Assembly (NCBI GenBank): GCA_024639405.1
Contig: JAHEIL010000047.1
Location: 48,911-112,910 of the forward strand
Source: Crocinitomicaceae bacterium
Lineage (GTDB): Bacteria > Bacteroidota > Bacteroidia > Flavobacteriales_D > Crocinitomicaceae
DNA length: 64,000 nucleotides
Direction of reading: 5' to 3'
Shown here in pieces: positions 1 to 64,000 of this stretch. The notes beneath the pieces were generated by a model that saw nothing but the letters and a program-made list of their open reading frames with translations, was not told the origin of the DNA and did not search any database. The position numbers and the translations under genes were made by a program. Each line of letters starts with the position of its first letter. Position 1 is the first letter of the stretch.

Positions 1-768
1 ATTGTTATGGGGATTGTTAACCTCACTCCAGACTCGTTTTTCGAAGACAGTAGAGCAACAAATGAAAAAAAAATCCTTTCTCGCGTTGAGCAATTCTTGC
101 AAGAAGGTGCTGCTTGCATAGATATTGGAGCATTTTCAACGCGACCTGGAGCCGAAATTATCTCAGAAGAAGAAGAAATTAAGCGCATTTCAAAACCGAT
201 TCAATGGATTTTAAAAGAATTTCCTTCAACATTAATTTCGTTGGATACTTTTCGGGGAAATGTGGCTAAAATAGGACTCGATTTAGGTGTTGGCTGCATC
301 AACGACATTAGTGGCGGCGAATACGATCCAACCATATTAAAGGTTGTAGCTGATTTCAAAGTTCCCTACATTTTAATGCATTCCAATGAAAAATTAGCTG
401 CGATGCATACAATTGAAGAAAAAACAAACTTGTTTCAAGAAATGATGGTCTATTTTTCAAAGAAAATCAAGGGGTTAAATGAACTAGGGGTTCACGACAT
501 CATCATTGATCCAGGTTTTGGATTTGGTAAAACCGAAGCAGAAAACTACTTTTTACTCCATAATTTAAATTTATTTCATGTTCTTGAACGACCAATATTG
601 GTTGGTATTTCTAGAAAATCAATGTTGTATAAAAAACTAAATACTACACCAGAACAGGCCTTAAACGGTACAACTGTATTAAATACTTTGGCTATCCAAA
701 AAGGCGCTTCAATTTTAAGGGTACACGATGTGAAAGAAGCGGTGGAAATTATTCGGTTGTTTGCTTAG
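1..768 (+). CDS. folP: dihydropteroate synthase, 5'-truncated by window edge
   Basis: MGIVNLTPDSF and DIGAFSTRPGA motifs; frame is open upstream of the ATG at 7, so the true start is probably outside the window. Confidence 0.93.
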   Translation: MVMGIVNLTPDSFFEDSRATNEKKILSRVEQFLQEGAACIDIGAFSTRPGAEIISEEEEIKRISKPIQWILKEFPSTLISLDTFRGNVAKIGLDLGVGCINDISGGEYDPTILKVVADFKVPYILMHSNEKLAAMHTIEEKTNLFQEMMVYFSKKIKGLNELGVHDIIIDPGFGFGKTEAENYFLLHNLNLFHVLERPILVGISRKSMLYKKLNTTPEQALNGTTVLNTLAIQKGASILRVHDVKEAVEIIRLFA

Positions 769-781
769 TATTATTCATAAA

Positions 782-808
782 TTTACAACATTGCAATATT
801 GTAAAGAA
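782..808. repeat. intergenic palindrome TTTACAACATTGCAATATTGTAAAGAA, copy 1
   Basis: Inverted repeat TTTACAA...TTGTAAA; second copy at 12604-12631 differs at one base over the shared 27 nt. Confidence 0.7.
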
Positions 809-854
809 CCTTGCAAAAACAATGCTTAAAGAACCATCTTTCTTCAAAAACCAA

Positions 855-1784
855 CTAAAAAAACACCTTGTTTTCCTTTTTTGCAATTGCCCTCCCACCT
901 TCTATTCCACCCGTGTGAACAAATAGAATTTTTTTATTGGTAACTCCTGTAGTTAAAACCCAATTAACCATTGCATAAAATGCTTTTCCAGTATAAATTG
1001 GATCAAGTGGAACTCTTGTTTCTTTAAAAATTTCTTCCATAAATTGAAGTAATTCTGGGGTATATTTTCCATATGCACCAAAGTGAAAATCACCTAAAAC
1101 AAGGGTTTTTTCAAGGAGTTCATCAATGGTTTCTTTACTAAAACCGGAATAACCAAACAATTTTGCCATTTCCGCCTTCGAATCAAATCCTTTCAAAACA
1201 GGCACGACACACAAAGTTGTTTTTTCGGGTAAGGACATTGCTATTCCACAACTGGTGGTGGTAGTCCCTTGTGCTACAAATACACAATCAAAATCATTGG
1301 GTGTTTCTGCTAAAATTTCCTGACAGCCAATCAATCCTAAATAAGCAGCTCCACCTTCTGGTACAAGGTAAAAATTTGAATACAAACCAACTAACTCATC
1401 TTTGTAAAATTTCTCATTTCGGAGTGCGTATTCTTCTCGTGTAACAAATTCTAATTGCATTCCAGCAGCTTCACACTTCTGCAACAACTCATTTGATTGC
1501 GCTGTTAATTCATTTCCTCGAACTATCCCAATTGATTTTAAACCTGCCTTTTGACAAGCAACTGCTGTAGCTAATAAATGATTGGAATATGCACCACCAA
1601 AGGTTAAAACACCATCTTTTTTCGCTTGAACTACTGTTGAAATTATGTATTTTAACTTCCTCCATTTATTTCCTGAGACGTATGGATCAATTAAATCATC
1701 ACGTTTAATAAACAATTCAATGCTTAACTTGTTAAAGAGAGACAATTCAATTTTCTGAAGGAGTGATTGATGGGTTGAAAACAT
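855..1784 (-). CDS. PLP-dependent ACC deaminase / D-cysteine desulfhydrase family protein
   Basis: IKRDDL...SGNKWRKLKY, GGAYSNHLLATA and VHTGG motifs. Confidence 0.85.
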   Translation of the reverse strand: MFSTHQSLLQKIELSLFNKLSIELFIKRDDLIDPYVSGNKWRKLKYIISTVVQAKKDGVLTFGGAYSNHLLATAVACQKAGLKSIGIVRGNELTAQSNELLQKCEAAGMQLEFVTREEYALRNEKFYKDELVGLYSNFYLVPEGGAAYLGLIGCQEILAETPNDFDCVFVAQGTTTTSCGIAMSLPEKTTLCVVPVLKGFDSKAEMAKLFGYSGFSKETIDELLEKTLVLGDFHFGAYGKYTPELLQFMEEIFKETRVPLDPIYTGKAFYAMVNWVLTTGVTNKKILFVHTGGIEGGRAIAKKENKVFF

Positions 1785-1796
1785 AAAAAGCTTTAC

Positions 1797-1804
1797 TAAA
1801 TTTG
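1797..1804 (+). promoter_or_regulatory. Bacteroidota -7 element TAAATTTG
   Basis: TAnnTTTG consensus, last G 5 nt before the ATG at 1809. Confidence 0.6.
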
Positions 1805-1808
1805 CACT

Positions 1809-2000
1809 ATGGACAATGACTTAACAGGTTTTTCTAAAAAGAACAATCTTGATCAAGGTGATTATTATTTATCTGATGAAGGCTACATTGTTTTTACTGA
1901 AAAATACCATTTAAAAAGAGGATATTGTTGTAAAAGCGGTTGCAAACATTGTCCTTATGGGTTTAATCCAAAAACAGGTGAACTAAAAAAACCTATTTGA
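1809..2000 (+). CDS. small Cys-rich protein, DUF5522-like
   Basis: GYCCKSGCKHCPYGF motif. Confidence 0.75.
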   Translation: MDNDLTGFSKKNNLDQGDYYLSDEGYIVFTEKYHLKRGYCCKSGCKHCPYGFNPKTGELKKPI

Positions 2001-2538
2001 TTCCTTTTTCAGGAAATTTCCCCTTATACTGACTCAACACTTGTTTAATCGCTAAAATATCTTCATCAACATTTCCTGTCGGATCAAATTGAGAATGAAA
2101 ACCACCTGTTTTTGTTTTAAAATCTATGTAACAAATATAAATTGGAACAGACGCTTTTTGAGCAATGTAGTAAAATCCTTTTTTCCAATTTGGATTGTAA
2201 CTTCTCGTTCCTTCTGGCGTGAAAACCATGTACATTTGGTCGCTTTCCGAAAATAATTTGGTCGCTTGTTCAGTAATGTTGTTGCGTTTTGAACGATCGA
2301 CTGGAATTCCACCCAACGCTTTCAAAATCCAACCCAATGGAGGAAAAAACAAATCACTTTTGATTAATATTTTTGGTTGAATGCCAAATAAAGAAAAAGC
2401 TAATCGCCCATAAATAAAATCCCAATTTGACGTATGTGGTCCAACAACAATTACACATTTTTGAAGTTTCGGCAAAGATGCTTCGTCAATTTTCCATCCA
2501 ATCAGCTTAAAAAATAACCGTATAATCGCTTTCTTCAT
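1993..2538 (-). CDS. 1-acyl-sn-glycerol-3-phosphate acyltransferase family protein
   Basis: GPHTSNWDF (HxxxxD-like) and FTPEGTRS motifs. Confidence 0.85.
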   Translation of the reverse strand: MKKAIIRLFFKLIGWKIDEASLPKLQKCVIVVGPHTSNWDFIYGRLAFSLFGIQPKILIKSDLFFPPLGWILKALGGIPVDRSKRNNITEQATKLFSESDQMYMVFTPEGTRSYNPNWKKGFYYIAQKASVPIYICYIDFKTKTGGFHSQFDPTGNVDEDILAIKQVLSQYKGKFPEKGIK

Positions 2539-2659
2539 TTGATTTTATTTTGGACAAATTTACGAAATTATGAACGATTGTATGACCTAAAAATGAAATA
2601 TTAAAAAGATTTTATCCTTGAATTGACGGTTGAATTGGATTTACATTTACATTTGTTCC

Positions 2660-3985
2660 ATGTATCTAAAAAAAGGATTGTTAAACTTAATTATTGCAGG
2701 TCTAGTTCTTGTGACGATTGGATTATTTTTTCGCTTAACTTCACTTATTTTAATCGAAGATAAAAATGAAAATCTCAACCATATTCCGGCAAATGCTTCA
2801 TTAGTCATTCAATTGAATGCTAAGAAATTAGCCAATCAAGCTTTTATAAATACCTTAAAAAAATTAGACGATGCAGAATTAATTCAATTAATTGAAACTG
2901 CAGTCTTTAAAGAGAAAGTAGCTGACGATAAACCAATTGGAATTGTTCCATTATCCAATCAATTATTATTTCAAATTCCTTTTCAGAAAAAAGAAATGAT
3001 AGGTGTTTTATTAAACATTGAAGATGAAGCTGCTTTTCTTTCTTTTTTGAAAACAAAACGAATTCCAGGCGCATGCAAAATGAATGTTGGGGTATTATTT
3101 TTATCTAAATCAAAGCAACATTTTTCCAAACTTCAACAGCTCGCTCATACAATTGTTACAACGAAAACTAACGTCCCATTAGCCAAAAATGAAGCAATTT
3201 ATATTCGCAGTAAAAAAATGCAAATTGGCACTATGCAACTGAATGGTTCAGCTGATTTAAATGTAACTAAAAATAATTTATTATTCAAAGGCTCCTACCA
3301 CTTAAATGGCAATCATCACTTTGATTTCTCCTCAATTCGCAACTTACATGCAAAGGGGTTTCATGTTTCTACCTCCATCATTCCTACTGCTGCAAACGAT
3401 AGTTTGAAATCATTTTTATTCAAAACATTTGGTTTTAAATTACCCGCAATTTCAGCAATTTCTCTAAATTATTTCGGGAGTTCAATTATTTCAAAAGAAG
3501 ATAAAACTTGGGTGATTCCAACAATTGATTTAATCATTCAATGTAAAAGAAATGTGGACATCCAACAATTGATGAGTAACAAAGTTGTATTGGAGAAAAT
3601 TGGTTGCACCTTGGGTGATCACCGTGTGATTTTTGATAAAAAAGTGGTTTATTTCAAGCAATTAAGCCCTACCAGTTTTTACATTGGAAGAAGTGCTACT
3701 CCTCAACTAAACAGTACGAAAACTACTAATATCTTATCAATAAATGGGCAACTTAAACCCTTATTCAACATTGAAGGTGGTGGCATTTTATATTCGTTAA
3801 TGGAACTCATTCCATTATATAAAGCAAGTAAACAATTTGTCGAAAAAAACAAGGCGATTCGAATAGAATTAAAACAAGTTTCTTCGAATTTTTATAAATT
3901 AAAAGGGCAATTAGAATTCCATCAAAACTATTTAGCAACGAATGAATTAATTCGATTTGTTCTATTAAGTCAATTGCTGAATTAA
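2660..3985 (+). CDS. hypothetical membrane-anchored protein
   Basis: N-terminal TM helix; TACATTTG at 2648-2655 favours the start at ATG 2660 rather than 2630. Confidence 0.6.
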   Translation: MYLKKGLLNLIIAGLVLVTIGLFFRLTSLILIEDKNENLNHIPANASLVIQLNAKKLANQAFINTLKKLDDAELIQLIETAVFKEKVADDKPIGIVPLSNQLLFQIPFQKKEMIGVLLNIEDEAAFLSFLKTKRIPGACKMNVGVLFLSKSKQHFSKLQQLAHTIVTTKTNVPLAKNEAIYIRSKKMQIGTMQLNGSADLNVTKNNLLFKGSYHLNGNHHFDFSSIRNLHAKGFHVSTSIIPTAANDSLKSFLFKTFGFKLPAISAISLNYFGSSIISKEDKTWVIPTIDLIIQCKRNVDIQQLMSNKVVLEKIGCTLGDHRVIFDKKVVYFKQLSPTSFYIGRSATPQLNSTKTTNILSINGQLKPLFNIEGGGILYSLMELIPLYKASKQFVEKNKAIRIELKQVSSNFYKLKGQLEFHQNYLATNELIRFVLLSQLLN

Positions 3986-4741
3986 GGCTTGAAAATAGTC
4001 AGGCGCATCTTTTAAACGCGATCCATACCAAGAAAAATATTCACCGTCAACTAATACAATTTTTGCTGTAGGAAATTTATTTTGAAATTCTTTTATGTGA
4101 TTTTCTTTAAAAGGAAAAGGTTCTGAACTCAAGAAAACAATATCTATTGTTTCAGTTGTTCCATTCCATTCAGGATAACGCGTTTCTGTACAACAATTAA
4201 TGAACCCACATTTATGGATCATGGCATCAACAAAGGTGTTTTTACCCGCTACAAATTTTGGCTCATCCCAAATGAAGTAAAGTACATTTTTAGGCGATTT
4301 TAGCGGTTGGATTTTCCCAAAAGCTTCTGAAATTTCTTGTATGAGTAAAGTTGCTTGCTCTTGCTTTTCACACATTAAACCAACTGAATGAATCATGTTC
4401 AAAGCATCTTCTAAAGTTTCAATATCACTCATCCACACTGGTGCAATTGATTGCAATGCTTGAATGTCAGAAGCCGTATTCTCTTCTTTATTACCGATGA
4501 TTAAATCGGGTTGTAATTGTCGAACTTTTTCAATATCTACAGTTTTTGTTCCGCCAACCCGCGTTTTTTCTTTGAACCATTTTTCAGGATAAATACAAAA
4601 TTTGGTGATTCCAACCACTTCTTGTTCCAAGCCTAAATCAGCTAACAACTCAGTTTGTGAGGGCACCAACGAAACAATCCGATGTGGCTTTTGGTCCAAT
4701 CGGATTGTTTGATGCAAATGATCTATAAAATCTTTCGCCAT
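3965..4741 (-). CDS. BtuF-like helical-backbone metal/cobalamin-binding protein without signal peptide
   Basis: PHRIVSLVPSQTELLADLGL; fold-typical spacing; no N-terminal signal peptide. Confidence 0.8.
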   Translation of the reverse strand: MAKDFIDHLHQTIRLDQKPHRIVSLVPSQTELLADLGLEQEVVGITKFCIYPEKWFKEKTRVGGTKTVDIEKVRQLQPDLIIGNKEENTASDIQALQSIAPVWMSDIETLEDALNMIHSVGLMCEKQEQATLLIQEISEAFGKIQPLKSPKNVLYFIWDEPKFVAGKNTFVDAMIHKCGFINCCTETRYPEWNGTTETIDIVFLSSEPFPFKENHIKEFQNKFPTAKIVLVDGEYFSWYGSRLKDAPDYFQALIQQLT

Positions 4742-6103
4742 TTATGACATTGCTGAAATGATATCATATCGTGTTACAATGTGGTAGTTACCATTATTCA
4801 TTTCTACCAAAACAGCTGGCGTATTTTTATTAATTAATTTGCATAAATCATCTAAATGCGTTGCTTCTTTCACGATTGGATAAGCAGCACCCATAATTGA
4901 AGAAATTGGGGCATCGCGTAAACTAGGGTTCTCAACTAATAATTGATAAACATTGCTATCGTCAATTGAACCTACAAATACTCCATCTTTCATTACTGGT
5001 ATTTGTGAAATCGAAAACTTACGCATTTTAGCAATTGCATGCGATACCAACTCTTCAGCAAAAACACTCACTAAAGGTGTATCTCTGTGTTGTGCTACCA
5101 ATTCTCCTGCTGTTTTAAAATTTTCATCTAAAAACCCGCGTTCACGCATCCAATCATCGTTGAAAATTTTACCAATGTAACGACTTCCATGATCGTGAAA
5201 TAATACCACAACCACATCGTCTTCTTTCAATTGATCTTTCAATTGTAATAATCCTTTGATAGCTGAACCTGCAGAATTTCCAACAAAAATACCTTCTTCA
5301 CGGGCAATTTTACGGGTGTAAACTGCAGCATCTTTATCGGTTACTTTTTCAAATAAATCTATGATATCAAAATCTACGTTCTTCGGCAAAATATCTTCTC
5401 CAATTCCTTCAGTGATGTAAGGATAAATTTCATTTTCATCAAAAATTCCTGTTTCCTTGTATTTTTTAAATACTGAACCATACGTATCAATTCCCCAAAT
5501 TTTGATGGCTGGATTTTTTTCTTTTAAAAATTTCCCGACTCCTGAAATCGTTCCTCCTGTTCCAACTCCAACAACAAAATGCGTGATTTTACCTCCTGTT
5601 TGCTCCCAAATTTCTGGGCCTGTAGATTCGTAATGTGCTACACGATTGGATAAATTATCGTATTGATTCACGTACCAAGAATTCGGTGTTTCTTCAGCTA
5701 ATCTTCTAGAAACAGAATAGTATGAACGTGGATCAGTTGGATCAACTGCCGTTGGACAAACAACCACTTCCGCACCAACAGCTCTCAAAATATCCATTTT
5801 TTCCTTCGATTGCTTGTCATTCAACACACAAATTAATTTGTACCCTTTGATGATACAAGCCAACGCCAATCCCATTCCTGTATTACCAGAAGTTCCTTCA
5901 ATAATTGTTCCTCCCGGCTGAATCAAACCTGCTTTTTCAGCATCTTCAATCATTTTTACTGCCATTCGGTCTTTTACAGAATTCCCAGGATTCGTTGTTT
6001 CAACTTTTGCCAAAACAGTAGCTTTTACATCTTTCGTGACTACATTCAAACGAACCAATGGTGTATTGCCAATTGTTTCTAATATGTTGTTGTAAATTTT
6101 CAT
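4742..6103 (-). CDS. cystathionine beta-synthase / cysteine synthase family with C-terminal CBS domain pair
   Basis: IGNTPLVRLN, NPGNSVKDRMA, TSGNTG and GTGGTISG motifs plus CBS domains. Confidence 0.92.
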   Translation of the reverse strand: MKIYNNILETIGNTPLVRLNVVTKDVKATVLAKVETTNPGNSVKDRMAVKMIEDAEKAGLIQPGGTIIEGTSGNTGMGLALACIIKGYKLICVLNDKQSKEKMDILRAVGAEVVVCPTAVDPTDPRSYYSVSRRLAEETPNSWYVNQYDNLSNRVAHYESTGPEIWEQTGGKITHFVVGVGTGGTISGVGKFLKEKNPAIKIWGIDTYGSVFKKYKETGIFDENEIYPYITEGIGEDILPKNVDFDIIDLFEKVTDKDAAVYTRKIAREEGIFVGNSAGSAIKGLLQLKDQLKEDDVVVVLFHDHGSRYIGKIFNDDWMRERGFLDENFKTAGELVAQHRDTPLVSVFAEELVSHAIAKMRKFSISQIPVMKDGVFVGSIDDSNVYQLLVENPSLRDAPISSIMGAAYPIVKEATHLDDLCKLINKNTPAVLVEMNNGNYHIVTRYDIISAMS

Positions 6104-6172
6104 CGTATTTATTTTAGAACAAATATAAGGCTATCTGTTTGAAATGAAACTAAAAAATCATGAACCTTTTTG

Positions 6173-6180
6173 TACATTTG
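6173..6180 (+). promoter_or_regulatory. Bacteroidota -7 element TACATTTG
   Basis: TAnnTTTG 18-21 nt before candidate ATGs 6198/6201. Confidence 0.5.
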
Positions 6181-6197
6181 TTGTACAGCCAAAAATT

Positions 6198-8417
6198 ATG
6201 ATGAACAAAATAGTTTCTTTCTTTATTTTTTTCAGTACGATTCTTCAATTTAAATCACAAGAACGATGCGAATTTAAATACCAACAAAAAATTGGTGGAC
6301 ATTACTTATTCTCAACCTATTTTGAAGATGATTTAAGCACTAAAAAAGAGGGTGTTTGCCAGACACTTTCAAATGGTAAAATCTACGAAAAACGCGTTTT
6401 TAAAAATGGAAAACTACAAGAAGAAATCCTCAACTATTACGATTTTAAACCGCGCGTTAAAACTATTTTCTTTAACGGCAAAAAAGATTCATTAATCTGT
6501 GAATCAACCGTATACTGGGAAAATGGAAACTTACAACAACACTCTTTATATTATACGAATAAAACTGGGCGCCGCTGTCATTTACAAACGGATTACCATT
6601 TAAATGGAAAAAAACGCTTTGTTAATTCGTATGCATTTGTCAAAAAATCTGAACTTACATCTGAATACGACGAAAAAAATCATCCTCCTCATACAATCGA
6701 CGATGAAGGTTACACCTATTTGCAAGTTCCTTTCGGCGAAGCACTCACCTATTTTGAAAACGGACAATTACAAGAACGCATTCACCACAAATTGGTCTTG
6801 TATGACTCGGATGGATATTCTAAAAATGGTCCTTTTGAACGTTACTCTGACGAAGGAAAATTAACTCAAACTGGTTTTTACAAAGATGGACATCCAGATA
6901 GCGTTTGGATTGGTTACAATTATTACGGCAACCGTTTCGAAGAACAACACTACTCACAAAACATGAAAGCTGGAACTTGGAAAGGTTGGCATGACAATGG
7001 TCTAAAAAAATATGAACGAACATACGATATAACTTCCAAACATCCTTTTCAACCAAATGAAATCTATTGGAACGATCAAGGGATAAAAATCCAAGAAGAT
7101 GTTATGGATTTTGAAGGAAATGGCTATCAAAAAGAATGGGATAACCAAGGAAAACTAATCCATGATTTAGAAATTGTGAAAGGTGATTTCCGAAGTGGGA
7201 ATGAAAAAAAATGGTTTCCAAACGGTCAATTGAATTTCATACACAACAGAAGATCAACTAGCGACACCACTTATCTTGAATACTATGAAAATGGACAAAT
7301 TGCTAAATTAACAACCAACAAAAAGATTCAAGATAAGCAACAATTTTGCAGAAAAGAATGGAATGAAAAAGGTGTTTTATTAGAACAAGTAACCCAAACT
7401 AAAGGGAATGAATACACTAATTTTGAACATTTAACATATTATGACAATGCCAATTTAAAAGCGATTGTTCAAGATAAAAACAACGAACGTATCGAAGAAT
7501 ATTATTACAAAAATGGACAAAAACAGAAAGCAATGATTAAACATCATGGTTTACTAGTTGGTCAGTACCTTGAACTAGATAGTTTAGGAAACATTCTCGT
7601 TAATAGCCATTATTCTGATGGTATTAGAAATGGGTTAACTCAACTTTTTAAAAATCCAAATCAATTAGTTTTTGCACAAAACTATGTATACGGTTGTGTT
7701 GACAAAAGTTATCAATCAACTTTAAAACCAGCTAAAGTAATTTTCAAAAATTTACCCAAAGTTGAACAAACAACTTTTTATCAATTAGCATTTGATCAAC
7801 TTGAACGTTTAAACCTTACAGATTCGAATCAAACTATTATTTCAAACCAATCAATTGACAGTTTAGCGGAATTGTTTTATGTTTTTTACACGAAATGGAA
7901 CAAAAAAATTCAATTTCCTTATACGAACTCAAAAGCAAACTACCCTACGCTTTATTTGAATTTACATGTTAGTACATTTGCTGGTTTACTAAAACACGAC
8001 ACTACAAATATTGAGGTAAAAAAAATAATGCACTTATTTAAAACCCAAAAGTGGGAATTCCCTGTTAAATGGGAAGAATATTACAACAATTACACAGCAA
8101 AAGTAACCTTAAAATCGTATTATACGCCTTACTATTTGCAAAAAGTAATTCAAGATTATGTGAAAAAAGGATGGATTAGTTACAGCTATCGTTCGCCAAA
8201 CAATATAGAATCAAATTTCAAAAATTTACAGGTTTATTATCCATTGACAATTTCACGTTTAAATTCGTGTATCTTCAGAGCTACTTATGCTATAGGAAAT
8301 AGAACAGTGAGCTGGCTAATCTATCCTGATCAAAGTGTGGAATTTGAAAACCAAGCTTTTACTTGGGAAGAAATTCAGCGTATTGAGCCAATTATCAACC
8401 ATATGCAGTGGGAATAA
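6198..8417 (+). CDS. secreted MORN-2/YwqK-type repeat protein
   Basis: About nine repeats of the type YYENGQ...; signal peptide MNKIVSFFIFFSTILQFKSQ. Confidence 0.8.
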   Translation: MMNKIVSFFIFFSTILQFKSQERCEFKYQQKIGGHYLFSTYFEDDLSTKKEGVCQTLSNGKIYEKRVFKNGKLQEEILNYYDFKPRVKTIFFNGKKDSLICESTVYWENGNLQQHSLYYTNKTGRRCHLQTDYHLNGKKRFVNSYAFVKKSELTSEYDEKNHPPHTIDDEGYTYLQVPFGEALTYFENGQLQERIHHKLVLYDSDGYSKNGPFERYSDEGKLTQTGFYKDGHPDSVWIGYNYYGNRFEEQHYSQNMKAGTWKGWHDNGLKKYERTYDITSKHPFQPNEIYWNDQGIKIQEDVMDFEGNGYQKEWDNQGKLIHDLEIVKGDFRSGNEKKWFPNGQLNFIHNRRSTSDTTYLEYYENGQIAKLTTNKKIQDKQQFCRKEWNEKGVLLEQVTQTKGNEYTNFEHLTYYDNANLKAIVQDKNNERIEEYYYKNGQKQKAMIKHHGLLVGQYLELDSLGNILVNSHYSDGIRNGLTQLFKNPNQLVFAQNYVYGCVDKSYQSTLKPAKVIFKNLPKVEQTTFYQLAFDQLERLNLTDSNQTIISNQSIDSLAELFYVFYTKWNKKIQFPYTNSKANYPTLYLNLHVSTFAGLLKHDTTNIEVKKIMHLFKTQKWEFPVKWEEYYNNYTAKVTLKSYYTPYYLQKVIQDYVKKGWISYSYRSPNNIESNFKNLQVYYPLTISRLNSCIFRATYAIGNRTVSWLIYPDQSVEFENQAFTWEEIQRIEPIINHMQWE

Positions 8418-8453
8418 AAAAAGGTAGCAATAAACAACAATTACTACCTTTTT
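8418..8453. terminator. bidirectional rho-independent terminator
   Basis: AAAAAGGTAG...CTACCTTTTT stem between convergent genes. Confidence 0.75.
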
Positions 8454-8622
8454 CAACTTTTTACATTCATTTTCAAACATGAAAATAACTTGTTAGGATG
8501 GAAAATTAATTTACCCTATAAAACCGATTTAAATATACTTCTTTTAAAGTAGTATTATTACTTAAATGAACATAGAAGATGTATGAACGAAGATTTCACT
8601 GTTTTGATCGAAAATTTGAAAA

Positions 8623-9681
8623 TTAAATTTGAAATAATTCCGTTTGAACATATGATTCTTCATTAAAATTACTGATTTGAATTCCAATTAATCGAACCGG
8701 TTTTTCTAAAGGAATAAATTTTGTCATTAATTCATTTGTGATTTCTACCAATTGATCTTTTGAATGAATGTTCAATAAACTAGTTTTAGAACGATTCGAA
8801 ATGGTAAAATCTCCAAATTTAACTTTTAAAGTTATTGTTTTTCCACGTTTTTCAATTCGATTGTACCGCTCCCAAACTGAGTTCATAACGCTTTCTGTTT
8901 GGGAATAAAAAGACACGGAATCAAAAATATCTTGATTCAAGGTTTTTTCAGCAGCTATACTTTTCCTTAATCGATCTGCAATTACTGGACGTTCGTCTAC
9001 ACCGCGACAAATTTGAAATAAATAGTTACCAGTCTTTCCAAAAAAATGAGTCAGTTGATCAATTGTAAAACGTTTAAGATCTTTGCCTTTATAAATTTGT
9101 AATTCGTGCATTTTATCAGCCATCACGGTTCCAACTCCATAAAAACGATGTATGGGCATTTCATCAATATATCTTTGGGCTTCGTCAGGTGTTATAACAA
9201 ATAAACCATTTGGTTTGTCTTGATCAGAAGCTAATTTTGCTAAAAATTTATTGTAAGAAACACCTGCAGATGCAATCAATCCAACTTCATTCAATATTTC
9301 GGTCTTTATTGTTTGTGCTATAAATGTTGCAGATGGCATTTTTATAAAATTTTCTGTTACATCTAGAAAAGCTTCATCCAGAGATAATGGTTCAACTAAA
9401 TTGGTAAAGCGATGAAAAATTGCATTTATCTGCTGAGAAACTTCTTTATAACGCTCGAAATTTGGTTTTACAAAAATTAATTCGGGACACATTCTTGCAG
9501 CAATTTTTGAACTCATGGCTGATTTTACACCATATTTTCGTGCTTCATAACTTGCTGCCGCTATGACTCCTCTATCTTTGTTTCCTCCAACAGCAATGGC
9601 TTTACCTCGTAATGTCGGATTGTCGAGTTGCTCAACTGATGCGAAAAAAGCATCCATATCAATATGGATTATCTTTCGCAT
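8623..9681 (-). CDS. dinB: DNA polymerase IV (Y-family)
   Basis: HIDMDAFFASVEQ, SLDEAFLDVT and SAGVSYNKFLAKLASD motifs. Confidence 0.95.
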   Translation of the reverse strand: MRKIIHIDMDAFFASVEQLDNPTLRGKAIAVGGNKDRGVIAAASYEARKYGVKSAMSSKIAARMCPELIFVKPNFERYKEVSQQINAIFHRFTNLVEPLSLDEAFLDVTENFIKMPSATFIAQTIKTEILNEVGLIASAGVSYNKFLAKLASDQDKPNGLFVITPDEAQRYIDEMPIHRFYGVGTVMADKMHELQIYKGKDLKRFTIDQLTHFFGKTGNYLFQICRGVDERPVIADRLRKSIAAEKTLNQDIFDSVSFYSQTESVMNSVWERYNRIEKRGKTITLKVKFGDFTISNRSKTSLLNIHSKDQLVEITNELMTKFIPLEKPVRLIGIQISNFNEESYVQTELFQI

Positions 9682-9687
9682 GTGAAA

Positions 9688-10446
9688 TTATTTTTTATTG
9701 AATAGTTTAACTGCAATAATAGGCAATACAAATATCAAAAGTGTTAGAACAGAAATGAATAAATCAAAAGACTCTGACTCAATCCATTCAAAATCTGATT
9801 TATTGAAATGAACTAAAACAGAAAAACACAATTTTACACCCAAAATAGCTATAACTATAAATGCTGACTTTTCTAAAAAAGGGTATTTTTCCATTAATAC
9901 AACAAAGTATTTAGCAACATATCGCATTGCCAAAATACCTATAAATACTCCAATACAGATTAAAAACAAATTATCAGAATATGCTACAACTGCAAAAATA
10001 TTATCAATAGAAAAAACAATGTCCATAAATTCAACAGCTAAAACTGTAGACCAAAAAACACCTAAAATTCCAACTGTGTATTTGTACAAAAAGCTCTTTT
10101 TAGTTTCTTTTACTTCTGTTTCAGCTGTGTTAGATGAATTAAAATAAAAATGCTGTAAACTCATCCATATTAAATACAATCCTCCAATAGGTTTTAGCCA
10201 CCAAATTTGAAGAATTTGCTCCACTAATAACAAGGCAACACCTCTAAAAATGTAAGCACCAAGAATTCCGTAACGCAAAGCTTTAGATTGATTTTCAGGA
10301 GATAAATCTTTTACCATTGTTGCGAGAACAGCTGCATTGTCAAAAGATAATATCACTTCCAATAAAATAATCCCTAAAATAAGGAACATTGCATTTAATG
10401 GGTGATGACTAAAAATATCTATAAAATTATTCCACTGATCTAACAT
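9688..10446 (-). CDS. TerC/DUF475-family integral membrane protein
   Basis: ILLEVILSFDNAAVLATMVKDL, VEFMDIVFSIDNIFAV; multiple TM helices. Confidence 0.85.
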   Translation of the reverse strand: MLDQWNNFIDIFSHHPLNAMFLILGIILLEVILSFDNAAVLATMVKDLSPENQSKALRYGILGAYIFRGVALLLVEQILQIWWLKPIGGLYLIWMSLQHFYFNSSNTAETEVKETKKSFLYKYTVGILGVFWSTVLAVEFMDIVFSIDNIFAVVAYSDNLFLICIGVFIGILAMRYVAKYFVVLMEKYPFLEKSAFIVIAILGVKLCFSVLVHFNKSDFEWIESESFDLFISVLTLLIFVLPIIAVKLFNKK

Positions 10447-10542
10447 TTATTGCTCTTTATATTGAATAACAAAGATAACTTTTTATTGGAATATTTTTCA
10501 TTTTAACAAATGGAGAGCCTTATATTGGTTCTATTTTTTACT

Positions 10543-10550
10543 TATTTTTG
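10543..10550 (+). promoter_or_regulatory. Bacteroidota -7 element TATTTTTG upstream of uvrB
   Basis: TAnnTTTG; places the start at 10564, not 10510. Confidence 0.55.
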
Positions 10551-10563
10551 TAAAAACAAACAA

Positions 10564-12591
10564 ATGGATTTTCAATTAGTTTCAGACTACCAACCAACAG
10601 GAGATCAACCTGAAGCAATCCGCCAATTGGTAGCTGGTTTGAATGATAATTGTGCGCATCAAACTTTATTGGGAGTTACTGGAAGTGGTAAAACATTCAC
10701 CATTGCAAATGTGATTCAAGAGGTGAATAGACCAGCATTGATTCTTTCTCACAACAAAACATTAGCAGCTCAATTGTATGGCGAATTCAAGCAATTTTTC
10801 CCCAATAATTCTGTTGAATATTTTGTTTCATATTATGATTATTACCAGCCTGAAGCTTATTTACCTGTAAGTGGTACGTATATAGAAAAGGATTTACAGA
10901 TCAATGAAGAAATTGAAAAACTACGTCTTTCTGCAACCTCGGCACTTCTTTCAGGTCGTAAAGATGTCATTGTAGTAGCCTCTGTTTCTTGTATTTATGG
11001 TATTGGAAATCCAAATGAATTTGAAAACAGTATTGTTTATTTAAAAGTTGGAGAATCTGTTTCTCGAAATAAATTTCTTTACAAACTAGTTGAAAATCAA
11101 TACGCTCGTGCTGGAAATGAATTTAAACGTGGTACGTTTCGTGTGACAGGTGATACCGTTGACATTTTTTTAGCGTACACTGATTACGCCATTCGTATTG
11201 AATTTTGGGGAGATGAAGTGGAAACAATTGCTTCAATTGACCCAGAAACAAACAACCGTCTCGATTCCTATTTAGAAATTAATATTTACCCTGCAAATAT
11301 TTTTGTATCAAGCCCTGAAACAACTCGAAAAGCTATTGATATGATCGGCGAAGACATGGTTATTCAAGTAGAAAATTTCCGTAAAGAAGGGAAAATAGAA
11401 GAATCAAAACGATTGGAAGAACGAGTAAATTATGACCTTGAAATGATTCGTGAATTGGGCTATTGCTCAGGAATTGAAAATTATTCAAGGTATTTTGATC
11501 AACGTCAACCAGGAGAACGGCCATTCTGTTTATTGGATTATTTTCCAAAAGATTATTTAATGATTGTGGATGAAAGTCACGTAACACTTCCTCAAATTAG
11601 AGGAATGTATGGTGGCGACAGAGCAAGAAAAATTAATCTAATTGATTATGGTTTTCGTTTGCAAGCAGCAATAGACAACCGACCATTGAAATTTGAGGAA
11701 TTTGAATCGATCATTCAACAAGCAATTTACGTTTCTGCAACTCCAGCAGATTATGAAATAGAAAAATCGGAAGGAATATTAGTTGAACAAGTAATTCGAC
11801 CAACAGGATTATTAGATCCTATTATTGAAGTTCGACCAAGCCTCAATCAAATAGATGATTTAATTGAAGAAATTCACAAACGAATAGCGTTAGAAGAACG
11901 TACATTGGTCACAACCTTGACCAAGCGAATGGCAGAGGAATTACAGAAATATTTAGACCGTTTAGGAATCCCTTGTCGCTACATTCATAGTGATATTGAC
12001 ACGATTGAACGTGTTGAAATTCTAAGACAATTACGATTGGGAACATTTGATGTTTTGATTGGTGTCAACTTATTACGTGAAGGACTTGATTTACCTGAAG
12101 TATCATTAGTAGCAATTATTGATGCTGATAAAGAAGGTTTTTTAAGAAACGAACGTTCCTTGGTGCAAACTGTAGGTCGTGCAGCTAGAAACGTTAATGG
12201 AACAGTACTAATGTATGCTGATAAAATGACGGATTCAATGCAAAAAACAATCAATGAAACTGCTCGAAGAAGAGCGTTACAGATTCGGTATAATGAAGAA
12301 CATGGCTTGGTTCCAACTGCATTGAATAAATCAAAAGAAAAAATAATGGAATCGACCAAAGTTGCTGATGGAGACCCAGCTACTCGCGCATTGGTATATG
12401 AAAACAATCACCCTGCGGCTATTGCTGCAGATCCTATTTTAAATTATATGTCAGCAGATGAATTGGATAAATCAATCAAATTCACGCGAAAACAAATGGA
12501 AAAAGCAGCAAAAGACTTAGATTTCATTGAAGCGGCAAGATTGAGAGATGAGTTATTTGGTTTAGAAGCGAAACGAAAAACAGTAAATTAA
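10564..12591 (+). CDS. uvrB: excinuclease ABC subunit B
   Basis: TLLGVTGSGKTFTIANVI, YYDYYQPEAY beta-hairpin, C-terminal UVR motif. Confidence 0.97.
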   Translation: MDFQLVSDYQPTGDQPEAIRQLVAGLNDNCAHQTLLGVTGSGKTFTIANVIQEVNRPALILSHNKTLAAQLYGEFKQFFPNNSVEYFVSYYDYYQPEAYLPVSGTYIEKDLQINEEIEKLRLSATSALLSGRKDVIVVASVSCIYGIGNPNEFENSIVYLKVGESVSRNKFLYKLVENQYARAGNEFKRGTFRVTGDTVDIFLAYTDYAIRIEFWGDEVETIASIDPETNNRLDSYLEINIYPANIFVSSPETTRKAIDMIGEDMVIQVENFRKEGKIEESKRLEERVNYDLEMIRELGYCSGIENYSRYFDQRQPGERPFCLLDYFPKDYLMIVDESHVTLPQIRGMYGGDRARKINLIDYGFRLQAAIDNRPLKFEEFESIIQQAIYVSATPADYEIEKSEGILVEQVIRPTGLLDPIIEVRPSLNQIDDLIEEIHKRIALEERTLVTTLTKRMAEELQKYLDRLGIPCRYIHSDIDTIERVEILRQLRLGTFDVLIGVNLLREGLDLPEVSLVAIIDADKEGFLRNERSLVQTVGRAARNVNGTVLMYADKMTDSMQKTINETARRRALQIRYNEEHGLVPTALNKSKEKIMESTKVADGDPATRALVYENNHPAAIAADPILNYMSADELDKSIKFTRKQMEKAAKDLDFIEAARLRDELFGLEAKRKTVN

Positions 12592-12603
12592 TGCTAAAAT
12601 TAA

Positions 12604-12631
12604 CTTTACAAAATTGCAATATTGTAAAGAA
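12604..12631. repeat. intergenic palindrome CTTTACAAAATTGCAATATTGTAAAGAA, copy 2
   Basis: Near-perfect 26-bp inverted repeat; one base different from copy 1 over the shared 27 nt. Confidence 0.75.
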
Positions 12632-12661
12632 AATTAAATCGAAAAATAGTAAATTATTCCT

Positions 12662-13351
12662 ATGCAAAAGAAAAAAATTGGAGTCCTACTTTCTGGATGC
12701 GGCGTTTATGATGGTTCAGAAATTCAAGAAGTGGTTTTAAGCTTGTTAGAAATTGACAAAATGAACGCTGAAGCAGTTTGTATTGCTTTAAACGAAGAAC
12801 AATACCATACAATAAATCATCTATCTGGAGTAGAAATGCCGGAAAAACGCAACATATTGATTGAATCAGCGCGTATTTCAAGAGGAAATATACACGATAT
12901 TTCAACAGTTAAACCAGCAGATTTGGATGCTTTAGTGCTTCCAGGTGGTTTTGGAAATGCTAAAAACTATACAAATTGGGCATTTGAAGGAGCTTTAGGA
13001 ACCATTCATCCAGCAATTAAATTATTACTTGTAAACATGGTCAACATTGGTCGCCCAATCGTTGCTTTATGCGTAAGTCCAATTGTTGTTGCAAAGGCCT
13101 TAGAAGGTTCATCACTTCATCCAAAATTAACGATAGGTTCAACCAATCAAGCATCACCCTACTCTATTAAAGATTTTTCAAACGGTTTAAAGCAAACAGG
13201 CGCAACTACTCAAATGAAGACAACGCATGAAATTGAATTTGACGCCAACTTAAACATCATTTCAGCACCATGCTATATGCAAGACGTTTCGATAAAAACA
13301 ATCCATGAAAACATACAATTGGCTTTCGAACAATTAAAAAGTGTAATTTAA
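12662..13351 (+). CDS. elbB: isoprenoid biosynthesis glyoxalase ElbB-like (DJ-1/PfpI superfamily)
   Basis: KIGVLLSGCGVYDGSEIQE and DALVLPGGFGNAKN. Confidence 0.9.
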   Translation: MQKKKIGVLLSGCGVYDGSEIQEVVLSLLEIDKMNAEAVCIALNEEQYHTINHLSGVEMPEKRNILIESARISRGNIHDISTVKPADLDALVLPGGFGNAKNYTNWAFEGALGTIHPAIKLLLVNMVNIGRPIVALCVSPIVVAKALEGSSLHPKLTIGSTNQASPYSIKDFSNGLKQTGATTQMKTTHEIEFDANLNIISAPCYMQDVSIKTIHENIQLAFEQLKSVI

Positions 13352-13562
13352 ATTAATTCTAAAAAAGAACTTTTTTAATTCCTAAAAAATTTAGTTTGTT
13401 TTTTGCTGTTTCTGTTAAGCCATACAGAATAGACTAAGCGTCAAAATGACACTAAAACTATCGCGAAAAACCTTTGTTTACAAAGCTTTTAGTTTTCAAC
13501 AAGTGATCTTCTTTTGTTTGAAATTTTCTGTTTTTAATCTAAGAAAGTATAAAAAGTTCCTT

Positions 13563-13570
13563 TAATTTTG
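13563..13570 (+). promoter_or_regulatory. Bacteroidota -7 element TAATTTTG upstream of pckA
   Basis: TAnnTTTG about 40 bp before ATG. Confidence 0.6.
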
Positions 13571-13607
13571 CACCCTAAAACATAGCGCAAGCTACAATAT
13601 AAAAAGT

Positions 13608-15224
13608 ATGAACATATTTGGAAAAAACGGCAAAAATGCTGATCTAAATGAGTCAATTGGATTAAACCATCTTGGAAATCAATTTTGGAACTTATCTCCT
13701 GCTGAATTAGTAGAAGACACTATCTTAAATGGTCAAGGAGTATTAACAAATACAGGTGCTTTGGCAATAGAAACTGGTGAATTTACTGGTCGCTCTCCAA
13801 AGGATAGATTTGTTGTTTGTGATGAAAAAACTGAAAATTCTGTTTGGTGGGGTGATGTAAATATTAAATTTTCACCTGAAAAATTTGATGCTTTGTACAA
13901 CCGTATGAAAGCCTACATGAATGGAAAAGATGTTTATGTGCGAGATGCTTTTGCTTGTGCAGATGCTGATTTCAAATTAAACATTCGCGTCGTAACTGAA
14001 TTTTCTTGGTCTAACATGTTTGCTTATAACATGTTTTTACGACCATCTGAAGACGAAATTGCTTCATTTTTACCTGAATGGCACATCGTTTGTGCTCCTG
14101 GATTCATGGCTGATCCTGCTATTGATGGGACACGTCAACATAATTTCGCTATTTTAAATTTCACTAAGAAAATGATTTTGATTGGTGGAACAGGTTACAC
14201 TGGTGAAATAAAAAAAGGTATTTTCTCGGTATTAAATTACATTTTACCACATGAGAAAAATGTATTATCGATGCATTGTTCTGCTAATATTGGAAATGAA
14301 GAACATGATACAGCTGTTTTCTTTGGTCTTTCTGGAACTGGAAAAACGACGTTATCTTCTGACGAAAACAGACGATTAATTGGTGATGATGAACACGGAT
14401 GGGCAGACAAAACTGTTTTCAATTTTGAAGGAGGTTGTTATGCAAAAACAATTGATTTATCACGTGATAAAGAACCTCAAATTTACGATGCTATAAAATT
14501 TGGAGCAATATTAGAAAACATTGGCTTTAAAGGTGAATCTTCTGTGCCTGATTATGCAGATGGTTCAATCACTGAAAACACGCGCGTTTCTTACCCTATT
14601 AATTACATCGACAACATTGCAGAGCCTTCAATTGGAAGTGCTCCTAAAAACATTTTCTTTTTAACTGCTGATGCATTTGGTGTAATTCCTCCAATTTCTC
14701 GCTTAACAAAAGAACAAGCAATGTACCATTTCATGTCAGGCTATACGGCTAAAGTTGCTGGTACAGAAGTTGGAATTACAGAGCCAACAACAACTTTTTC
14801 AGCATGTTTTGGCGCAGCGTTCCTTCCTCTTCACCCTGCTAAATATGCAAAATTATTGGGTGAAAAATTAGACGGAACAGATATTAAAGTTTGGTTAATC
14901 AATACTGGTTGGACTGGTGGTTCTTATGGTGTTGGTTCTCGAATGAAATTATCTTACACAAGAGCAATGATTACTGCTGCTTTAACTGGTAAATTAGACA
15001 ATGTTACATATGAAACTTTGCCAGTATTTGATTTAGCTATGCCAACAACGTGTGAAGGTGTTCCATCTGAAATTTTGAATCCTAGAGCAACTTGGGCTGA
15101 TAAAAATGCTTACGATACTACAGCAAGTAACTTAGCTGAGAAATTTGTGAAAAACTTTGAGAAATTTGCTGCAGAAACAGATGCCTCAATTCTTGCAGCA
15201 GCCCCTAAAGCACTAGTTAAATAA
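13608..15224 (+). CDS. pckA: phosphoenolpyruvate carboxykinase (ATP)
   Basis: GRSPKDRFVV, FFGLSGTGKTTLS, NFEGGCYAK motifs. Confidence 0.97.
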   Translation: MNIFGKNGKNADLNESIGLNHLGNQFWNLSPAELVEDTILNGQGVLTNTGALAIETGEFTGRSPKDRFVVCDEKTENSVWWGDVNIKFSPEKFDALYNRMKAYMNGKDVYVRDAFACADADFKLNIRVVTEFSWSNMFAYNMFLRPSEDEIASFLPEWHIVCAPGFMADPAIDGTRQHNFAILNFTKKMILIGGTGYTGEIKKGIFSVLNYILPHEKNVLSMHCSANIGNEEHDTAVFFGLSGTGKTTLSSDENRRLIGDDEHGWADKTVFNFEGGCYAKTIDLSRDKEPQIYDAIKFGAILENIGFKGESSVPDYADGSITENTRVSYPINYIDNIAEPSIGSAPKNIFFLTADAFGVIPPISRLTKEQAMYHFMSGYTAKVAGTEVGITEPTTTFSACFGAAFLPLHPAKYAKLLGEKLDGTDIKVWLINTGWTGGSYGVGSRMKLSYTRAMITAALTGKLDNVTYETLPVFDLAMPTTCEGVPSEILNPRATWADKNAYDTTASNLAEKFVKNFEKFAAETDASILAAAPKALVK

Positions 15225-15242
15225 ATTCTATATTGTATAAAT

Positions 15243-15270
15243 AAAAAAGCGCTCAGTGAGCGCTTTTTTT
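15243..15270. terminator. strong rho-independent terminator
   Basis: AAAAAAGCGCTC-agt-GAGCGCTTTTTT; 12-bp stem between convergent genes. Confidence 0.9.
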
Positions 15271-15294
15271 TATCTATAATATTTCAATAAATTA

Positions 15295-17778
15295 CTACAG
15301 GAATAAATCAAATCTTGCACGTACTGTAAACGATGGGATTTTTTGCCCTTCTGGCAAATGAGTAAATCGAGCAAATAAATCAAGACGCATGACTTGAAAA
15401 ATGTTTTCTACACCAATAGATGCTTCAACAAATGGAACATCTCCAAATTTACGCGTATTTTCAGGTAATTGAAATACATTTCGGTTATCTTTACTGATAG
15501 TTCCGTACAATACTTTTGCTGTAGTAACTAAACGTAATTCTGCATCTTGATTCCATTTAAAACGATTTAAAAAAGAACCTCCCCAATGCTGTTCTACTTC
15601 AGCAGAAACATATCTGTCAGATATAAATTCAAAAAAGTCCATTGTATTAAAAGAAGATCTAACTAAATACAACGATTGATTTCCTTCATGTACTTCTAAA
15701 ATAGGGAAAGGAACTTTTCCAACAATAAAACCTGCATTTACTCGGTAAATTATTCGACCTAAACGACCTAAATTTCTACGATGTTCATAACCGAACTTCA
15801 ATTTTAGATAATCATATTCACTTCCCAAAATTCCTTTTGTTGCCATTGTTGCTTCAGCTGAAATTATTGGGAATTTTGATCCAGTTGAAAAACGCTCAAA
15901 TTGTCCGTTAATAAATTCCTCATTCTTAGCCCATCGGTATTTCAACGTTAATTCGGTTGTTGTTAGCCTTTTTAATTCATCGGGCTTTAAAACAGGATTT
16001 AAGGAATCTTGGTAAAATTCTTTAAATTTAGTTTTTCCCTCTGGTTTGTAATTCGTATGAGATAAAACAACAGAAAACATTGCGTTTTTATAAATATCCC
16101 GATCAAATTGTACTTTTTGAGAATGGACAAATAATAACTTATCAGGTCTTTTTGTTTGAAACAACGTATTTAAAGAACCTCCCAAACGTTGAGATGTAAA
16201 TGACTGACCCATTGCAAACAGATCATAATATTCTTCAAAACTTAAAACAGTTCTCTGATCTGAAGGAATCATATACTTTAATGTTCCTTTATATTTAAAA
16301 CGATCATCTTTTATTCCATAATATGTTCTAGAAGTTAATTGTATTTGTTTAGAAAAATTAGCATTTGTTTTAAAAGACAATCCAAGACGAGGTCCTTCAA
16401 CATAAGAAGCCGAAAAAGCATCGTATAAATCTCCAAAATCTATTTTGCCTAAACTAATGTGACCAGTTCCAAATAGATAAGAGTAAAAACGAACCTTTTT
16501 ATACAATTTTGTTCTGCTGAATGAATCCAATTGAGCATAAACTTTTTGACTTTCAATTCCTAAATAATTTTCTCTTAGTTGTTGCCAATATTGTTCCGAT
16601 CTATTTTTAGCAACTTCACTTATTAAGGTGTTTTTAGTAGCTTTTAAAACATATGCTGGCGTTGGAACACTAAAAACATAACCTTTTTTATACGATTGTT
16701 TTTTCAAAACCAATTTGTTTTTATTACCGCCTTCCGTTAATTGAAGTACTAAATCTAAATTTTCTTTGTCTAACACCCACTTTGTTCTATTTTCAATTTT
16801 AAAATATTGGTGAAAATTTAAATTTTGAACGTAATTAATATTAGCTCCAGTAAATAAATCTGCTTTAAATTCAGTTATCGCAAATGTTGAATCTTCAACA
16901 ATAAAATATCCTTCAAAAGCCATTTCACTGGCTTTCTTAGGTTTATACCTCATTTTGTATTGTTCTAATCGCCCAACTCTAATTGTATCATCAATATAAT
17001 ATCGGTATGATTCTAAGCCATTATCAGAAAGTGGACTTAATAAACTTGCATTGAACAAATCATATTTATTTTGATAAATATTGACACTTTTATTGATTGT
17101 TGTTAAATATTCGGAAATATCAACCCTGTCAATTCCTTTGGCTGAATAACCATCCATTTCTTCAAGTAAAAGTGTAGGAGATTTTTGAATAAAAACTTTG
17201 GAGTTTGTTTCAATTACACACAATGGATATTCTTGTCCATCTTGAATTAATTTAGTAGATTTAATGGTGTCATTTCCTTCTGCTTCTTTTGTTTTAAAAG
17301 CAACATTAATGGTAGAATATTGATCGAAACTACAAGTTTCAAATTCATACACAGAATTGTTTTTTTTGTTTTTAATAATTTTTCGAAACAAGCGTGTTGA
17401 TGGTAATTCCTTAGGAGGTAATACTGTTATAGAATTCAATTCTTTTGTCAAAAAAGCAGGTTGTAGGAATACCACAATATCTTTCACTTTGTTGAAATCA
17501 ATAAATATCAATGTATCTCTAAATCCTAATGATGAAACCAATAATGTATCTGTTTTATGAATTGATTTTATTCTAAAAAATCCATCAACATCTGTTATTA
17601 CTGCATTTCTATTTCGTTTTAACTGTACCTTAGAAAAAGGTATAATCTCATCTTTCCCTAATTCTTTTACTTGACCACTTAAACTGTTTTGAGAAAATCC
17701 ACTCAATGACCAGAAGCACAAAAAGAAACAAAGAAGATAATTGGAAAAATTTTTATTAATAGAAATGGTTAAAGTCAT
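15295..17778 (-). CDS. DUF5686 / carboxypeptidase-like regulatory domain outer-membrane protein
   Basis: Signal peptide, N-terminal CarboxypepD_reg-like domain, long beta-rich C-terminus ending in F-L-F-L. Confidence 0.85.
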   Translation of the reverse strand: MTLTISINKNFSNYLLCFFLCFWSLSGFSQNSLSGQVKELGKDEIIPFSKVQLKRNRNAVITDVDGFFRIKSIHKTDTLLVSSLGFRDTLIFIDFNKVKDIVVFLQPAFLTKELNSITVLPPKELPSTRLFRKIIKNKKNNSVYEFETCSFDQYSTINVAFKTKEAEGNDTIKSTKLIQDGQEYPLCVIETNSKVFIQKSPTLLLEEMDGYSAKGIDRVDISEYLTTINKSVNIYQNKYDLFNASLLSPLSDNGLESYRYYIDDTIRVGRLEQYKMRYKPKKASEMAFEGYFIVEDSTFAITEFKADLFTGANINYVQNLNFHQYFKIENRTKWVLDKENLDLVLQLTEGGNKNKLVLKKQSYKKGYVFSVPTPAYVLKATKNTLISEVAKNRSEQYWQQLRENYLGIESQKVYAQLDSFSRTKLYKKVRFYSYLFGTGHISLGKIDFGDLYDAFSASYVEGPRLGLSFKTNANFSKQIQLTSRTYYGIKDDRFKYKGTLKYMIPSDQRTVLSFEEYYDLFAMGQSFTSQRLGGSLNTLFQTKRPDKLLFVHSQKVQFDRDIYKNAMFSVVLSHTNYKPEGKTKFKEFYQDSLNPVLKPDELKRLTTTELTLKYRWAKNEEFINGQFERFSTGSKFPIISAEATMATKGILGSEYDYLKLKFGYEHRRNLGRLGRIIYRVNAGFIVGKVPFPILEVHEGNQSLYLVRSSFNTMDFFEFISDRYVSAEVEQHWGGSFLNRFKWNQDAELRLVTTAKVLYGTISKDNRNVFQLPENTRKFGDVPFVEASIGVENIFQVMRLDLFARFTHLPEGQKIPSFTVRARFDLFL

Positions 17779-17838
17779 TATAATAACACGTATAACATTA
17801 GTTGAAACAAAAATAATAATTAATTAATAATTTTCTAA

Positions 17839-18849
17839 TTATTTCTTTAACCAGCCATTTCTTGAAAAGTAAATTAACAAAGAAATAGCTATCAAAAACA
17901 TCACACCAATTACAGTGTAATAACCGTATGGATAATCCAATTCTGGCATGTACTTGAAATTCATTCCATAAACACCAACAATAAAAGTTAAGGGAATAAA
18001 AATTGAGCTAACTATCGTCAATATTTTCATAATTTCATTCATACGCTGACCTTGAACGGCATAATATAAATTTGCCATACCATCTAAAATCTGCTTATTT
18101 GCATCTATCTCTTCTAATACTTCGTTGCAATTTTCTTTTAATTCGCTAAAATGATGTCTATTTGTTGGGTCTAAAAATGGATTATCTAATTTATCCAATT
18201 GAAAAGTCACATCTTTTAATGGTAAAACAATTTTTCTAAGCTCTATTAATTTTCTTTTTTCTAATTCAATAGATTGTAAAACTTCATTATTACTAGCATG
18301 TTTGATTTTATGCTCTAACTGTTCAATGGATAACGTACTACTTTCTAATACCTCAAAATAATTATCCAAAATTGCATCCAACATTCTAAACAATAAAAAA
18401 TCGGCGCCTTTTGTTCTTATTTTACCTCTTTTTTTCTCAATTCTGTCGCGCACATCAGCAAAATGCATTGAACTTTTCTCTTGAAAAGAAACTAAATAAT
18501 TGGTACCTAAAACAAAACTAATCTGCTCCTGCAATAATTGAGATGAATCAGATTGAATAGGCAATGCAGAGCGAATTGAGAAAAACATATAGTGCTGATA
18601 TTCCTCTAGTTTTGGCCTTCTTTTTTCGGTAAAAATATCTTCAACTGTTAAGGGATCAATCGCTAAATTTTGACACAACTTTTTAATTGATTCATGATCA
18701 TTTAAACCATGAAAATTTAACCAAGACACATAATTATGATCTAATTCATCTAAATGAAATTCTTGCGCAAAACGAGCAGCTGTATCTGTAGTAGCTAAAA
18801 AGAAATCATTTTGATATTTGTATAATTGACACGATTGATTATTATCCAT
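17839..18849 (-). CDS. corA: magnesium/cobalt transporter CorA
   Basis: GVYGMNFKYMPELDYPYGY: CorA GMN motif between two C-terminal TM helices. Confidence 0.95.
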   Translation of the reverse strand: MDNNQSCQLYKYQNDFFLATTDTAARFAQEFHLDELDHNYVSWLNFHGLNDHESIKKLCQNLAIDPLTVEDIFTEKRRPKLEEYQHYMFFSIRSALPIQSDSSQLLQEQISFVLGTNYLVSFQEKSSMHFADVRDRIEKKRGKIRTKGADFLLFRMLDAILDNYFEVLESSTLSIEQLEHKIKHASNNEVLQSIELEKRKLIELRKIVLPLKDVTFQLDKLDNPFLDPTNRHHFSELKENCNEVLEEIDANKQILDGMANLYYAVQGQRMNEIMKILTIVSSIFIPLTFIVGVYGMNFKYMPELDYPYGYYTVIGVMFLIAISLLIYFSRNGWLKK

Positions 18850-18864
18850 TTCAATTCTTTTTAA

Positions 18865-19788
18865 TTATAAATGTACCATTAAAAAACGATACAATTCAAC
18901 CATTGCAATGATATCTGATTTATACACTTTTTCATCTGGTGTATGAACATTGTCTTCAGGCGCACCAATAAAACACCAATCAATTGGTAAATGTGACTTT
19001 TGAAGGGCTGTTCCATCACTTCCACCAGCAGACTCAACTTCCAACTGAAATTGAACTCCTGATTGTTTTGCTAATTTAATTATTTTATTCAAGTATACTT
19101 TTCTTGGAATCCAACTATCACGCATTGAAATAGCAACTCCACCTCCATGAATAACACCATTTGTAACCCATGTAATATCAGAAATCAAAGCTTGACGCAC
19201 TTGATAATGATCCAATAAATATTTTGCACAAAAGGAAACTGAATTACCACCGTGCTCTTCGTAAGTTGAAAATACAATAGCGCCATGTTCTAATGTCTCA
19301 GCTACTTTTAGAGCATTCCACATCCCTAATCGATTGTCTAAATAGGGTGACTGTACAAATGTATCAGTTTCTCTAAAATTTGGTTGAAAGGTTAAGTTGG
19401 TTCCACGTTCTATGGTCCGATCATACACATATTGAATCGAACGATCACCAGAATCGTGTTCAATAATCATTAATTCTGTTTCAATTTCACCGATTGAATC
19501 AGATCCTACCAATGCTGTTCCTTCAATAATTCTTGGTCCTCCAATTTTTATCAACTCTTTTTCATAACCCACTGTAAATCCAATTGAATCCATGTGTGCA
19601 TAAATAGCAGTTTTCGGTTGACCAAAAATCAATACTACACAATCTTGAAATAAATCACCTTCAATAATTGTAGGAATTGACTTCCAGTTTTCTTGCGCTT
19701 GCTTTACGTAGTTTATTACAAATTCTTTTATGCGACTTTCATCTCCAGACGCTCCTCTCAAAGCGGTTAATTCTTTTAATAATTTCAT
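18865..19788 (-). CDS. M42/M20-like metallopeptidase (aminopeptidase)
   Basis: AHMDSIGF, YLDNRLG, STYEEHGG, ESAGGSDGT motifs. Confidence 0.8.
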   Translation of the reverse strand: MKLLKELTALRGASGDESRIKEFVINYVKQAQENWKSIPTIIEGDLFQDCVVLIFGQPKTAIYAHMDSIGFTVGYEKELIKIGGPRIIEGTALVGSDSIGEIETELMIIEHDSGDRSIQYVYDRTIERGTNLTFQPNFRETDTFVQSPYLDNRLGMWNALKVAETLEHGAIVFSTYEEHGGNSVSFCAKYLLDHYQVRQALISDITWVTNGVIHGGGVAISMRDSWIPRKVYLNKIIKLAKQSGVQFQLEVESAGGSDGTALQKSHLPIDWCFIGAPEDNVHTPDEKVYKSDIIAMVELYRFLMVHL

Positions 19789-20414
19789 TATTTAATTCCT
19801 TTTGATTGATAGGTTACTGTTGACATTTTATCCAATTCTTCTTTCAATATAATTGACAAATTCAACGGAAACAATGCTGTTAATTTACAAACTAATCCAA
19901 AATCTTGCTCCTGTTGAACAATCTCTTTTGATTTTAACAAATTCATTACTTGTGGCAAATCAACATATTCAAAACAAATTTCAACCCAGTCAAAAACTTC
20001 AATAGTAATGATTTCTGCTGATTCAATCGCTTCTTTTGCAGCTGTTTTGTATGCTTGAACCAATCCGCCAACACCTAATTTTGTTCCCCCAAAATAACGA
20101 ACAACTCCGATTAAAACATTCGTTAATTCATATGATTGAATTTGACCTAAAATTGGAATACCTGCAGAGTTATTTGGCTCTCCATCGTCATTCGACCGAA
20201 CTTGCTTATGATCCAAACCAAAACGATAAGCATAACAAAGATGTCTCGCTTGAAAATGATCTTTTCTCCATTGATCTAAATACTTCTTCGCCTCTTCTTC
20301 AGAATAACAAGCTACTACATATCCGATAAACTTAGAACCTTTTTCTTTGTATAGTCCTTCTGATTCTTCTTTTACTGTTTTATACGTAGCAACTAATTCC
20401 ATTATCCAACCCAC
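19788..20414 (-). CDS. YigZ/IMPACT family protein
   Basis: SKFIGYV, SNDDGEPNNSAGIPIL, VVRYFGGTKLGVGGLVQAY. Confidence 0.93.
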   Translation of the reverse strand: MGWIMELVATYKTVKEESEGLYKEKGSKFIGYVVACYSEEEAKKYLDQWRKDHFQARHLCYAYRFGLDHKQVRSNDDGEPNNSAGIPILGQIQSYELTNVLIGVVRYFGGTKLGVGGLVQAYKTAAKEAIESAEIITIEVFDWVEICFEYVDLPQVMNLLKSKEIVQQEQDFGLVCKLTALFPLNLSIILKEELDKMSTVTYQSKGIK

Positions 20415-21607
20415 GAATTTGTTAAAAATCGAACAAATAATAACAGCTGAAAAACACCATTAATTGCAATTAAACCAATCAACCAATAACGTTGAATTGA
20501 CTGATTGTGATGTTTTATTATAAAAAGTAGAACCATATAAAGTGTAAGCAATAAAAACTTCAATAGCACTTGAATGTGAACATAAGAACCAAAAAGTAGC
20601 CAAAATAATAATATACCAATACCAATGAGCATAATTTGTTTAGGCGTTAAGTTGATTTTATATTCCAACCAATAGTACAAAACAATAAGTACAAATGGTG
20701 TTGCAAAAACAAAACGATTTAAACTAAATAAACTACCACCTCTAAAGAGTAAGACCAATAATCCTATACCAACAATATACAAGGCTGAAAAAACAAATTC
20801 TGGCGACAACGTATATTTCTGTTTTTTCATTTGTTGAATACTTACCAAAAGTAAAAGACCTGTTAATACTGCAAATAAAAAAGCAACTCCATCTAATCGA
20901 ACAATAAAACCACCCGCCCAAGAAGTTAAAGGTAAATGAGGCAATTGCAAGAAATTACCCCAGCCTTTTTGAATGGAAAAGTAATTTTCAGCAGAATGGT
21001 TGTAGAAATATTGAACAGTTAACACGCTTAAAATTCCAAGCGACACTACTATACTCGCACTAAAACAATGTTTTATTCTTTCTTTCAAGGAATCCAAGGT
21101 CATCCAAAAGGTAATAAACAACGCTGGTGCTAAAACAGTAAAAGAAGGACGTGTAACAACACAAAAAAACAAGCCTAAATAAATTAATGAATAGTTTTTT
21201 TTCTTTAAGCCAACAAGAATTAAACTTGAAAATAAGAAGAAGAAAGCTTCTGTATAAGGTAGATAGTAAAAAATGACACTCGGTATTGTTAAAAATAAGA
21301 GTATTTGTAGTGTCGTGAAATTGAAAACTTTAGTCAGCCAATAAAAAGAGAATAGATAAATTAAACTATTGAATAAGGTAATTCCAAGAATTGAAAATCC
21401 AGTAAATTTCCATATGAGCGGAAAAAATGGAAAAAATGCAGTTCTAAAATCTGAATAATTACCATTTTTAATCGAGTAATAATGCTGCGCATCCCAATTC
21501 AAAAAATGTCCTTCTGAGAGAAATCCAGGAAAAATATAGCTATTCAAGATAAAAACGAGCGAACTAAAAAAAATGCTGTAAATCCCAATGATTGAAATAG
21601 ATTTCAT
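20402..21607 (-). CDS. polytopic membrane protein, possible PIG-V-like mannosyltransferase
   Basis: Multiple TM helices; LNWDAQHYYSIKNGNYSDFRTAFFPFFPLIW resembles the GT-C catalytic loop. Confidence 0.55.
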   Translation of the reverse strand: MKSISIIGIYSIFFSSLVFILNSYIFPGFLSEGHFLNWDAQHYYSIKNGNYSDFRTAFFPFFPLIWKFTGFSILGITLFNSLIYLFSFYWLTKVFNFTTLQILLFLTIPSVIFYYLPYTEAFFFLFSSLILVGLKKKNYSLIYLGLFFCVVTRPSFTVLAPALFITFWMTLDSLKERIKHCFSASIVVSLGILSVLTVQYFYNHSAENYFSIQKGWGNFLQLPHLPLTSWAGGFIVRLDGVAFLFAVLTGLLLLVSIQQMKKQKYTLSPEFVFSALYIVGIGLLVLLFRGGSLFSLNRFVFATPFVLIVLYYWLEYKINLTPKQIMLIGIGILLFWLLFGSYVHIQVLLKFLLLTLYMVLLFIIKHHNQSIQRYWLIGLIAINGVFQLLLFVRFLTNSWVG

Positions 21608-21624
21608 ACTTGTATTTTAACAAA

Positions 21625-21652
21625 TATAAAAAAAGCCATTCAAAAGAATGGC
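21625..21652 (-). terminator. rho-independent terminator downstream of dnaA
   Basis: Minus strand GCCATTC-TTTT-GAATGGC followed by T-run. Confidence 0.8.
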
Positions 21653-21659
21653 CTTAAAT

Positions 21660-23090
21660 TTATTGAATCGTTAATTTCTTTTCTAGATCTTCCAAATAAA
21701 CTCTGAATTGTTTATCTGTTTCTGATAAATTGGTAACTGTTCTACAAGCATGAAGCACCGTAGCATGGTCTTTTCCTCCACAATGTGCACCAATATTCGC
21801 TAACGATGACTTAGTCATTTTCTTAGAGAAGAACATCGAAATTTGACGCGCTTGAACAACCTCTCGTTTACGTGTTTTAGATTTCAACATTTCCATTGGT
21901 AAGTCGAAGTAATCACACACCACTTTTTGAATGTATTCAATCGAAACTTCACGAGCTGTATTTTTAACAAATTTGTCTACCATTTGTTTCGCCAACTCCA
22001 GCGTAATTGCTTTTTTGTTTAAGGATGCTTGCGCCAATAAAGTATTCAACGCACCTTCCATTTCACGAACATTTGTATTGATTGAATACGCTAAGTATTC
22101 TACAACATCTTTTGGCAACTCAATACCATTTCCATACATTTTTTTCTCTAAAATCGCAATTCTAGTTTCTAAATCTGGAGAAGCTAAATCCGCTGACAAG
22201 CCCCATTTAAATCGTGACAACAATCGTTGCTCCATTCCTTGCATTTCTACAGGTGGTTTGTCTGAAGTCAAGATTATTTGTTTCCCATTTTGATGTAAAT
22301 GGTTGAAAATATGGAAAAATACATCTTGTGTTTTCTCTTTTCCAGAGAAAAATTGTACATCATCCAATATTAACACATCAATCATTTGATAGAAATGTAT
22401 GAAATCATTGGTTGTTCCATTTTTTATAGCATCAATAAATTGATGTGCAAATTTTTCTGACCCTACATATAAAACAGTTTTGTTCGGGAACTGATTTTTA
22501 ATAGAAATTCCAATGGCATGAGATAAATGAGTCTTACCTAAACCTACTCCACCATAAATCAATAATGGATTAAATGCAGTTCCTCCAGGTTTGTTTGCAA
22601 CAGCATAGCCCGATGCTCGCGCCAAACGGTTGCAATCACCTTCAATGAAACTTTCAAAAGTATAAGTTGGATTCAAATTTGATTCAACGTGCACTTTTTT
22701 CAAACCAGGAATAATAAATGGATTTCTAATTTGATTTTCATTGATATTCATTGGCATTGTAACTGGCGCATTTTTTAATGAACGCTTATTTAATGCAGGT
22801 AATTTAACAGTATAAGGTGTTGAATTAGTTGTATTGTTTTCCATTACAATACTATATTCCAATGTTCCTTCAGCTCCTAGTTCTTTTTTAACAACTTTCT
22901 TCAATAAAGTAATGTAATTTTCTTCCAACCACTCATAAAAAAAATGTGAAGGCACTTGAATTGTAAGAACATTGTCCTCCAAACGAACCGGAATAATTGG
23001 TTCGAACCATGTTTTAAATGCTTGTAAAGAAATATTATCTTTAATAACTTTCACACACGCACCCCATACAATCTCATGTCGATTACTCAT
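21660..23090 (-). CDS. dnaA: chromosomal replication initiator protein DnaA
   Basis: YGGVGLGKTHLSHAIG, LILDDVQFFSGKEKTQ, GGKDHATVLHAC. Confidence 0.98.
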   Translation of the reverse strand: MSNRHEIVWGACVKVIKDNISLQAFKTWFEPIIPVRLEDNVLTIQVPSHFFYEWLEENYITLLKKVVKKELGAEGTLEYSIVMENNTTNSTPYTVKLPALNKRSLKNAPVTMPMNINENQIRNPFIIPGLKKVHVESNLNPTYTFESFIEGDCNRLARASGYAVANKPGGTAFNPLLIYGGVGLGKTHLSHAIGISIKNQFPNKTVLYVGSEKFAHQFIDAIKNGTTNDFIHFYQMIDVLILDDVQFFSGKEKTQDVFFHIFNHLHQNGKQIILTSDKPPVEMQGMEQRLLSRFKWGLSADLASPDLETRIAILEKKMYGNGIELPKDVVEYLAYSINTNVREMEGALNTLLAQASLNKKAITLELAKQMVDKFVKNTAREVSIEYIQKVVCDYFDLPMEMLKSKTRKREVVQARQISMFFSKKMTKSSLANIGAHCGGKDHATVLHACRTVTNLSETDKQFRVYLEDLEKKLTIQ

Positions 23091-23408
23091 TGTTAAAATC
23101 TTTTAATATTAGTATAATTTCAAGTTGCCTCGGATTATTTCACAGCGTAGTTTCAATGGTCAAATTTTGGAAGTACAAATATTTACATAAAAAAGTTAAA
23201 AAAAAAATCATTTTGCTATTGACTTTTTAAAATGTTTTACTTGTTACCTAAGTAATTCGTTGACAAACATAGTTAATCAACTCAAACAAAAGGATGTAGT
23301 GAAAAAAATACAATTCTTTTATTTTCTGTGTTTTTTTTGACCTTGTTAACACTTTTGTAAATTTAATGAAAAAACTGTGTTAAAAATCATTTCTAATGTG
23401 ATAATATT

Positions 23409-23416
23409 TACTTTTG
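23409..23416 (+). promoter_or_regulatory. Bacteroidota -7 element TACTTTTG
   Basis: TAnnTTTG 20 nt before ATG 23437; argues against the ORF start at 23377. Confidence 0.5.
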
Positions 23417-23436
23417 AAGGTGAAATTGTTGAAAAA

Positions 23437-23856
23437 ATGAATTATAACTATCAAAATACAATTCAACTGCGCGTTCGATATGGCGAGACAGATCAAATGG
23501 GCTATTGTTACTATGGAAATTATGCACAATACTTTGAAGTTGGACGCGTAGAAGCACTTCGCTATTTGGGTATGAGTTACAAATCATTGGAAGACAATGG
23601 AATCATGTTACCTGTCTTAGATTTTTCAATTCATTACAATTCTCCCGCATTGTACGACGATCTCCTTTCCATTACAACTACAATTGTAAAAATTGAAGGC
23701 GCAAAATTGTTTTTCACCTATTCTATTCACAACGAATCAACCCAATTAATTTGCACTGCTACTACAACACTTGTTTTCATTAATAAAGAAAACAACAAGC
23801 CTTTCAAAGCCCCCCTTTCTTTTGTTCAACTTCTTCATAACTATTCTAATGACTAA
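23437..23856 (+). CDS. acyl-CoA thioesterase, YbgC/FadM hotdog family
   Basis: LRVRYGETDQMGYCYYGNYAQYFEVGR motif. Confidence 0.92.
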   Translation: MNYNYQNTIQLRVRYGETDQMGYCYYGNYAQYFEVGRVEALRYLGMSYKSLEDNGIMLPVLDFSIHYNSPALYDDLLSITTTIVKIEGAKLFFTYSIHNESTQLICTATTTLVFINKENNKPFKAPLSFVQLLHNYSND

Positions 23857-24817
23857 TTTCATTTTTAAACCTGCAACACAAGATTTACTTCTTCAGTTTA
23901 CAACTAAAAGAATTGGAGAAACTAAAATTGGAGAAAAAATTGAACTTTCATCATCCTTAAAAGAAGCAAAGTACGTATTGATTGGTATTGAAGAAAACCT
24001 TGGTCCACAAGCAAATGGTGGATTTAGTGGTGCAGAAAATGCTTTTAATGCTTTTTTGAAACGTTTTTTAAACATGCAATCCAATCGTTTTTTAACTGGA
24101 AACGAGCTTGCATTTATTGGCTATATTCAACAAACAACTGATTTTAAAAACATTGAAACGGCTAAAAGCGCGATTACTGAGTTAGATCTATTGGTTGAAA
24201 CAGTTTTAAAACCTTATATTCATCAAGGATTGATTCCAATTGTTATTGGTGGCGGACACAACAATGCTTATCCAATTATTAAAACGATTTCAGAAGCAGC
24301 TAATAAAGCGATCGATGTTATCAACCTTGATCCACATGCTGATTGTAGAGCTTTAGAAGGGCGTCATAGTGGGAATTCGTTTTCATATGCAAAAGAAAAC
24401 GGTTATATAAATCACTATTCGGTTTTAGGTCTCCACAAAAACTATAACAGTACGTTTATATTGGATTACCTTGAATACAACAATTTCTATTACACATTTT
24501 TTGACGATTATATTTTAAATCCTTCACAATTTGACATGGATCTAACCAAGACTTTTCTTTCCATTTCTAAAGAGCGTAAATTTGGAATAGAACTCGATCT
24601 TGATGCCATTGCTTTTACGCCTAGTTCAGCATTTACTCCTTCAGGATTTAATAGTTTAGAAGCCAGAAAATACATTAAAACACTATCTAAACACAGCAAT
24701 TGTTGCTACCTTCACCTCCCTGAAGCCGCACCAACCAATGAAACAGAAGAGAAAATAACTGGAAAATTAATTGCTTACTTAGTTGCTGATTTCATTCAAG
24801 AAAACTTAACGACTTAG
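23849..24817 (+). CDS. arginase/formimidoylglutamase superfamily protein
   Basis: IGGGHNNAYP, NLDPHADCR, ELDLDAI; ATGACTAA overlap with upstream stop. Confidence 0.85.
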   Translation: MTNFIFKPATQDLLLQFTTKRIGETKIGEKIELSSSLKEAKYVLIGIEENLGPQANGGFSGAENAFNAFLKRFLNMQSNRFLTGNELAFIGYIQQTTDFKNIETAKSAITELDLLVETVLKPYIHQGLIPIVIGGGHNNAYPIIKTISEAANKAIDVINLDPHADCRALEGRHSGNSFSYAKENGYINHYSVLGLHKNYNSTFILDYLEYNNFYYTFFDDYILNPSQFDMDLTKTFLSISKERKFGIELDLDAIAFTPSSAFTPSGFNSLEARKYIKTLSKHSNCCYLHLPEAAPTNETEEKITGKLIAYLVADFIQENLTT

Positions 24818-24818
24818 T

Positions 24819-25166
24819 CTATTTTTTTAACTCGATTTCATCAACCACAATTACAGCTTCAACAGCTTCTACGACGCAAGTTTGAGGCAACATTGATCTG
24901 CTTAAATGATATAAAAAATGAATACCTAATCCATCTTTTTTATATTCGTCTGATAAATTAATTGGATGATACTTTTTTTGTGTTGCACCTTCTTTGACTA
25001 AAATATACAAACAACCTTCTCCAATCTTAACTTCACCGTCTACAAATGATGCATGTACTTCGTTTTTACTTTCTGGTTGTATATTATTTTCATCGTTTTT
25101 ATTTTGCTTAAAGACATTACAACTAAACAACAAAAAAATAAGTATCGATAAGCTAACAACTTTCAT
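24819..25166 (-). CDS. small hypothetical lipoprotein
   Basis: Lipobox-like LLFSCN. Confidence 0.65.
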   Translation of the reverse strand: MKVVSLSILIFLLFSCNVFKQNKNDENNIQPESKNEVHASFVDGEVKIGEGCLYILVKEGATQKKYHPINLSDEYKKDGLGIHFLYHLSRSMLPQTCVVEAVEAVIVVDEIELKK

Positions 25167-25208
25167 CTGAAAAAAATATTGATTAAACAGTTGACCAAGT
25201 TAATAAAA

Positions 25209-25243
25209 ATAAAAAAAGAGGCTTCAAAAAAAGCCTCTTCTTT
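25209..25243 (-). terminator. rho-independent terminator
   Basis: AAGAGGCTT/AAGCCTCTT stem; T-run on the minus strand. Confidence 0.85.
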
Positions 25244-25385
25244 AAAAATTAACCTGTAAATGTTAAAATTTGATCCGTATTACCTTCAACGCAGAACCCA
25301 CCAAAAGGTTACAATTCTTGAAAAATAATCAACTAATTAACATTTGTTCATTGATAAAGAAATCGTTAGTCTTAAAAAAACCTTT
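25209..25385 (-). ncRNA. orphan structured ncRNA candidate (6S-like architecture, identity unproven)
   Basis: Minus-strand promoter TACATTTG (25398-25391), four nested complementary segments, strong minus-strand terminator at 25216-25239; no minus-strand CDS between promoter and terminator. Confidence 0.6.
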
Positions 25386-25390
25386 ATTAT

Positions 25391-25404
25391 CAAATGTAAA
25401 TTTG
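25391..25404. promoter_or_regulatory. overlapping divergent -7 elements: TACATTTG (-) and TAAATTTG (+)
   Basis: Minus box 25398-25391 and plus box 25397-25404 share the central TA. Confidence 0.6.
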
Positions 25405-25412
25405 CACAAGAA

Positions 25413-26285
25413 ATGAAAGATAAAATTTCAATAGACGCATTAATTCGCCTAGTCGATGATCCAGATGAACAAGTTTTTGTTCACGTTCGTGACCAGCTTT
25501 TGAATTTTGGCACTTACGCATTGCCTTTTTTGCAAAATTCTTGCGACCTACTAGAAAGCGATTTAATTTTTCAATCACGTATTGAACAAATCATCCATGA
25601 AATTCAATTTGAAGCAATTAAAAACAGGCTTGAAATCTGGGTGAATTCAGAAGAAAAAGATTTGGTTGAAGCAGCTATTATTGTTGCAAAATACCAATAT
25701 CCAAATTTTGACGAAACACTAATTTACAATACAATTGATCACCTTGTCAATGACTGTTGGCTTGAATTAAACAATCGTCAAACAGCTTTTGAGAAAATTA
25801 AAATTATCAATAAAATTATATTTGATTTTCATGGTTTCCAAGGAGATACAATTAATTACAACTCTCCTTTGAACTCCTTCATAAATGCAGTAATTGAAAG
25901 TCGCTCAGGCAACCCTTTAAGTCTTTCAATACTTTATTCTATTGTAGCACAAGCGCTTAACATTCCTGTTTACGGAGTTAATTTGCCCAATCATTTTGTT
26001 TTAGCCTATATGGATGAATATGGATCTCGAAACTATTCAGATAAAAAAAATGATTACGGCGTGTTGTTTTACATTAATCCATTCTCAAAAGGAACACTAA
26101 TTGATGAAAATTCAATTCAAAAATTCATTACAGATTTAAAACTAACGCCTCAAAGATCTTACTTTGAACCATGTTCAAACTCTACCATTATTACTAGAAT
26201 GTTATCCAATCTTATTGCTGGATATGAGCAACTTGGAAATAAAGAAAAAGTAGAAGAATTAAACGTTTTAAGATCAATTATTTAA
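25413..26285 (+). CDS. transglutaminase-like SirB1 family protein
   Basis: SRSGNPLSLSILYSIVAQALNIPVYGVNLPNHFVLAY. Confidence 0.85.
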   Translation: MKDKISIDALIRLVDDPDEQVFVHVRDQLLNFGTYALPFLQNSCDLLESDLIFQSRIEQIIHEIQFEAIKNRLEIWVNSEEKDLVEAAIIVAKYQYPNFDETLIYNTIDHLVNDCWLELNNRQTAFEKIKIINKIIFDFHGFQGDTINYNSPLNSFINAVIESRSGNPLSLSILYSIVAQALNIPVYGVNLPNHFVLAYMDEYGSRNYSDKKNDYGVLFYINPFSKGTLIDENSIQKFITDLKLTPQRSYFEPCSNSTIITRMLSNLIAGYEQLGNKEKVEELNVLRSII

Positions 26286-26352
26286 AAATAAAATTAAAAG
26301 TGTTACTTTTTTTGTTGTTTTCGTTGTAATAGAAACTCAAAAATTACTCGCC

Positions 26353-27354
26353 ATGAACAGTGCACTTTTAACCATTTGCTTCCCCGTACTTTTCACGAAT
26401 GAAGCTCATGTATTTACTCGAATTGAAAAAGTATATACCAAAAACAATGTAAAAGGCATCGAATTAGCCAATAATTACATTCAACGCAATAAATCAATTG
26501 CATCCCCCTATTTTTTTAAGTTAAATCATGAACTTGAAGCAGTTGAAAACAATGAAGTGAGCTTGCTTAATCGCACAACTCATTTATCAAATGCACTTAC
26601 TTATGGCCATAAATTTGAACAATTAGCATCAAACGAATTTGAACAAAAAATCAATTGGGAATTAAAAAAAGAGGAATTAAAAGAAGCAACAACTGCGCTT
26701 TTGAAGTACATTGACAAAAAATATACTTCGAAAACTAAATTAATCGTTACGAAGCTTAAAAAACTTTATCCATTATTTGAATACACATCTGAAAAAACAG
26801 TTATTGCAACAATTGAAACGCCAAATAAATCAGATATTACTGAAAAAAATGCGCCTGAATTGCGTGAAAAACCTTCAACAAATTCTAGAGTTTTAGATTT
26901 CAATTTATTACCAACTGGAATGGAAAACATTCCTTCTGCAAACAAACAAGAGGAAGTGAAAATTATTGGATTAATTAATGCTGAACGAAAAAAGAAAGGT
27001 TTAAATGTATTGGTCATTGATGAAGATCTATGCAGAGCTGCTCGTTATCATGCTTCAGACTTGGCCAATCAAGGATATTTTGACCACAATACACACAATT
27101 TGAAAAACAACAAATTGACAAAAGAATTAAGTACATTCGAACGAATTGGTCGTTTTTACAAAGGCTTTGCAAATACTGAGAACATTGCTGGCGGAAATGG
27201 AACTGCTGAAGGTGCTTACCAACAATGGTTTCATAGCGAAGGACACCATAAAAACATGTTGAATGAATCTGCTAATAAAGTTGGCATTGGATTTATTGCT
27301 AATGAAAATAGTCCATATACATATTATTGGGTATTTTGCACAGCAGTTGAATAA
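26353..27354 (+). CDS. CAP (SCP/PR1) domain protein
   Basis: LINAERKKKGLNVLVIDEDLCRAARYHASDLANQGYFDH ... ENIAGGNG ... WFHSEGHHKNMLN. Confidence 0.92.
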   Translation: MNSALLTICFPVLFTNEAHVFTRIEKVYTKNNVKGIELANNYIQRNKSIASPYFFKLNHELEAVENNEVSLLNRTTHLSNALTYGHKFEQLASNEFEQKINWELKKEELKEATTALLKYIDKKYTSKTKLIVTKLKKLYPLFEYTSEKTVIATIETPNKSDITEKNAPELREKPSTNSRVLDFNLLPTGMENIPSANKQEEVKIIGLINAERKKKGLNVLVIDEDLCRAARYHASDLANQGYFDHNTHNLKNNKLTKELSTFERIGRFYKGFANTENIAGGNGTAEGAYQQWFHSEGHHKNMLNESANKVGIGFIANENSPYTYYWVFCTAVE

Positions 27355-27360
27355 GTGAAA

Positions 27361-27735
27361 TTATTCAGGTTTAGGAATTACTTTAACTTTAAAACGCAAC
27401 AAATAAGGCTTTTTACGGATGCTTGTTGAGATTTTTATAATTCTATCTTGATAAAAAACGCGACCCTCTGTATTAAAGGAAACTAAAATTGAGGAGGAAT
27501 CTCCAGGTTGAAGGTAATCTTTTTCAAAGTCAACAGAAGTGCACGAACATTCAACATCATAATTAATTAGCTGAAAAGGAGCCTTTCCTTTGTTGTAAAC
27601 TTTAAATGTATGTTGAATAATTGCACCCTCTTCCGTTTCAGGAAATTTATAGGTATTTGAGGGACAAAAAAATTCCGCTTTCTGCGCAATGCAAAAAGCG
27701 GAACTTAAAAGTATAATGAGTAGCGTAAAACGCAC
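27361..27735 (-). CDS. DUF1573 domain protein
   Basis: GAIIQHTFKVYNKGKAPFQLINYDVECSCT pattern. Confidence 0.8.
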   Translation of the reverse strand: MRFTLLIILLSSAFCIAQKAEFFCPSNTYKFPETEEGAIIQHTFKVYNKGKAPFQLINYDVECSCTSVDFEKDYLQPGDSSSILVSFNTEGRVFYQDRIIKISTSIRKKPYLLRFKVKVIPKPE

Positions 27736-27739
27736 TGTA

Positions 27740-28183
27740 TTAATTGTTTGTAGGTGCTCCAGAATTGTTCACTGGTGCACTTCCTTCTGGTGCTGGTAAA
27801 ACATTACCTTTAATACGAATAACAGTTCCATCTCCACCATTTACAGCATTTGAAGTAATTGTTACACTTTTATTAATTGGACCAGGTCTTTTTGTATCGT
27901 ATTGAACTTTAATTGATCCTTTTGCTCCTGGAGCGATTGGTTCTTTAGGCCAAGATGGAACAGTACAACCACAAGATCCTTTTGCATTTGAAATAATCAA
28001 TGGAGCATTACCAACATTTTTAAATTCAAATGTACAAGATCCGTCAGCACCGTACTTAATTGTACCGTAATCATGTGTTTCTTTTACAAAATCAATTTTC
28101 GCACCGCTTTCAACCTGTGCATTTACTGAATTCATTGCTACCGCAACAAACATTAACAATAAAGAGAATACTACTTTTTTCAT
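27740..28183 (-). CDS. DUF1573 domain protein
   Basis: HDYGTIKYGADGSCTFEFKNVGNAPLIISNAKGSCGCTVPSWP. Confidence 0.92.
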   Translation of the reverse strand: MKKVVFSLLLMFVAVAMNSVNAQVESGAKIDFVKETHDYGTIKYGADGSCTFEFKNVGNAPLIISNAKGSCGCTVPSWPKEPIAPGAKGSIKVQYDTKRPGPINKSVTITSNAVNGGDGTVIRIKGNVLPAPEGSAPVNNSGAPTNN

Positions 28184-28270
28184 TTTTATTTTTTTTAGGT
28201 TTAATACTTGTGTATCAAAAATACAACAAGTAAGTTATTCTTAATTTTATTTAACACTCTGTTAACAGCT

Positions 28271-28846
28271 TTAATTTACTGCAAACGATTTCATTTTAAA
28301 CTCAATGTATTGGTCAAATGTAAGGTTTAAATGTTGCAAACGTTCTTTAATACCTTTTATTTTTTCACGATTCATCTTCGGATTTTCTTTAATCAATAAG
28401 GTGTAATAATAACGAACTTTTGATGTATCTCTAATTTCAGGAAAAACATCGTATGAACTTCCTTGACTTTCCAAAACCAATGCTCTGTTTTTGTAGTCTG
28501 GATAATTCATCAATAAAGTATCTGCATACTTAACTGCTTGTTCATAAATATTTAAACCTGAATACTTCATGTGAACTTTATCCAAATATTCAGCAGAAAT
28601 AGGGTCTTCCGGATAATTATGATAGTAATCCAATAATCGATTGATTAATTCAAAATGCGTCAAATTAGGAATTTGTTTTATTGAAGAAAGATCCGCTTGC
28701 AATTGCACGAGTGAATCTTCCATTTCCTTGATTTTTGCTTTTAATTCTGTTTTACTTGGTTTATCCTTTTCATCTTTAGAAGAAGTAGAACAAGCAACTG
28801 CAACTATCGCAAAAACAGAAATAAACAAATATTTTTTTAGTTTCAT
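28271..28846 (-). CDS. lipoprotein with TPR-like features
   Basis: Lipobox VAVACST, coiled-coil N-terminus, helical repeats. Confidence 0.6.
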   Translation of the reverse strand: MKLKKYLFISVFAIVAVACSTSSKDEKDKPSKTELKAKIKEMEDSLVQLQADLSSIKQIPNLTHFELINRLLDYYHNYPEDPISAEYLDKVHMKYSGLNIYEQAVKYADTLLMNYPDYKNRALVLESQGSSYDVFPEIRDTSKVRYYYTLLIKENPKMNREKIKGIKERLQHLNLTFDQYIEFKMKSFAVN

Positions 28847-28861
28847 TTTATTTAAATTTAA

Positions 28862-29467
28862 TTATCTCCCTTTTTTCTTGGCTGGAAACTTCATTTTGTA
28901 ATCAACTTTCACTTCTCCTTTAGAAATATTTTGCAAACGCTTTGTCAATAATTTACGTTTTAACGGAGATAAATGATCAGTAAACAAAATACCTTCAATG
29001 TGGTCGTATTCATGTTGAATAATACGCGCAGCATAGCCGTCAAAAGATTCCGAATGTTTGTTGAAATTCTCATCAAAATAAGTAACGTTGATTTTTTCAT
29101 GACGGTAAACTTCTTCTCTGATTTTTGGAATCGACAAACATCCTTCTTGAAATCCCCACTCTTCTCCTGTTTCCTCTTCAATAATAGGATTGATAAAAAC
29201 TTTTTTAAATCCATCCATTCCTACTGCTCGTGGATCTGGGTCAACGTCATCATCATCTTCTTCGTCTTCTGCAAACGGACTACCATCTATGACAAATAAT
29301 CGAATTGATTTACCAATTTGAGGAGCAGCCAAACCAACACCTGATGCAGCATACATAGTCTCAAACATGTTATCTATTAACACCTGAAGATCAGGATATT
29401 CTTTTGTAATTTCTTCTGCCTCTTTTTTCAGAACAGCGTCACCATATGCTACAATGGGTAAAATCAT
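28862..29467 (-). CDS. def: peptide deformylase
   Basis: GVGLAAPQIG, EGCLSIP, QHEYDHIEGILF. Confidence 0.97.
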   Translation of the reverse strand: MILPIVAYGDAVLKKEAEEITKEYPDLQVLIDNMFETMYAASGVGLAAPQIGKSIRLFVIDGSPFAEDEEDDDDVDPDPRAVGMDGFKKVFINPIIEEETGEEWGFQEGCLSIPKIREEVYRHEKINVTYFDENFNKHSESFDGYAARIIQHEYDHIEGILFTDHLSPLKRKLLTKRLQNISKGEVKVDYKMKFPAKKKGR

Positions 29468-29593
29468 ACTTATTTGTTTTTTACAAAATTAATAGATTTA
29501 TAAGAATAAATAGCATTTAATTAGCAGTGAAAAATTGAAAATTGAAAAGTATTATTGATAAAAAAGTATATTTGTATTTACTATTTTGATGAT

Positions 29594-30073
29594 ATGTACC
29601 AATTAATTGTGAATTTTCTTGATATTTTCTACCCATTGTTCAAACGATTCATGAACAAACGGACCTATCATTATTTGGCATGCGGTGGAGGAAACACCTT
29701 ATTAGCATTGGTTTTGTACTCATATTCTTTTCATACACTTTTAAATGAACAAAATTTAGATTTAAAAATCATTGAACTAAAACCACACATTGGTGCATTT
29801 TTTATTTCATTTCTGATTACATTTCCAATCGGATTTTTATTGAGTCGCTATGTCGTTTGGCATGAAAGCAACCTTCCTTGGAAAACTCAATTTGTTCGTC
29901 ACATGACATTTGTCATACTAAGTTCAATACTTAATTATTTCTTATTGAAATTATTTGTTGAAATCTTTCATTGGTGGGCAATGCCAAGTCAAATATCAAG
30001 TACAATTATCATTGTGATTTTCAGTTACTTGACACAGCGTTTTTTTACTTTCAAAACCGTTTCCAAAGACTAA
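29594..30073 (+). CDS. GtrA-like membrane protein
   Basis: YLACGGGNTLLALVLY; about four TM helices; C-terminal YLTQRFFTF. Confidence 0.8.
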   Translation: MYQLIVNFLDIFYPLFKRFMNKRTYHYLACGGGNTLLALVLYSYSFHTLLNEQNLDLKIIELKPHIGAFFISFLITFPIGFLLSRYVVWHESNLPWKTQFVRHMTFVILSSILNYFLLKLFVEIFHWWAMPSQISSTIIIVIFSYLTQRFFTFKTVSKD

Positions 30074-30480
30074 TTCTGGGCCAAGTACGATTGTAATATT
30101 ATTGCAGCGCTTATTTGATCGATCATTCCTTTTTCTTGTCGTTGTTTTTTCTTCATTCCATTATCTAGCATACTTTGAAAGGCCATTTTCGAAGTAAATC
30201 GTTCATCTACCATCTCAATTTTTAGACTCGGGAATTGTTGTTGTAAAGCTTCTTTTAACAAATAAACATTTTCGGTAATTTGTGTAGCTTCATTGTTCAA
30301 GCGCTTAGGATCTCCCAAAACAATTGTGGTTACATTTTCTTTTTTTACTAAGTCAATTAAAAATGTCATTAAATGAATCGAATCAACTGTAGTTAATGGA
30401 GATGCAATAATGTTAGAGGCATCTGTTATTGCTACGCCAGTTCGCTTTAATCCAAAATCAATTGCTACTATTTTTCCCAT
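30070..30480 (-). CDS. ruvX: RuvX/YqgF Holliday-junction resolvase family
   Basis: IVAIDFGLKRTGVAITD, VDERFTS. Confidence 0.95.
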   Translation of the reverse strand: MGKIVAIDFGLKRTGVAITDASNIIASPLTTVDSIHLMTFLIDLVKKENVTTIVLGDPKRLNNEATQITENVYLLKEALQQQFPSLKIEMVDERFTSKMAFQSMLDNGMKKKQRQEKGMIDQISAAIILQSYLAQN

Positions 30481-30534
30481 ACTACAAAGTTAAAATACTA
30501 TTAGGTATAACAATTCTTTTGGACTAAAAAAGGC

Positions 30535-30542
30535 TATATTTG
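30535..30542 (+). promoter_or_regulatory. Bacteroidota -7 element TATATTTG upstream of dapD
   Basis: TAnnTTTG 20 nt upstream of ATG 30562. Confidence 0.6.
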
Positions 30543-30561
30543 CAAAAAATAAATCATAATT

Positions 30562-31371
30562 ATGAGAGCAATCATCGAAGCAGCATGGGAAAATCGTTCC
30601 TTATTAAATGAAGCAACAACGATTCAAGCAATTGAACACGTCATTGAAGAAATTGACAAAGGACGTTTGAGAGTAGCTGAACCTATTGAGAATGGTGATT
30701 GGCAAGTAAATGAATGGGTGAAAAAGGCGGTTATCTTATATTTCCCCATCCGAAAAATGGAAACCATCGAAGTTGGACCATTTGAATTCCACGATAAAAT
30801 GGCTTTAAAATCTAACTATGAAGCGTTAGGTGTTCGAGTTGTACCACCTGCTGTAGCTCGATATGGAGCATACATTTCGTCTGGTGTAATTTTAATGCCT
30901 TCTTACGTAAATATTGGAGCTTATGTGGATGCTGGAACAATGGTTGATACGTGGGCAACTGTTGGATCGTGTGCTCAAATCGGTAAAAATGTTCATTTAA
31001 GTGGTGGTGTTGGAATTGGTGGTGTTTTAGAACCCTTACAAGCTGCTCCCGTAATTATTGAAGACGATGCATTCATTGGATCTCGATGCATTGTTGTAGA
31101 AGGTGTTAGAGTTGGAAAACAAGCAGTATTAGGAGCAAATGTTGTTTTAACAAAATCTACAAAGATTATTGATGTAACAGGATTGGAACCAGTTGAAATG
31201 AAAGGATATGTTCCAGAACGAAGTGTTGTAATTCCAGGCTCATACAAAAAATCATTTCCAGCTGGTGATTTCCAAGTTCCTTGCGCGTTAATCATTGGAC
31301 AAAGAAAAGCTTCAACAGATCTTAAAACGTCGTTGAACGATGCATTAAGAGAACACAATGTTGCAGTATAA
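30562..31371 (+). CDS. dapD: 2,3,4,5-tetrahydropyridine-2,6-dicarboxylate N-succinyltransferase
   Basis: AYISSGVILMPSYVNIGAYVDAGTMVDTWATVGSCAQIGKNVHLSGGVGIGGVLEPLQA left-handed beta-helix. Confidence 0.96.
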   Translation: MRAIIEAAWENRSLLNEATTIQAIEHVIEEIDKGRLRVAEPIENGDWQVNEWVKKAVILYFPIRKMETIEVGPFEFHDKMALKSNYEALGVRVVPPAVARYGAYISSGVILMPSYVNIGAYVDAGTMVDTWATVGSCAQIGKNVHLSGGVGIGGVLEPLQAAPVIIEDDAFIGSRCIVVEGVRVGKQAVLGANVVLTKSTKIIDVTGLEPVEMKGYVPERSVVIPGSYKKSFPAGDFQVPCALIIGQRKASTDLKTSLNDALREHNVAV

Positions 31372-31432
31372 AAATCTGATAATCTGAATATTAATAATAT
31401 TTTTATTTTTTTAACATTATTTAATGTCTTGT

Positions 31433-31467
31433 TTTAAACAATTGTTTAAATTGATTGTTTAAATTTG
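31433..31467 (+). promoter_or_regulatory. candidate TetR operator overlapping promoter
   Basis: 18-bp perfect palindrome TTTAAACAATTGTTTAAA (31433-31450), third half-site TTGTTTAAA, then TAAATTTG (31460-31467). Confidence 0.65.
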
Positions 31468-31484
31468 CACACTGAAAAATAAAA

Positions 31485-32105
31485 ATGAAACGAGATTTAT
31501 CTACAGCAGCGAAAATTAAAGAAGCTGCAAAAAATGTTTTCCTTATGAAAGGCTTCTCTGGCTGTTCTTCTAGAGAAATCGCAAATGCAGCGGGAGAAAA
31601 TGTTGCGCTGGTAAATTATTATTTCCGATCAAAAGGCAAGTTATTTGAACAAATTTTTCAATCAGTTATGGAAGAATCCTTATCTACCATGATTGTTGAA
31701 TTTGGATCAGAACTTCCGCTTCGTGAAAAAATGCGCATTTTTATAAAACATGAATATGCTTTTTTAAAAAAACATCCTGAAATTCCATTTTTCATATTAA
31801 ACGAAATGAACCGAGAAGATGGTTTTGTTTTAGACACGAAAGCAATCATGTCAAAAATCTCAGAAACAGGAATTTTTGAAGAATTAATGGCAGCTCAAAA
31901 AGAAGGAACGATGCGTGAAATTTCACTTGTTGGAATCATCACTTTAATTATGTCGAATTGCCAATTTCCATTTATGGCCAAGAATTTAATGTGTCAACTA
32001 CTTGATCTAAATAAAGAAGAATATCCTAATAATCTTGATAATCATGAACAATATGTTACCGATATGTTGTTAGATTATTTTTTTATCACAAATACAAATA
32101 AGTAA
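31485..32105 (+). CDS. TetR family transcriptional regulator
   Basis: KIKEAAKNVFLMKGFSGCSSREIANAAGENVALVNYYFRSKGKLFEQIF HTH. Confidence 0.93.
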   Translation: MKRDLSTAAKIKEAAKNVFLMKGFSGCSSREIANAAGENVALVNYYFRSKGKLFEQIFQSVMEESLSTMIVEFGSELPLREKMRIFIKHEYAFLKKHPEIPFFILNEMNREDGFVLDTKAIMSKISETGIFEELMAAQKEGTMREISLVGIITLIMSNCQFPFMAKNLMCQLLDLNKEEYPNNLDNHEQYVTDMLLDYFFITNTNK

Positions 32106-32107
32106 GA

Positions 32108-33406
32108 ATGAAAAATTCAATTTTATCATTAGCCATTATTGTAACAAGTACTGCTCTTAATGCACAGAAGCTCGATTTAGCGACTTGTCTTAAAATGGCT
32201 GACACTGCCAATTTAACCATTCGAAATGCAAAATTGGATGTTGCAATCAACAAAAGACAACGCGACGGTTATTTATCTGCTCGCTATCCTCATTTGTATT
32301 ATGGTGGAGATTACAAATACAATGCTGTAATTCCAGGTCAAGTTGTACCAGCTGCAATTGTTGGTGGACCTCCAGGGACATATACAACCGTTCAATTTGG
32401 TGTGCCTTATGCCCTTTCTAATAATTTACAATTAAATCAATTACTGTTCAACCCTCAAGTTGAATATGGTTTAACAGCTTTGAAAATTAACAATGAGATT
32501 GTTGAATTACAACAACGCATGACGGAGCAAACAATCAAGCATCAAGTTGCAAGTACTTTTTACAACCTTCAAGCATTGAATAAACAAATAGCATTTGTAG
32601 AAAGCAATCGAACGAACATGTTGAAATTAATTAGCAACATGGATGCGATGGTGAAACAAGAAATGGTGATTCAAACTGAAGTAGATAAATTAACAATTAA
32701 TAAATTAACATTAGACAATACGCTTGAATCATTAAAAGCCACAAAATTCCAATTGGAAACTTTGATGAAAATTCTTGTAGGACTAGACAACAATGCAACG
32801 ATTGCCATTGAAGTAGATGCTCTAAACGAACAATCTTTGTTAATCGATAAATCAACCATTAATTACATTGAATTGGATTTGATTGCTGCGCAACAACGCA
32901 TGAACAAAGCAGAACGCAAGGGAACATACATGTCTTATTTACCTAATATTTCTTTGTATGGATCATATTCATATATGTACAACATTAAACCAGAAGACAA
33001 TTACCGTAAAGGAATCAATGGTGCTGTTGTTGGTTTAAAAGTTGATTGGACTTTGTTTGATGGACTTGAAAAACATTACAAACAAAAAGAAAATGCTTTA
33101 AATGCAGAAAAATTGGCCAATCAATTTGAACAGTCTAAATCTCAACTTTCAATGGCAACAGAATTTGCAAAAAAACAAATTTCAGTTCAAGCAAATGCAT
33201 TAGAAGTAGCTAAAGAACAATTAAAATTAGCAGAAAAGGTTTACAATCAAACCAATTTACAATTTAGTCAAGGAACAGTAAGTTCAAATGATCTTATAAC
33301 TGCTGACAATGCTTTGCAACAACAACAAACCAATTTAGTTGCTGCATATGTAAAATTAAGACAAGCAGAATTAGATTACTTAAAATCAATCGGGAAAATC
33401 AACTAA
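32108..33406 (+). CDS. TolC family outer membrane efflux protein
   Basis: Signal peptide; duplicated coiled-coil OEP pattern. Confidence 0.9.
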   Translation: MKNSILSLAIIVTSTALNAQKLDLATCLKMADTANLTIRNAKLDVAINKRQRDGYLSARYPHLYYGGDYKYNAVIPGQVVPAAIVGGPPGTYTTVQFGVPYALSNNLQLNQLLFNPQVEYGLTALKINNEIVELQQRMTEQTIKHQVASTFYNLQALNKQIAFVESNRTNMLKLISNMDAMVKQEMVIQTEVDKLTINKLTLDNTLESLKATKFQLETLMKILVGLDNNATIAIEVDALNEQSLLIDKSTINYIELDLIAAQQRMNKAERKGTYMSYLPNISLYGSYSYMYNIKPEDNYRKGINGAVVGLKVDWTLFDGLEKHYKQKENALNAEKLANQFEQSKSQLSMATEFAKKQISVQANALEVAKEQLKLAEKVYNQTNLQFSQGTVSSNDLITADNALQQQQTNLVAAYVKLRQAELDYLKSIGKIN

Positions 33407-33431
33407 TAATTAAAAGTATAAAAATAAAAAC

Positions 33432-34484
33432 ATGAAAAAAGGAATCATAATCGGATTAACAGCTATTGCAATCATCGCTTTAATCGTCTTAAAATTAAAA
33501 GCAAACAAAGAAGTTGTAGACAAGAAAATTTACATTCACGATACTACAGCTGCTGTTTTAGTTGAAGCAACATCTCCAAAAAACCATACGTTTGAAAGTG
33601 CTTTTTCATTCTTAGGAACGTTTGAAGCAATTCATCAAAATATAATTGGTGCTGACGGTGGAGGAAAAGTTATTCAACTTTCAGTAGAGGAAGGCGACCG
33701 AGTTTCAAAAGGACAAGTGATTGCCAAATTAGACGATGAGTTATTGCAATTGCAATTACAAAATGCGGAAGTTTCTATAGAAGGTCAAAAAAATGATGAA
33801 AATCGTTATAACAATTTAGCAAAAGAAAATGCTGTTTCTGGTATGCAATTGGAAAAAACAAAATTAGGTGTTCGTTCTGCAGAAATTCAACGCAAACAAC
33901 TTCAAAAACAATTGAAAAACACAACCATCAAAGCACCTTTTTCTGGAGTTATTACAAAACGAATGATTGATTTAGGTTCTGTGATTGGAAGTGGATCTCC
34001 AGTTGTTGAGATTACAGACATCTCTTCTTTAAAACTTACAGTTAGTGTTCCAGAACGCGACATTTTGAAATTCAAAATGAACCAAGCAGTAGAAGTTGCA
34101 GCTGACATCTACAGCGGGAAAACATTCAAAGGAAAAGTTTCAAACATAAGTGTTCAGGCTGATAAATCGCATAATTTCAAAGTTCAAATCACTATACCAA
34201 ATAGTAAACAAGAAATTATGGCTGGAATGTATGGATCTGTTTCATTGAATAACAATGAAAGTGTTACTGCTTTAGCTATTCCTCGTAAAGCATTGGTTGG
34301 TTCATCTAAAAACCCACAAGTCTATGTAATTAGAGGTGGAAAAGCTATGTTAATTTCTTTCAACGCTGGAACATCAGATGGAGAATTCATTGAAGTAATA
34401 GAAGGATTGCAAGCAACTGATCAAATCATTACAAAAGGTCAAGTAAATATTCAAGATCAATCAAACGTAAAAATTAAAAAATAA
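33432..34484 (+). CDS. RND efflux periplasmic adaptor (HlyD/MFP family)
   Basis: GKVIQLSVEEGDRVSKGQVIAKLDD...TTIKAPFSGVITKRMIDLGSVIG. Confidence 0.93.
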   Translation: MKKGIIIGLTAIAIIALIVLKLKANKEVVDKKIYIHDTTAAVLVEATSPKNHTFESAFSFLGTFEAIHQNIIGADGGGKVIQLSVEEGDRVSKGQVIAKLDDELLQLQLQNAEVSIEGQKNDENRYNNLAKENAVSGMQLEKTKLGVRSAEIQRKQLQKQLKNTTIKAPFSGVITKRMIDLGSVIGSGSPVVEITDISSLKLTVSVPERDILKFKMNQAVEVAADIYSGKTFKGKVSNISVQADKSHNFKVQITIPNSKQEIMAGMYGSVSLNNNESVTALAIPRKALVGSSKNPQVYVIRGGKAMLISFNAGTSDGEFIEVIEGLQATDQIITKGQVNIQDQSNVKIKK

Positions 34485-34489
34485 GGACC

Positions 34490-37400
34490 ATGACTTTAAC
34501 AGAATTATCGATTAAACGTCCGTCTTTCATCATCGTTATTTTTACGATATTGATTGGTGGCGGGTTGATTTCATACAACCAATTAAGTTATGAATTATTA
34601 CCAGATTTTTCTCCGCCCATATTAACGGTTACAACGACCTACCCTGGTGCATCACCTGCAACAGTGGAAAGTCAAGTTTCTAAACCATTGGAAGATGCTT
34701 TAAGTGGTTTGGAAAATATTTCCGAAGTAACGGCTTTCTCTTTGGATAACGCATCCGTTATGTTGTTAGAATTTAAAGCTTCAGCCAATATTGACAAAGT
34801 TTTAGAAGATGCGCAGCGAAAAGTAAACAACATGCAAAACGCGTTACCAGAAGGAGCGCAAACACCTGTATTAGCTAAAATTGAACCCAATGCTTCACCA
34901 GTATTGCAAGTAAGTGCTGTCGCTAAAAACATGAGTGATCGTGATTTCATGGAATTGTTAGACGATCAAATATTACCGCAAATCAAACAAACAAAAGGTG
35001 TTGCTGAAGTTCAAGTAATCGGAGGTGAAAAACGTGAATTGCGTGTAAATGTCGATAAAGACAAAATGAAATTATATGGTCTTTCATTGGCAGCTATCAA
35101 TCAATCAATTGCTGCTGCAAACGTTGAATTCCCAACTGGAAAATTGAAAAGTACGGAAGAACAAATGACCGTTCGTTTGGCTGGAAAATACAAAACAGTT
35201 GCTGATTTAGAAAATTTAATACTAACGACTAATGGCAACTCTCCTATTCGTTTGAGTGATGTTGCAGATGTTGTAGATGGATCAAAAGATCAAATCACTG
35301 TCAGTCGATTTAACGGAGAAAATGGAGTTGGTTTGCGTATCAAAAAACAAAGTGATGCGAATGCTGTTGACATGTCGAAAGCAACTAAAAAACGATTCAA
35401 AGAAATTGAAGAAAAATACGCTACTGAAGGTGTTCATTTCACGATTGCAACAGACACATCAATTCCAACTATCGAATCTGTAGATGCTGTAATTCACGAT
35501 TTAGAGTTAGCAGTATTACTTGTAGCAGTTGTAATGATGTTATTCTTACACAGTCTACGAAATGCTTTTATCGTTTTAATTTCAATTCCAGCTTCGTTGA
35601 TTTCAACGTTTGTAGCGATGTATTTGTTAGGATATACCTTGAACTTAATGACACTTTTAGCGATGTCGTTGGTAATTGGAATCTTAGTAGATGACTCGAT
35701 TGTAGTACTTGAAAACATTTACCGTCACTTACAAATGGGTAAAAAACGTCGTCAAGCAGCCTTAGACGGACGAAATGAAATTGGATTTACAGCATTAGCA
35801 ATTACATTGGTAGATGTTGTAGTATTCTCTCCAGTAGTATTTATCGAAGGAACAATTTCAGATATCTTACACCAATTCTCTATTGTAGTTGTAGTTTCAA
35901 CGTTGATGTCCTTGTTTGTTTGTTTCACACTTACACCATGGTTAGCATCACGTTTTGCAAAAGAAGTGAAATTGAATCCAAAAAATCCATTCCAAGCATT
36001 TTTAATGTGGTTTGAACGTCGTATTTCCATCTTTACAGATCAATATGTAAAATTAGTTGGTTGGTCGTTACGTCACAAAATAATTACTGGAATTTCTATC
36101 ATTGCCATATTTATCGCAAGTTTTGCTACGATGGGTCTAGGAATTGTGGGTCAAGAGTTCGTTGCGCAAGGTGACCAAGGAAAATTCATGATTAAATTGA
36201 AATACGATAAGAGTACAACGTTTGAAGAAAATAATGCTACTACGTATGAAATTGAACAAATGATTTTGGCTCAAAAAGACATTGTTGATATTGTATTTGC
36301 AAATGTTGGTGGACCAAGTTCAGGAATGGGAGCTGCATCTTTTGGTGCTGAAAACAAATCTGAATTAACGGTAAAAATGAAACCGGGAATGCAGAAAAAA
36401 TTCCCTACTATTAAATACATGAATGCAATTCGCAAGAAAATTGAAGATAAATATTCAGGTATAGAAGTAAAAGCATTGAACATCGGAATGGTTGAATCGG
36501 AAGAAGCGCCGATTGAAATTTTCTTATCTTCTGATGATCATGATTTATTGATTCGTGAAGCGAGACGATTGAAAGCTGCTATTTTAGCAATGAAAGGAGC
36601 TAAAGATCCAACTATTTCTACAGACGATATTACACCTGAAGTTCGAATCGAATTAGACCGTGAGAAAATGGGACAATTAGGCGTTCCAATTGCTGCTGTA
36701 GGAATGCAACTTCAAAATGCATTAACTGGAAACGACGATGCACAATACGATGAAAAAGGACAAGAATATGACATTCGTGTTATGATGGACAAATTTGACC
36801 GCAAAAATGTTGACAACATCAATTCGATGACGTTTACTGCAAATGATGGAAAACAAGTTCGTTTGAGTGAAATTGCTACAGTATCTGTTGAAAATGGAAA
36901 TGGTTCTTTAGAGCGTAAAAACAGAATTAGTTCAACAACTATTCGTTCGTATGTATTAGGAACAGCATCTGGAACAGTTTCAGCAAGTATCGAAAAATAC
37001 TTATCAGAAAAACCATTAGATAAAAATGTTCGTATGACTTGGGGTGGTGAAGTGAAACGTCAAAAAGAATCGTTTGGCGCACTTGGAACAGCTATGGGAA
37101 TTGGATTAATCTTGGTTTACTTGATTATGGTTGCCTTGTATGACAACTTCGTCTATCCATTTGTGGTTCTTTTCTCCATCCTTGTTTCATTAATTGGAGC
37201 CATTCTTGCATTGAACTTAACATCTTCAAGTATGGGTATTTTCACGATGTTGGGAATGTTAATGTTACTTGGACTTGTAGCCAAGAATGCGATTTTAATT
37301 GTCGATTTTACCAATCACTTAAAAGCGGAAGGAAAATCAACTTATACCGCTTTACTTGAGGCGGTTAGAGAACGTATGCGTCCAATTTTAATGACAACGA

Positions 37401-37609
37401 TTGCCATGGTTATTGGTATGATTCCAATTGCAACAGCAACAGGATCAGGTGCAGAATGGAAAAATGGTTTAGCATGGGTATTAATTGGTGGATTAACCAG
37501 TTCAATGTTCTTAACAATTATCGTAGTTCCAATGATGTATTACATTGTGGATCGCATCAAAGCACGTTTTACAAAAAAACAAGTAAGCGTTGCAGTAGCA
37601 GAAGACTAA
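34490..37609 (+). CDS. RND family efflux transporter permease (HAE-1/AcrB-like)
   Basis: RPSFIIVIFTILIGGGLISY, YPGASPATVESQV, GILVDDSIVVLENIYR; 1039 aa. Confidence 0.95.
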   Translation: MTLTELSIKRPSFIIVIFTILIGGGLISYNQLSYELLPDFSPPILTVTTTYPGASPATVESQVSKPLEDALSGLENISEVTAFSLDNASVMLLEFKASANIDKVLEDAQRKVNNMQNALPEGAQTPVLAKIEPNASPVLQVSAVAKNMSDRDFMELLDDQILPQIKQTKGVAEVQVIGGEKRELRVNVDKDKMKLYGLSLAAINQSIAAANVEFPTGKLKSTEEQMTVRLAGKYKTVADLENLILTTNGNSPIRLSDVADVVDGSKDQITVSRFNGENGVGLRIKKQSDANAVDMSKATKKRFKEIEEKYATEGVHFTIATDTSIPTIESVDAVIHDLELAVLLVAVVMMLFLHSLRNAFIVLISIPASLISTFVAMYLLGYTLNLMTLLAMSLVIGILVDDSIVVLENIYRHLQMGKKRRQAALDGRNEIGFTALAITLVDVVVFSPVVFIEGTISDILHQFSIVVVVSTLMSLFVCFTLTPWLASRFAKEVKLNPKNPFQAFLMWFERRISIFTDQYVKLVGWSLRHKIITGISIIAIFIASFATMGLGIVGQEFVAQGDQGKFMIKLKYDKSTTFEENNATTYEIEQMILAQKDIVDIVFANVGGPSSGMGAASFGAENKSELTVKMKPGMQKKFPTIKYMNAIRKKIEDKYSGIEVKALNIGMVESEEAPIEIFLSSDDHDLLIREARRLKAAILAMKGAKDPTISTDDITPEVRIELDREKMGQLGVPIAAVGMQLQNALTGNDDAQYDEKGQEYDIRVMMDKFDRKNVDNINSMTFTANDGKQVRLSEIATVSVENGNGSLERKNRISSTTIRSYVLGTASGTVSASIEKYLSEKPLDKNVRMTWGGEVKRQKESFGALGTAMGIGLILVYLIMVALYDNFVYPFVVLFSILVSLIGAILALNLTSSSMGIFTMLGMLMLLGLVAKNAILIVDFTNHLKAEGKSTYTALLEAVRERMRPILMTTIAMVIGMIPIATATGSGAEWKNGLAWVLIGGLTSSMFLTIIVVPMMYYIVDRIKARFTKKQVSVAVAED

Positions 37610-37626
37610 TTTAAAGTTGAATAATG

Positions 37627-37658
37627 AAACGCTCTTCAGAATTGGAGAGCGTTTTTTT
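37627..37658 (+). terminator. rho-independent terminator
   Basis: AAACGCTCT...AGAGCGTTTTTTT. Confidence 0.85.
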
Positions 37659-37711
37659 GTGCTAATAATTTGGTTTCTTAGATGGTTGTTGGGTATCACA
37701 GATTTTATCCT

Positions 37712-37719
37712 TAAATTTG
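37712..37719 (+). promoter_or_regulatory. Bacteroidota -7 element TAAATTTG upstream of lpdA
   Basis: TAnnTTTG 26 nt upstream of ATG 37745. Confidence 0.6.
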
Positions 37720-37744
37720 TGCATTAATTTTTAGTATTAAAAAT

Positions 37745-39136
37745 ATGAACTACGATATTATTGTTATTGGAAGCGGACCTGGAGGATATGTAACTGCCAT
37801 TCGCGCATCTCAATTAGGCTTAAAAACTGCGGTTGTTGAGCGTGAATCTTTAGGTGGTGTTTGTTTAAATTGGGGATGTATTCCTACAAAAGCATTGATA
37901 AAAAGTGCAAACGTTTTTGAATACTTAACACATGCAAGTGATTACGGAATTAACGTAAAAGATGCAAGTGTTGATTTCAATGCTATGGTTGATCGTAGTC
38001 GTGGCGTTGCTAGCGGTATGAGTAACGGAATTCAATTTTTGATGAAAAAAAATAAAATTGACGTTTTAAAAGGTACTGGTGTTGTGAAAGCAGGTAAAAA
38101 AGTTGCTGTAACAGCAGAAGATGGTACAACTACTGAATACACTGCTGACAAAGGAGTTATTATTGCAACAGGAGCTCGTTCACGTGAATTGCCTAATTTG
38201 CCACAAGATGGTGAAAAAATCATTGGTTACCGTCAAGCGATGACCTTAAAAACACAACCTAAAAAACTGGTTGTAGTTGGTTCTGGAGCTATCGGTGTTG
38301 AATTTGCATATTTCTACAATGCTATTGGAACTGAAGTTACAGTTATTGAATATTTGCCAAACATTGTTCCGATTGAAGACGAAGAAGTTTCTAAGCAATT
38401 AGAAAAATCATTCAAAAAAATGGGTGTTAATGTTATGACAAATGCATCTGTTGAATCAGTTGATACTAAAGGTAAAGGTTGTGTTGTTACCGTTAAAACT
38501 GCAAAAGGAGAAGAAAAAATCGAATGTGATGTTGTTCTTTCAGCTGTAGGTATTGCTGCAAATATTGAAAATTTAGGTTTAGAAGATTTAGGAATCGTTG
38601 TTGACAAAGGTCGTATTTTAGTAAACGATTTCTACCAAACGAATATCCCAGGATATTATGCAATTGGAGATGTGATTCCTACTGCTGCATTGGCACACGT
38701 TGCTTCTGCTGAAGGAATTATCTGTGTGGAGAAAATTGCGGGTCACCACCCTGCACCTCTTGATTATGGAAACATCCCGGGTTGTACATATTGTTCTCCA
38801 GAAGTTGCATCTGTTGGTATGACAGAAAAAGCAGCTAAAGAAGCTGGTAAAGAGATTAAAATTGGTAAATTCCCATTCTCTGCTTCAGGTAAAGCTAGTG
38901 CTTCCGGAGCAAAAGACGGATTCGTTAAATTGATTTTTGATGCGAAATACGGTGAATTATTAGGTGCGCACATGATTGGTGCTAATGTAACTGAAATGAT
39001 CGCAGAAATCGTTGCTATTCGTAAATTAGAAACAACGGGTGAAGAATTGATTAAAACAGTTCACCCTCACCCTACAATGTCAGAAGCAATTATGGAAGCT
39101 GCTGCCGCTGCATATGGTGAAGTGATTCATTTGTAA
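37745..39136 (+). CDS. lpdA: dihydrolipoyl dehydrogenase
   Basis: GGVCLNWGCIPTKAL, GxGxxG motifs, C-terminal HPHPTMSEAIMEA. Confidence 0.97.
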   Translation: MNYDIIVIGSGPGGYVTAIRASQLGLKTAVVERESLGGVCLNWGCIPTKALIKSANVFEYLTHASDYGINVKDASVDFNAMVDRSRGVASGMSNGIQFLMKKNKIDVLKGTGVVKAGKKVAVTAEDGTTTEYTADKGVIIATGARSRELPNLPQDGEKIIGYRQAMTLKTQPKKLVVVGSGAIGVEFAYFYNAIGTEVTVIEYLPNIVPIEDEEVSKQLEKSFKKMGVNVMTNASVESVDTKGKGCVVTVKTAKGEEKIECDVVLSAVGIAANIENLGLEDLGIVVDKGRILVNDFYQTNIPGYYAIGDVIPTAALAHVASAEGIICVEKIAGHHPAPLDYGNIPGCTYCSPEVASVGMTEKAAKEAGKEIKIGKFPFSASGKASASGAKDGFVKLIFDAKYGELLGAHMIGANVTEMIAEIVAIRKLETTGEELIKTVHPHPTMSEAIMEAAAAAYGEVIHL

Positions 39137-39154
39137 TCTAAAAATACATTCAAA

Positions 39155-39187
39155 AAAAAAGTCCTAGAAATTCTAGGACTTTTTTTA
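39155..39187. terminator. bidirectional rho-independent terminator
   Basis: AAAGTCCTAGAA-a-TTCTAGGACTTTTTTT between convergent genes. Confidence 0.85.
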
Positions 39188-39200
39188 TACACTAATTTTA

Positions 39201-40022
39201 TCAAGGAAATTTAGGGAATTTTTGAAAATCTGGATCTCTTTTTTCTAAAAAGGCATGTTTTCCTTCTTGAGCTTCTTCAGTTAAATAAAACATTAGAGTT
39301 GCATCTCCAGCCAATTCCATAATTCCGTGTTGACCGTCTAATTCTGCATTTAAACCGCGTTTAATCATACGAATAGCCAACGGACTTCTTTTCATAATCG
39401 TTTTACACCATTGAACAGTTGTATCTTCTAATTCTTCCAACGGAACGACTTTGTTCACCATTCCCATTTTCTCAGCTTCTTCTGCAGTATATTGTTCACA
39501 TAAAAACCAAATTTCACGTGCTTTCTTTTGTCCAACACAACGTGCTAAATAAGATGAACCAAATCCACCATCAAAGCTACCTACTTTCGGTCCAGTTTGA
39601 CCAAAACGTGCATTCTCAGAAGCTATCGTTATATCACAAACAACATGCAGCACATGTCCACCGCCAATGGCATAACCATTTACCATAGCAATCACAGGCT
39701 TTGGCATTGATCGAATTGCTTTGTGTAAATCCAAAACATTTAAACGTGGCACTCCATTTTCAGAAATATAACCACCAATACCTTTAACATTTTGATCTCC
39801 GCCTGAACAGAAAGCTTTATCTCCTGCGCCAGTTAAAACGATGACACTAATATCGTTGCGTTCTCTACAAATATTCATAGCATCCAACATTTCCATATTG
39901 GTTTCAGGTCGAAACGCATTGTAAACACGTGGACGATTGATGGTTATTTTTGCAATCCCTTCAAAGAAATCAAATTTAATGTCGGTATAATTTTTTATTG
40001 TTGTCCAATTTCTTGTTGCCAT
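39201..40022 (-). CDS. menB: 1,4-dihydroxy-2-naphthoyl-CoA synthase
   Basis: [68 protein letters not shown]. Confidence 0.95.
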
Positions 40023-40079
40023 AAATGAATTTTTTGTCAAATTTACTAAGTGTTTTTGGGAAAGGAAAGAAAAAACAAC

Positions 40080-40973
40080 TTAACTTCCTTTCGGTGTATA
40101 CATTGTAATGCCTTTTTCTTGGTATGCGTTGAGCATAGTTTGATACATACCATCTGCAGAAACAACCAAGGTTGGTGCTTTCCCGATTTTAGCATGTTTC
40201 AAAACACCTGCATCTTCAAAAATAGGAATTAAGTCATCACATTTTCTTTTTTTACTTTGAGCGGGATCATGAACGTATGTTTCCATATCTTTAATTTCGC
40301 CACTTTCCAATAAAACTTTCACGTTAAAAGGTGTTGGAAAATAAACTGGGAATTTAAAATTTGATACCGCATCTTCTAATAAATGTAAACTTGTTCCTGC
40401 ATTGGCAAGTGTAACTCCAATGTATAAAATCTTACCTTTTTGTTCCACCAATTTATAAAACGGACTGTTTTTAGTATAAGGTGTTTTTTCACCAAAATGG
40501 GTTTGAGTAAAATAACTAGCATCCGGTCCAATACAAGAAACAGGTTCTGTTGGATGCGCACTCCTTTTCGCTCCAGGTAATAATCTAAAATATTCGCTGA
40601 TTACTCCTAATTTAGAACGTGAATTTTGTACATCAAAAAGCTTGTTTTTTTGGATATAATTCAGTTGATACTCCGCATTTGGTGAATTGGGCATTAATAC
40701 ATTCCCTTTTTCTCCTACAACAAACAATAGCGCGTCAACTATATCTTTAGGTCCATTTTTTAAATACCCAATTTTAGACAAACTAGAATGCACCAAAACA
40801 CTGTCTCCTTTTTGAATCCCACAATCAATAATATCTTGGATTAATTGTTCTTTTGAAATAAACTCATTCTTTGCTTGTAATTCATTTAAGACAGCTGTTT
40901 GTTGCTGCTTTTTATATTTACGGTACACCTTTAATAAGAACAAAGGGCTTATCGATCGAATGAAATTCCGCAT
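40080..40973 (-). CDS. AAC(3)-like acetyltransferase (antibiotic NAT fold)
   Basis: GDSVLVHSSLSKIG, GNVLMPNSP, RSAHPTEPVSCIGPDA; ORF start at 41060 overlaps the upstream gene, so ATG 40973 preferred. Confidence 0.8.
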   Translation of the reverse strand: MRNFIRSISPLFLLKVYRKYKKQQQTAVLNELQAKNEFISKEQLIQDIIDCGIQKGDSVLVHSSLSKIGYLKNGPKDIVDALLFVVGEKGNVLMPNSPNAEYQLNYIQKNKLFDVQNSRSKLGVISEYFRLLPGAKRSAHPTEPVSCIGPDASYFTQTHFGEKTPYTKNSPFYKLVEQKGKILYIGVTLANAGTSLHLLEDAVSNFKFPVYFPTPFNVKVLLESGEIKDMETYVHDPAQSKKRKCDDLIPIFEDAGVLKHAKIGKAPTLVVSADGMYQTMLNAYQEKGITMYTPKGS

Positions 40974-40974
40974 A

Positions 40975-41769
40975 TTATTGAGCAACAAAAGTATATAAAA
41001 TACTACCTTCTTGAGATTTTGGCGCATTTGCACTGTAACTGAAACGAGAAAGTTTAGCATATTTTAATGCTTGTTCTATCATGCATCCATTGGCATTTGA
41101 ACTTTTAGCAGGGACATACAATGCGTTAGTAACAGAACCATTTGCATTTACAGCAATTTGGACAAATACGCGACCTGCAGAACCGTGTCCACAAGTATAA
41201 CCAGGATTACGAACGTACCAATTGTTGTTTTGGTGTGGAGATCGATCTGCTAAAGACCAATCTACCATTACGTTTCCTGCAAAAGCAGTATTTCCACCTT
41301 TTTGATTTGTTAGTGATTGTTTAGTAGCCGAAGACGACGATTTTGTCGCTTGATTTTTTCGGTTATCCATTTCTTGCTGAATCGCTTTTCGTTTCTCTGC
41401 TCCACCTGTTTCTGCAAACAATTGACGTTCATAATCTTTCACCGATTGTTCAACAGATTTAGCAGAAGAAGATGACATTGCTTTGTTTTCAGTGTAATCA
41501 TCCATTGAACGTTGACGTGTATCATGAACATCACGCGCCATATTTTTAACTGGCCCATTTTGTTGATTAGTTTGAATTTCAACATTCTCTGGAGTTAATT
41601 CAAGTTCTTCTTTAATTATTTCTACACTAGATTGATCAAAAAATGGTTGAATCGGAAAAGCACGTTCTACCGTTTCTAATTCCAAATAAATAAAAACACC
41701 AATGTAAACAGCAAAAGCAGCAACAAAACCGTATTTATAACGATCCAATATGTAGAACAATTTATTCAC
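40975..41769 (-). CDS. TonB-like energy-transducer protein
   Basis: N-terminal TM helix, low-complexity linker, C-terminal GRVFVQIAVNANGSVTNALYVP. Confidence 0.65.
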   Translation of the reverse strand: MNKLFYILDRYKYGFVAAFAVYIGVFIYLELETVERAFPIQPFFDQSSVEIIKEELELTPENVEIQTNQQNGPVKNMARDVHDTRQRSMDDYTENKAMSSSSAKSVEQSVKDYERQLFAETGGAEKRKAIQQEMDNRKNQATKSSSSATKQSLTNQKGGNTAFAGNVMVDWSLADRSPHQNNNWYVRNPGYTCGHGSAGRVFVQIAVNANGSVTNALYVPAKSSNANGCMIEQALKYAKLSRFSYSANAPKSQEGSILYTFVAQ

Positions 41770-43882
41770 GATTTGATTTTACATTAATTATTTTCATTTC
41801 AGGAAAGTAGAAATAATCTACTGTTTGATTCGTGTTTAATGCATAAAAATCAGTGTCTATTTGTCGAATTTGATCGTAATTTGCAGCAACAATTTCTTTT
41901 CCATTGGATGAATATATTCCTTTTTTCCCATTGACTGTTCCAATAAACAAGTTTTTATTCAAGGGAATCAATTCAGAAAAGAAAAAAGGCACGTTTTCTT
42001 CACCTTTTAAATTTATGGACAATTGAACTGCTGCTTTTTCAACTTTAGCAAAACCATTGATAAAGCTATCTGCTTTGGTGTATATAGGCTTTAATATTTC
42101 ACGATTATTAAGGTCAATAAAAGTCCAGTTTTTTCCTTTTGCTACTGCAATGAAGTTACTCAATTCACCCATGTCTGAATAACTAAAAGGAATTTTTACT
42201 TTTCCAGATTTATGAATTACACCAAATTTTCCTTTTAAGCGCGCAATGGCATATTCACCTGAAAATTTGCACCTGTTTTTAAAATTGGTGATTAAATCAT
42301 ATTTCGGTGTAATTGATACATTCCCTATCGAATCTAAAAAACCAATTAGGTTATTTTGCACTATGATTGCTCGATCGTTTGACAAAACACCTATTTCTTG
42401 AAAAATAGCCTCCGTTTTTTTAACACCTTTATTGGTGATTAAACCAAACATTTCTGAAGTTTCATAGACAAACATAGAATCATTAAATGGTATTAAGTTA
42501 TCGTGCATTGCAGGAATCACCCACTCACCTCTTTCGTTTATTAACCCTTGTTTACCAGCTACTTGAACTTTTGCAAAACCATTAATAAAATCAAATGCCT
42601 CTTCAAATTGAGCAGGAATTACCAAGTAGTTACTTCTTGAAAAATAGCCGTAAAGACTGTCTTTAAGCGCATAAATCAATCCATTCGATTCACTTCCTAA
42701 ATCTTTATATTGAATTGGGAAAATTTCTTTACCAGTTCGGTCAATGTATCCAAATAAACCGTTTTTTTCCACCAACGCTCTTCCTTTTTCAAAATCAGAA
42801 CCACTTGAAAAGATAAACGGAAGCACTATTTTATTGTTTCGATCGATGTAACCATATTTGCCATCTTTTGAGGCCAATGCTAAATCTTCTTTGAAGAAAT
42901 TCAATGATTCGTAGCTTGGTGGAATAACTTCAGTACCATTCATATCCATAAAGCCAAATAAATTTGATGCTTGAAAAGGCAATAAATTGATTTTAGAACG
43001 ATTAATTGCTGTTTCTAATTCATCAAAATAAGGGTATGTTGGATATACTTCTTTGAATTCTTGTAAACGACCACTAGAATACGTTACCATAAACAATTGG
43101 TACAATTTTCTCCATGCAACTGTTACATTTCGATTATCAGGAAAAAAACGTACTAAGGAATCAAACGCTGCAAGCGACTGACTTTTTGTAACAAGTGAAA
43201 ACAATTGATCTTCTGCTTGTGTAAAATATGGATTATTTGGACAATTTTTAAGAAAGCGATCAAAACCTTCAACTGATGCTGGTTGTGTATATTCTTCATA
43301 TTCTCTTGCGTTATACAATTGAATCGCTTGTTTTTGATATGCTCCGTTTTCATGCGCAACCAAATATGTTTTGAAAGCTATAGCAGTATTTGCTTTTAGC
43401 GCAACTTGATAATCAAGAGAATCAATTAGTTGATAAGCAGTAGGAAGTTCTGTTGACCAAGAATATTTAGAGATAAAAGCGTAAAAATCTGCTGTTAAAG
43501 CACTCTTTCTAATAACTTGAAATTGTTTTGAGCTAATTTCTTGACGTAAATTATGTAAGGTAGTTTTCGAATAATTAAAACTTTCAAATTGAAGTAGCTT
43601 TTTTGAAGGTAATAAATCAAATTTTAGAACAGAAATTTCACAATATTTAAATGCTGAATCTAAATTGTAAAAAGGATTGTTATTTCTAACAAAAATTGTT
43701 GCCAATCCAAAACTAGCAGCTGCTGGTTCTTTTTTAATGGCTTTATAAAAACAACTTTTCGCTTTAAAATAATCATGAATTTCCAATGCCTTAAACCCGT
43801 TTTCAATCACACTAGCTGAAGAGAAAAGAGAAAAGAATTGAGATAAAATAATGAGGAAAAAAAAGCGCATCAATATTTTCAC
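41762..43882 (-). CDS. WG-repeat protein with signal peptide
   Basis: Repeats such as GKYGYIDRNNKIVLPFIFSSGSDFEKGRALVEKNGLFGYIDRTGKEIFP. Confidence 0.88.
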   Translation of the reverse strand: MKILMRFFFLIILSQFFSLFSSASVIENGFKALEIHDYFKAKSCFYKAIKKEPAAASFGLATIFVRNNNPFYNLDSAFKYCEISVLKFDLLPSKKLLQFESFNYSKTTLHNLRQEISSKQFQVIRKSALTADFYAFISKYSWSTELPTAYQLIDSLDYQVALKANTAIAFKTYLVAHENGAYQKQAIQLYNAREYEEYTQPASVEGFDRFLKNCPNNPYFTQAEDQLFSLVTKSQSLAAFDSLVRFFPDNRNVTVAWRKLYQLFMVTYSSGRLQEFKEVYPTYPYFDELETAINRSKINLLPFQASNLFGFMDMNGTEVIPPSYESLNFFKEDLALASKDGKYGYIDRNNKIVLPFIFSSGSDFEKGRALVEKNGLFGYIDRTGKEIFPIQYKDLGSESNGLIYALKDSLYGYFSRSNYLVIPAQFEEAFDFINGFAKVQVAGKQGLINERGEWVIPAMHDNLIPFNDSMFVYETSEMFGLITNKGVKKTEAIFQEIGVLSNDRAIIVQNNLIGFLDSIGNVSITPKYDLITNFKNRCKFSGEYAIARLKGKFGVIHKSGKVKIPFSYSDMGELSNFIAVAKGKNWTFIDLNNREILKPIYTKADSFINGFAKVEKAAVQLSINLKGEENVPFFFSELIPLNKNLFIGTVNGKKGIYSSNGKEIVAANYDQIRQIDTDFYALNTNQTVDYFYFPEMKIINVKSNRE

Positions 43883-43934
43883 GTGTTGTTTTTTATAGTG
43901 TAACGAATAAATGAATTATTACGGTATAAAATTA

Positions 43935-43970
43935 CATAAAAAAACCTTCATCTAAAAGGATGAAGGTTCT
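43935..43970 (-). terminator. rho-independent terminator of rpmE2
   Basis: AACCTTCATC/GATGAAGGTT stem; T-run on minus strand. Confidence 0.85.
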
Positions 43971-43992
43971 TACATATTTTAACAGATTGTCA

Positions 43993-44247
43993 TTATTTCA
44001 TATGACGACCATAACGGTTTTTGAATTTATCGATACGACCCGCAGTATCCACGAATTGTACAATTCCAGTAAAGAACGGGTGAGATTTATGTGAAATATC
44101 TAATTTTACTAATGGATATTCATTACCATCTTCCCATTTAATAGTTTCGTGTGAAGTAGCACAAGATGGACATACAAACGCATAATCGTTTGACATATCT
44201 TTAAAAACTACCATTCTGTAATCATCTGGGTGTATATCTTTTCTCAT
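43993..44247 (-). CDS. rpmE2: type B 50S ribosomal protein L31
   Basis: MRKDIHPDDYRMVVFKDMSN...SHPFFTG..FVDTAGRIDKFKNRYG. Confidence 0.96.
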   Translation of the reverse strand: MRKDIHPDDYRMVVFKDMSNDYAFVCPSCATSHETIKWEDGNEYPLVKLDISHKSHPFFTGIVQFVDTAGRIDKFKNRYGRHMK

Positions 44248-44356
44248 TTTTATTGTAATTAAATGCTGTTATTCCTTATTACGGGATGCAAAGTTAATCA
44301 AACTTTTTAAAAACAATCAATTTTTTTTAATTAAAATAAACTTTGTTTGTTTTCGT

Positions 44357-44364
44357 TACCTTTG
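44357..44364 (+). promoter_or_regulatory. Bacteroidota -7 element TACCTTTG
   Basis: TAnnTTTG 23 nt upstream of GTG 44387. Confidence 0.55.
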
Positions 44365-44386
44365 TAAAAATAATAAATAATCCAAC

Positions 44387-45775
44387 GTGAGAAAAGTATC
44401 GATCATATTGCTTTCTTTTTTAGGTCTATTAATAGCCTTTACTTCTGGCTGTAATAAAACAACGAATTTCTCGACTGGGCTATTAGATTTTTCTTTAGAT
44501 ACGTTAGTTTTTGACACTGTTTTCACAACAATCGGTTCTACTACGCAACAATTTAAAATTTACAACAAACATAGTAAATCAATAAATATCGAAGAAATTG
44601 AATTAATGGGCGGTTCCAATTCACCTTTTAGAATGAATGTTGATGGTGAAATGGGAACAAAATTATCATCAATGGTATTAGAATCAGGTGATAGTTTGTT
44701 TGCATTTGTAGAAGTTACGCTGAATGTCAACAATCAAAATCTACCATTAATTGTGGAAGATTCAATTCGTTTTCGAACCAATGGAAAAGACCAATACATC
44801 CATTTAGCTGTATGGGGACAAGATGCCTACTTTCATTACAAAGACTTAAACGAAGGTGTTTGGCCAAATGACAAGCCCCATGTTATTTTTGGATACGCTG
44901 CTGTTGATTCTTCAAAAACATTGACCATTCAAAAAAACACAAAAATATACCTACACAAAAACGCACTTTTATACAATTACAAAGGCACCTTAAACATTGA
45001 AGGAGAAAAAAATGAAGAAGTACTGATTAAAGGTGATCGATTGGAAAGTTTATATGACGACGTAAGTGGACAATATTATGGTATTTATTTTCACGAAGCG
45101 AAGCCATCAACTATCAATTATGCAATCATTAAAAATGGTACTTCAGGCGTTCATCTTTATTCTAAAGATGCAAGTAGTAGTGGTTACACGTTAACACTTA
45201 CAAATACAAAGATTACCAATCATGCGAGGTATGGCGTATTTATTTATTCAGGAGCAAAAGTAAAAGCTGAAAATTGTTTGATTAAAGGGAATGGAAATCA
45301 CGCGTTATTGGTTAAAGAAGGAGGCGATTTTAACTTTAATTTTTGTACTTTATTGGGTTATGGTTCAAGCAATACGAATCCAACAGTTGGAATCAGTAAT
45401 TATTATAACAATCCAACAACAAATGTTACAACGATTGGTTCCATCAATGAAGGTTCAATCAGAAATAGCATCATTACAGGAAATCAAATGACTGAATTAG
45501 TTTTTGACACCTTATCAAACCCTGGTGTAGTTATGAATTTCTCATTCAGAAATTGTTTGATTAAACTGGAAGAACCCGTTAATAATTCATTTTTCACGAA
45601 CATTTTATGGAATGCGATTCCCTATTTTACGGCCATCAGTGATGATGATTTCACTTTTTTGCCACAATCCGTTTTGAATGGTGGCGCAGATGCTAATTTC
45701 TGGATTCCGCAAGATCTCAACGGGGCAACAAGAGACGCTAGCAATCCTGATATTGGTGCTTACGAAGTGAATTGA
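44387..45775 (+). CDS. right-handed parallel beta-helix lipoprotein
   Basis: Lipobox TSGCN; HYAIIKNGTSGVHLY...; LNGATRDASNPDIGAYE C-terminus; GTG start. Confidence 0.8.
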   Translation: MRKVSIILLSFLGLLIAFTSGCNKTTNFSTGLLDFSLDTLVFDTVFTTIGSTTQQFKIYNKHSKSINIEEIELMGGSNSPFRMNVDGEMGTKLSSMVLESGDSLFAFVEVTLNVNNQNLPLIVEDSIRFRTNGKDQYIHLAVWGQDAYFHYKDLNEGVWPNDKPHVIFGYAAVDSSKTLTIQKNTKIYLHKNALLYNYKGTLNIEGEKNEEVLIKGDRLESLYDDVSGQYYGIYFHEAKPSTINYAIIKNGTSGVHLYSKDASSSGYTLTLTNTKITNHARYGVFIYSGAKVKAENCLIKGNGNHALLVKEGGDFNFNFCTLLGYGSSNTNPTVGISNYYNNPTTNVTTIGSINEGSIRNSIITGNQMTELVFDTLSNPGVVMNFSFRNCLIKLEEPVNNSFFTNILWNAIPYFTAISDDDFTFLPQSVLNGGADANFWIPQDLNGATRDASNPDIGAYEVN

Positions 45776-46725
45776 ATAATTAGGTAATACAAAGGTAAAC
45801 CAAGGGTTAAATTATAAGGAAATGTAACACCTAAAGCCATTGGAATATACAATCCTGGATCTGCTTTTGGAGCTACCAAACGCATTGCCGCTGGAACAGC
45901 AATGTAAGAAGCACTCGCTGCTAAAACAGCAAAAATAAATCGATTCCCTATTTCATCCACAAAATACATACTAATTAAAGCTACCACTGAACCGTTAATT
46001 GCTGGAATGATGATAGCAAACAATATTACGAATAATCCTTGTTTTCGAAAAGAAGAGAAACGCTTTGCTGTTGTAATACCCATTTCCAATAAAAAAATAG
46101 CTAAAAACCCTTTGAAAATATCCGTTGTAAAAGGCTTAAATTCCATAGCTTGTTGAATATTAGAAATGTAACCAATCACTAAACTACCCATGATAATTAG
46201 TACACTTCCATTTGAAATAGAATGTTTTAATGTTTGCCCGATTGTAATTTGCTCTGTTTTTAAATGATTAAATCGTTTCATTAACAAAACACCAACAATA
46301 ATAGCTGGAAACTCCATGAATGCCATCACAGCTACTAAATAGCCATCAAAATGTATTTTTTGTACTTCTAAGAAAGATGTTGCTGAAACAAAGGTAACTG
46401 CACTGACAGAACCATAAGCTGAGGCAATTGCTCCAGCATTCCAATTGTCTAACTTTCTTTTTAAGATAAAAAACGTATACAAAGGAATGAGAGCTGAAAT
46501 TAAAACACCAAACAATAATTCTATATAAATTGCAGAGTTTAAATGACTATGAGCGAGTTCTTGACCTCCTTTAAATCCAATGGAAAAAAGTAAATAAATT
46601 GAAATAAATTTAAAGGAAGAAGGTGGGATTTCCAGATCACTTTTTAAAGTTGCTGCAATAATTCCAAGAATGAAAAAAAGTAAAACTGGATTGGTAATAT
46701 TAACGATTAATAAATCTAAATTCAT
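45760..46725 (-). CDS. sbtA: sodium-dependent bicarbonate transporter, SbtA family
   Basis: NPVLLFFILGIIAATLKSDLEIPPSSFKFISIYLLFSIGFKGGQEL; about 10 TM helices. Confidence 0.88.
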   Translation of the reverse strand: MNLDLLIVNITNPVLLFFILGIIAATLKSDLEIPPSSFKFISIYLLFSIGFKGGQELAHSHLNSAIYIELLFGVLISALIPLYTFFILKRKLDNWNAGAIASAYGSVSAVTFVSATSFLEVQKIHFDGYLVAVMAFMEFPAIIVGVLLMKRFNHLKTEQITIGQTLKHSISNGSVLIIMGSLVIGYISNIQQAMEFKPFTTDIFKGFLAIFLLEMGITTAKRFSSFRKQGLFVILFAIIIPAINGSVVALISMYFVDEIGNRFIFAVLAASASYIAVPAAMRLVAPKADPGLYIPMALGVTFPYNLTLGLPLYYLIIQFTS

Positions 46726-46733
46726 AATATATT

Positions 46734-47690
46734 TTAGTCTTTAAATGATGCTCTTTCTAATCGATCGTTTAATGTTTTACCCAAATCTAAATCTGGGAAT
46801 TTTTCAATTATTATTAAATCATAGTTTCGTGAATCTAAATCGTGTAACAATCCATATAAGTTTGCTGAAGCATGTTGTAAATCTCCTTGAAATGAATAGT
46901 AGTCTATCCCTTCATTTGATTCCAAGTCATCTAATTCATCAAAGTAAACAACTGCTATTTTTTTAGACACATATTTTTGAATATCATTTCGAATGAAACT
47001 TGAACACAATAAAGGTGTTTTAGGTGAATAATGTTTTTTAGCCATTCCAGGAGATTTTATCTTTTCATGACTTTTGTTATTTTCTAGTAAAGTTCCAACA
47101 CATGATTCCAAATCTTCTAGTGTTATAGCACCCAAACGATATACAATTACTTGATCTCCCTCAAAACCAACGATAGTTGATTCAATTCCTTTATTACAAG
47201 GTCCACCATCAAGTATTAATGGAATTTTAGCACCAAAATAAGAATCAACGTGTTTAGGCATTGTTGGACTTATTGATTGATATGGATTTGCACTTGGCGC
47301 AACTAATGGAAAATCAATACTATTTAATAATTCAAGAGCAAGAGGATGGCTGGGCATTCTAATTGCAACAGTATCTTGTCCTGCAGTTACTAAATCACTT
47401 ATTCTAGATGATTTTTTAAGTAACAAAGTCAGAGGTCCTGGCCAAAATTGATTGATCAAAACATTCGCTTTCGGAGGGATTTCACGGACAATTCCTTCCA
47501 ATTGATGGACAGAGCCAATGTGAACTATTAATGGGTTATTGTGAGGTCTGTTTTTTAATTGAAAGATTGTATGTATTGCTTTATCACTAAATGCGCTTCC
47601 AGCTAAACCATAAACCGTTTCAGTTGGAAAACCAATTATGCCATTATTTTTTAAAATAGTTTCTGCTAAGTGAATTGTTGAAGTTATCAT
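46734..47690 (-). CDS. L-threonylcarbamoyladenylate synthase, Sua5 type (YrdC + Sua5 domain)
   Basis: GIIGFPTETVYGLAGSA, KNRPHNNPLIVHI, SPGMAKKHYSPKTPL. Confidence 0.93.
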   Translation of the reverse strand: MITSTIHLAETILKNNGIIGFPTETVYGLAGSAFSDKAIHTIFQLKNRPHNNPLIVHIGSVHQLEGIVREIPPKANVLINQFWPGPLTLLLKKSSRISDLVTAGQDTVAIRMPSHPLALELLNSIDFPLVAPSANPYQSISPTMPKHVDSYFGAKIPLILDGGPCNKGIESTIVGFEGDQVIVYRLGAITLEDLESCVGTLLENNKSHEKIKSPGMAKKHYSPKTPLLCSSFIRNDIQKYVSKKIAVVYFDELDDLESNEGIDYYSFQGDLQHASANLYGLLHDLDSRNYDLIIIEKFPDLDLGKTLNDRLERASFKD

Positions 47691-47696
47691 TCTTAA

Positions 47697-48536
47697 TTAA
47701 GGATTACATGTGTCACAATACATTGGATCTTCAAAAAAATTACCTGATGGATAAATCATTTTTTTCGTGTGTGAACAGCTTGAGCATTGATAGATCTGGT
47801 ATAAAATTGATTTTGTAGGAGCATTGCAATATTCACAAGGCAAGCCTTCAACAACATCAACAATTCCAAATCCTGGTGTTCCACAAACAGTACAAGAAGT
47901 TGTGATTTTATCGACCAATTTTTGAGTTGCTCGTTGTATTATTGTCATTCTAGTAGGATTATACATTGCTCTCATATCTGTTTCTACATAGACAAAACCA
48001 TATGTAACCATACATTTACGATACTGTTTCAATAAATCTTTTTTCGAGCAAATCCCCTTTTGTATAAATTGATAGTTTTTCTCATGATCCTTAATAATTA
48101 ATCCATGAGAAGGAAACTTACATCTAAAGGCAAATTCAAGAAGTTCATTTTCTGAAGTTATGTATGCGCCATTTAAATTTGTTTCAAGTGACAGTACCTT
48201 TTCTACTATCTCTAACTTATTTTTTGGATCTATAAACATCAAAAACTCTTCATTTACAGAAGTAAAAAAAGAGTTTGGATGACTACCAAAAGAACCTTCA
48301 CTGGCTATTGCAAGTTCTGCGTTTGTTGCTTTTAAAGCATGTTTACATTTTGCTCTCAAAGTATCTAAAACTGAATTTAGACGTTCCTTTTCTCCTGAAA
48401 AAGTACCAAAAAGATCCGTATTAATCGTTTTATCAACAATGCAATTAACACCTAATTTAGACGCGAGAATTGGTGCAATCACTTGTTCTTTTTGATGCAT
48501 TGTTGCAATCACTAAAGTTTTATTTTTAAACTTCAT
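47697..48536 (-). CDS. DUF6671-like protein with C-terminal CxxC clusters
   Basis: LVIATMHQKEQVIAPIL ... CTVCGTPGFGIVDVVEGLPCEYC ... CSSCSH ... CDTC. Confidence 0.75.
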   Translation of the reverse strand: MKFKNKTLVIATMHQKEQVIAPILASKLGVNCIVDKTINTDLFGTFSGEKERLNSVLDTLRAKCKHALKATNAELAIASEGSFGSHPNSFFTSVNEEFLMFIDPKNKLEIVEKVLSLETNLNGAYITSENELLEFAFRCKFPSHGLIIKDHEKNYQFIQKGICSKKDLLKQYRKCMVTYGFVYVETDMRAMYNPTRMTIIQRATQKLVDKITTSCTVCGTPGFGIVDVVEGLPCEYCNAPTKSILYQIYQCSSCSHTKKMIYPSGNFFEDPMYCDTCNP

Positions 48537-48804
48537 TAACTAACTCAATTGTAATGGTTGATTGAACTTTAAAGGTTTCATGTTGATTGGTTGCTAAAAA
48601 TTGTTGAAGACTATTTCTAGTTGCTTCCAGTTCTCTAATTCGCACATTTGAACTCGTTTCATCCTGCGAATTTTTTTCCCAATTTTCATGTAATTTAAGT
48701 GAATGGAATTGGATTTTTTTATTGAGCATATCAATAAGGATTTCATGAGTTAATTGTGCTGAAAAAACACCATTAATAAGTTCAAACTGTTCAGTTTTCT
48801 TCAT
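48526..48804 (-). CDS. hypothetical 92-aa protein in sbtA operon
   Basis: Overlaps both neighbouring CDSs in tight operon spacing; no recognised family. Confidence 0.65.
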   Translation of the reverse strand: MKKTEQFELINGVFSAQLTHEILIDMLNKKIQFHSLKLHENWEKNSQDETSSNVRIRELEATRNSLQQFLATNQHETFKVQSTITIELVNEV

Positions 48805-49126
48805 CTTTTAATTCTTTAGGATGTTTTGTTTGTTCACGAATAAATTGATCAAACCAATTATTGGATTGCGTTATGGGTAATGAATATATAGGAAGTTCAG
48901 TTGAAAATTCTGTTTCAACCATTTCAACTAATTTAGAAAACAATAAAGACCGTGTTTGAATGGTTACAATGGAATATTTTTTAATTACTAAATCACCATC
49001 ATTGAATTCATAAGATATATTGTCTAAATCTATGGTTGCTTTAGCAATAATTCTCTCTTCTAAAAGTCGCTTAACTACTAAATTAGGATCAAATTCACTG
49101 TTTAAATAAATTAAAACATTTACCAT
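48791..49126 (-). CDS. CutA/PII-like small protein (divergent)
   Basis: KRLLEERIIAKATIDLDNISYEFNDGDLVIKKYSIVTIQTRSLLFSKLVEMVETEFSTELPIYSLPI...WFDQFIRE follows CutA1 spacing. Confidence 0.6.
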   Translation of the reverse strand: MVNVLIYLNSEFDPNLVVKRLLEERIIAKATIDLDNISYEFNDGDLVIKKYSIVTIQTRSLLFSKLVEMVETEFSTELPIYSLPITQSNNWFDQFIREQTKHPKELKDEEN

Positions 49127-49174
49127 ATTTTATTTATTTGCAAAGTTCGTAATTGATATTTCATAATTTTTATT

Positions 49175-49182
49175 TATATTTG
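49175..49182 (+). promoter_or_regulatory. Bacteroidota -7 element TATATTTG upstream of lysR
   Basis: TAnnTTTG; divergent from near-consensus GAACTTTG (49148-49141, minus). Confidence 0.5.
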
Positions 49183-49205
49183 ATAATACATCATTAAAAT
49201 ATTTT

Positions 49206-50132
49206 ATGAACTATACATTAAGTCAATTAAATATATTTTTAAAAGTTGTTGAAAATGAAAGTATAACAAAAGCTGCTGCCGAATTATTACTTACACAACC
49301 TGCTGTTTCAATTCAACTTAAAAATTTTCAAGCACATTTTGATGTACCATTAACTCAAGTAGTTAACAGAAAATTATACGTAACAGATTTCGGAAGAGAA
49401 ATTGCGATAACAGCAAAACGCATTCTAAATGAAGCAAATGAAATAAAATATAAAACCGCAAAATTCAAAGGTGAAATCACAGGACAACTTACCATTTCTG
49501 TTGTTTCAACGGGTAAATATGTTATTCCTTATTTTTTGCATGACTTTTTAACAGCAAATCCAGCAGTTGAACTAAAATTAGATGTTTCCAACAAAAGTAA
49601 AATAATTGAAGATTTAGAATCAAATACTGTAGATTTTTCCTTGGTTTCGATTTTACCTGAAAAATTAAATCTTGAACGTATTCGTTTGATGAAAAATAAA
49701 TTGTATTTAGTTAGTAATTTGGATTTTGGTAAAAAAAACTTTCACACAATAAAAGATTTACCAAGTGATACACCATTTATTTTTAGAGAATTTGGCTCTG
49801 CAACAAGAATTTCAATGGAAAACTTTTTAAATCGAAACGAAGTTGCAATTAAACGATCAATCGTACTAACATCTAATGAAGCAGTAAAACAAGCTGTAAT
49901 TGCAAAATTAGGCATCTCTATAATGCCTTTGATTGGGATAAGTAATGAATTGACTAACAAGCAACTGAAAATTATACCCGTAAAAAACTTACCCATTTCT
50001 AGTGAATGGAACCTAGTTTGGACCAAAGGCAAAAGAATGTATCCTGCAGCAAAAGCATTTATCGAATTTATTGAAAATGAAAAAGAGCGAATTATAAAAG
50101 AAAACTTCGCATGGTATGAAGCGTATCAATAA
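49206..50132 (+). CDS. LysR family transcriptional regulator
   Basis: LSQLNIFLKVVENESITKAAAELLLTQPAVSIQLKNFQAHF HTH. Confidence 0.95.
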   Translation: MNYTLSQLNIFLKVVENESITKAAAELLLTQPAVSIQLKNFQAHFDVPLTQVVNRKLYVTDFGREIAITAKRILNEANEIKYKTAKFKGEITGQLTISVVSTGKYVIPYFLHDFLTANPAVELKLDVSNKSKIIEDLESNTVDFSLVSILPEKLNLERIRLMKNKLYLVSNLDFGKKNFHTIKDLPSDTPFIFREFGSATRISMENFLNRNEVAIKRSIVLTSNEAVKQAVIAKLGISIMPLIGISNELTNKQLKIIPVKNLPISSEWNLVWTKGKRMYPAAKAFIEFIENEKERIIKENFAWYEAYQ

Positions 50133-51514
50133 AATCCTGCAATAGCAAATGTATACGTTAAGCTAGCTTGTTGAACTTTCACCGTGCATTCGATAAATTT
50201 TAAGCGAGCTTGTATAAAAGCCAATTCACGAGCATTGATTAAAAACAACGAACTTTCACCTGAAACGAACAATTGTTTTTCAGCTTCTAATAATAATTGT
50301 GAATCATTCAATGTACGTTCTATAATTTCTAATTGGTTGATGCTATTTGTTAAATCATTTGCAGCTTTTTTAATCTTATTAGTTAAATAGGCTTTGTTGT
50401 TTTCATAACTCAATTTTTCATCTTGCAATTTAAGTTGTGCTAAACCTAATTCTCCACGCTCTTTTCTTAATAATAAAGGCATTTCAAAGGTCACACCCCA
50501 TTTGTAATTATTTGTTGAAAGTCCATTGTAAGGATTGGAACTTATTGGTTCATTGATTAAATTATAATTTAAATTCAATGCAGGCTTAAGTTGCTCTTTC
50601 TTTAAACGATTATCGATTGCTAAACTTTTGATTTTGAAATCATTTAATTGCAAATAAGGGTGGTTTTGAACTAGTGTATCTATTTGAAAATGTGATAAAA
50701 GACGTGATTTTTCTTGTTGAATTAATTTTAAATCAATTGGTTGAGTCAAACTGTCTAACTCTAATGGAACTTGATTTTCTGTCCAAAGAAAGGTTGCCAA
50801 ATTATATGTTGTTGACGTGTAATCTGTTTCATAATTACGCAACAATGATTCACGATTTTGAACTTGAATTTTAGCTTCTACACTATCAATTGGTGGCCTG
50901 TCACCTAAAATTGCTAACTGCTTCACTCCTTCAAATCGATCTGCAGCAAGTTGATATGATTCCATCATAATTTGCTTTGAAAAATAGGCTAAAACCCAGT
51001 TCCAATAAGCATATCCAGCTTCATAAGCTAATTCATTCAATTGTAGGCGTTGCTCACACAAAGTGCTTTTTTGATAGACATTAGCTTTGAACAATTCTGC
51101 TCTTCGCTGATCAATGAATAAACCTTGACCTAAATTCATTGATAATCCTGCATAAACAAGGCCATTTTGAGGCGTTGAATGTTCTTGACTTAAGTAGATG
51201 CCATCGTTCATTTCTAAACCTGTTTTAACTTCAACACCAAACCAAGTAGGAACTTTCAATCCTGCATTTAAATAACTATAATACTGAGAACCATTGTAGT
51301 ATTTTTGACTTAAATCATTGGATAATTTAGGATCAAAACCGCCTTTAGCCTTTAAAACTGAGAAATTACCATAACGTTGTTGAAGTGCTGCTTTTTTTGC
51401 TAAAGGGTGATTTTTAAGCACTAACGAATAAAACGATTCTACCGAAAAAGTACGTTGTGTAAAAACAACTTTTCCCCAAAATAAACTTAACGAAATCAGA
51501 ACGATGTACTTCAT
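50126..51514 (-). CDS. TolC family outer membrane protein
   Basis: Signal peptide, OEP coiled-coil pattern, operon with HlyD and ABC genes. Confidence 0.88.
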   Translation of the reverse strand: MKYIVLISLSLFWGKVVFTQRTFSVESFYSLVLKNHPLAKKAALQQRYGNFSVLKAKGGFDPKLSNDLSQKYYNGSQYYSYLNAGLKVPTWFGVEVKTGLEMNDGIYLSQEHSTPQNGLVYAGLSMNLGQGLFIDQRRAELFKANVYQKSTLCEQRLQLNELAYEAGYAYWNWVLAYFSKQIMMESYQLAADRFEGVKQLAILGDRPPIDSVEAKIQVQNRESLLRNYETDYTSTTYNLATFLWTENQVPLELDSLTQPIDLKLIQQEKSRLLSHFQIDTLVQNHPYLQLNDFKIKSLAIDNRLKKEQLKPALNLNYNLINEPISSNPYNGLSTNNYKWGVTFEMPLLLRKERGELGLAQLKLQDEKLSYENNKAYLTNKIKKAANDLTNSINQLEIIERTLNDSQLLLEAEKQLFVSGESSLFLINARELAFIQARLKFIECTVKVQQASLTYTFAIAGFY

Positions 51515-52851
51515 TTTTTGGATGTTTTAGTTGACTTTTTTTGTTTATAAAACTGTGGTGGAAAACCATTAATTAATCGCCATAATTCATAACCAATTGG
51601 CACGTTATTCAATAGGATGATAGAATTTGTTCCACCACCTACTCGCAAAGCATTTGGCCAAGGTTTTGATTTTTTATTTGGAGCAATTAACACCCTGAAA
51701 CGACCTTCTTCATCAGCAAAATTATCTACAGCAAAAACTTCTCCATCAAATGTTCCATAACTCGCATTCGGCCAACCTGAAAAAACGATTGCAGGCCAAC
51801 CATCAAATTGTAAGCGTGCATGGTCACCTTTTTTCACTAAAGGCAAATCAACTGGCTTAATGTAAATTTCCACTACTAAATCATACACAGAAGGCATAAT
51901 CGTTGCAATTGCTTCACCTTGCTTTATTGTTTCTCCAATTCCACTTGACAAAACTTTTGTTACAACACCATCTTGAGGTGCTAAAACGTAATACATGCCA
52001 TTTCGTATGGAATAATTGGCAACTTTCCCTTGTAATTTTGTGACATCTACTTCTGCTTCATACATGCTTGAAAGAGCAGTAAATTTATCTGATTCAGCTT
52101 TAGACACCTCATCTCTAAATTTTGAAACAACAGCACTGTACTCTACCCTCGCATCCAAAATATCATTTCTACTTTGTAATAATTTTTGTTGCGTAGCTAC
52201 AACATTGGCTTGTGTTCGTTGCAAGGTTAATTTTCTAGTTTCTAATTCTGTTTGTGATTTAAAACCGTCTTTGTATAATTTTTCGAAGCGGTGAAATTGT
52301 TCCTCTGCAATTTTAGCATTGATTTGAGCAGTGTAATATTCGATACTATCTGTTTTAAATTTTAACTGTGTTTGGTTTAACTTTAATTTTGTCTGTTGCA
52401 ATTTCAAGCGACTTTGATCCAACAATGCATCAACTCTAGTATCTAAACTTTTAATTTTATCGGTGTACGAAAGTACTGACAACTCCTTACTTTTTAATTG
52501 TTGTTCTGTTCGATCAATTAAATTAGGATCAAAATAATCATCTTTAATTTCTGAAATAAATAAGATGGTATCGCCCTTTTTAACAATATCGCCATCTTTT
52601 ACAAACCATTTTTCAACTTTTCCTGAAATAACCGTATTAATTGTTTGCGGTTTTTGCTCTGGTCTTAATGTTGATATTTTTCCAGTTGAAGGGATGTTTT
52701 GAGTCCATGGCAACAACATAATAACTACCAATAAAAGCAATAAAACATAAATAGTTCGCTTTAATTTTTTACTCGTTTTTTGAATTTCAACATGATGCAA
52801 AGATGATTGATCTTCGAGTTGAATTTTATTTTCTGGAGATAAATTTAACAT
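51511..52851 (-). CDS. HlyD family secretion/adaptor protein
   Basis: Single TM, GKVEKWFVKDGDIVKKGDTILFISE and YVLAPQDGVVTKVLSSGIGETIKQGE lipoyl halves, long coiled coil. Confidence 0.92.
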   Translation of the reverse strand: MLNLSPENKIQLEDQSSLHHVEIQKTSKKLKRTIYVLLLLLVVIMLLPWTQNIPSTGKISTLRPEQKPQTINTVISGKVEKWFVKDGDIVKKGDTILFISEIKDDYFDPNLIDRTEQQLKSKELSVLSYTDKIKSLDTRVDALLDQSRLKLQQTKLKLNQTQLKFKTDSIEYYTAQINAKIAEEQFHRFEKLYKDGFKSQTELETRKLTLQRTQANVVATQQKLLQSRNDILDARVEYSAVVSKFRDEVSKAESDKFTALSSMYEAEVDVTKLQGKVANYSIRNGMYYVLAPQDGVVTKVLSSGIGETIKQGEAIATIMPSVYDLVVEIYIKPVDLPLVKKGDHARLQFDGWPAIVFSGWPNASYGTFDGEVFAVDNFADEEGRFRVLIAPNKKSKPWPNALRVGGGTNSIILLNNVPIGYELWRLINGFPPQFYKQKKSTKTSKK

Positions 52852-52856
52852 ACCAA

Positions 52857-54548
52857 TTAAAGTTTTGAAAATGATTCGTAATTGCCATCAAAAACAAGTG
52901 TACCTTGTTCAAATTTCACTATTCGATCAGCCATTTTTTGAATTGATTGATCATTACTTGCTATCAATAGAGTCGTGTTGCTCAGTTGTTCAAGGTGAGC
53001 TATTAAGGGTTGTTTTTGATTCTGTGACATTCCAACAGTTGGATCATCTAACAAAAGAAGTCGTGGATTTTTGAGTATTGCTCTAGCATACAATAGCTTT
53101 GTTATGGAATCTTTCGGAATAAAATGGATTTCATTGCTTAATTGTGTCGCATATTTTTCATTGCATTGATTGACAAAATTAGTCATACCCAATAGTTCCA
53201 TTATAGTAGCGATTTCTGACAATTCCACAGAATGATTTCCAAAACGAATATTATCTTCCAATGAAACATCAATGAGTTGATCACTTGCTAAAACAGTTCC
53301 AATTTGACTTCTTAACTCGTGAGTATTTAAATTCTCAAGCGGAAGATTATCTAAAGTAATCATACCAGACTGTTTTTCGCAAATTCCAGTCAATAAATAA
53401 AACAATGAATTTACTGTTAAGCTTGTGTCAGCGACAATACAAACTCGTTCATTTGGTTGAACTGAGAACGAAACTGAATTTAAACTTTTTTCCGTGAATA
53501 TGGAAGATTGAAAATTAAGTCCTTGAACATCAATTGCCATTCCTTTGTTAGTTGTCTTATCCAATACTGCTCCGTGATATCTTTCAAGTGGAATATCGGT
53601 TGCTTGACCAATTTTTTCTGTTGATGTAAACACATCGTATATAATATCCAAACTAATGATCAGTTTTTCAACAGAAGACAATACCAATAAAATAATGATT
53701 TCAGAAGCAACAAATTGTCCAATGTTTAATTGTTGATTGATCACCAACAAACCACCTACAATTAATAATGCTAATGCGATCATGATTTTGAATACAATTA
53801 AAAAAGTATATTGCTTTACTAAAACTTTAAAATGTTTGTCGCGTGCACCCAGATAATTGTGTAAAAATCCATTTGCTTTATCCACATTGTAAGCGTTTTG
53901 AGCCGACATTTTAAAACTAATTTTAGCATTCGCTATGTTTGACAACCAGCTTGCAATCTTATACTTATGAGATGATTCTTTCAAACTTGTTTCATAGCCT
54001 TCTTTAGAAGTCAATCGAACAATCAAATACAACATAAGTAATAAAAGAATTCCCAAAAAGATAAAGAAACTATGGTAAAACGATAACAACACAAGTCCAA
54101 ATACGATTTGAAGTGAAGCAGCTGTAAAATCAATTAATAATTTTGAAATTCCTTTTTGCAAAGTAACAGTATCAAAAAAGCGATTCGTTAAATCACCCGC
54201 ATTCAATTTCAACGTTTCCACCAATTTCATTTGTGGAATTCTTGCCGCAAATTCAAACGTTGATCGTGTAAAAATTCGTTGTTGTAAATTTTCAGTAATT
54301 CTAAGCTGATAAATCGTTAAAATTCCTGAAAATCCAATTGCTAATGAAACCAATAAAACTAATACTAGCCAGGAAGCACTTATTTGACCTAATTGAATAA
54401 AATTAATAATCATTTGTATACCCAAAGGCAATCCCAAAGACAAAATTCCGCTCAAAATCGCAAACAAATAAATGTTCTTTATTTCAGAAGAATCAGGTTT
54501 TAACAAATTAAAAAACCGTTTAAAAATGGATACATTAGACGTTGTCAT
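52857..54548 (-). CDS. type I ABC-exporter-like protein with degenerate nucleotide-binding domain
   Basis: ABC TM domain plus NBD-like domain, but Walker A, Q-loop, LSGGQ and H-loop positions are replaced. Confidence 0.85.
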   Translation of the reverse strand: MTTSNVSIFKRFFNLLKPDSSEIKNIYLFAILSGILSLGLPLGIQMIINFIQLGQISASWLVLVLLVSLAIGFSGILTIYQLRITENLQQRIFTRSTFEFAARIPQMKLVETLKLNAGDLTNRFFDTVTLQKGISKLLIDFTAASLQIVFGLVLLSFYHSFFIFLGILLLLMLYLIVRLTSKEGYETSLKESSHKYKIASWLSNIANAKISFKMSAQNAYNVDKANGFLHNYLGARDKHFKVLVKQYTFLIVFKIMIALALLIVGGLLVINQQLNIGQFVASEIIILLVLSSVEKLIISLDIIYDVFTSTEKIGQATDIPLERYHGAVLDKTTNKGMAIDVQGLNFQSSIFTEKSLNSVSFSVQPNERVCIVADTSLTVNSLFYLLTGICEKQSGMITLDNLPLENLNTHELRSQIGTVLASDQLIDVSLEDNIRFGNHSVELSEIATIMELLGMTNFVNQCNEKYATQLSNEIHFIPKDSITKLLYARAILKNPRLLLLDDPTVGMSQNQKQPLIAHLEQLSNTTLLIASNDQSIQKMADRIVKFEQGTLVFDGNYESFSKL

Positions 54549-55221
54549 GTTGAATGGTCTTAAAAATTAATTCTTGATAAAATAGTTCTACGAAGTCTTT
54601 TTCAACCTCTGAATTGGTCAATTTAGGTAAGTGTTCAGCAAAAAAATGCTGTTGGTTACTTCCTTCAATCATTGAAGTTACCAACATATTCGGAAATTTA
54701 TAGGATGGCGCAATTTCAATAATAATACTTGCAACATTTTCTACTACGTTTTTATAGAGTGCAAAAACACCATTTTTATTTTCACTGTCGACATCCTTTG
54801 TTTGAATGACTTTTGACGCTTCATTGATTACCAATTTTTTAAGCAATAACTCGTTCATCAAAATATTTTCCTTTTGTGGATTCGGAATGGTCGTTAAAAT
54901 ATGTATCGCTTTTTGAAGTTTTAGTAAGGGATCAGAAATGTTAGATGTTTCAAACAATAAGCGTGTCGCAATACAACTCCAATACCAATTTATTAAATAA
55001 AGTAAAAGCTTGTGTTTGCTTTCAAAATATCGGTAAATGGTCGCTTCTGTAGTTGCTATTGTTAATGCTAATTTTTTAAATGTGAATTTTTCAAATCCAA
55101 CTTCATTGATAAAAAGAATACTTTCATTCAATATTTTTTGACCAATAACAGATGTTGATGGATCTTTTAAAAAAAGTTTCTCATTAATTGGAATTTTAAG
55201 TTGATGAAATATTGCATCCAT
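54535..55221 (-). CDS. TetR family transcriptional regulator
   Basis: ILNESILFINEVGFEKFTFKKLALTIATTEATIYRYFESKHKLLLYLI HTH. Confidence 0.9.
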   Translation of the reverse strand: MDAIFHQLKIPINEKLFLKDPSTSVIGQKILNESILFINEVGFEKFTFKKLALTIATTEATIYRYFESKHKLLLYLINWYWSCIATRLLFETSNISDPLLKLQKAIHILTTIPNPQKENILMNELLLKKLVINEASKVIQTKDVDSENKNGVFALYKNVVENVASIIIEIAPSYKFPNMLVTSMIEGSNQQHFFAEHLPKLTNSEVEKDFVELFYQELIFKTIQHDNV

Positions 55222-55223
55222 AA

Positions 55224-55259
55224 AATAGTATTTCTTGCAAATATAATAGTAATACTATT
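55224..55259 (-). promoter_or_regulatory. candidate TetR operator overlapping promoter
   Basis: 15-bp perfect palindrome AATAGTA-a-TACTATT (55245-55259), further AATAGTATT (55224-55232), minus-strand TATATTTG between. Confidence 0.6.
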
Positions 55260-55290
55260 AAAAATGATATTTTTACTTTTTTTAACAAAA

Positions 55291-55318
55291 AAAAAGCTTC
55301 GAAAAATCGAAGCTTTTT
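55291..55318. terminator. rho-independent terminator downstream of TetR-ABC upstream region / mdh
   Basis: AAAAAGCTTCGA-AAAA-TCGAAGCTTTTT; minus-strand T-run; follows mdh. Confidence 0.88.
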
Positions 55319-55336
55319 AAAAATAGGAAGATTGAA

Positions 55337-56269
55337 TTAGTTATTCATATTATCTAAAACATCCATAACACCTTTTACTGCAACTGCTGATTCTTCCAAC
55401 AATGCTTTTTCTTCAGTGTTTAAGTCTAATTCAATAATTCGTTCGATACCGTTTTTCCCTAAAACTACAGGAACACCTAAATAGATATCTTTCATACCAT
55501 ATTCACCTTGTAACCAAGCACAAACTGGGAAGATTCTTTTTTGATCACGGATAATAGCTTCAACCATTTGCGCTGCTGCTGCTCCTGGAGCGTACCATGC
55601 AGAAGTCCCTAATAATTTAACGATCTCTCCACCGCCAAATTTAGTACGTTCAATAATTTCATCTAATTTTTCTTTAGAAATCAATTCAGTAACTGGAATC
55701 CCAGAAACTGTAGTATATCTAGGAAGTGGAACCATTGTGTCTCCATGTCCACCCATCAATACAGCTTGAATATCTTTTGGCGATACATTTAATTCAGTAG
55801 CTAAAAATGCTCTGTATCTTGCCGTATCCAATACACCTGCCATACCAAATACTTTGTTTGGATCAATTTTAGCATTTAAGTATGCGCAATAAGTCATAAC
55901 ATCTAATGGATTAGACACTATAACGATAATTGCATTTGGAGAATGTTTAACGATGTTTTCAGTAACTGTTTTTACGATTCCAGCGTTTGTTGCGATTAAG
56001 TCATCACGAGACATACCTGGTTTTCTCGGTAAACCTGAAGTAATTACTACAACGTCAGAATTTGCCGTTTTAGAATAATCATTTGTAGAACCTGTTGTAC
56101 GAGAATCATACAAATTGATTGGTGAAGTTTGCCAAATATCCAAAGCTTTTCCTTCAGCAAATCCTTCTTTAATATCCAACAAAACGATTTCGTTGGCAAT
56201 TTCTCTTTGAGCTAAAACGTCAGCACATGTTGCTCCTACGTTTCCTGCTCCTACTACTGTTACTTTCAT
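55337..56269 (-). CDS. mdh: malate dehydrogenase
   Basis: KVTVVGAGNVGATCADVLAQ, GLPRKPGMSRDDLI, GGHGDTMVPLPRY. Confidence 0.97.
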   Translation of the reverse strand: MKVTVVGAGNVGATCADVLAQREIANEIVLLDIKEGFAEGKALDIWQTSPINLYDSRTTGSTNDYSKTANSDVVVITSGLPRKPGMSRDDLIATNAGIVKTVTENIVKHSPNAIIVIVSNPLDVMTYCAYLNAKIDPNKVFGMAGVLDTARYRAFLATELNVSPKDIQAVLMGGHGDTMVPLPRYTTVSGIPVTELISKEKLDEIIERTKFGGGEIVKLLGTSAWYAPGAAAAQMVEAIIRDQKRIFPVCAWLQGEYGMKDIYLGVPVVLGKNGIERIIELDLNTEEKALLEESAVAVKGVMDVLDNMNN

Positions 56270-56428
56270 TCTTTATAAATTGGTTGATGAAATCATGAAT
56301 TTTACGCCACAAAATTAATACTTAATCCTTAATAAAATGGTTAAATTGTTGAGAAAATGAATATTTTTAGTGAAAATTTAAAAAAAAGGCAACGCATACA
56401 TTAAATTGTCGTTTATAAAGTAATAATT

Positions 56429-57007
56429 GTGAAAAGTAAAGAAGAATTAAAAGTGATTATTGAGGGATGTGCGCAAAAAAATCGCCGTTCACAAGAAGCA
56501 TTATTTAAACTTTTTTACGGAAAATTATTACCTGTTTGTATGCGTTACATGCCTGACAAAGATAGTGCTCAAGATGTTTTACAAATTGGTTTTATTAAAG
56601 TATTTGACAAAATAGCGTTGTTTGATTTTAGAGGTTCTTTTGAAGGTTGGATAAAGCGAATCATTGTCAATACAGCAATAGATGAAATACGAAAAAAAAA
56701 TAAAAATGTATTTACAACGGATGTAGAGCGTGATTTCAAATTTGAAAAAACGAATCCAGCTGAAGAACATGATTTAGGTGATTTTGAGCGTTTAAAAGCT
56801 GAACTAGCAATTCAAGCAATTCAACAACTTTCACCAGCTTACCGTTCTGTTTTTAATTTATATGTGGTTGAAGAATACACTCACAAAGAAATTGCAGAAA
56901 TATTAGGTATAAGTGAAGGAACATCAAAATCAAATTATTCGAAAGCTAAACAAAATTTACAACGCATATTAGCTGCTAAATACGCTAAACTAGATGATTA
57001 TGAATGA
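56429..57007 (+). CDS. RNA polymerase ECF-type sigma factor
   Basis: RYMPDKDSAQDVLQIGFIKVFDKI, FEGWIKRIIVNTAIDEIRK, YTHKEIAEILGISEGTSKSNYSKAKQNL; GTG start. Confidence 0.95.
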   Translation: MKSKEELKVIIEGCAQKNRRSQEALFKLFYGKLLPVCMRYMPDKDSAQDVLQIGFIKVFDKIALFDFRGSFEGWIKRIIVNTAIDEIRKKNKNVFTTDVERDFKFEKTNPAEEHDLGDFERLKAELAIQAIQQLSPAYRSVFNLYVVEEYTHKEIAEILGISEGTSKSNYSKAKQNLQRILAAKYAKLDDYE

Positions 57008-58217
57008 TCAATTTGATAAAAAAATTAAAGAAACATTAGAAGGATATGAACTTCCTTATGATGCTGGTGCTTGGGATCAGTTAAATGGTAAAATGAATCG
57101 CACATCTCTTTTGAAAAAAGGAATAATATCAGCTACTTTACTTTCATTTTTTATTATCGGAGGAATTTATTTATTCAATTCAAATTCATCTAAAATTCTT
57201 TTAAAACCAACTCAAGATTTATCTTCTGTTCAAAAATCTACTTCAAAAAATAATACATTATCAAAATCTAACTCTGTTATTTTATCCAAAAACGAAAAGA
57301 ATACTTCGGTTTCAAATCAATTTATTATTGAAAAGAAAACCAACATTTTACACGAAATCAAACCTGAAGTTTCCATTCAACCAGAGTTACTTCCATCATT
57401 AATTGGAAATCCTATTACAATCCTATCCAATCAAGAAAACAATCCAATCAATTCAATTCCTACTATACAAGTATCATCAACAGAACCAAACTTAATGATG
57501 CCTTCTAAAGTTTGTTTGGGTGATGAAATTCACTTTAATTATTTAAGTGACAACGATTTTTGGATTGTTGACCCAACTGGAAGTAAGACTATATTTAATT
57601 CAACTTTTATGCCTCAAATGGAAGGTAAATTCTCTGTCATTTCAAGAGAAAAAACAATGGGTTCATTTACAGTCTTACCTTCTCCTAAAATTGATTTTTC
57701 AATACACGACGATGATAAATACGAAAATGGATTACCAATCGCTAAGTGTTCAGCAAGTGGAAACGCATCTGTTTTCAATTGGAATATAAACGCTAAAAAA
57801 TATAGTGGTACAGAATGTCAAGTTCACTTATTTCAAAAAGGAATTTATCCAATTAAACTAAGTGCTCAAAATTCGTCAGGTTGTATCACTGAAATAACCA
57901 AAGAAATTACGATTGAATCTGATTACAACTTATTAGCTGCAACAGCATTTGATTTGCAATCACGTGACAAACGCAACAACACCTTTATTCCTTTTGCTTT
58001 AACTGTTCGATCTGTAGATTTCTCTATGATCATAATCGATCCAAAAGACGGTGCAATCCTATTTGAAACAACTGATGCCTCAAATCCTTGGACAGGAATT
58101 GACAAAAGAACTGGTCAATTGGTGGAAACAAACAAACCTTTCATTTGGAAAGTTATTCTGAAAAATCCCGAACAAGGAGAAAAAGCTGACTATAAAGGTG
58201 TAATTACGCGTATCTAA
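56994..58217 (+). CDS. anti-sigma-like TM protein with PKD-like and CHU_C-like (gliding-associated C-terminal) domains
   Basis: About 35-aa cytosolic N-terminus, TM helix SATLLSFFIIGGIYLF, PKD-like repeats, C-terminal ALTVRSVDFSMIIIDPKDGAILFETTDASNPWTGIDKRTGQLVETNKPFIWKVILKNPEQGEKADYKGVITRI. Confidence 0.75.
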   Translation: MIMNDQFDKKIKETLEGYELPYDAGAWDQLNGKMNRTSLLKKGIISATLLSFFIIGGIYLFNSNSSKILLKPTQDLSSVQKSTSKNNTLSKSNSVILSKNEKNTSVSNQFIIEKKTNILHEIKPEVSIQPELLPSLIGNPITILSNQENNPINSIPTIQVSSTEPNLMMPSKVCLGDEIHFNYLSDNDFWIVDPTGSKTIFNSTFMPQMEGKFSVISREKTMGSFTVLPSPKIDFSIHDDDKYENGLPIAKCSASGNASVFNWNINAKKYSGTECQVHLFQKGIYPIKLSAQNSSGCITEITKEITIESDYNLLAATAFDLQSRDKRNNTFIPFALTVRSVDFSMIIIDPKDGAILFETTDASNPWTGIDKRTGQLVETNKPFIWKVILKNPEQGEKADYKGVITRI

Positions 58218-59171
58218 TCAATCTTTAAAATTCTTCATTTTATAAGAAATCCCAATTCCCAAAACAGATTTAAACTGGGTTCTAGGTCCAACTTGTCCAT
58301 TTGCATCGCGAATATTGATGTCATCGTCATAAATTACTGACCATTGTAAAGATGCTGAAAACCATGAATTGACTTTAAATGTAAACAATGCTTCTGCATT
58401 GACATCTAAATTTTGAGGATGGTTCACGTAATTACTAAACAATTCAAACTTCGATTTTAAATCAATGTTTTTAGCCACCGTTTTATTGAATTTTATTTTC
58501 AAATATGCTCCAAACTCACCTCTAAAACGTTTTCCAGCTGTCAACACATTACCTAAACCATCAAAGGTTGCTTTCTCAACACCAAAAGCTCCTGCATTTG
58601 CTAAAAGTTGATCATTCACAAACGTCATTTTAGAAGCAAAAGGTGAAGTAAATACAGAAAAATTATCGCTTTTTATATAGTCAATTCCCAATGCAGCACT
58701 TACATATCCAGGAGCCATAAAGGTCGATATTCGAATGGAATCATTTGGATAAGAGAATCCATTCAGCAATTGTGTTTTAAATCCTCCAATAAATGATATA
58801 TAAACGTGATTTTTTATTTTCATTCCTAAATTAGATGCTATATCTATTTTATCATCCGTTTTTTGTAAGGTTTCTGTAGTTCCTTTTTCGATGTATTGCA
58901 TTCCACCCAAAGCCAACGCAAAATCATTTGTCCATTTCACATTATTTTTAGTGTATGTTGCACTTGCTGAAATTGTCCCTAATAAAGAAACATTGTTTCG
59001 ACCTCCTGCATTCCAATTCACAAACGATGATTGTGAACCATTTAATCCATAAATAGCTTTTAATTTCCAGAATTTTGGAACAATTGAATCTTTTTTGATA
59101 AGACTATCACCAACTTGAGAAAAACTAACTAAAACAGACACGAATGATATTAAAATGAGAATTGATTTCAT
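58218..59171 (-). CDS. DUF3078 outer-membrane beta-barrel-like protein
   Basis: Signal peptide, WKLKAIYGLNGSQSSFVNWNAGGRNNVSLLGTISASATYTK. Confidence 0.85.
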   Translation of the reverse strand: MKSILILISFVSVLVSFSQVGDSLIKKDSIVPKFWKLKAIYGLNGSQSSFVNWNAGGRNNVSLLGTISASATYTKNNVKWTNDFALALGGMQYIEKGTTETLQKTDDKIDIASNLGMKIKNHVYISFIGGFKTQLLNGFSYPNDSIRISTFMAPGYVSAALGIDYIKSDNFSVFTSPFASKMTFVNDQLLANAGAFGVEKATFDGLGNVLTAGKRFRGEFGAYLKIKFNKTVAKNIDLKSKFELFSNYVNHPQNLDVNAEALFTFKVNSWFSASLQWSVIYDDDINIRDANGQVGPRTQFKSVLGIGISYKMKNFKD

Positions 59172-59293
59172 GGTATAAAATATTAGGCTGCAAATTTCAC
59201 ATTTCCAATTTATTTATAAAAGGTATTCTTCATTTTTTTTGAAATAAATGGATACTTTTTACTAATTTCGTTGAAAATTTAACTTATAAAATC

Positions 59294-60472
59294 ATGTTGA
59301 AAGAAGTATACATTGTCGCAGCAGCAAGAACACCAATCGGTTCATTTCTAGGAGGATTATCAACTATTCCTGCATCTACTTTAGGTGCAATTGCCATCAA
59401 AGGTGCAATCGAAAAAGGAAATATTCCTGTAGATAAAATTGATGAAGTATTTATGGGGAATGTATTGCAAGCTGGTGTTGGTCAAGCTCCTGCTCGTCAA
59501 GCTGCTTTAGGAGCTGGATTGCAACAATCTGTTCCTTGTACAACGGTAAATAAAGTGTGTGCTTCTGGAATGAAAGCGATAATGTTAGGTGCGCAATCTA
59601 TTTTGGCTGGTGACAATGAGTTAGTGGTTACAGGTGGAATGGAAAGTATGTCACAGACCCCACATTATTTGGACGGAAGAAATGGTTCAAAATTTGGAAA
59701 TATTCAATTAATTGATGGTATTACAAAAGACGGTTTGTTGGATGTTTATTCAAAAGTTCCAATGGGAAACTGTGCTGAATTATGCGCTAAAGAATACAAC
59801 ATTACAAGAGAAGATCAAGATAATTTTGCCATCGCATCGTATACAAAATCAGCTGAGGCTTGGAAAGCAGGTAAATTTGACAATGAAATTGTTCCTGTTG
59901 CTGTTCCTCAACGCAAAGGTGATCCAATCATCATTTCTGAAGACGAAGAATACAAAAATGTTTTTTTAGATAAAATTCCTGGATTACGTCCTGCTTTTGA
60001 CAAAGACGGAACAATCACTGCAGCCAATGCATCAACATTAAATGACGGTGCATCTGCACTTGTATTAGCTTCTAAAGAAGCAGTTGAGAAATACAATCTA
60101 AAACCAATTGGGAAAATTGTTAGTTATGCAGATGCTGCTCAAGCTCCTGAATGGTTTACAACAGCACCATCTTTAGCGATTCCTAAGGCTTTAGATAAAG
60201 CTGGAATGAGCGTGAAAGATGTTGATTTCTGGGAATTAAATGAAGCGTTTGCTGTTGTTGGAATTGCCAATACGCAAATCTTAGGAATCGATCCTGCAAA
60301 AGTAGATGTAAATGGTGGAGCTGTTGCTTTAGGTCACCCACTTGGGAATTCTGGTTCTAGAGTTGTCGTAACTTTATTGAACGTTTTAAAACAAAACAAT
60401 GCTAAAATTGGTGGTGCTGGAATCTGTAACGGAGGCGGTGGTGCATCAGCAATCATTATTGAAAATATTTAA
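59294..60472 (+). CDS. acetyl-CoA C-acetyltransferase (thiolase)
   Basis: NKVCASGMKAIMLGAQSI, GGAVALGHPLGNSGSR, GICNGGGGASA. Confidence 0.96.
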   Translation: MLKEVYIVAAARTPIGSFLGGLSTIPASTLGAIAIKGAIEKGNIPVDKIDEVFMGNVLQAGVGQAPARQAALGAGLQQSVPCTTVNKVCASGMKAIMLGAQSILAGDNELVVTGGMESMSQTPHYLDGRNGSKFGNIQLIDGITKDGLLDVYSKVPMGNCAELCAKEYNITREDQDNFAIASYTKSAEAWKAGKFDNEIVPVAVPQRKGDPIIISEDEEYKNVFLDKIPGLRPAFDKDGTITAANASTLNDGASALVLASKEAVEKYNLKPIGKIVSYADAAQAPEWFTTAPSLAIPKALDKAGMSVKDVDFWELNEAFAVVGIANTQILGIDPAKVDVNGGAVALGHPLGNSGSRVVVTLLNVLKQNNAKIGGAGICNGGGGASAIIIENI

Positions 60473-60490
60473 TTATTTTTACATTGAATG

Positions 60491-60520
60491 AATAGCGTTC
60501 ATTTATGGACGCTATTTTTT
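60491..60520 (+). terminator. rho-independent terminator
   Basis: AATAGCGTTCAT-tt-ATGGACGCTATTTTTTTT. Confidence 0.85.
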
Positions 60521-60538
60521 TTAACTTAAAATTAAAAT

Positions 60539-61705
60539 ATGGGCTTTTTTAAATTAGAACAATCTCCCAACCGTGTTTTTGGATTAGACTTACTTCGTTT
60601 TGTTGCCATTTTTATGGTATTACTTGGCCATAGTTTAATTCTTGCACCAAAAACTTTGAAACCTTTTGTCTACAAATTCTTATTTGATGGTGTTGCTATT
60701 TTCTTCGTACTGAGTGGGTTTCTAATTGGAGGAATTTTAATTAAACAATTGAACAAAGAAAAGCCCTCTTTGTATGGATTGGTTGATTTCTGGAAACGAA
60801 GATGGATGCGAACACTACCAGCATATCTTATTATTCTAATTTTCTTATTGATTTATACAGCCTTTTTTATCCCTAAAAACTTACCTGAAGATTGGTTCCG
60901 TTTTTTCTTTTTTACACAAAATCTATTTGCTTATCGCCCTTCCTTTTTTGCAGAAGCTTGGAGTTTAAGTATTGAAGAATGGTTTTACTTATCTGTACCG
61001 CTTTTGCTGTTTGGCGCATTAATTATTTTTAAATCTTCTACAAAATGGACGATTCTAATCGTTTCAACACTTGTTTTGATTGCTGTTACTTACTACCGAT
61101 TTTATTTATATCACGCTTATACTTTACCTGAAAATCCGAATCCAACTACAATAAAAGCCTTTAAAAAATACATACAATTAGGCATTGAATACCAAGTTGT
61201 ACCAAGATTAGACGCGATCATGTTTGGAGTAATTGCCTCTTTCATTGCCTATTACGCTCCGAAATTTTGGCAACATTGGGTGAGATACGTTTTATTTCTA
61301 CTTGGGATTTATATTTTATACCTAACAAAGTATTACATGGGTAAAAGTTACGCTGAATTTGCCGCTGTTTGGGTTCCAACCTTAAAATCTTTGGCAATTT
61401 TCTTGATGCTTCCATTGTTAGCAAATATGAAAAATGGATTAGGAAAATGGACAAAGTGGATTACATTTTTCAGTTTAATTTCGTATTCAATGTACCTTGT
61501 AAATTTAAACATCGTTATTAATACAATCATAAAAAACACCATTCACGGAGTATACGGTGAAAAACACCAGCCAGGTACTTATTGGTATTTAGATTATTTG
61601 TTGTTTTGGATTTTTACAATTTTAATCTCTACGTTAATGTACAAATACATTGAAATTCCATTTATGAAATTACGAGATGCTAAAAAAAATAAAACTTCGA
61701 ACTAA
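60539..61705 (+). CDS. acyltransferase-3 (OafA/YrhL-like) membrane protein
   Basis: RVFGLDLLRFVAIFMVLLGHS, FVLSGFLIGG, WSLSIEEWFYL. Confidence 0.92.
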   Translation: MGFFKLEQSPNRVFGLDLLRFVAIFMVLLGHSLILAPKTLKPFVYKFLFDGVAIFFVLSGFLIGGILIKQLNKEKPSLYGLVDFWKRRWMRTLPAYLIILIFLLIYTAFFIPKNLPEDWFRFFFFTQNLFAYRPSFFAEAWSLSIEEWFYLSVPLLLFGALIIFKSSTKWTILIVSTLVLIAVTYYRFYLYHAYTLPENPNPTTIKAFKKYIQLGIEYQVVPRLDAIMFGVIASFIAYYAPKFWQHWVRYVLFLLGIYILYLTKYYMGKSYAEFAAVWVPTLKSLAIFLMLPLLANMKNGLGKWTKWITFFSLISYSMYLVNLNIVINTIIKNTIHGVYGEKHQPGTYWYLDYLLFWIFTILISTLMYKYIEIPFMKLRDAKKNKTSN

Positions 61706-62786
61706 ATTTTACTCGTTACTCGTTGTTTATGCATGTAGTTTAATGCTCTTTTTCGCATGTTCAACTGATAATTTAGCTAAAAACCATTCATTTCATAGTG
61801 CAAAATCTGCTGCTTTTACATATGTCGGACGTTTTGATTTTTCTGATAAAAATGGTCCTAAAGTATGGGCTCCAGGCGCTTATATAAAAGTTGATTTTCA
61901 TGGGTCTTATTGCGCTATCAAAATAAAAGACGAAAACAAATTTTATACGCATTACAATTACATTCATGTCGTAATTGATGATACAATTATAAGACGTTTC
62001 AAGCTCTCAAAAACAGACAATACTATTGTAATTGGCAAAAATTTTAGTCAACAAAAACACCATCTTACTATATGTAAGGATACCGAAAGCGATATTGGAT
62101 TTATTCAATTTGAAGGGGTGTATTGTAGAAAAATTTCTAAAGTGAAAAAACACGCAGTCATAGAATTCATTGGTGATTCTATCACGTGTGGAAATGGTTC
62201 AGATTTAAGTCGCATTGACTGTAAAGATGGGAAATGGTTTGACCAACACAATGCTTTTATGAGTTATGGTGCAATTTTAGCTAGAAGATTAAAACGAGAA
62301 TGGATGTTGAGTTCTGTTTCAGGTATTGGTTTAACACGAAGTTGCTGTGGTAACGAACTTACAATGCCACAATGTTATCAATACTTAACATTCAAACCTT
62401 CATCTCAAATTTATCCGATATGGAAAGAACATCCAGATTTGGTGTGTGTAACATTGGGTCAAAATGATGGCTTACAAAAAAAGCCGTTGTATGTTTCAAG
62501 CTATCTTAAATTTTTAACGCTTTTAAGAAAAACACATCCAAAAGCACAATTTGTTTTATGTACAAGTCCTATGGCTAAAGAAAAACTCAGAAATCACTTA
62601 AAAGATTGCATTCAAAAGGTGGTGAGAATTGCCAAAAATAGAGGTGAACAAAAATTAGAAATGTTTGCGTATTCGAAAACATATGGGAAAGGATGTTTAT
62701 CTCACCCAACGGTTGAAGAACATTTAAAAATTGCACAAGAACTATTCAACTTTATTAAAGCTAAAAACTTAATTCAACTGAACTAA
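61677..62786 (+). CDS. SGNH/GDSL esterase lipoprotein with N-terminal jelly-roll (CE2-like)
   Basis: Lipobox FFACS; IEFIGDSITCGNG, LGQNDG, SHPTVEEH catalytic blocks. Confidence 0.85.
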   Translation: MLKKIKLRTKFYSLLVVYACSLMLFFACSTDNLAKNHSFHSAKSAAFTYVGRFDFSDKNGPKVWAPGAYIKVDFHGSYCAIKIKDENKFYTHYNYIHVVIDDTIIRRFKLSKTDNTIVIGKNFSQQKHHLTICKDTESDIGFIQFEGVYCRKISKVKKHAVIEFIGDSITCGNGSDLSRIDCKDGKWFDQHNAFMSYGAILARRLKREWMLSSVSGIGLTRSCCGNELTMPQCYQYLTFKPSSQIYPIWKEHPDLVCVTLGQNDGLQKKPLYVSSYLKFLTLLRKTHPKAQFVLCTSPMAKEKLRNHLKDCIQKVVRIAKNRGEQKLEMFAYSKTYGKGCLSHPTVEEHLKIAQELFNFIKAKNLIQLN

Positions 62787-63896
62787 TTCGTTGTAAACTG
62801 CTTCATACATTGGCAAGATTTTTTCAATGTCAAAATGTCGAGATCGATTCAATGAATTGTCCTTAAACTGCTTTAATTGCTCATCATCTTTTAAAATTTT
62901 CAAAGTATTAATTGCCATATCTTCAGTGTCTCCTACATTGGATAAATATCCTGTTTCACCATGAATATTTACTTCTGGAATTCCACCTGTGTTTGAAGAA
63001 ATAACAGGGACACCTACAGCCATTGCTTCTAGCGCTGCCAAGCCAAAACTTTCAGTTTCAGAAGGCAACAAAAAGACATCAGATAATTCTAAAACATGGG
63101 CAGTATCTCTTACTTTACCAATAAAAATAACTTTATCACAAATTTGCAATTCACGCACTAATTTTTCACAGGCATAGCGTTCAGGACCATCGCCAACTAA
63201 TATCAGTTTTGAGGCTATATTTTGTTGAACTTTATAAAACACTTCGATCACATCTTCAACGCGTTTAACTTTTCTAAAATTAGATACATGACAAAGAATG
63301 CGTTCATTATCTGCCGCATATTTTTGTCTTATGATCGCTGGAGTGTCTGTATTTTGAAGAGCTGGAACAATAAAATTTGGTATTACATGTATCTCGCGCG
63401 TTGTTGCAAAATGTTTGTATGTATCGTTTTTTAAACTTTCTGAAACTGCCGTTACAGCATCTGATTGATTGATGCAAAAAGTAATAACAGGCTCAAAAGA
63501 TGGATCTTTTCCTACTAATGTAATATCTGTTCCATGTAATGTTGTTACAAAAGGAATCGAAATGCCTTGAGATTGTAAAATTTGTTTCGCCATAAAAGCA
63601 GCAGAAGCATGAGGAATGGCATAATGAACATGTAAAATATCTAACTTTTCATATTTCACAACATCCACCATTTTGCTTGTCAATTCTGTTTCATAAGGCT
63701 GGTATTCAAACAAGGGATAATCACTTACTGCAACCTCATGGTAAAAAATATTTTCACGAAAACTACCTAAACGAACAGGTTGTGAATAGGTAATAAAATG
63801 AACTTGATGGCCTTTTTTTGCCAATGCTTTACCCAATTCTGTCCCTACAACTCCACTTCCACCAAACGTTGGATATAAAACAATTCCTATTTTCAT
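62769..63896 (-). CDS. bshA: N-acetyl-alpha-D-glucosaminyl L-malate synthase
   Basis: KIGIVLYPTFGGSGVVGTELGKALAKKGHQVHFI, HVHYAIPHASAA, ETESFGLAALEAMA. Confidence 0.93.
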   Translation of the reverse strand: MKIGIVLYPTFGGSGVVGTELGKALAKKGHQVHFITYSQPVRLGSFRENIFYHEVAVSDYPLFEYQPYETELTSKMVDVVKYEKLDILHVHYAIPHASAAFMAKQILQSQGISIPFVTTLHGTDITLVGKDPSFEPVITFCINQSDAVTAVSESLKNDTYKHFATTREIHVIPNFIVPALQNTDTPAIIRQKYAADNERILCHVSNFRKVKRVEDVIEVFYKVQQNIASKLILVGDGPERYACEKLVRELQICDKVIFIGKVRDTAHVLELSDVFLLPSETESFGLAALEAMAVGVPVISSNTGGIPEVNIHGETGYLSNVGDTEDMAINTLKILKDDEQLKQFKDNSLNRSRHFDIEKILPMYEAVYNELVQLN

Positions 63897-63898
63897 TT

Positions 63899-64000
63899 TT
63901 ATTTATTTTCGTTCAACGCCTCGTAAATAACACGTTGTATTTCTGTTCGAATGTTCAAATCTCTAATTTTCCAATTGTCTTGACTTGGACAAACACGATT
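63899..64000 (-). CDS. C-terminal fragment of an upstream CDS, truncated by window edge
   Basis: 33 codons open to window end (NRVCPSQDNWKIRDLNIRTEIQRVIYEALNENK*), ending just before bshA. Confidence 0.6.
   Translation of the reverse strand, partial: NRVCPSQDNWKIRDLNIRTEIQRVIYEALNENK

Follow-up and report, generated by a model that had tools for sequence, protein, structure and literature searches.

Why would a heterotrophic member of the Bacteroidota keep a gene for an SbtA-type transporter in one operon with a tRNA-modification enzyme, back to back with a LysR-type regulator, when bicarbonate pumping and CO2-linked gene control have been studied mostly in autotrophs? The genes lie in a 64,000-nucleotide stretch of Crocinitomicaceae DNA (hereafter, the window). 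The explanation that best fits the evidence as a whole, to which we assign a probability of roughly 0.6, is that heterotrophic Bacteroidota possess a regulon for inorganic-carbon limitation, with this cluster at its core. The six open reading frames given in a preliminary description of the window are real, with positions that match to the base. On the minus strand, the gene order is CutA-like, 92-aa orphan, DUF6671, Sua5 and SbtA, with the LysR gene divergent:

49126-48791, minus strand: CutA-like protein, 111 aa (open reading frame; CutA1 profile below cut-off)
48804-48526, minus strand: 92-aa orphan (open reading frame; 14 nt overlap with the CutA-like gene)
48536-47697, minus strand: DUF6671 protein, 279 aa (PF20376; 11 nt overlap with the orphan)
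47690-46734, minus strand: Sua5 (PF01300 and PF03481; 6 nt gap after DUF6671)
46725-45760, minus strand: SbtA, 321 aa (PF05982; 8 nt gap after Sua5)
49206-50132, plus strand: LysR (PF00126 and PF03466; 79 nt from the CutA-like start)
49138-49199, minus strand: operator and -7-like box for the operon promoter (motif conserved across loci)

The arrangement recurs across Bacteroidota. Neighbourhoods were counted within 6.5 kb of 126 non-redundant SbtA loci, with figures that depend on gene calling: LysR is present at 77 loci, the orphan at 61, DUF6671 at 38, isocitrate dehydrogenase (ICD) at 29, Sua5 at 26 (about one-fifth), dihydroorotase at 19, a beta-carbonic anhydrase at 16 and the CutA-like protein at just 7. 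Because LysR, the orphan, DUF6671 and Sua5 recur across these loci, their co-location is not a matter of chance. The earlier proposal of a LysR-controlled, bicarbonate-linked operon thus extends far past close relatives, with DUF6671 and the 92-aa protein as genuine recurring components. LysR is not nearby at 49 of the 126 loci, which, like the small share of loci with Sua5, counts against the regulon reading. Dethiobiotin synthase and a periplasmic carbonic anhydrase also recur at related loci. Of the papers found in the literature searched, none reports such an operon.

The operator offers a second line of evidence. Its consensus, TTTATG...ACAAATATAAATAAAAATnTATGAA, is shared upstream whatever the first gene is (80 loci, 8 gene types). 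The window copy, of the TTTATG..CATnACAAATATAAATAAAAATnTATGAA type, lies with a Bacteroidota -7-like TTTGC box within the 79-bp divergent promoter, where LysR would bind it; it scores 27.3 bits when left out of training, and the next best site in the window scores -4.2. Another 21 operator sites fall outside the annotated LysR promoters, and the majority precede SbtA, ICD, orphan, DUF6671 or small-membrane-protein genes. At two loci (L167 and L175), ICD carries the operator though LysR and SbtA lie elsewhere, and at a third (L143), a separate DUF6671-BioA-Sua5-dihydroorotase operon has its own copy. The presence of the operator ahead of unlinked sbtA, ICD, orphan and DUF6671 operons indicates one regulon, and provides a handle for finding further members. 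A search of the window's own genome with the operator pattern gave no other credible site (12 matches versus 16 in the reversed control), which weighs against the regulon reading.

These data bear on another reading, in which the genes lie together for the shared promoter alone: the LysR and SbtA genes form the functional pair, and the housekeeping genes for Sua5, DUF6671, dihydroorotase and ICD ended up in the operon by chance. Operon composition is indeed very variable, with at least 10 state changes on the SbtA tree for Sua5 and 24 for DUF6671, and only 6 of the 27 class-level genomes having Sua5 carry it in the operon; it lies elsewhere in most of them, and many Bacteroidota have Sua5 outside any such operon. 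Sign tests for joint gain and loss of genes on the SbtA tree were not significant (median p 0.07 to 1; too few supported pairs). Chance sharing does not, however, account for the independent return of the same few genes, for the setting of full-length DUF6671 copies (seven of nine in a 346-genome sample lie in this context) or for the separate DUF6671-containing operon under its own operator, and we regard it as quite improbable.

What does the regulator respond to? Cyanobacterial NdhR (CcmR) and CmpR govern sbtAB, ndh-1(3) and cmp at low inorganic carbon (PMC13249358, PMC3401165). The operon LysR groups with these proteins: its best PDB matches are NdhR (5y2v, E 1.6e-46) and CmpR (5z49, E 6.8e-24), and its top NCBIfam model is CbbR, with a score below the model's cut-off. 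By homology, it is a member of the NdhR/CcmR-CmpR-CbbR clade, and its nearest relatives are NdhR/CcmR and CmpR, which regulate the low-CO2 response of cyanobacteria. All four 2-oxoglutarate (2-OG) contacts of NdhR (K104, Y105, S224 and N225; PMC13249358) are retained in the window protein as K104, Y105, S223 and N224, and among 92 operon LysRs, they are kept in 88, 92, 86 (with Thr in 6) and 91 proteins, respectively. The second pocket differs. Only four of the seven 2-phosphoglycolate (2-PG) contacts of NdhR (T101, T102, H130, N164, R195, T201 and R267) are identical in the window protein, which has S101, K130 and S266; the same three positions are changed consistently in the 92 proteins (S101, K/R130 and S/T267 in NdhR numbering). 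The operator also departs from the ATAG-N8-CTAT of NdhR. The regulator would sense a central-carbon signal, most likely 2-OG, together with a second small anion other than 2-PG.

This pattern could also suit a regulon that answers carbon/nitrogen balance through 2-OG, or alkaline pH and sodium, rather than inorganic carbon itself, with SbtA, as a carrier of bicarbonate or a related small anion, being one response among several. The conserved 2-OG contacts, the 2-PG/RuBP pocket altered at three positions in all 92 proteins and the frequent membership of ICD, the maker of 2-OG, which keeps its operator when it is apart from LysR and SbtA, all fit such a regulon. A pure carbon/nitrogen or pH response would not, however, lead one to expect three unrelated families of inorganic-carbon transporter (SbtA, DabAB and SulP) in one slot, or repeated finds of dethiobiotin synthase and a periplasmic carbonic anhydrase, and we consider this account unlikely, if the most serious of the competing accounts. 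In an inorganic-carbon-limitation regulon, shortage would lead LysR to permit expression of SbtA, which would import bicarbonate, and of enzymes for which CO2 or bicarbonate is a substrate or a requirement: in the window, a second threonylcarbamoyl-AMP synthase; in other genomes, ICD, dihydroorotase, dethiobiotin synthase and carbonic anhydrase as additions. The sequences themselves show the recurring gene order, the operator and its reuse at unlinked operons, the LysR clade and pocket residues, the exchange of transporters and the second, intact TsaC; that the cargo is bicarbonate, which effectors act, that low CO2 induces the operon and that t6A benefits are inferences.

The window SbtA matches PF05982 at 375 bits (cut-off 27) over residues 13-318 and Slr1512 with a phmmer E of 2e-25, and is presumed from this homology to be a Na+/HCO3- symporter. 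In Slr1512, S114, Y140, S324 and S327 contact bicarbonate, and their mutation lowers bicarbonate transport. In the alignment, the window protein retains S108 and S273, and M134 and A276 stand where Slr1512 has Y140 and S327; all four residues are invariant among 24 Bacteroidota SbtAs. The difference at two of the four transport-lowering residues (Y140 to M, S327 to A) speaks against the bicarbonate reading. The slot itself is exchangeable at the level of gene content: the 25 loci drawn by the orphan alone comprise 13 with SbtA, 4 with DabB-DabA, 1 with SulP and 7 with only ICD, DUF6671 or Sua5, and some Bacteroidota have DabAB, in place of SbtA, following the LysR-orphan pair. A 163-186-aa protein upstream of SbtA at some loci was considered as a degenerate beta-carbonic anhydrase, a match that is no more than suggestive (E 0.22 by hhalign, E 0.099 to Pro_CA).

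The window Sua5 has an intact KNR/SAN tetrad, the Pro signature and a SUA5 domain (PF03481, 83 bits), in agreement with the KxR/SxN tetrad and other hallmarks of Sua5 in the TsaC/Sua5 family (PMC10321239). By these motifs, it is a Sua5-type threonylcarbamoyl-AMP synthase, the second such enzyme of the genome: elsewhere lie an intact TsaC (KxR/SxN, Thr signature) and a degraded YciO-like protein (KNK/SLH). The preliminary description had made Sua5 the t6A step of the cell, and had named a second Sua5/TsaC as grounds for abandoning that view; the intact TsaC rules out a sole enzyme, and coupling of carbon import to t6A survives solely in the form of an inducible second one. Of 26 other genomes whose operon includes Sua5, at least 20 likewise have an intact TsaC elsewhere. 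The combination, described as rare within one genome (PMC10321239), is regular here and tied to an inorganic-carbon operon. YRDC has a Km for bicarbonate of 13 mM, and mitochondrial t6A drops without bicarbonate (PMC5951830). The second synthase may sustain tRNA t6A when its substrate is scarce; if so, the regulon would account for the retention of both TsaC and Sua5 in these genomes, and whether bicarbonate supply limits bacterial t6A becomes directly testable.

CutA and PII have a common ferredoxin-like trimer fold. The preliminary description proposed that the CutA-like protein gates SbtA as an analogue of SbtB, feeding the only t6A synthase of the cell. The 111-aa protein is a divergent CutA1-like protein (20.7 bits against a Pfam cut-off of 22.4; 18.3 against an NCBIfam cut-off of 120; E 7e-4 to Thermus CutA1, 1nza), and no other CutA1-like gene was found in the genome. 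It heads the window operon and recurs at four loci (L061, L066, L084 and L128). Its rarity among SbtA loci, the lack of a P-II profile match in the window operon, the genuine PII protein that follows sbtA in a different locus type (L034; one borderline match in L166) and the intact TsaC all argue against the proposal, which we reject as a general model and to which we give almost no credence.

The two remaining proteins may be new to carbon acquisition. DUF6671 (PF20376, 288 bits) has a predicted C-terminal eight-cysteine zinc ribbon, and its AlphaFold model (pTM 0.80) matches YjjX (1u5w, 1u14) and RdgB (1k7k) with E 3.7e-4, probability 1.00 and target TM-scores of 0.35-0.50. The model predicts an ITPase/YjjX/HAM1-superfamily domain plus the zinc ribbon, and the protein is probably a nucleotide-acting enzyme of that superfamily; a literature search for DUF6671 gave no match. 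The 92-aa orphan has no Pfam family, no significant profile match and no PDB fold match better than E 0.5, and is predicted to form a beta-alpha-alpha-beta structure with a long helical hairpin. Its recurrence places it in a new family of small proteins encoded in inorganic-carbon operons of Bacteroidota. It also accompanies DabAB, SulP or ICD alone, which rules out an SbtA-specific regulator; it would serve the regulon as a small accessory protein whichever transporter is present, and we would guess a protein-binding adaptor. The regulon would give both families a functional context. A more specific version, which we hold tentatively and at somewhat less than even odds, is a carbon-limitation regulon in its own right, in which an NdhR-like LysR with a changed pocket protects bicarbonate-dependent steps, including t6A through the inducible second synthase, with the ITPase-like zinc protein and the helical-hairpin adaptor as components new to carbon acquisition.

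The system resembles cyanobacterial NdhR/CmpR control in its LysR clade, its retained 2-OG contacts and the linkage of the regulator gene to SbtA; unlike there, the host is a heterotroph, SbtB is absent from the operon, and a new small protein belongs to the regulon along with ICD, Sua5, DUF6671 and dihydroorotase. A common heterotroph group would then have a comparable regulon around tRNA modification, pyrimidine and biotin synthesis and the TCA cycle. Heterotrophic DAB systems such as MpsAB of Staphylococcus aureus likewise show a non-autotroph needing inorganic-carbon uptake, whereas the window has SbtA, and a regulator, operator and accessory genes go unmentioned for MpsAB in the accessible part of that report (PMC6689103). 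No PEP carboxylase was found in the window genome, and a rhodopsin search gave no match there, but its control search was silent too. In proteorhodopsin-bearing marine Flavobacteriia, sbtA has been linked to anaplerotic carbon uptake, with gene presence alone noted in the accessible part of the source; that gene and the window gene have the same transporter name and come from the same phylum (PMC5932025). The group that hosts the operon consists of non-photosynthetic Bacteroidota of water and soil.

The window cluster is a putative inorganic-carbon regulon of the NdhR/CmpR type in heterotrophs; such regulation is already known, and its heterotroph version with new parts is new. The six genes lie exactly where the preliminary description placed them, and the overlaps (14 and 11 nt) and gaps (6 and 8 nt) between the minus-strand genes are compatible with a single transcript. 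Their products are SbtA (PF05982, 375 bits), Sua5 (PF01300 and PF03481), a DUF6671 protein (PF20376, 288 bits), a divergent 111-aa CutA1 relative scoring under curated cut-offs, and a 92-aa protein ('orphan') to which profile searches assigned no family, with a divergent LysR-family regulator. Adjoining the LysR gene, outer-membrane-efflux, membrane-fusion-like and ABC-like proteins form a single type I exporter-like run (window 50126-54548), and the first of these genes still adjoins LysR in several relatives.

In the window genome's order (199 genomes), PF05982 exceeds its cut-off in 44, and a phylum sample of 346 genomes has it in 81. We compared the surroundings in the 44 order members, 80 named relatives (including Flavobacterium, Aquimarina, Robiginitalea, Fluviicola, Chitinophagaceae and Cytophagales) and 25 loci picked by the orphan alone. 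A gene order recurs across the compared loci, and thus beyond close kin: LysR (divergent), [isocitrate dehydrogenase, ICD], [small membrane protein], orphan, [DUF6671], [Sua5], [dihydroorotase], SbtA. At any position within 6.5 kb of 126 non-redundant SbtA loci, we found LysR at 77, the orphan at 61, DUF6671 at 38, ICD at 29, Sua5 at 26, dihydroorotase at 19 and carbonic anhydrase at 16. NCBIfam names the ICD as the NADP-dependent PRK09222 type, the dihydroorotase as PRK09236, and further neighbours as beta-carbonic anhydrase family protein, BioD and BioA. CutA-like genes recur (L061, L066, L084, L128 and others; L numbers denote compared loci), yet at only 7 of the 126, and a true P-II protein follows sbtA in L034, where neither LysR nor orphan is near.

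The outline of the earlier bicarbonate reading holds, but its view of the CutA-like protein as an SbtB analogue is not supported as a general model, given so few loci. The orphan is not bound to SbtA: among the 25 loci drawn by it, 13 have SbtA, 4 a DabB-DabA pair, 1 SulP (L174), and 7 no transporter but ICD, DUF6671 or Sua5. PF10070 is confirmed in L169 and L170; in L173 and L189 the pair is assigned from size and N-terminal likeness. That three unrelated inorganic-carbon transporter families share one slot speaks, in our view, more strongly than any other sequence evidence for inorganic carbon as the cargo. Family membership of the window SbtA is firm; bicarbonate is its probable substrate, stated with reserve because two of the four docked residues of Slr1512 are changed (S108 and S273 kept; M134 and A276 changed) and the protein is shorter (321 versus 374 aa). 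All four positions are invariant across 24 Bacteroidota SbtAs.

The LysR/operon intergenic region is strongly conserved at 80 loci, independent of the first gene, and terminates in TTTGC, a Bacteroidota -7-like element. With a matrix trained without the window, the window operator scores 27.3 bits and the runner-up in 64 kb -4.2. The matrix finds 21 further sites outside LysR promoters as annotated, a few of which map to the opposite strand of a LysR promoter or adjoin a LysR gene with a miscalled start. Operators without an adjacent LysR precede SbtA (L050, L071, L074), small membrane protein-orphan-SbtA (L086), ICD (L157, L167, L175, L186) and a DUF6671-BioA-Sua5-dihydroorotase operon (L143), which argues for a regulon acting in trans. 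A pattern search simpler than the matrix found no additional site in the window's own genome.

The nearest relatives of the window LysR are NdhR/CcmR (5y2v) and CmpR (5z49). A review gives the NdhR contacts for 2-OG and 2-PG (PMC13249358); its printed 'Lys10' was taken as Lys104 on the TTAKY sequence. An alignment of 92 operon LysRs shows the 2-OG contacts conserved, and in the second pocket T102, N164, R195 and T201 (NdhR numbering) are invariant, whereas T101 is changed to Ser, H130 to Lys/Arg and R267 to Ser/Thr in all 92. This pattern suggests that the operon LysR still senses 2-OG, but responds to another anion in the cleft.

Genomes with the operon Sua5 contain three clean YrdC-domain classes:
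Sua5, about 320 aa, KxR, SAN and Pro signature, the operon gene
TsaC, about 190 aa, KxR, SAN and Thr signature
YciO-like, about 206 aa, tetrad lost

The window genome has a verified intact TsaC, so Sua5 is not the sole t6A enzyme that the earlier reading required. Intact TsaC is likewise verified in 20 of 26 other operon-Sua5 genomes; of the remaining six, four have a third gene that may also be a TsaC and two MAGs (the L117 and L143 genomes) show none. TsaC and Sua5 are rarely found in the same genome (PMC10321239), in contrast to their co-occurrence here. The human mitochondrial enzymes have a Km for bicarbonate of 13 mM (TC-AMP) and 31 mM (t6A), and t6A is lost without bicarbonate (PMC5951830). 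Given these observations, the operon Sua5 could be a spare enzyme for times of bicarbonate shortage, with the caution that Sua5_C is widespread in the phylum (254/346 genomes) and sits in an SbtA/orphan-type operon in only 6 of 27 class genomes among the matches listed.

The predicted DUF6671 structure (pTM 0.80) matches YjjX and RdgB in Foldseek (E 3.7e-4, probability 1.00), and the protein would be expected to be an enzyme acting on nucleotides; 7 of 9 full-length copies in the 346-genome sample lie in SbtA/orphan-type operons. The orphan is confidently predicted (pLDDT 90) as strand, long helix, long helix, strand, for which a structure search found no PDB match. Tandem orphan paralogues occur in L041, L097, L124 and L157, the short one (about 80 aa) directly 3' of ICD and the longer (90-95 aa) preceding DUF6671 or Sua5.

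Several loci vary in other genes. A 163-186-aa family ('LFxVCPFxxxE'), weakly suggested to be a zinc-less beta-carbonic-anhydrase relative, follows the orphan or stands immediately 5' of SbtA:
L059:7460-7954, L150:7507-8001, L153:7523-8011
L181:8356-8913, L184:8303-8848, L186:8272-8826

A second family (85-104 aa), matching neither Pfam nor the orphan profile, replaces the orphan between LysR and SbtA:
L058:7688-7960, L067:7689-7958, L070:7642-7953, L073:8939-9193

Short proteins (about 55-97 aa), apparently two-helix membrane proteins, often stand ahead of the orphan gene:
L106:4319-4531, L149:5721-5915, L118:4474-4713, L082:4501-4680, and others

SbtA is broken in L066:4620-5606 (a stop splits the gene) and L077:8028-8297 (a fragment is left). 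A TerC-family membrane protein lies between Sua5 and SbtA (L117:7287-7985, L155:7298-7996), and bioD and bioA occur within SbtA/Sua5 operons (L113:7307-7918, L143:3282-4511); dethiobiotin synthase consumes CO2.
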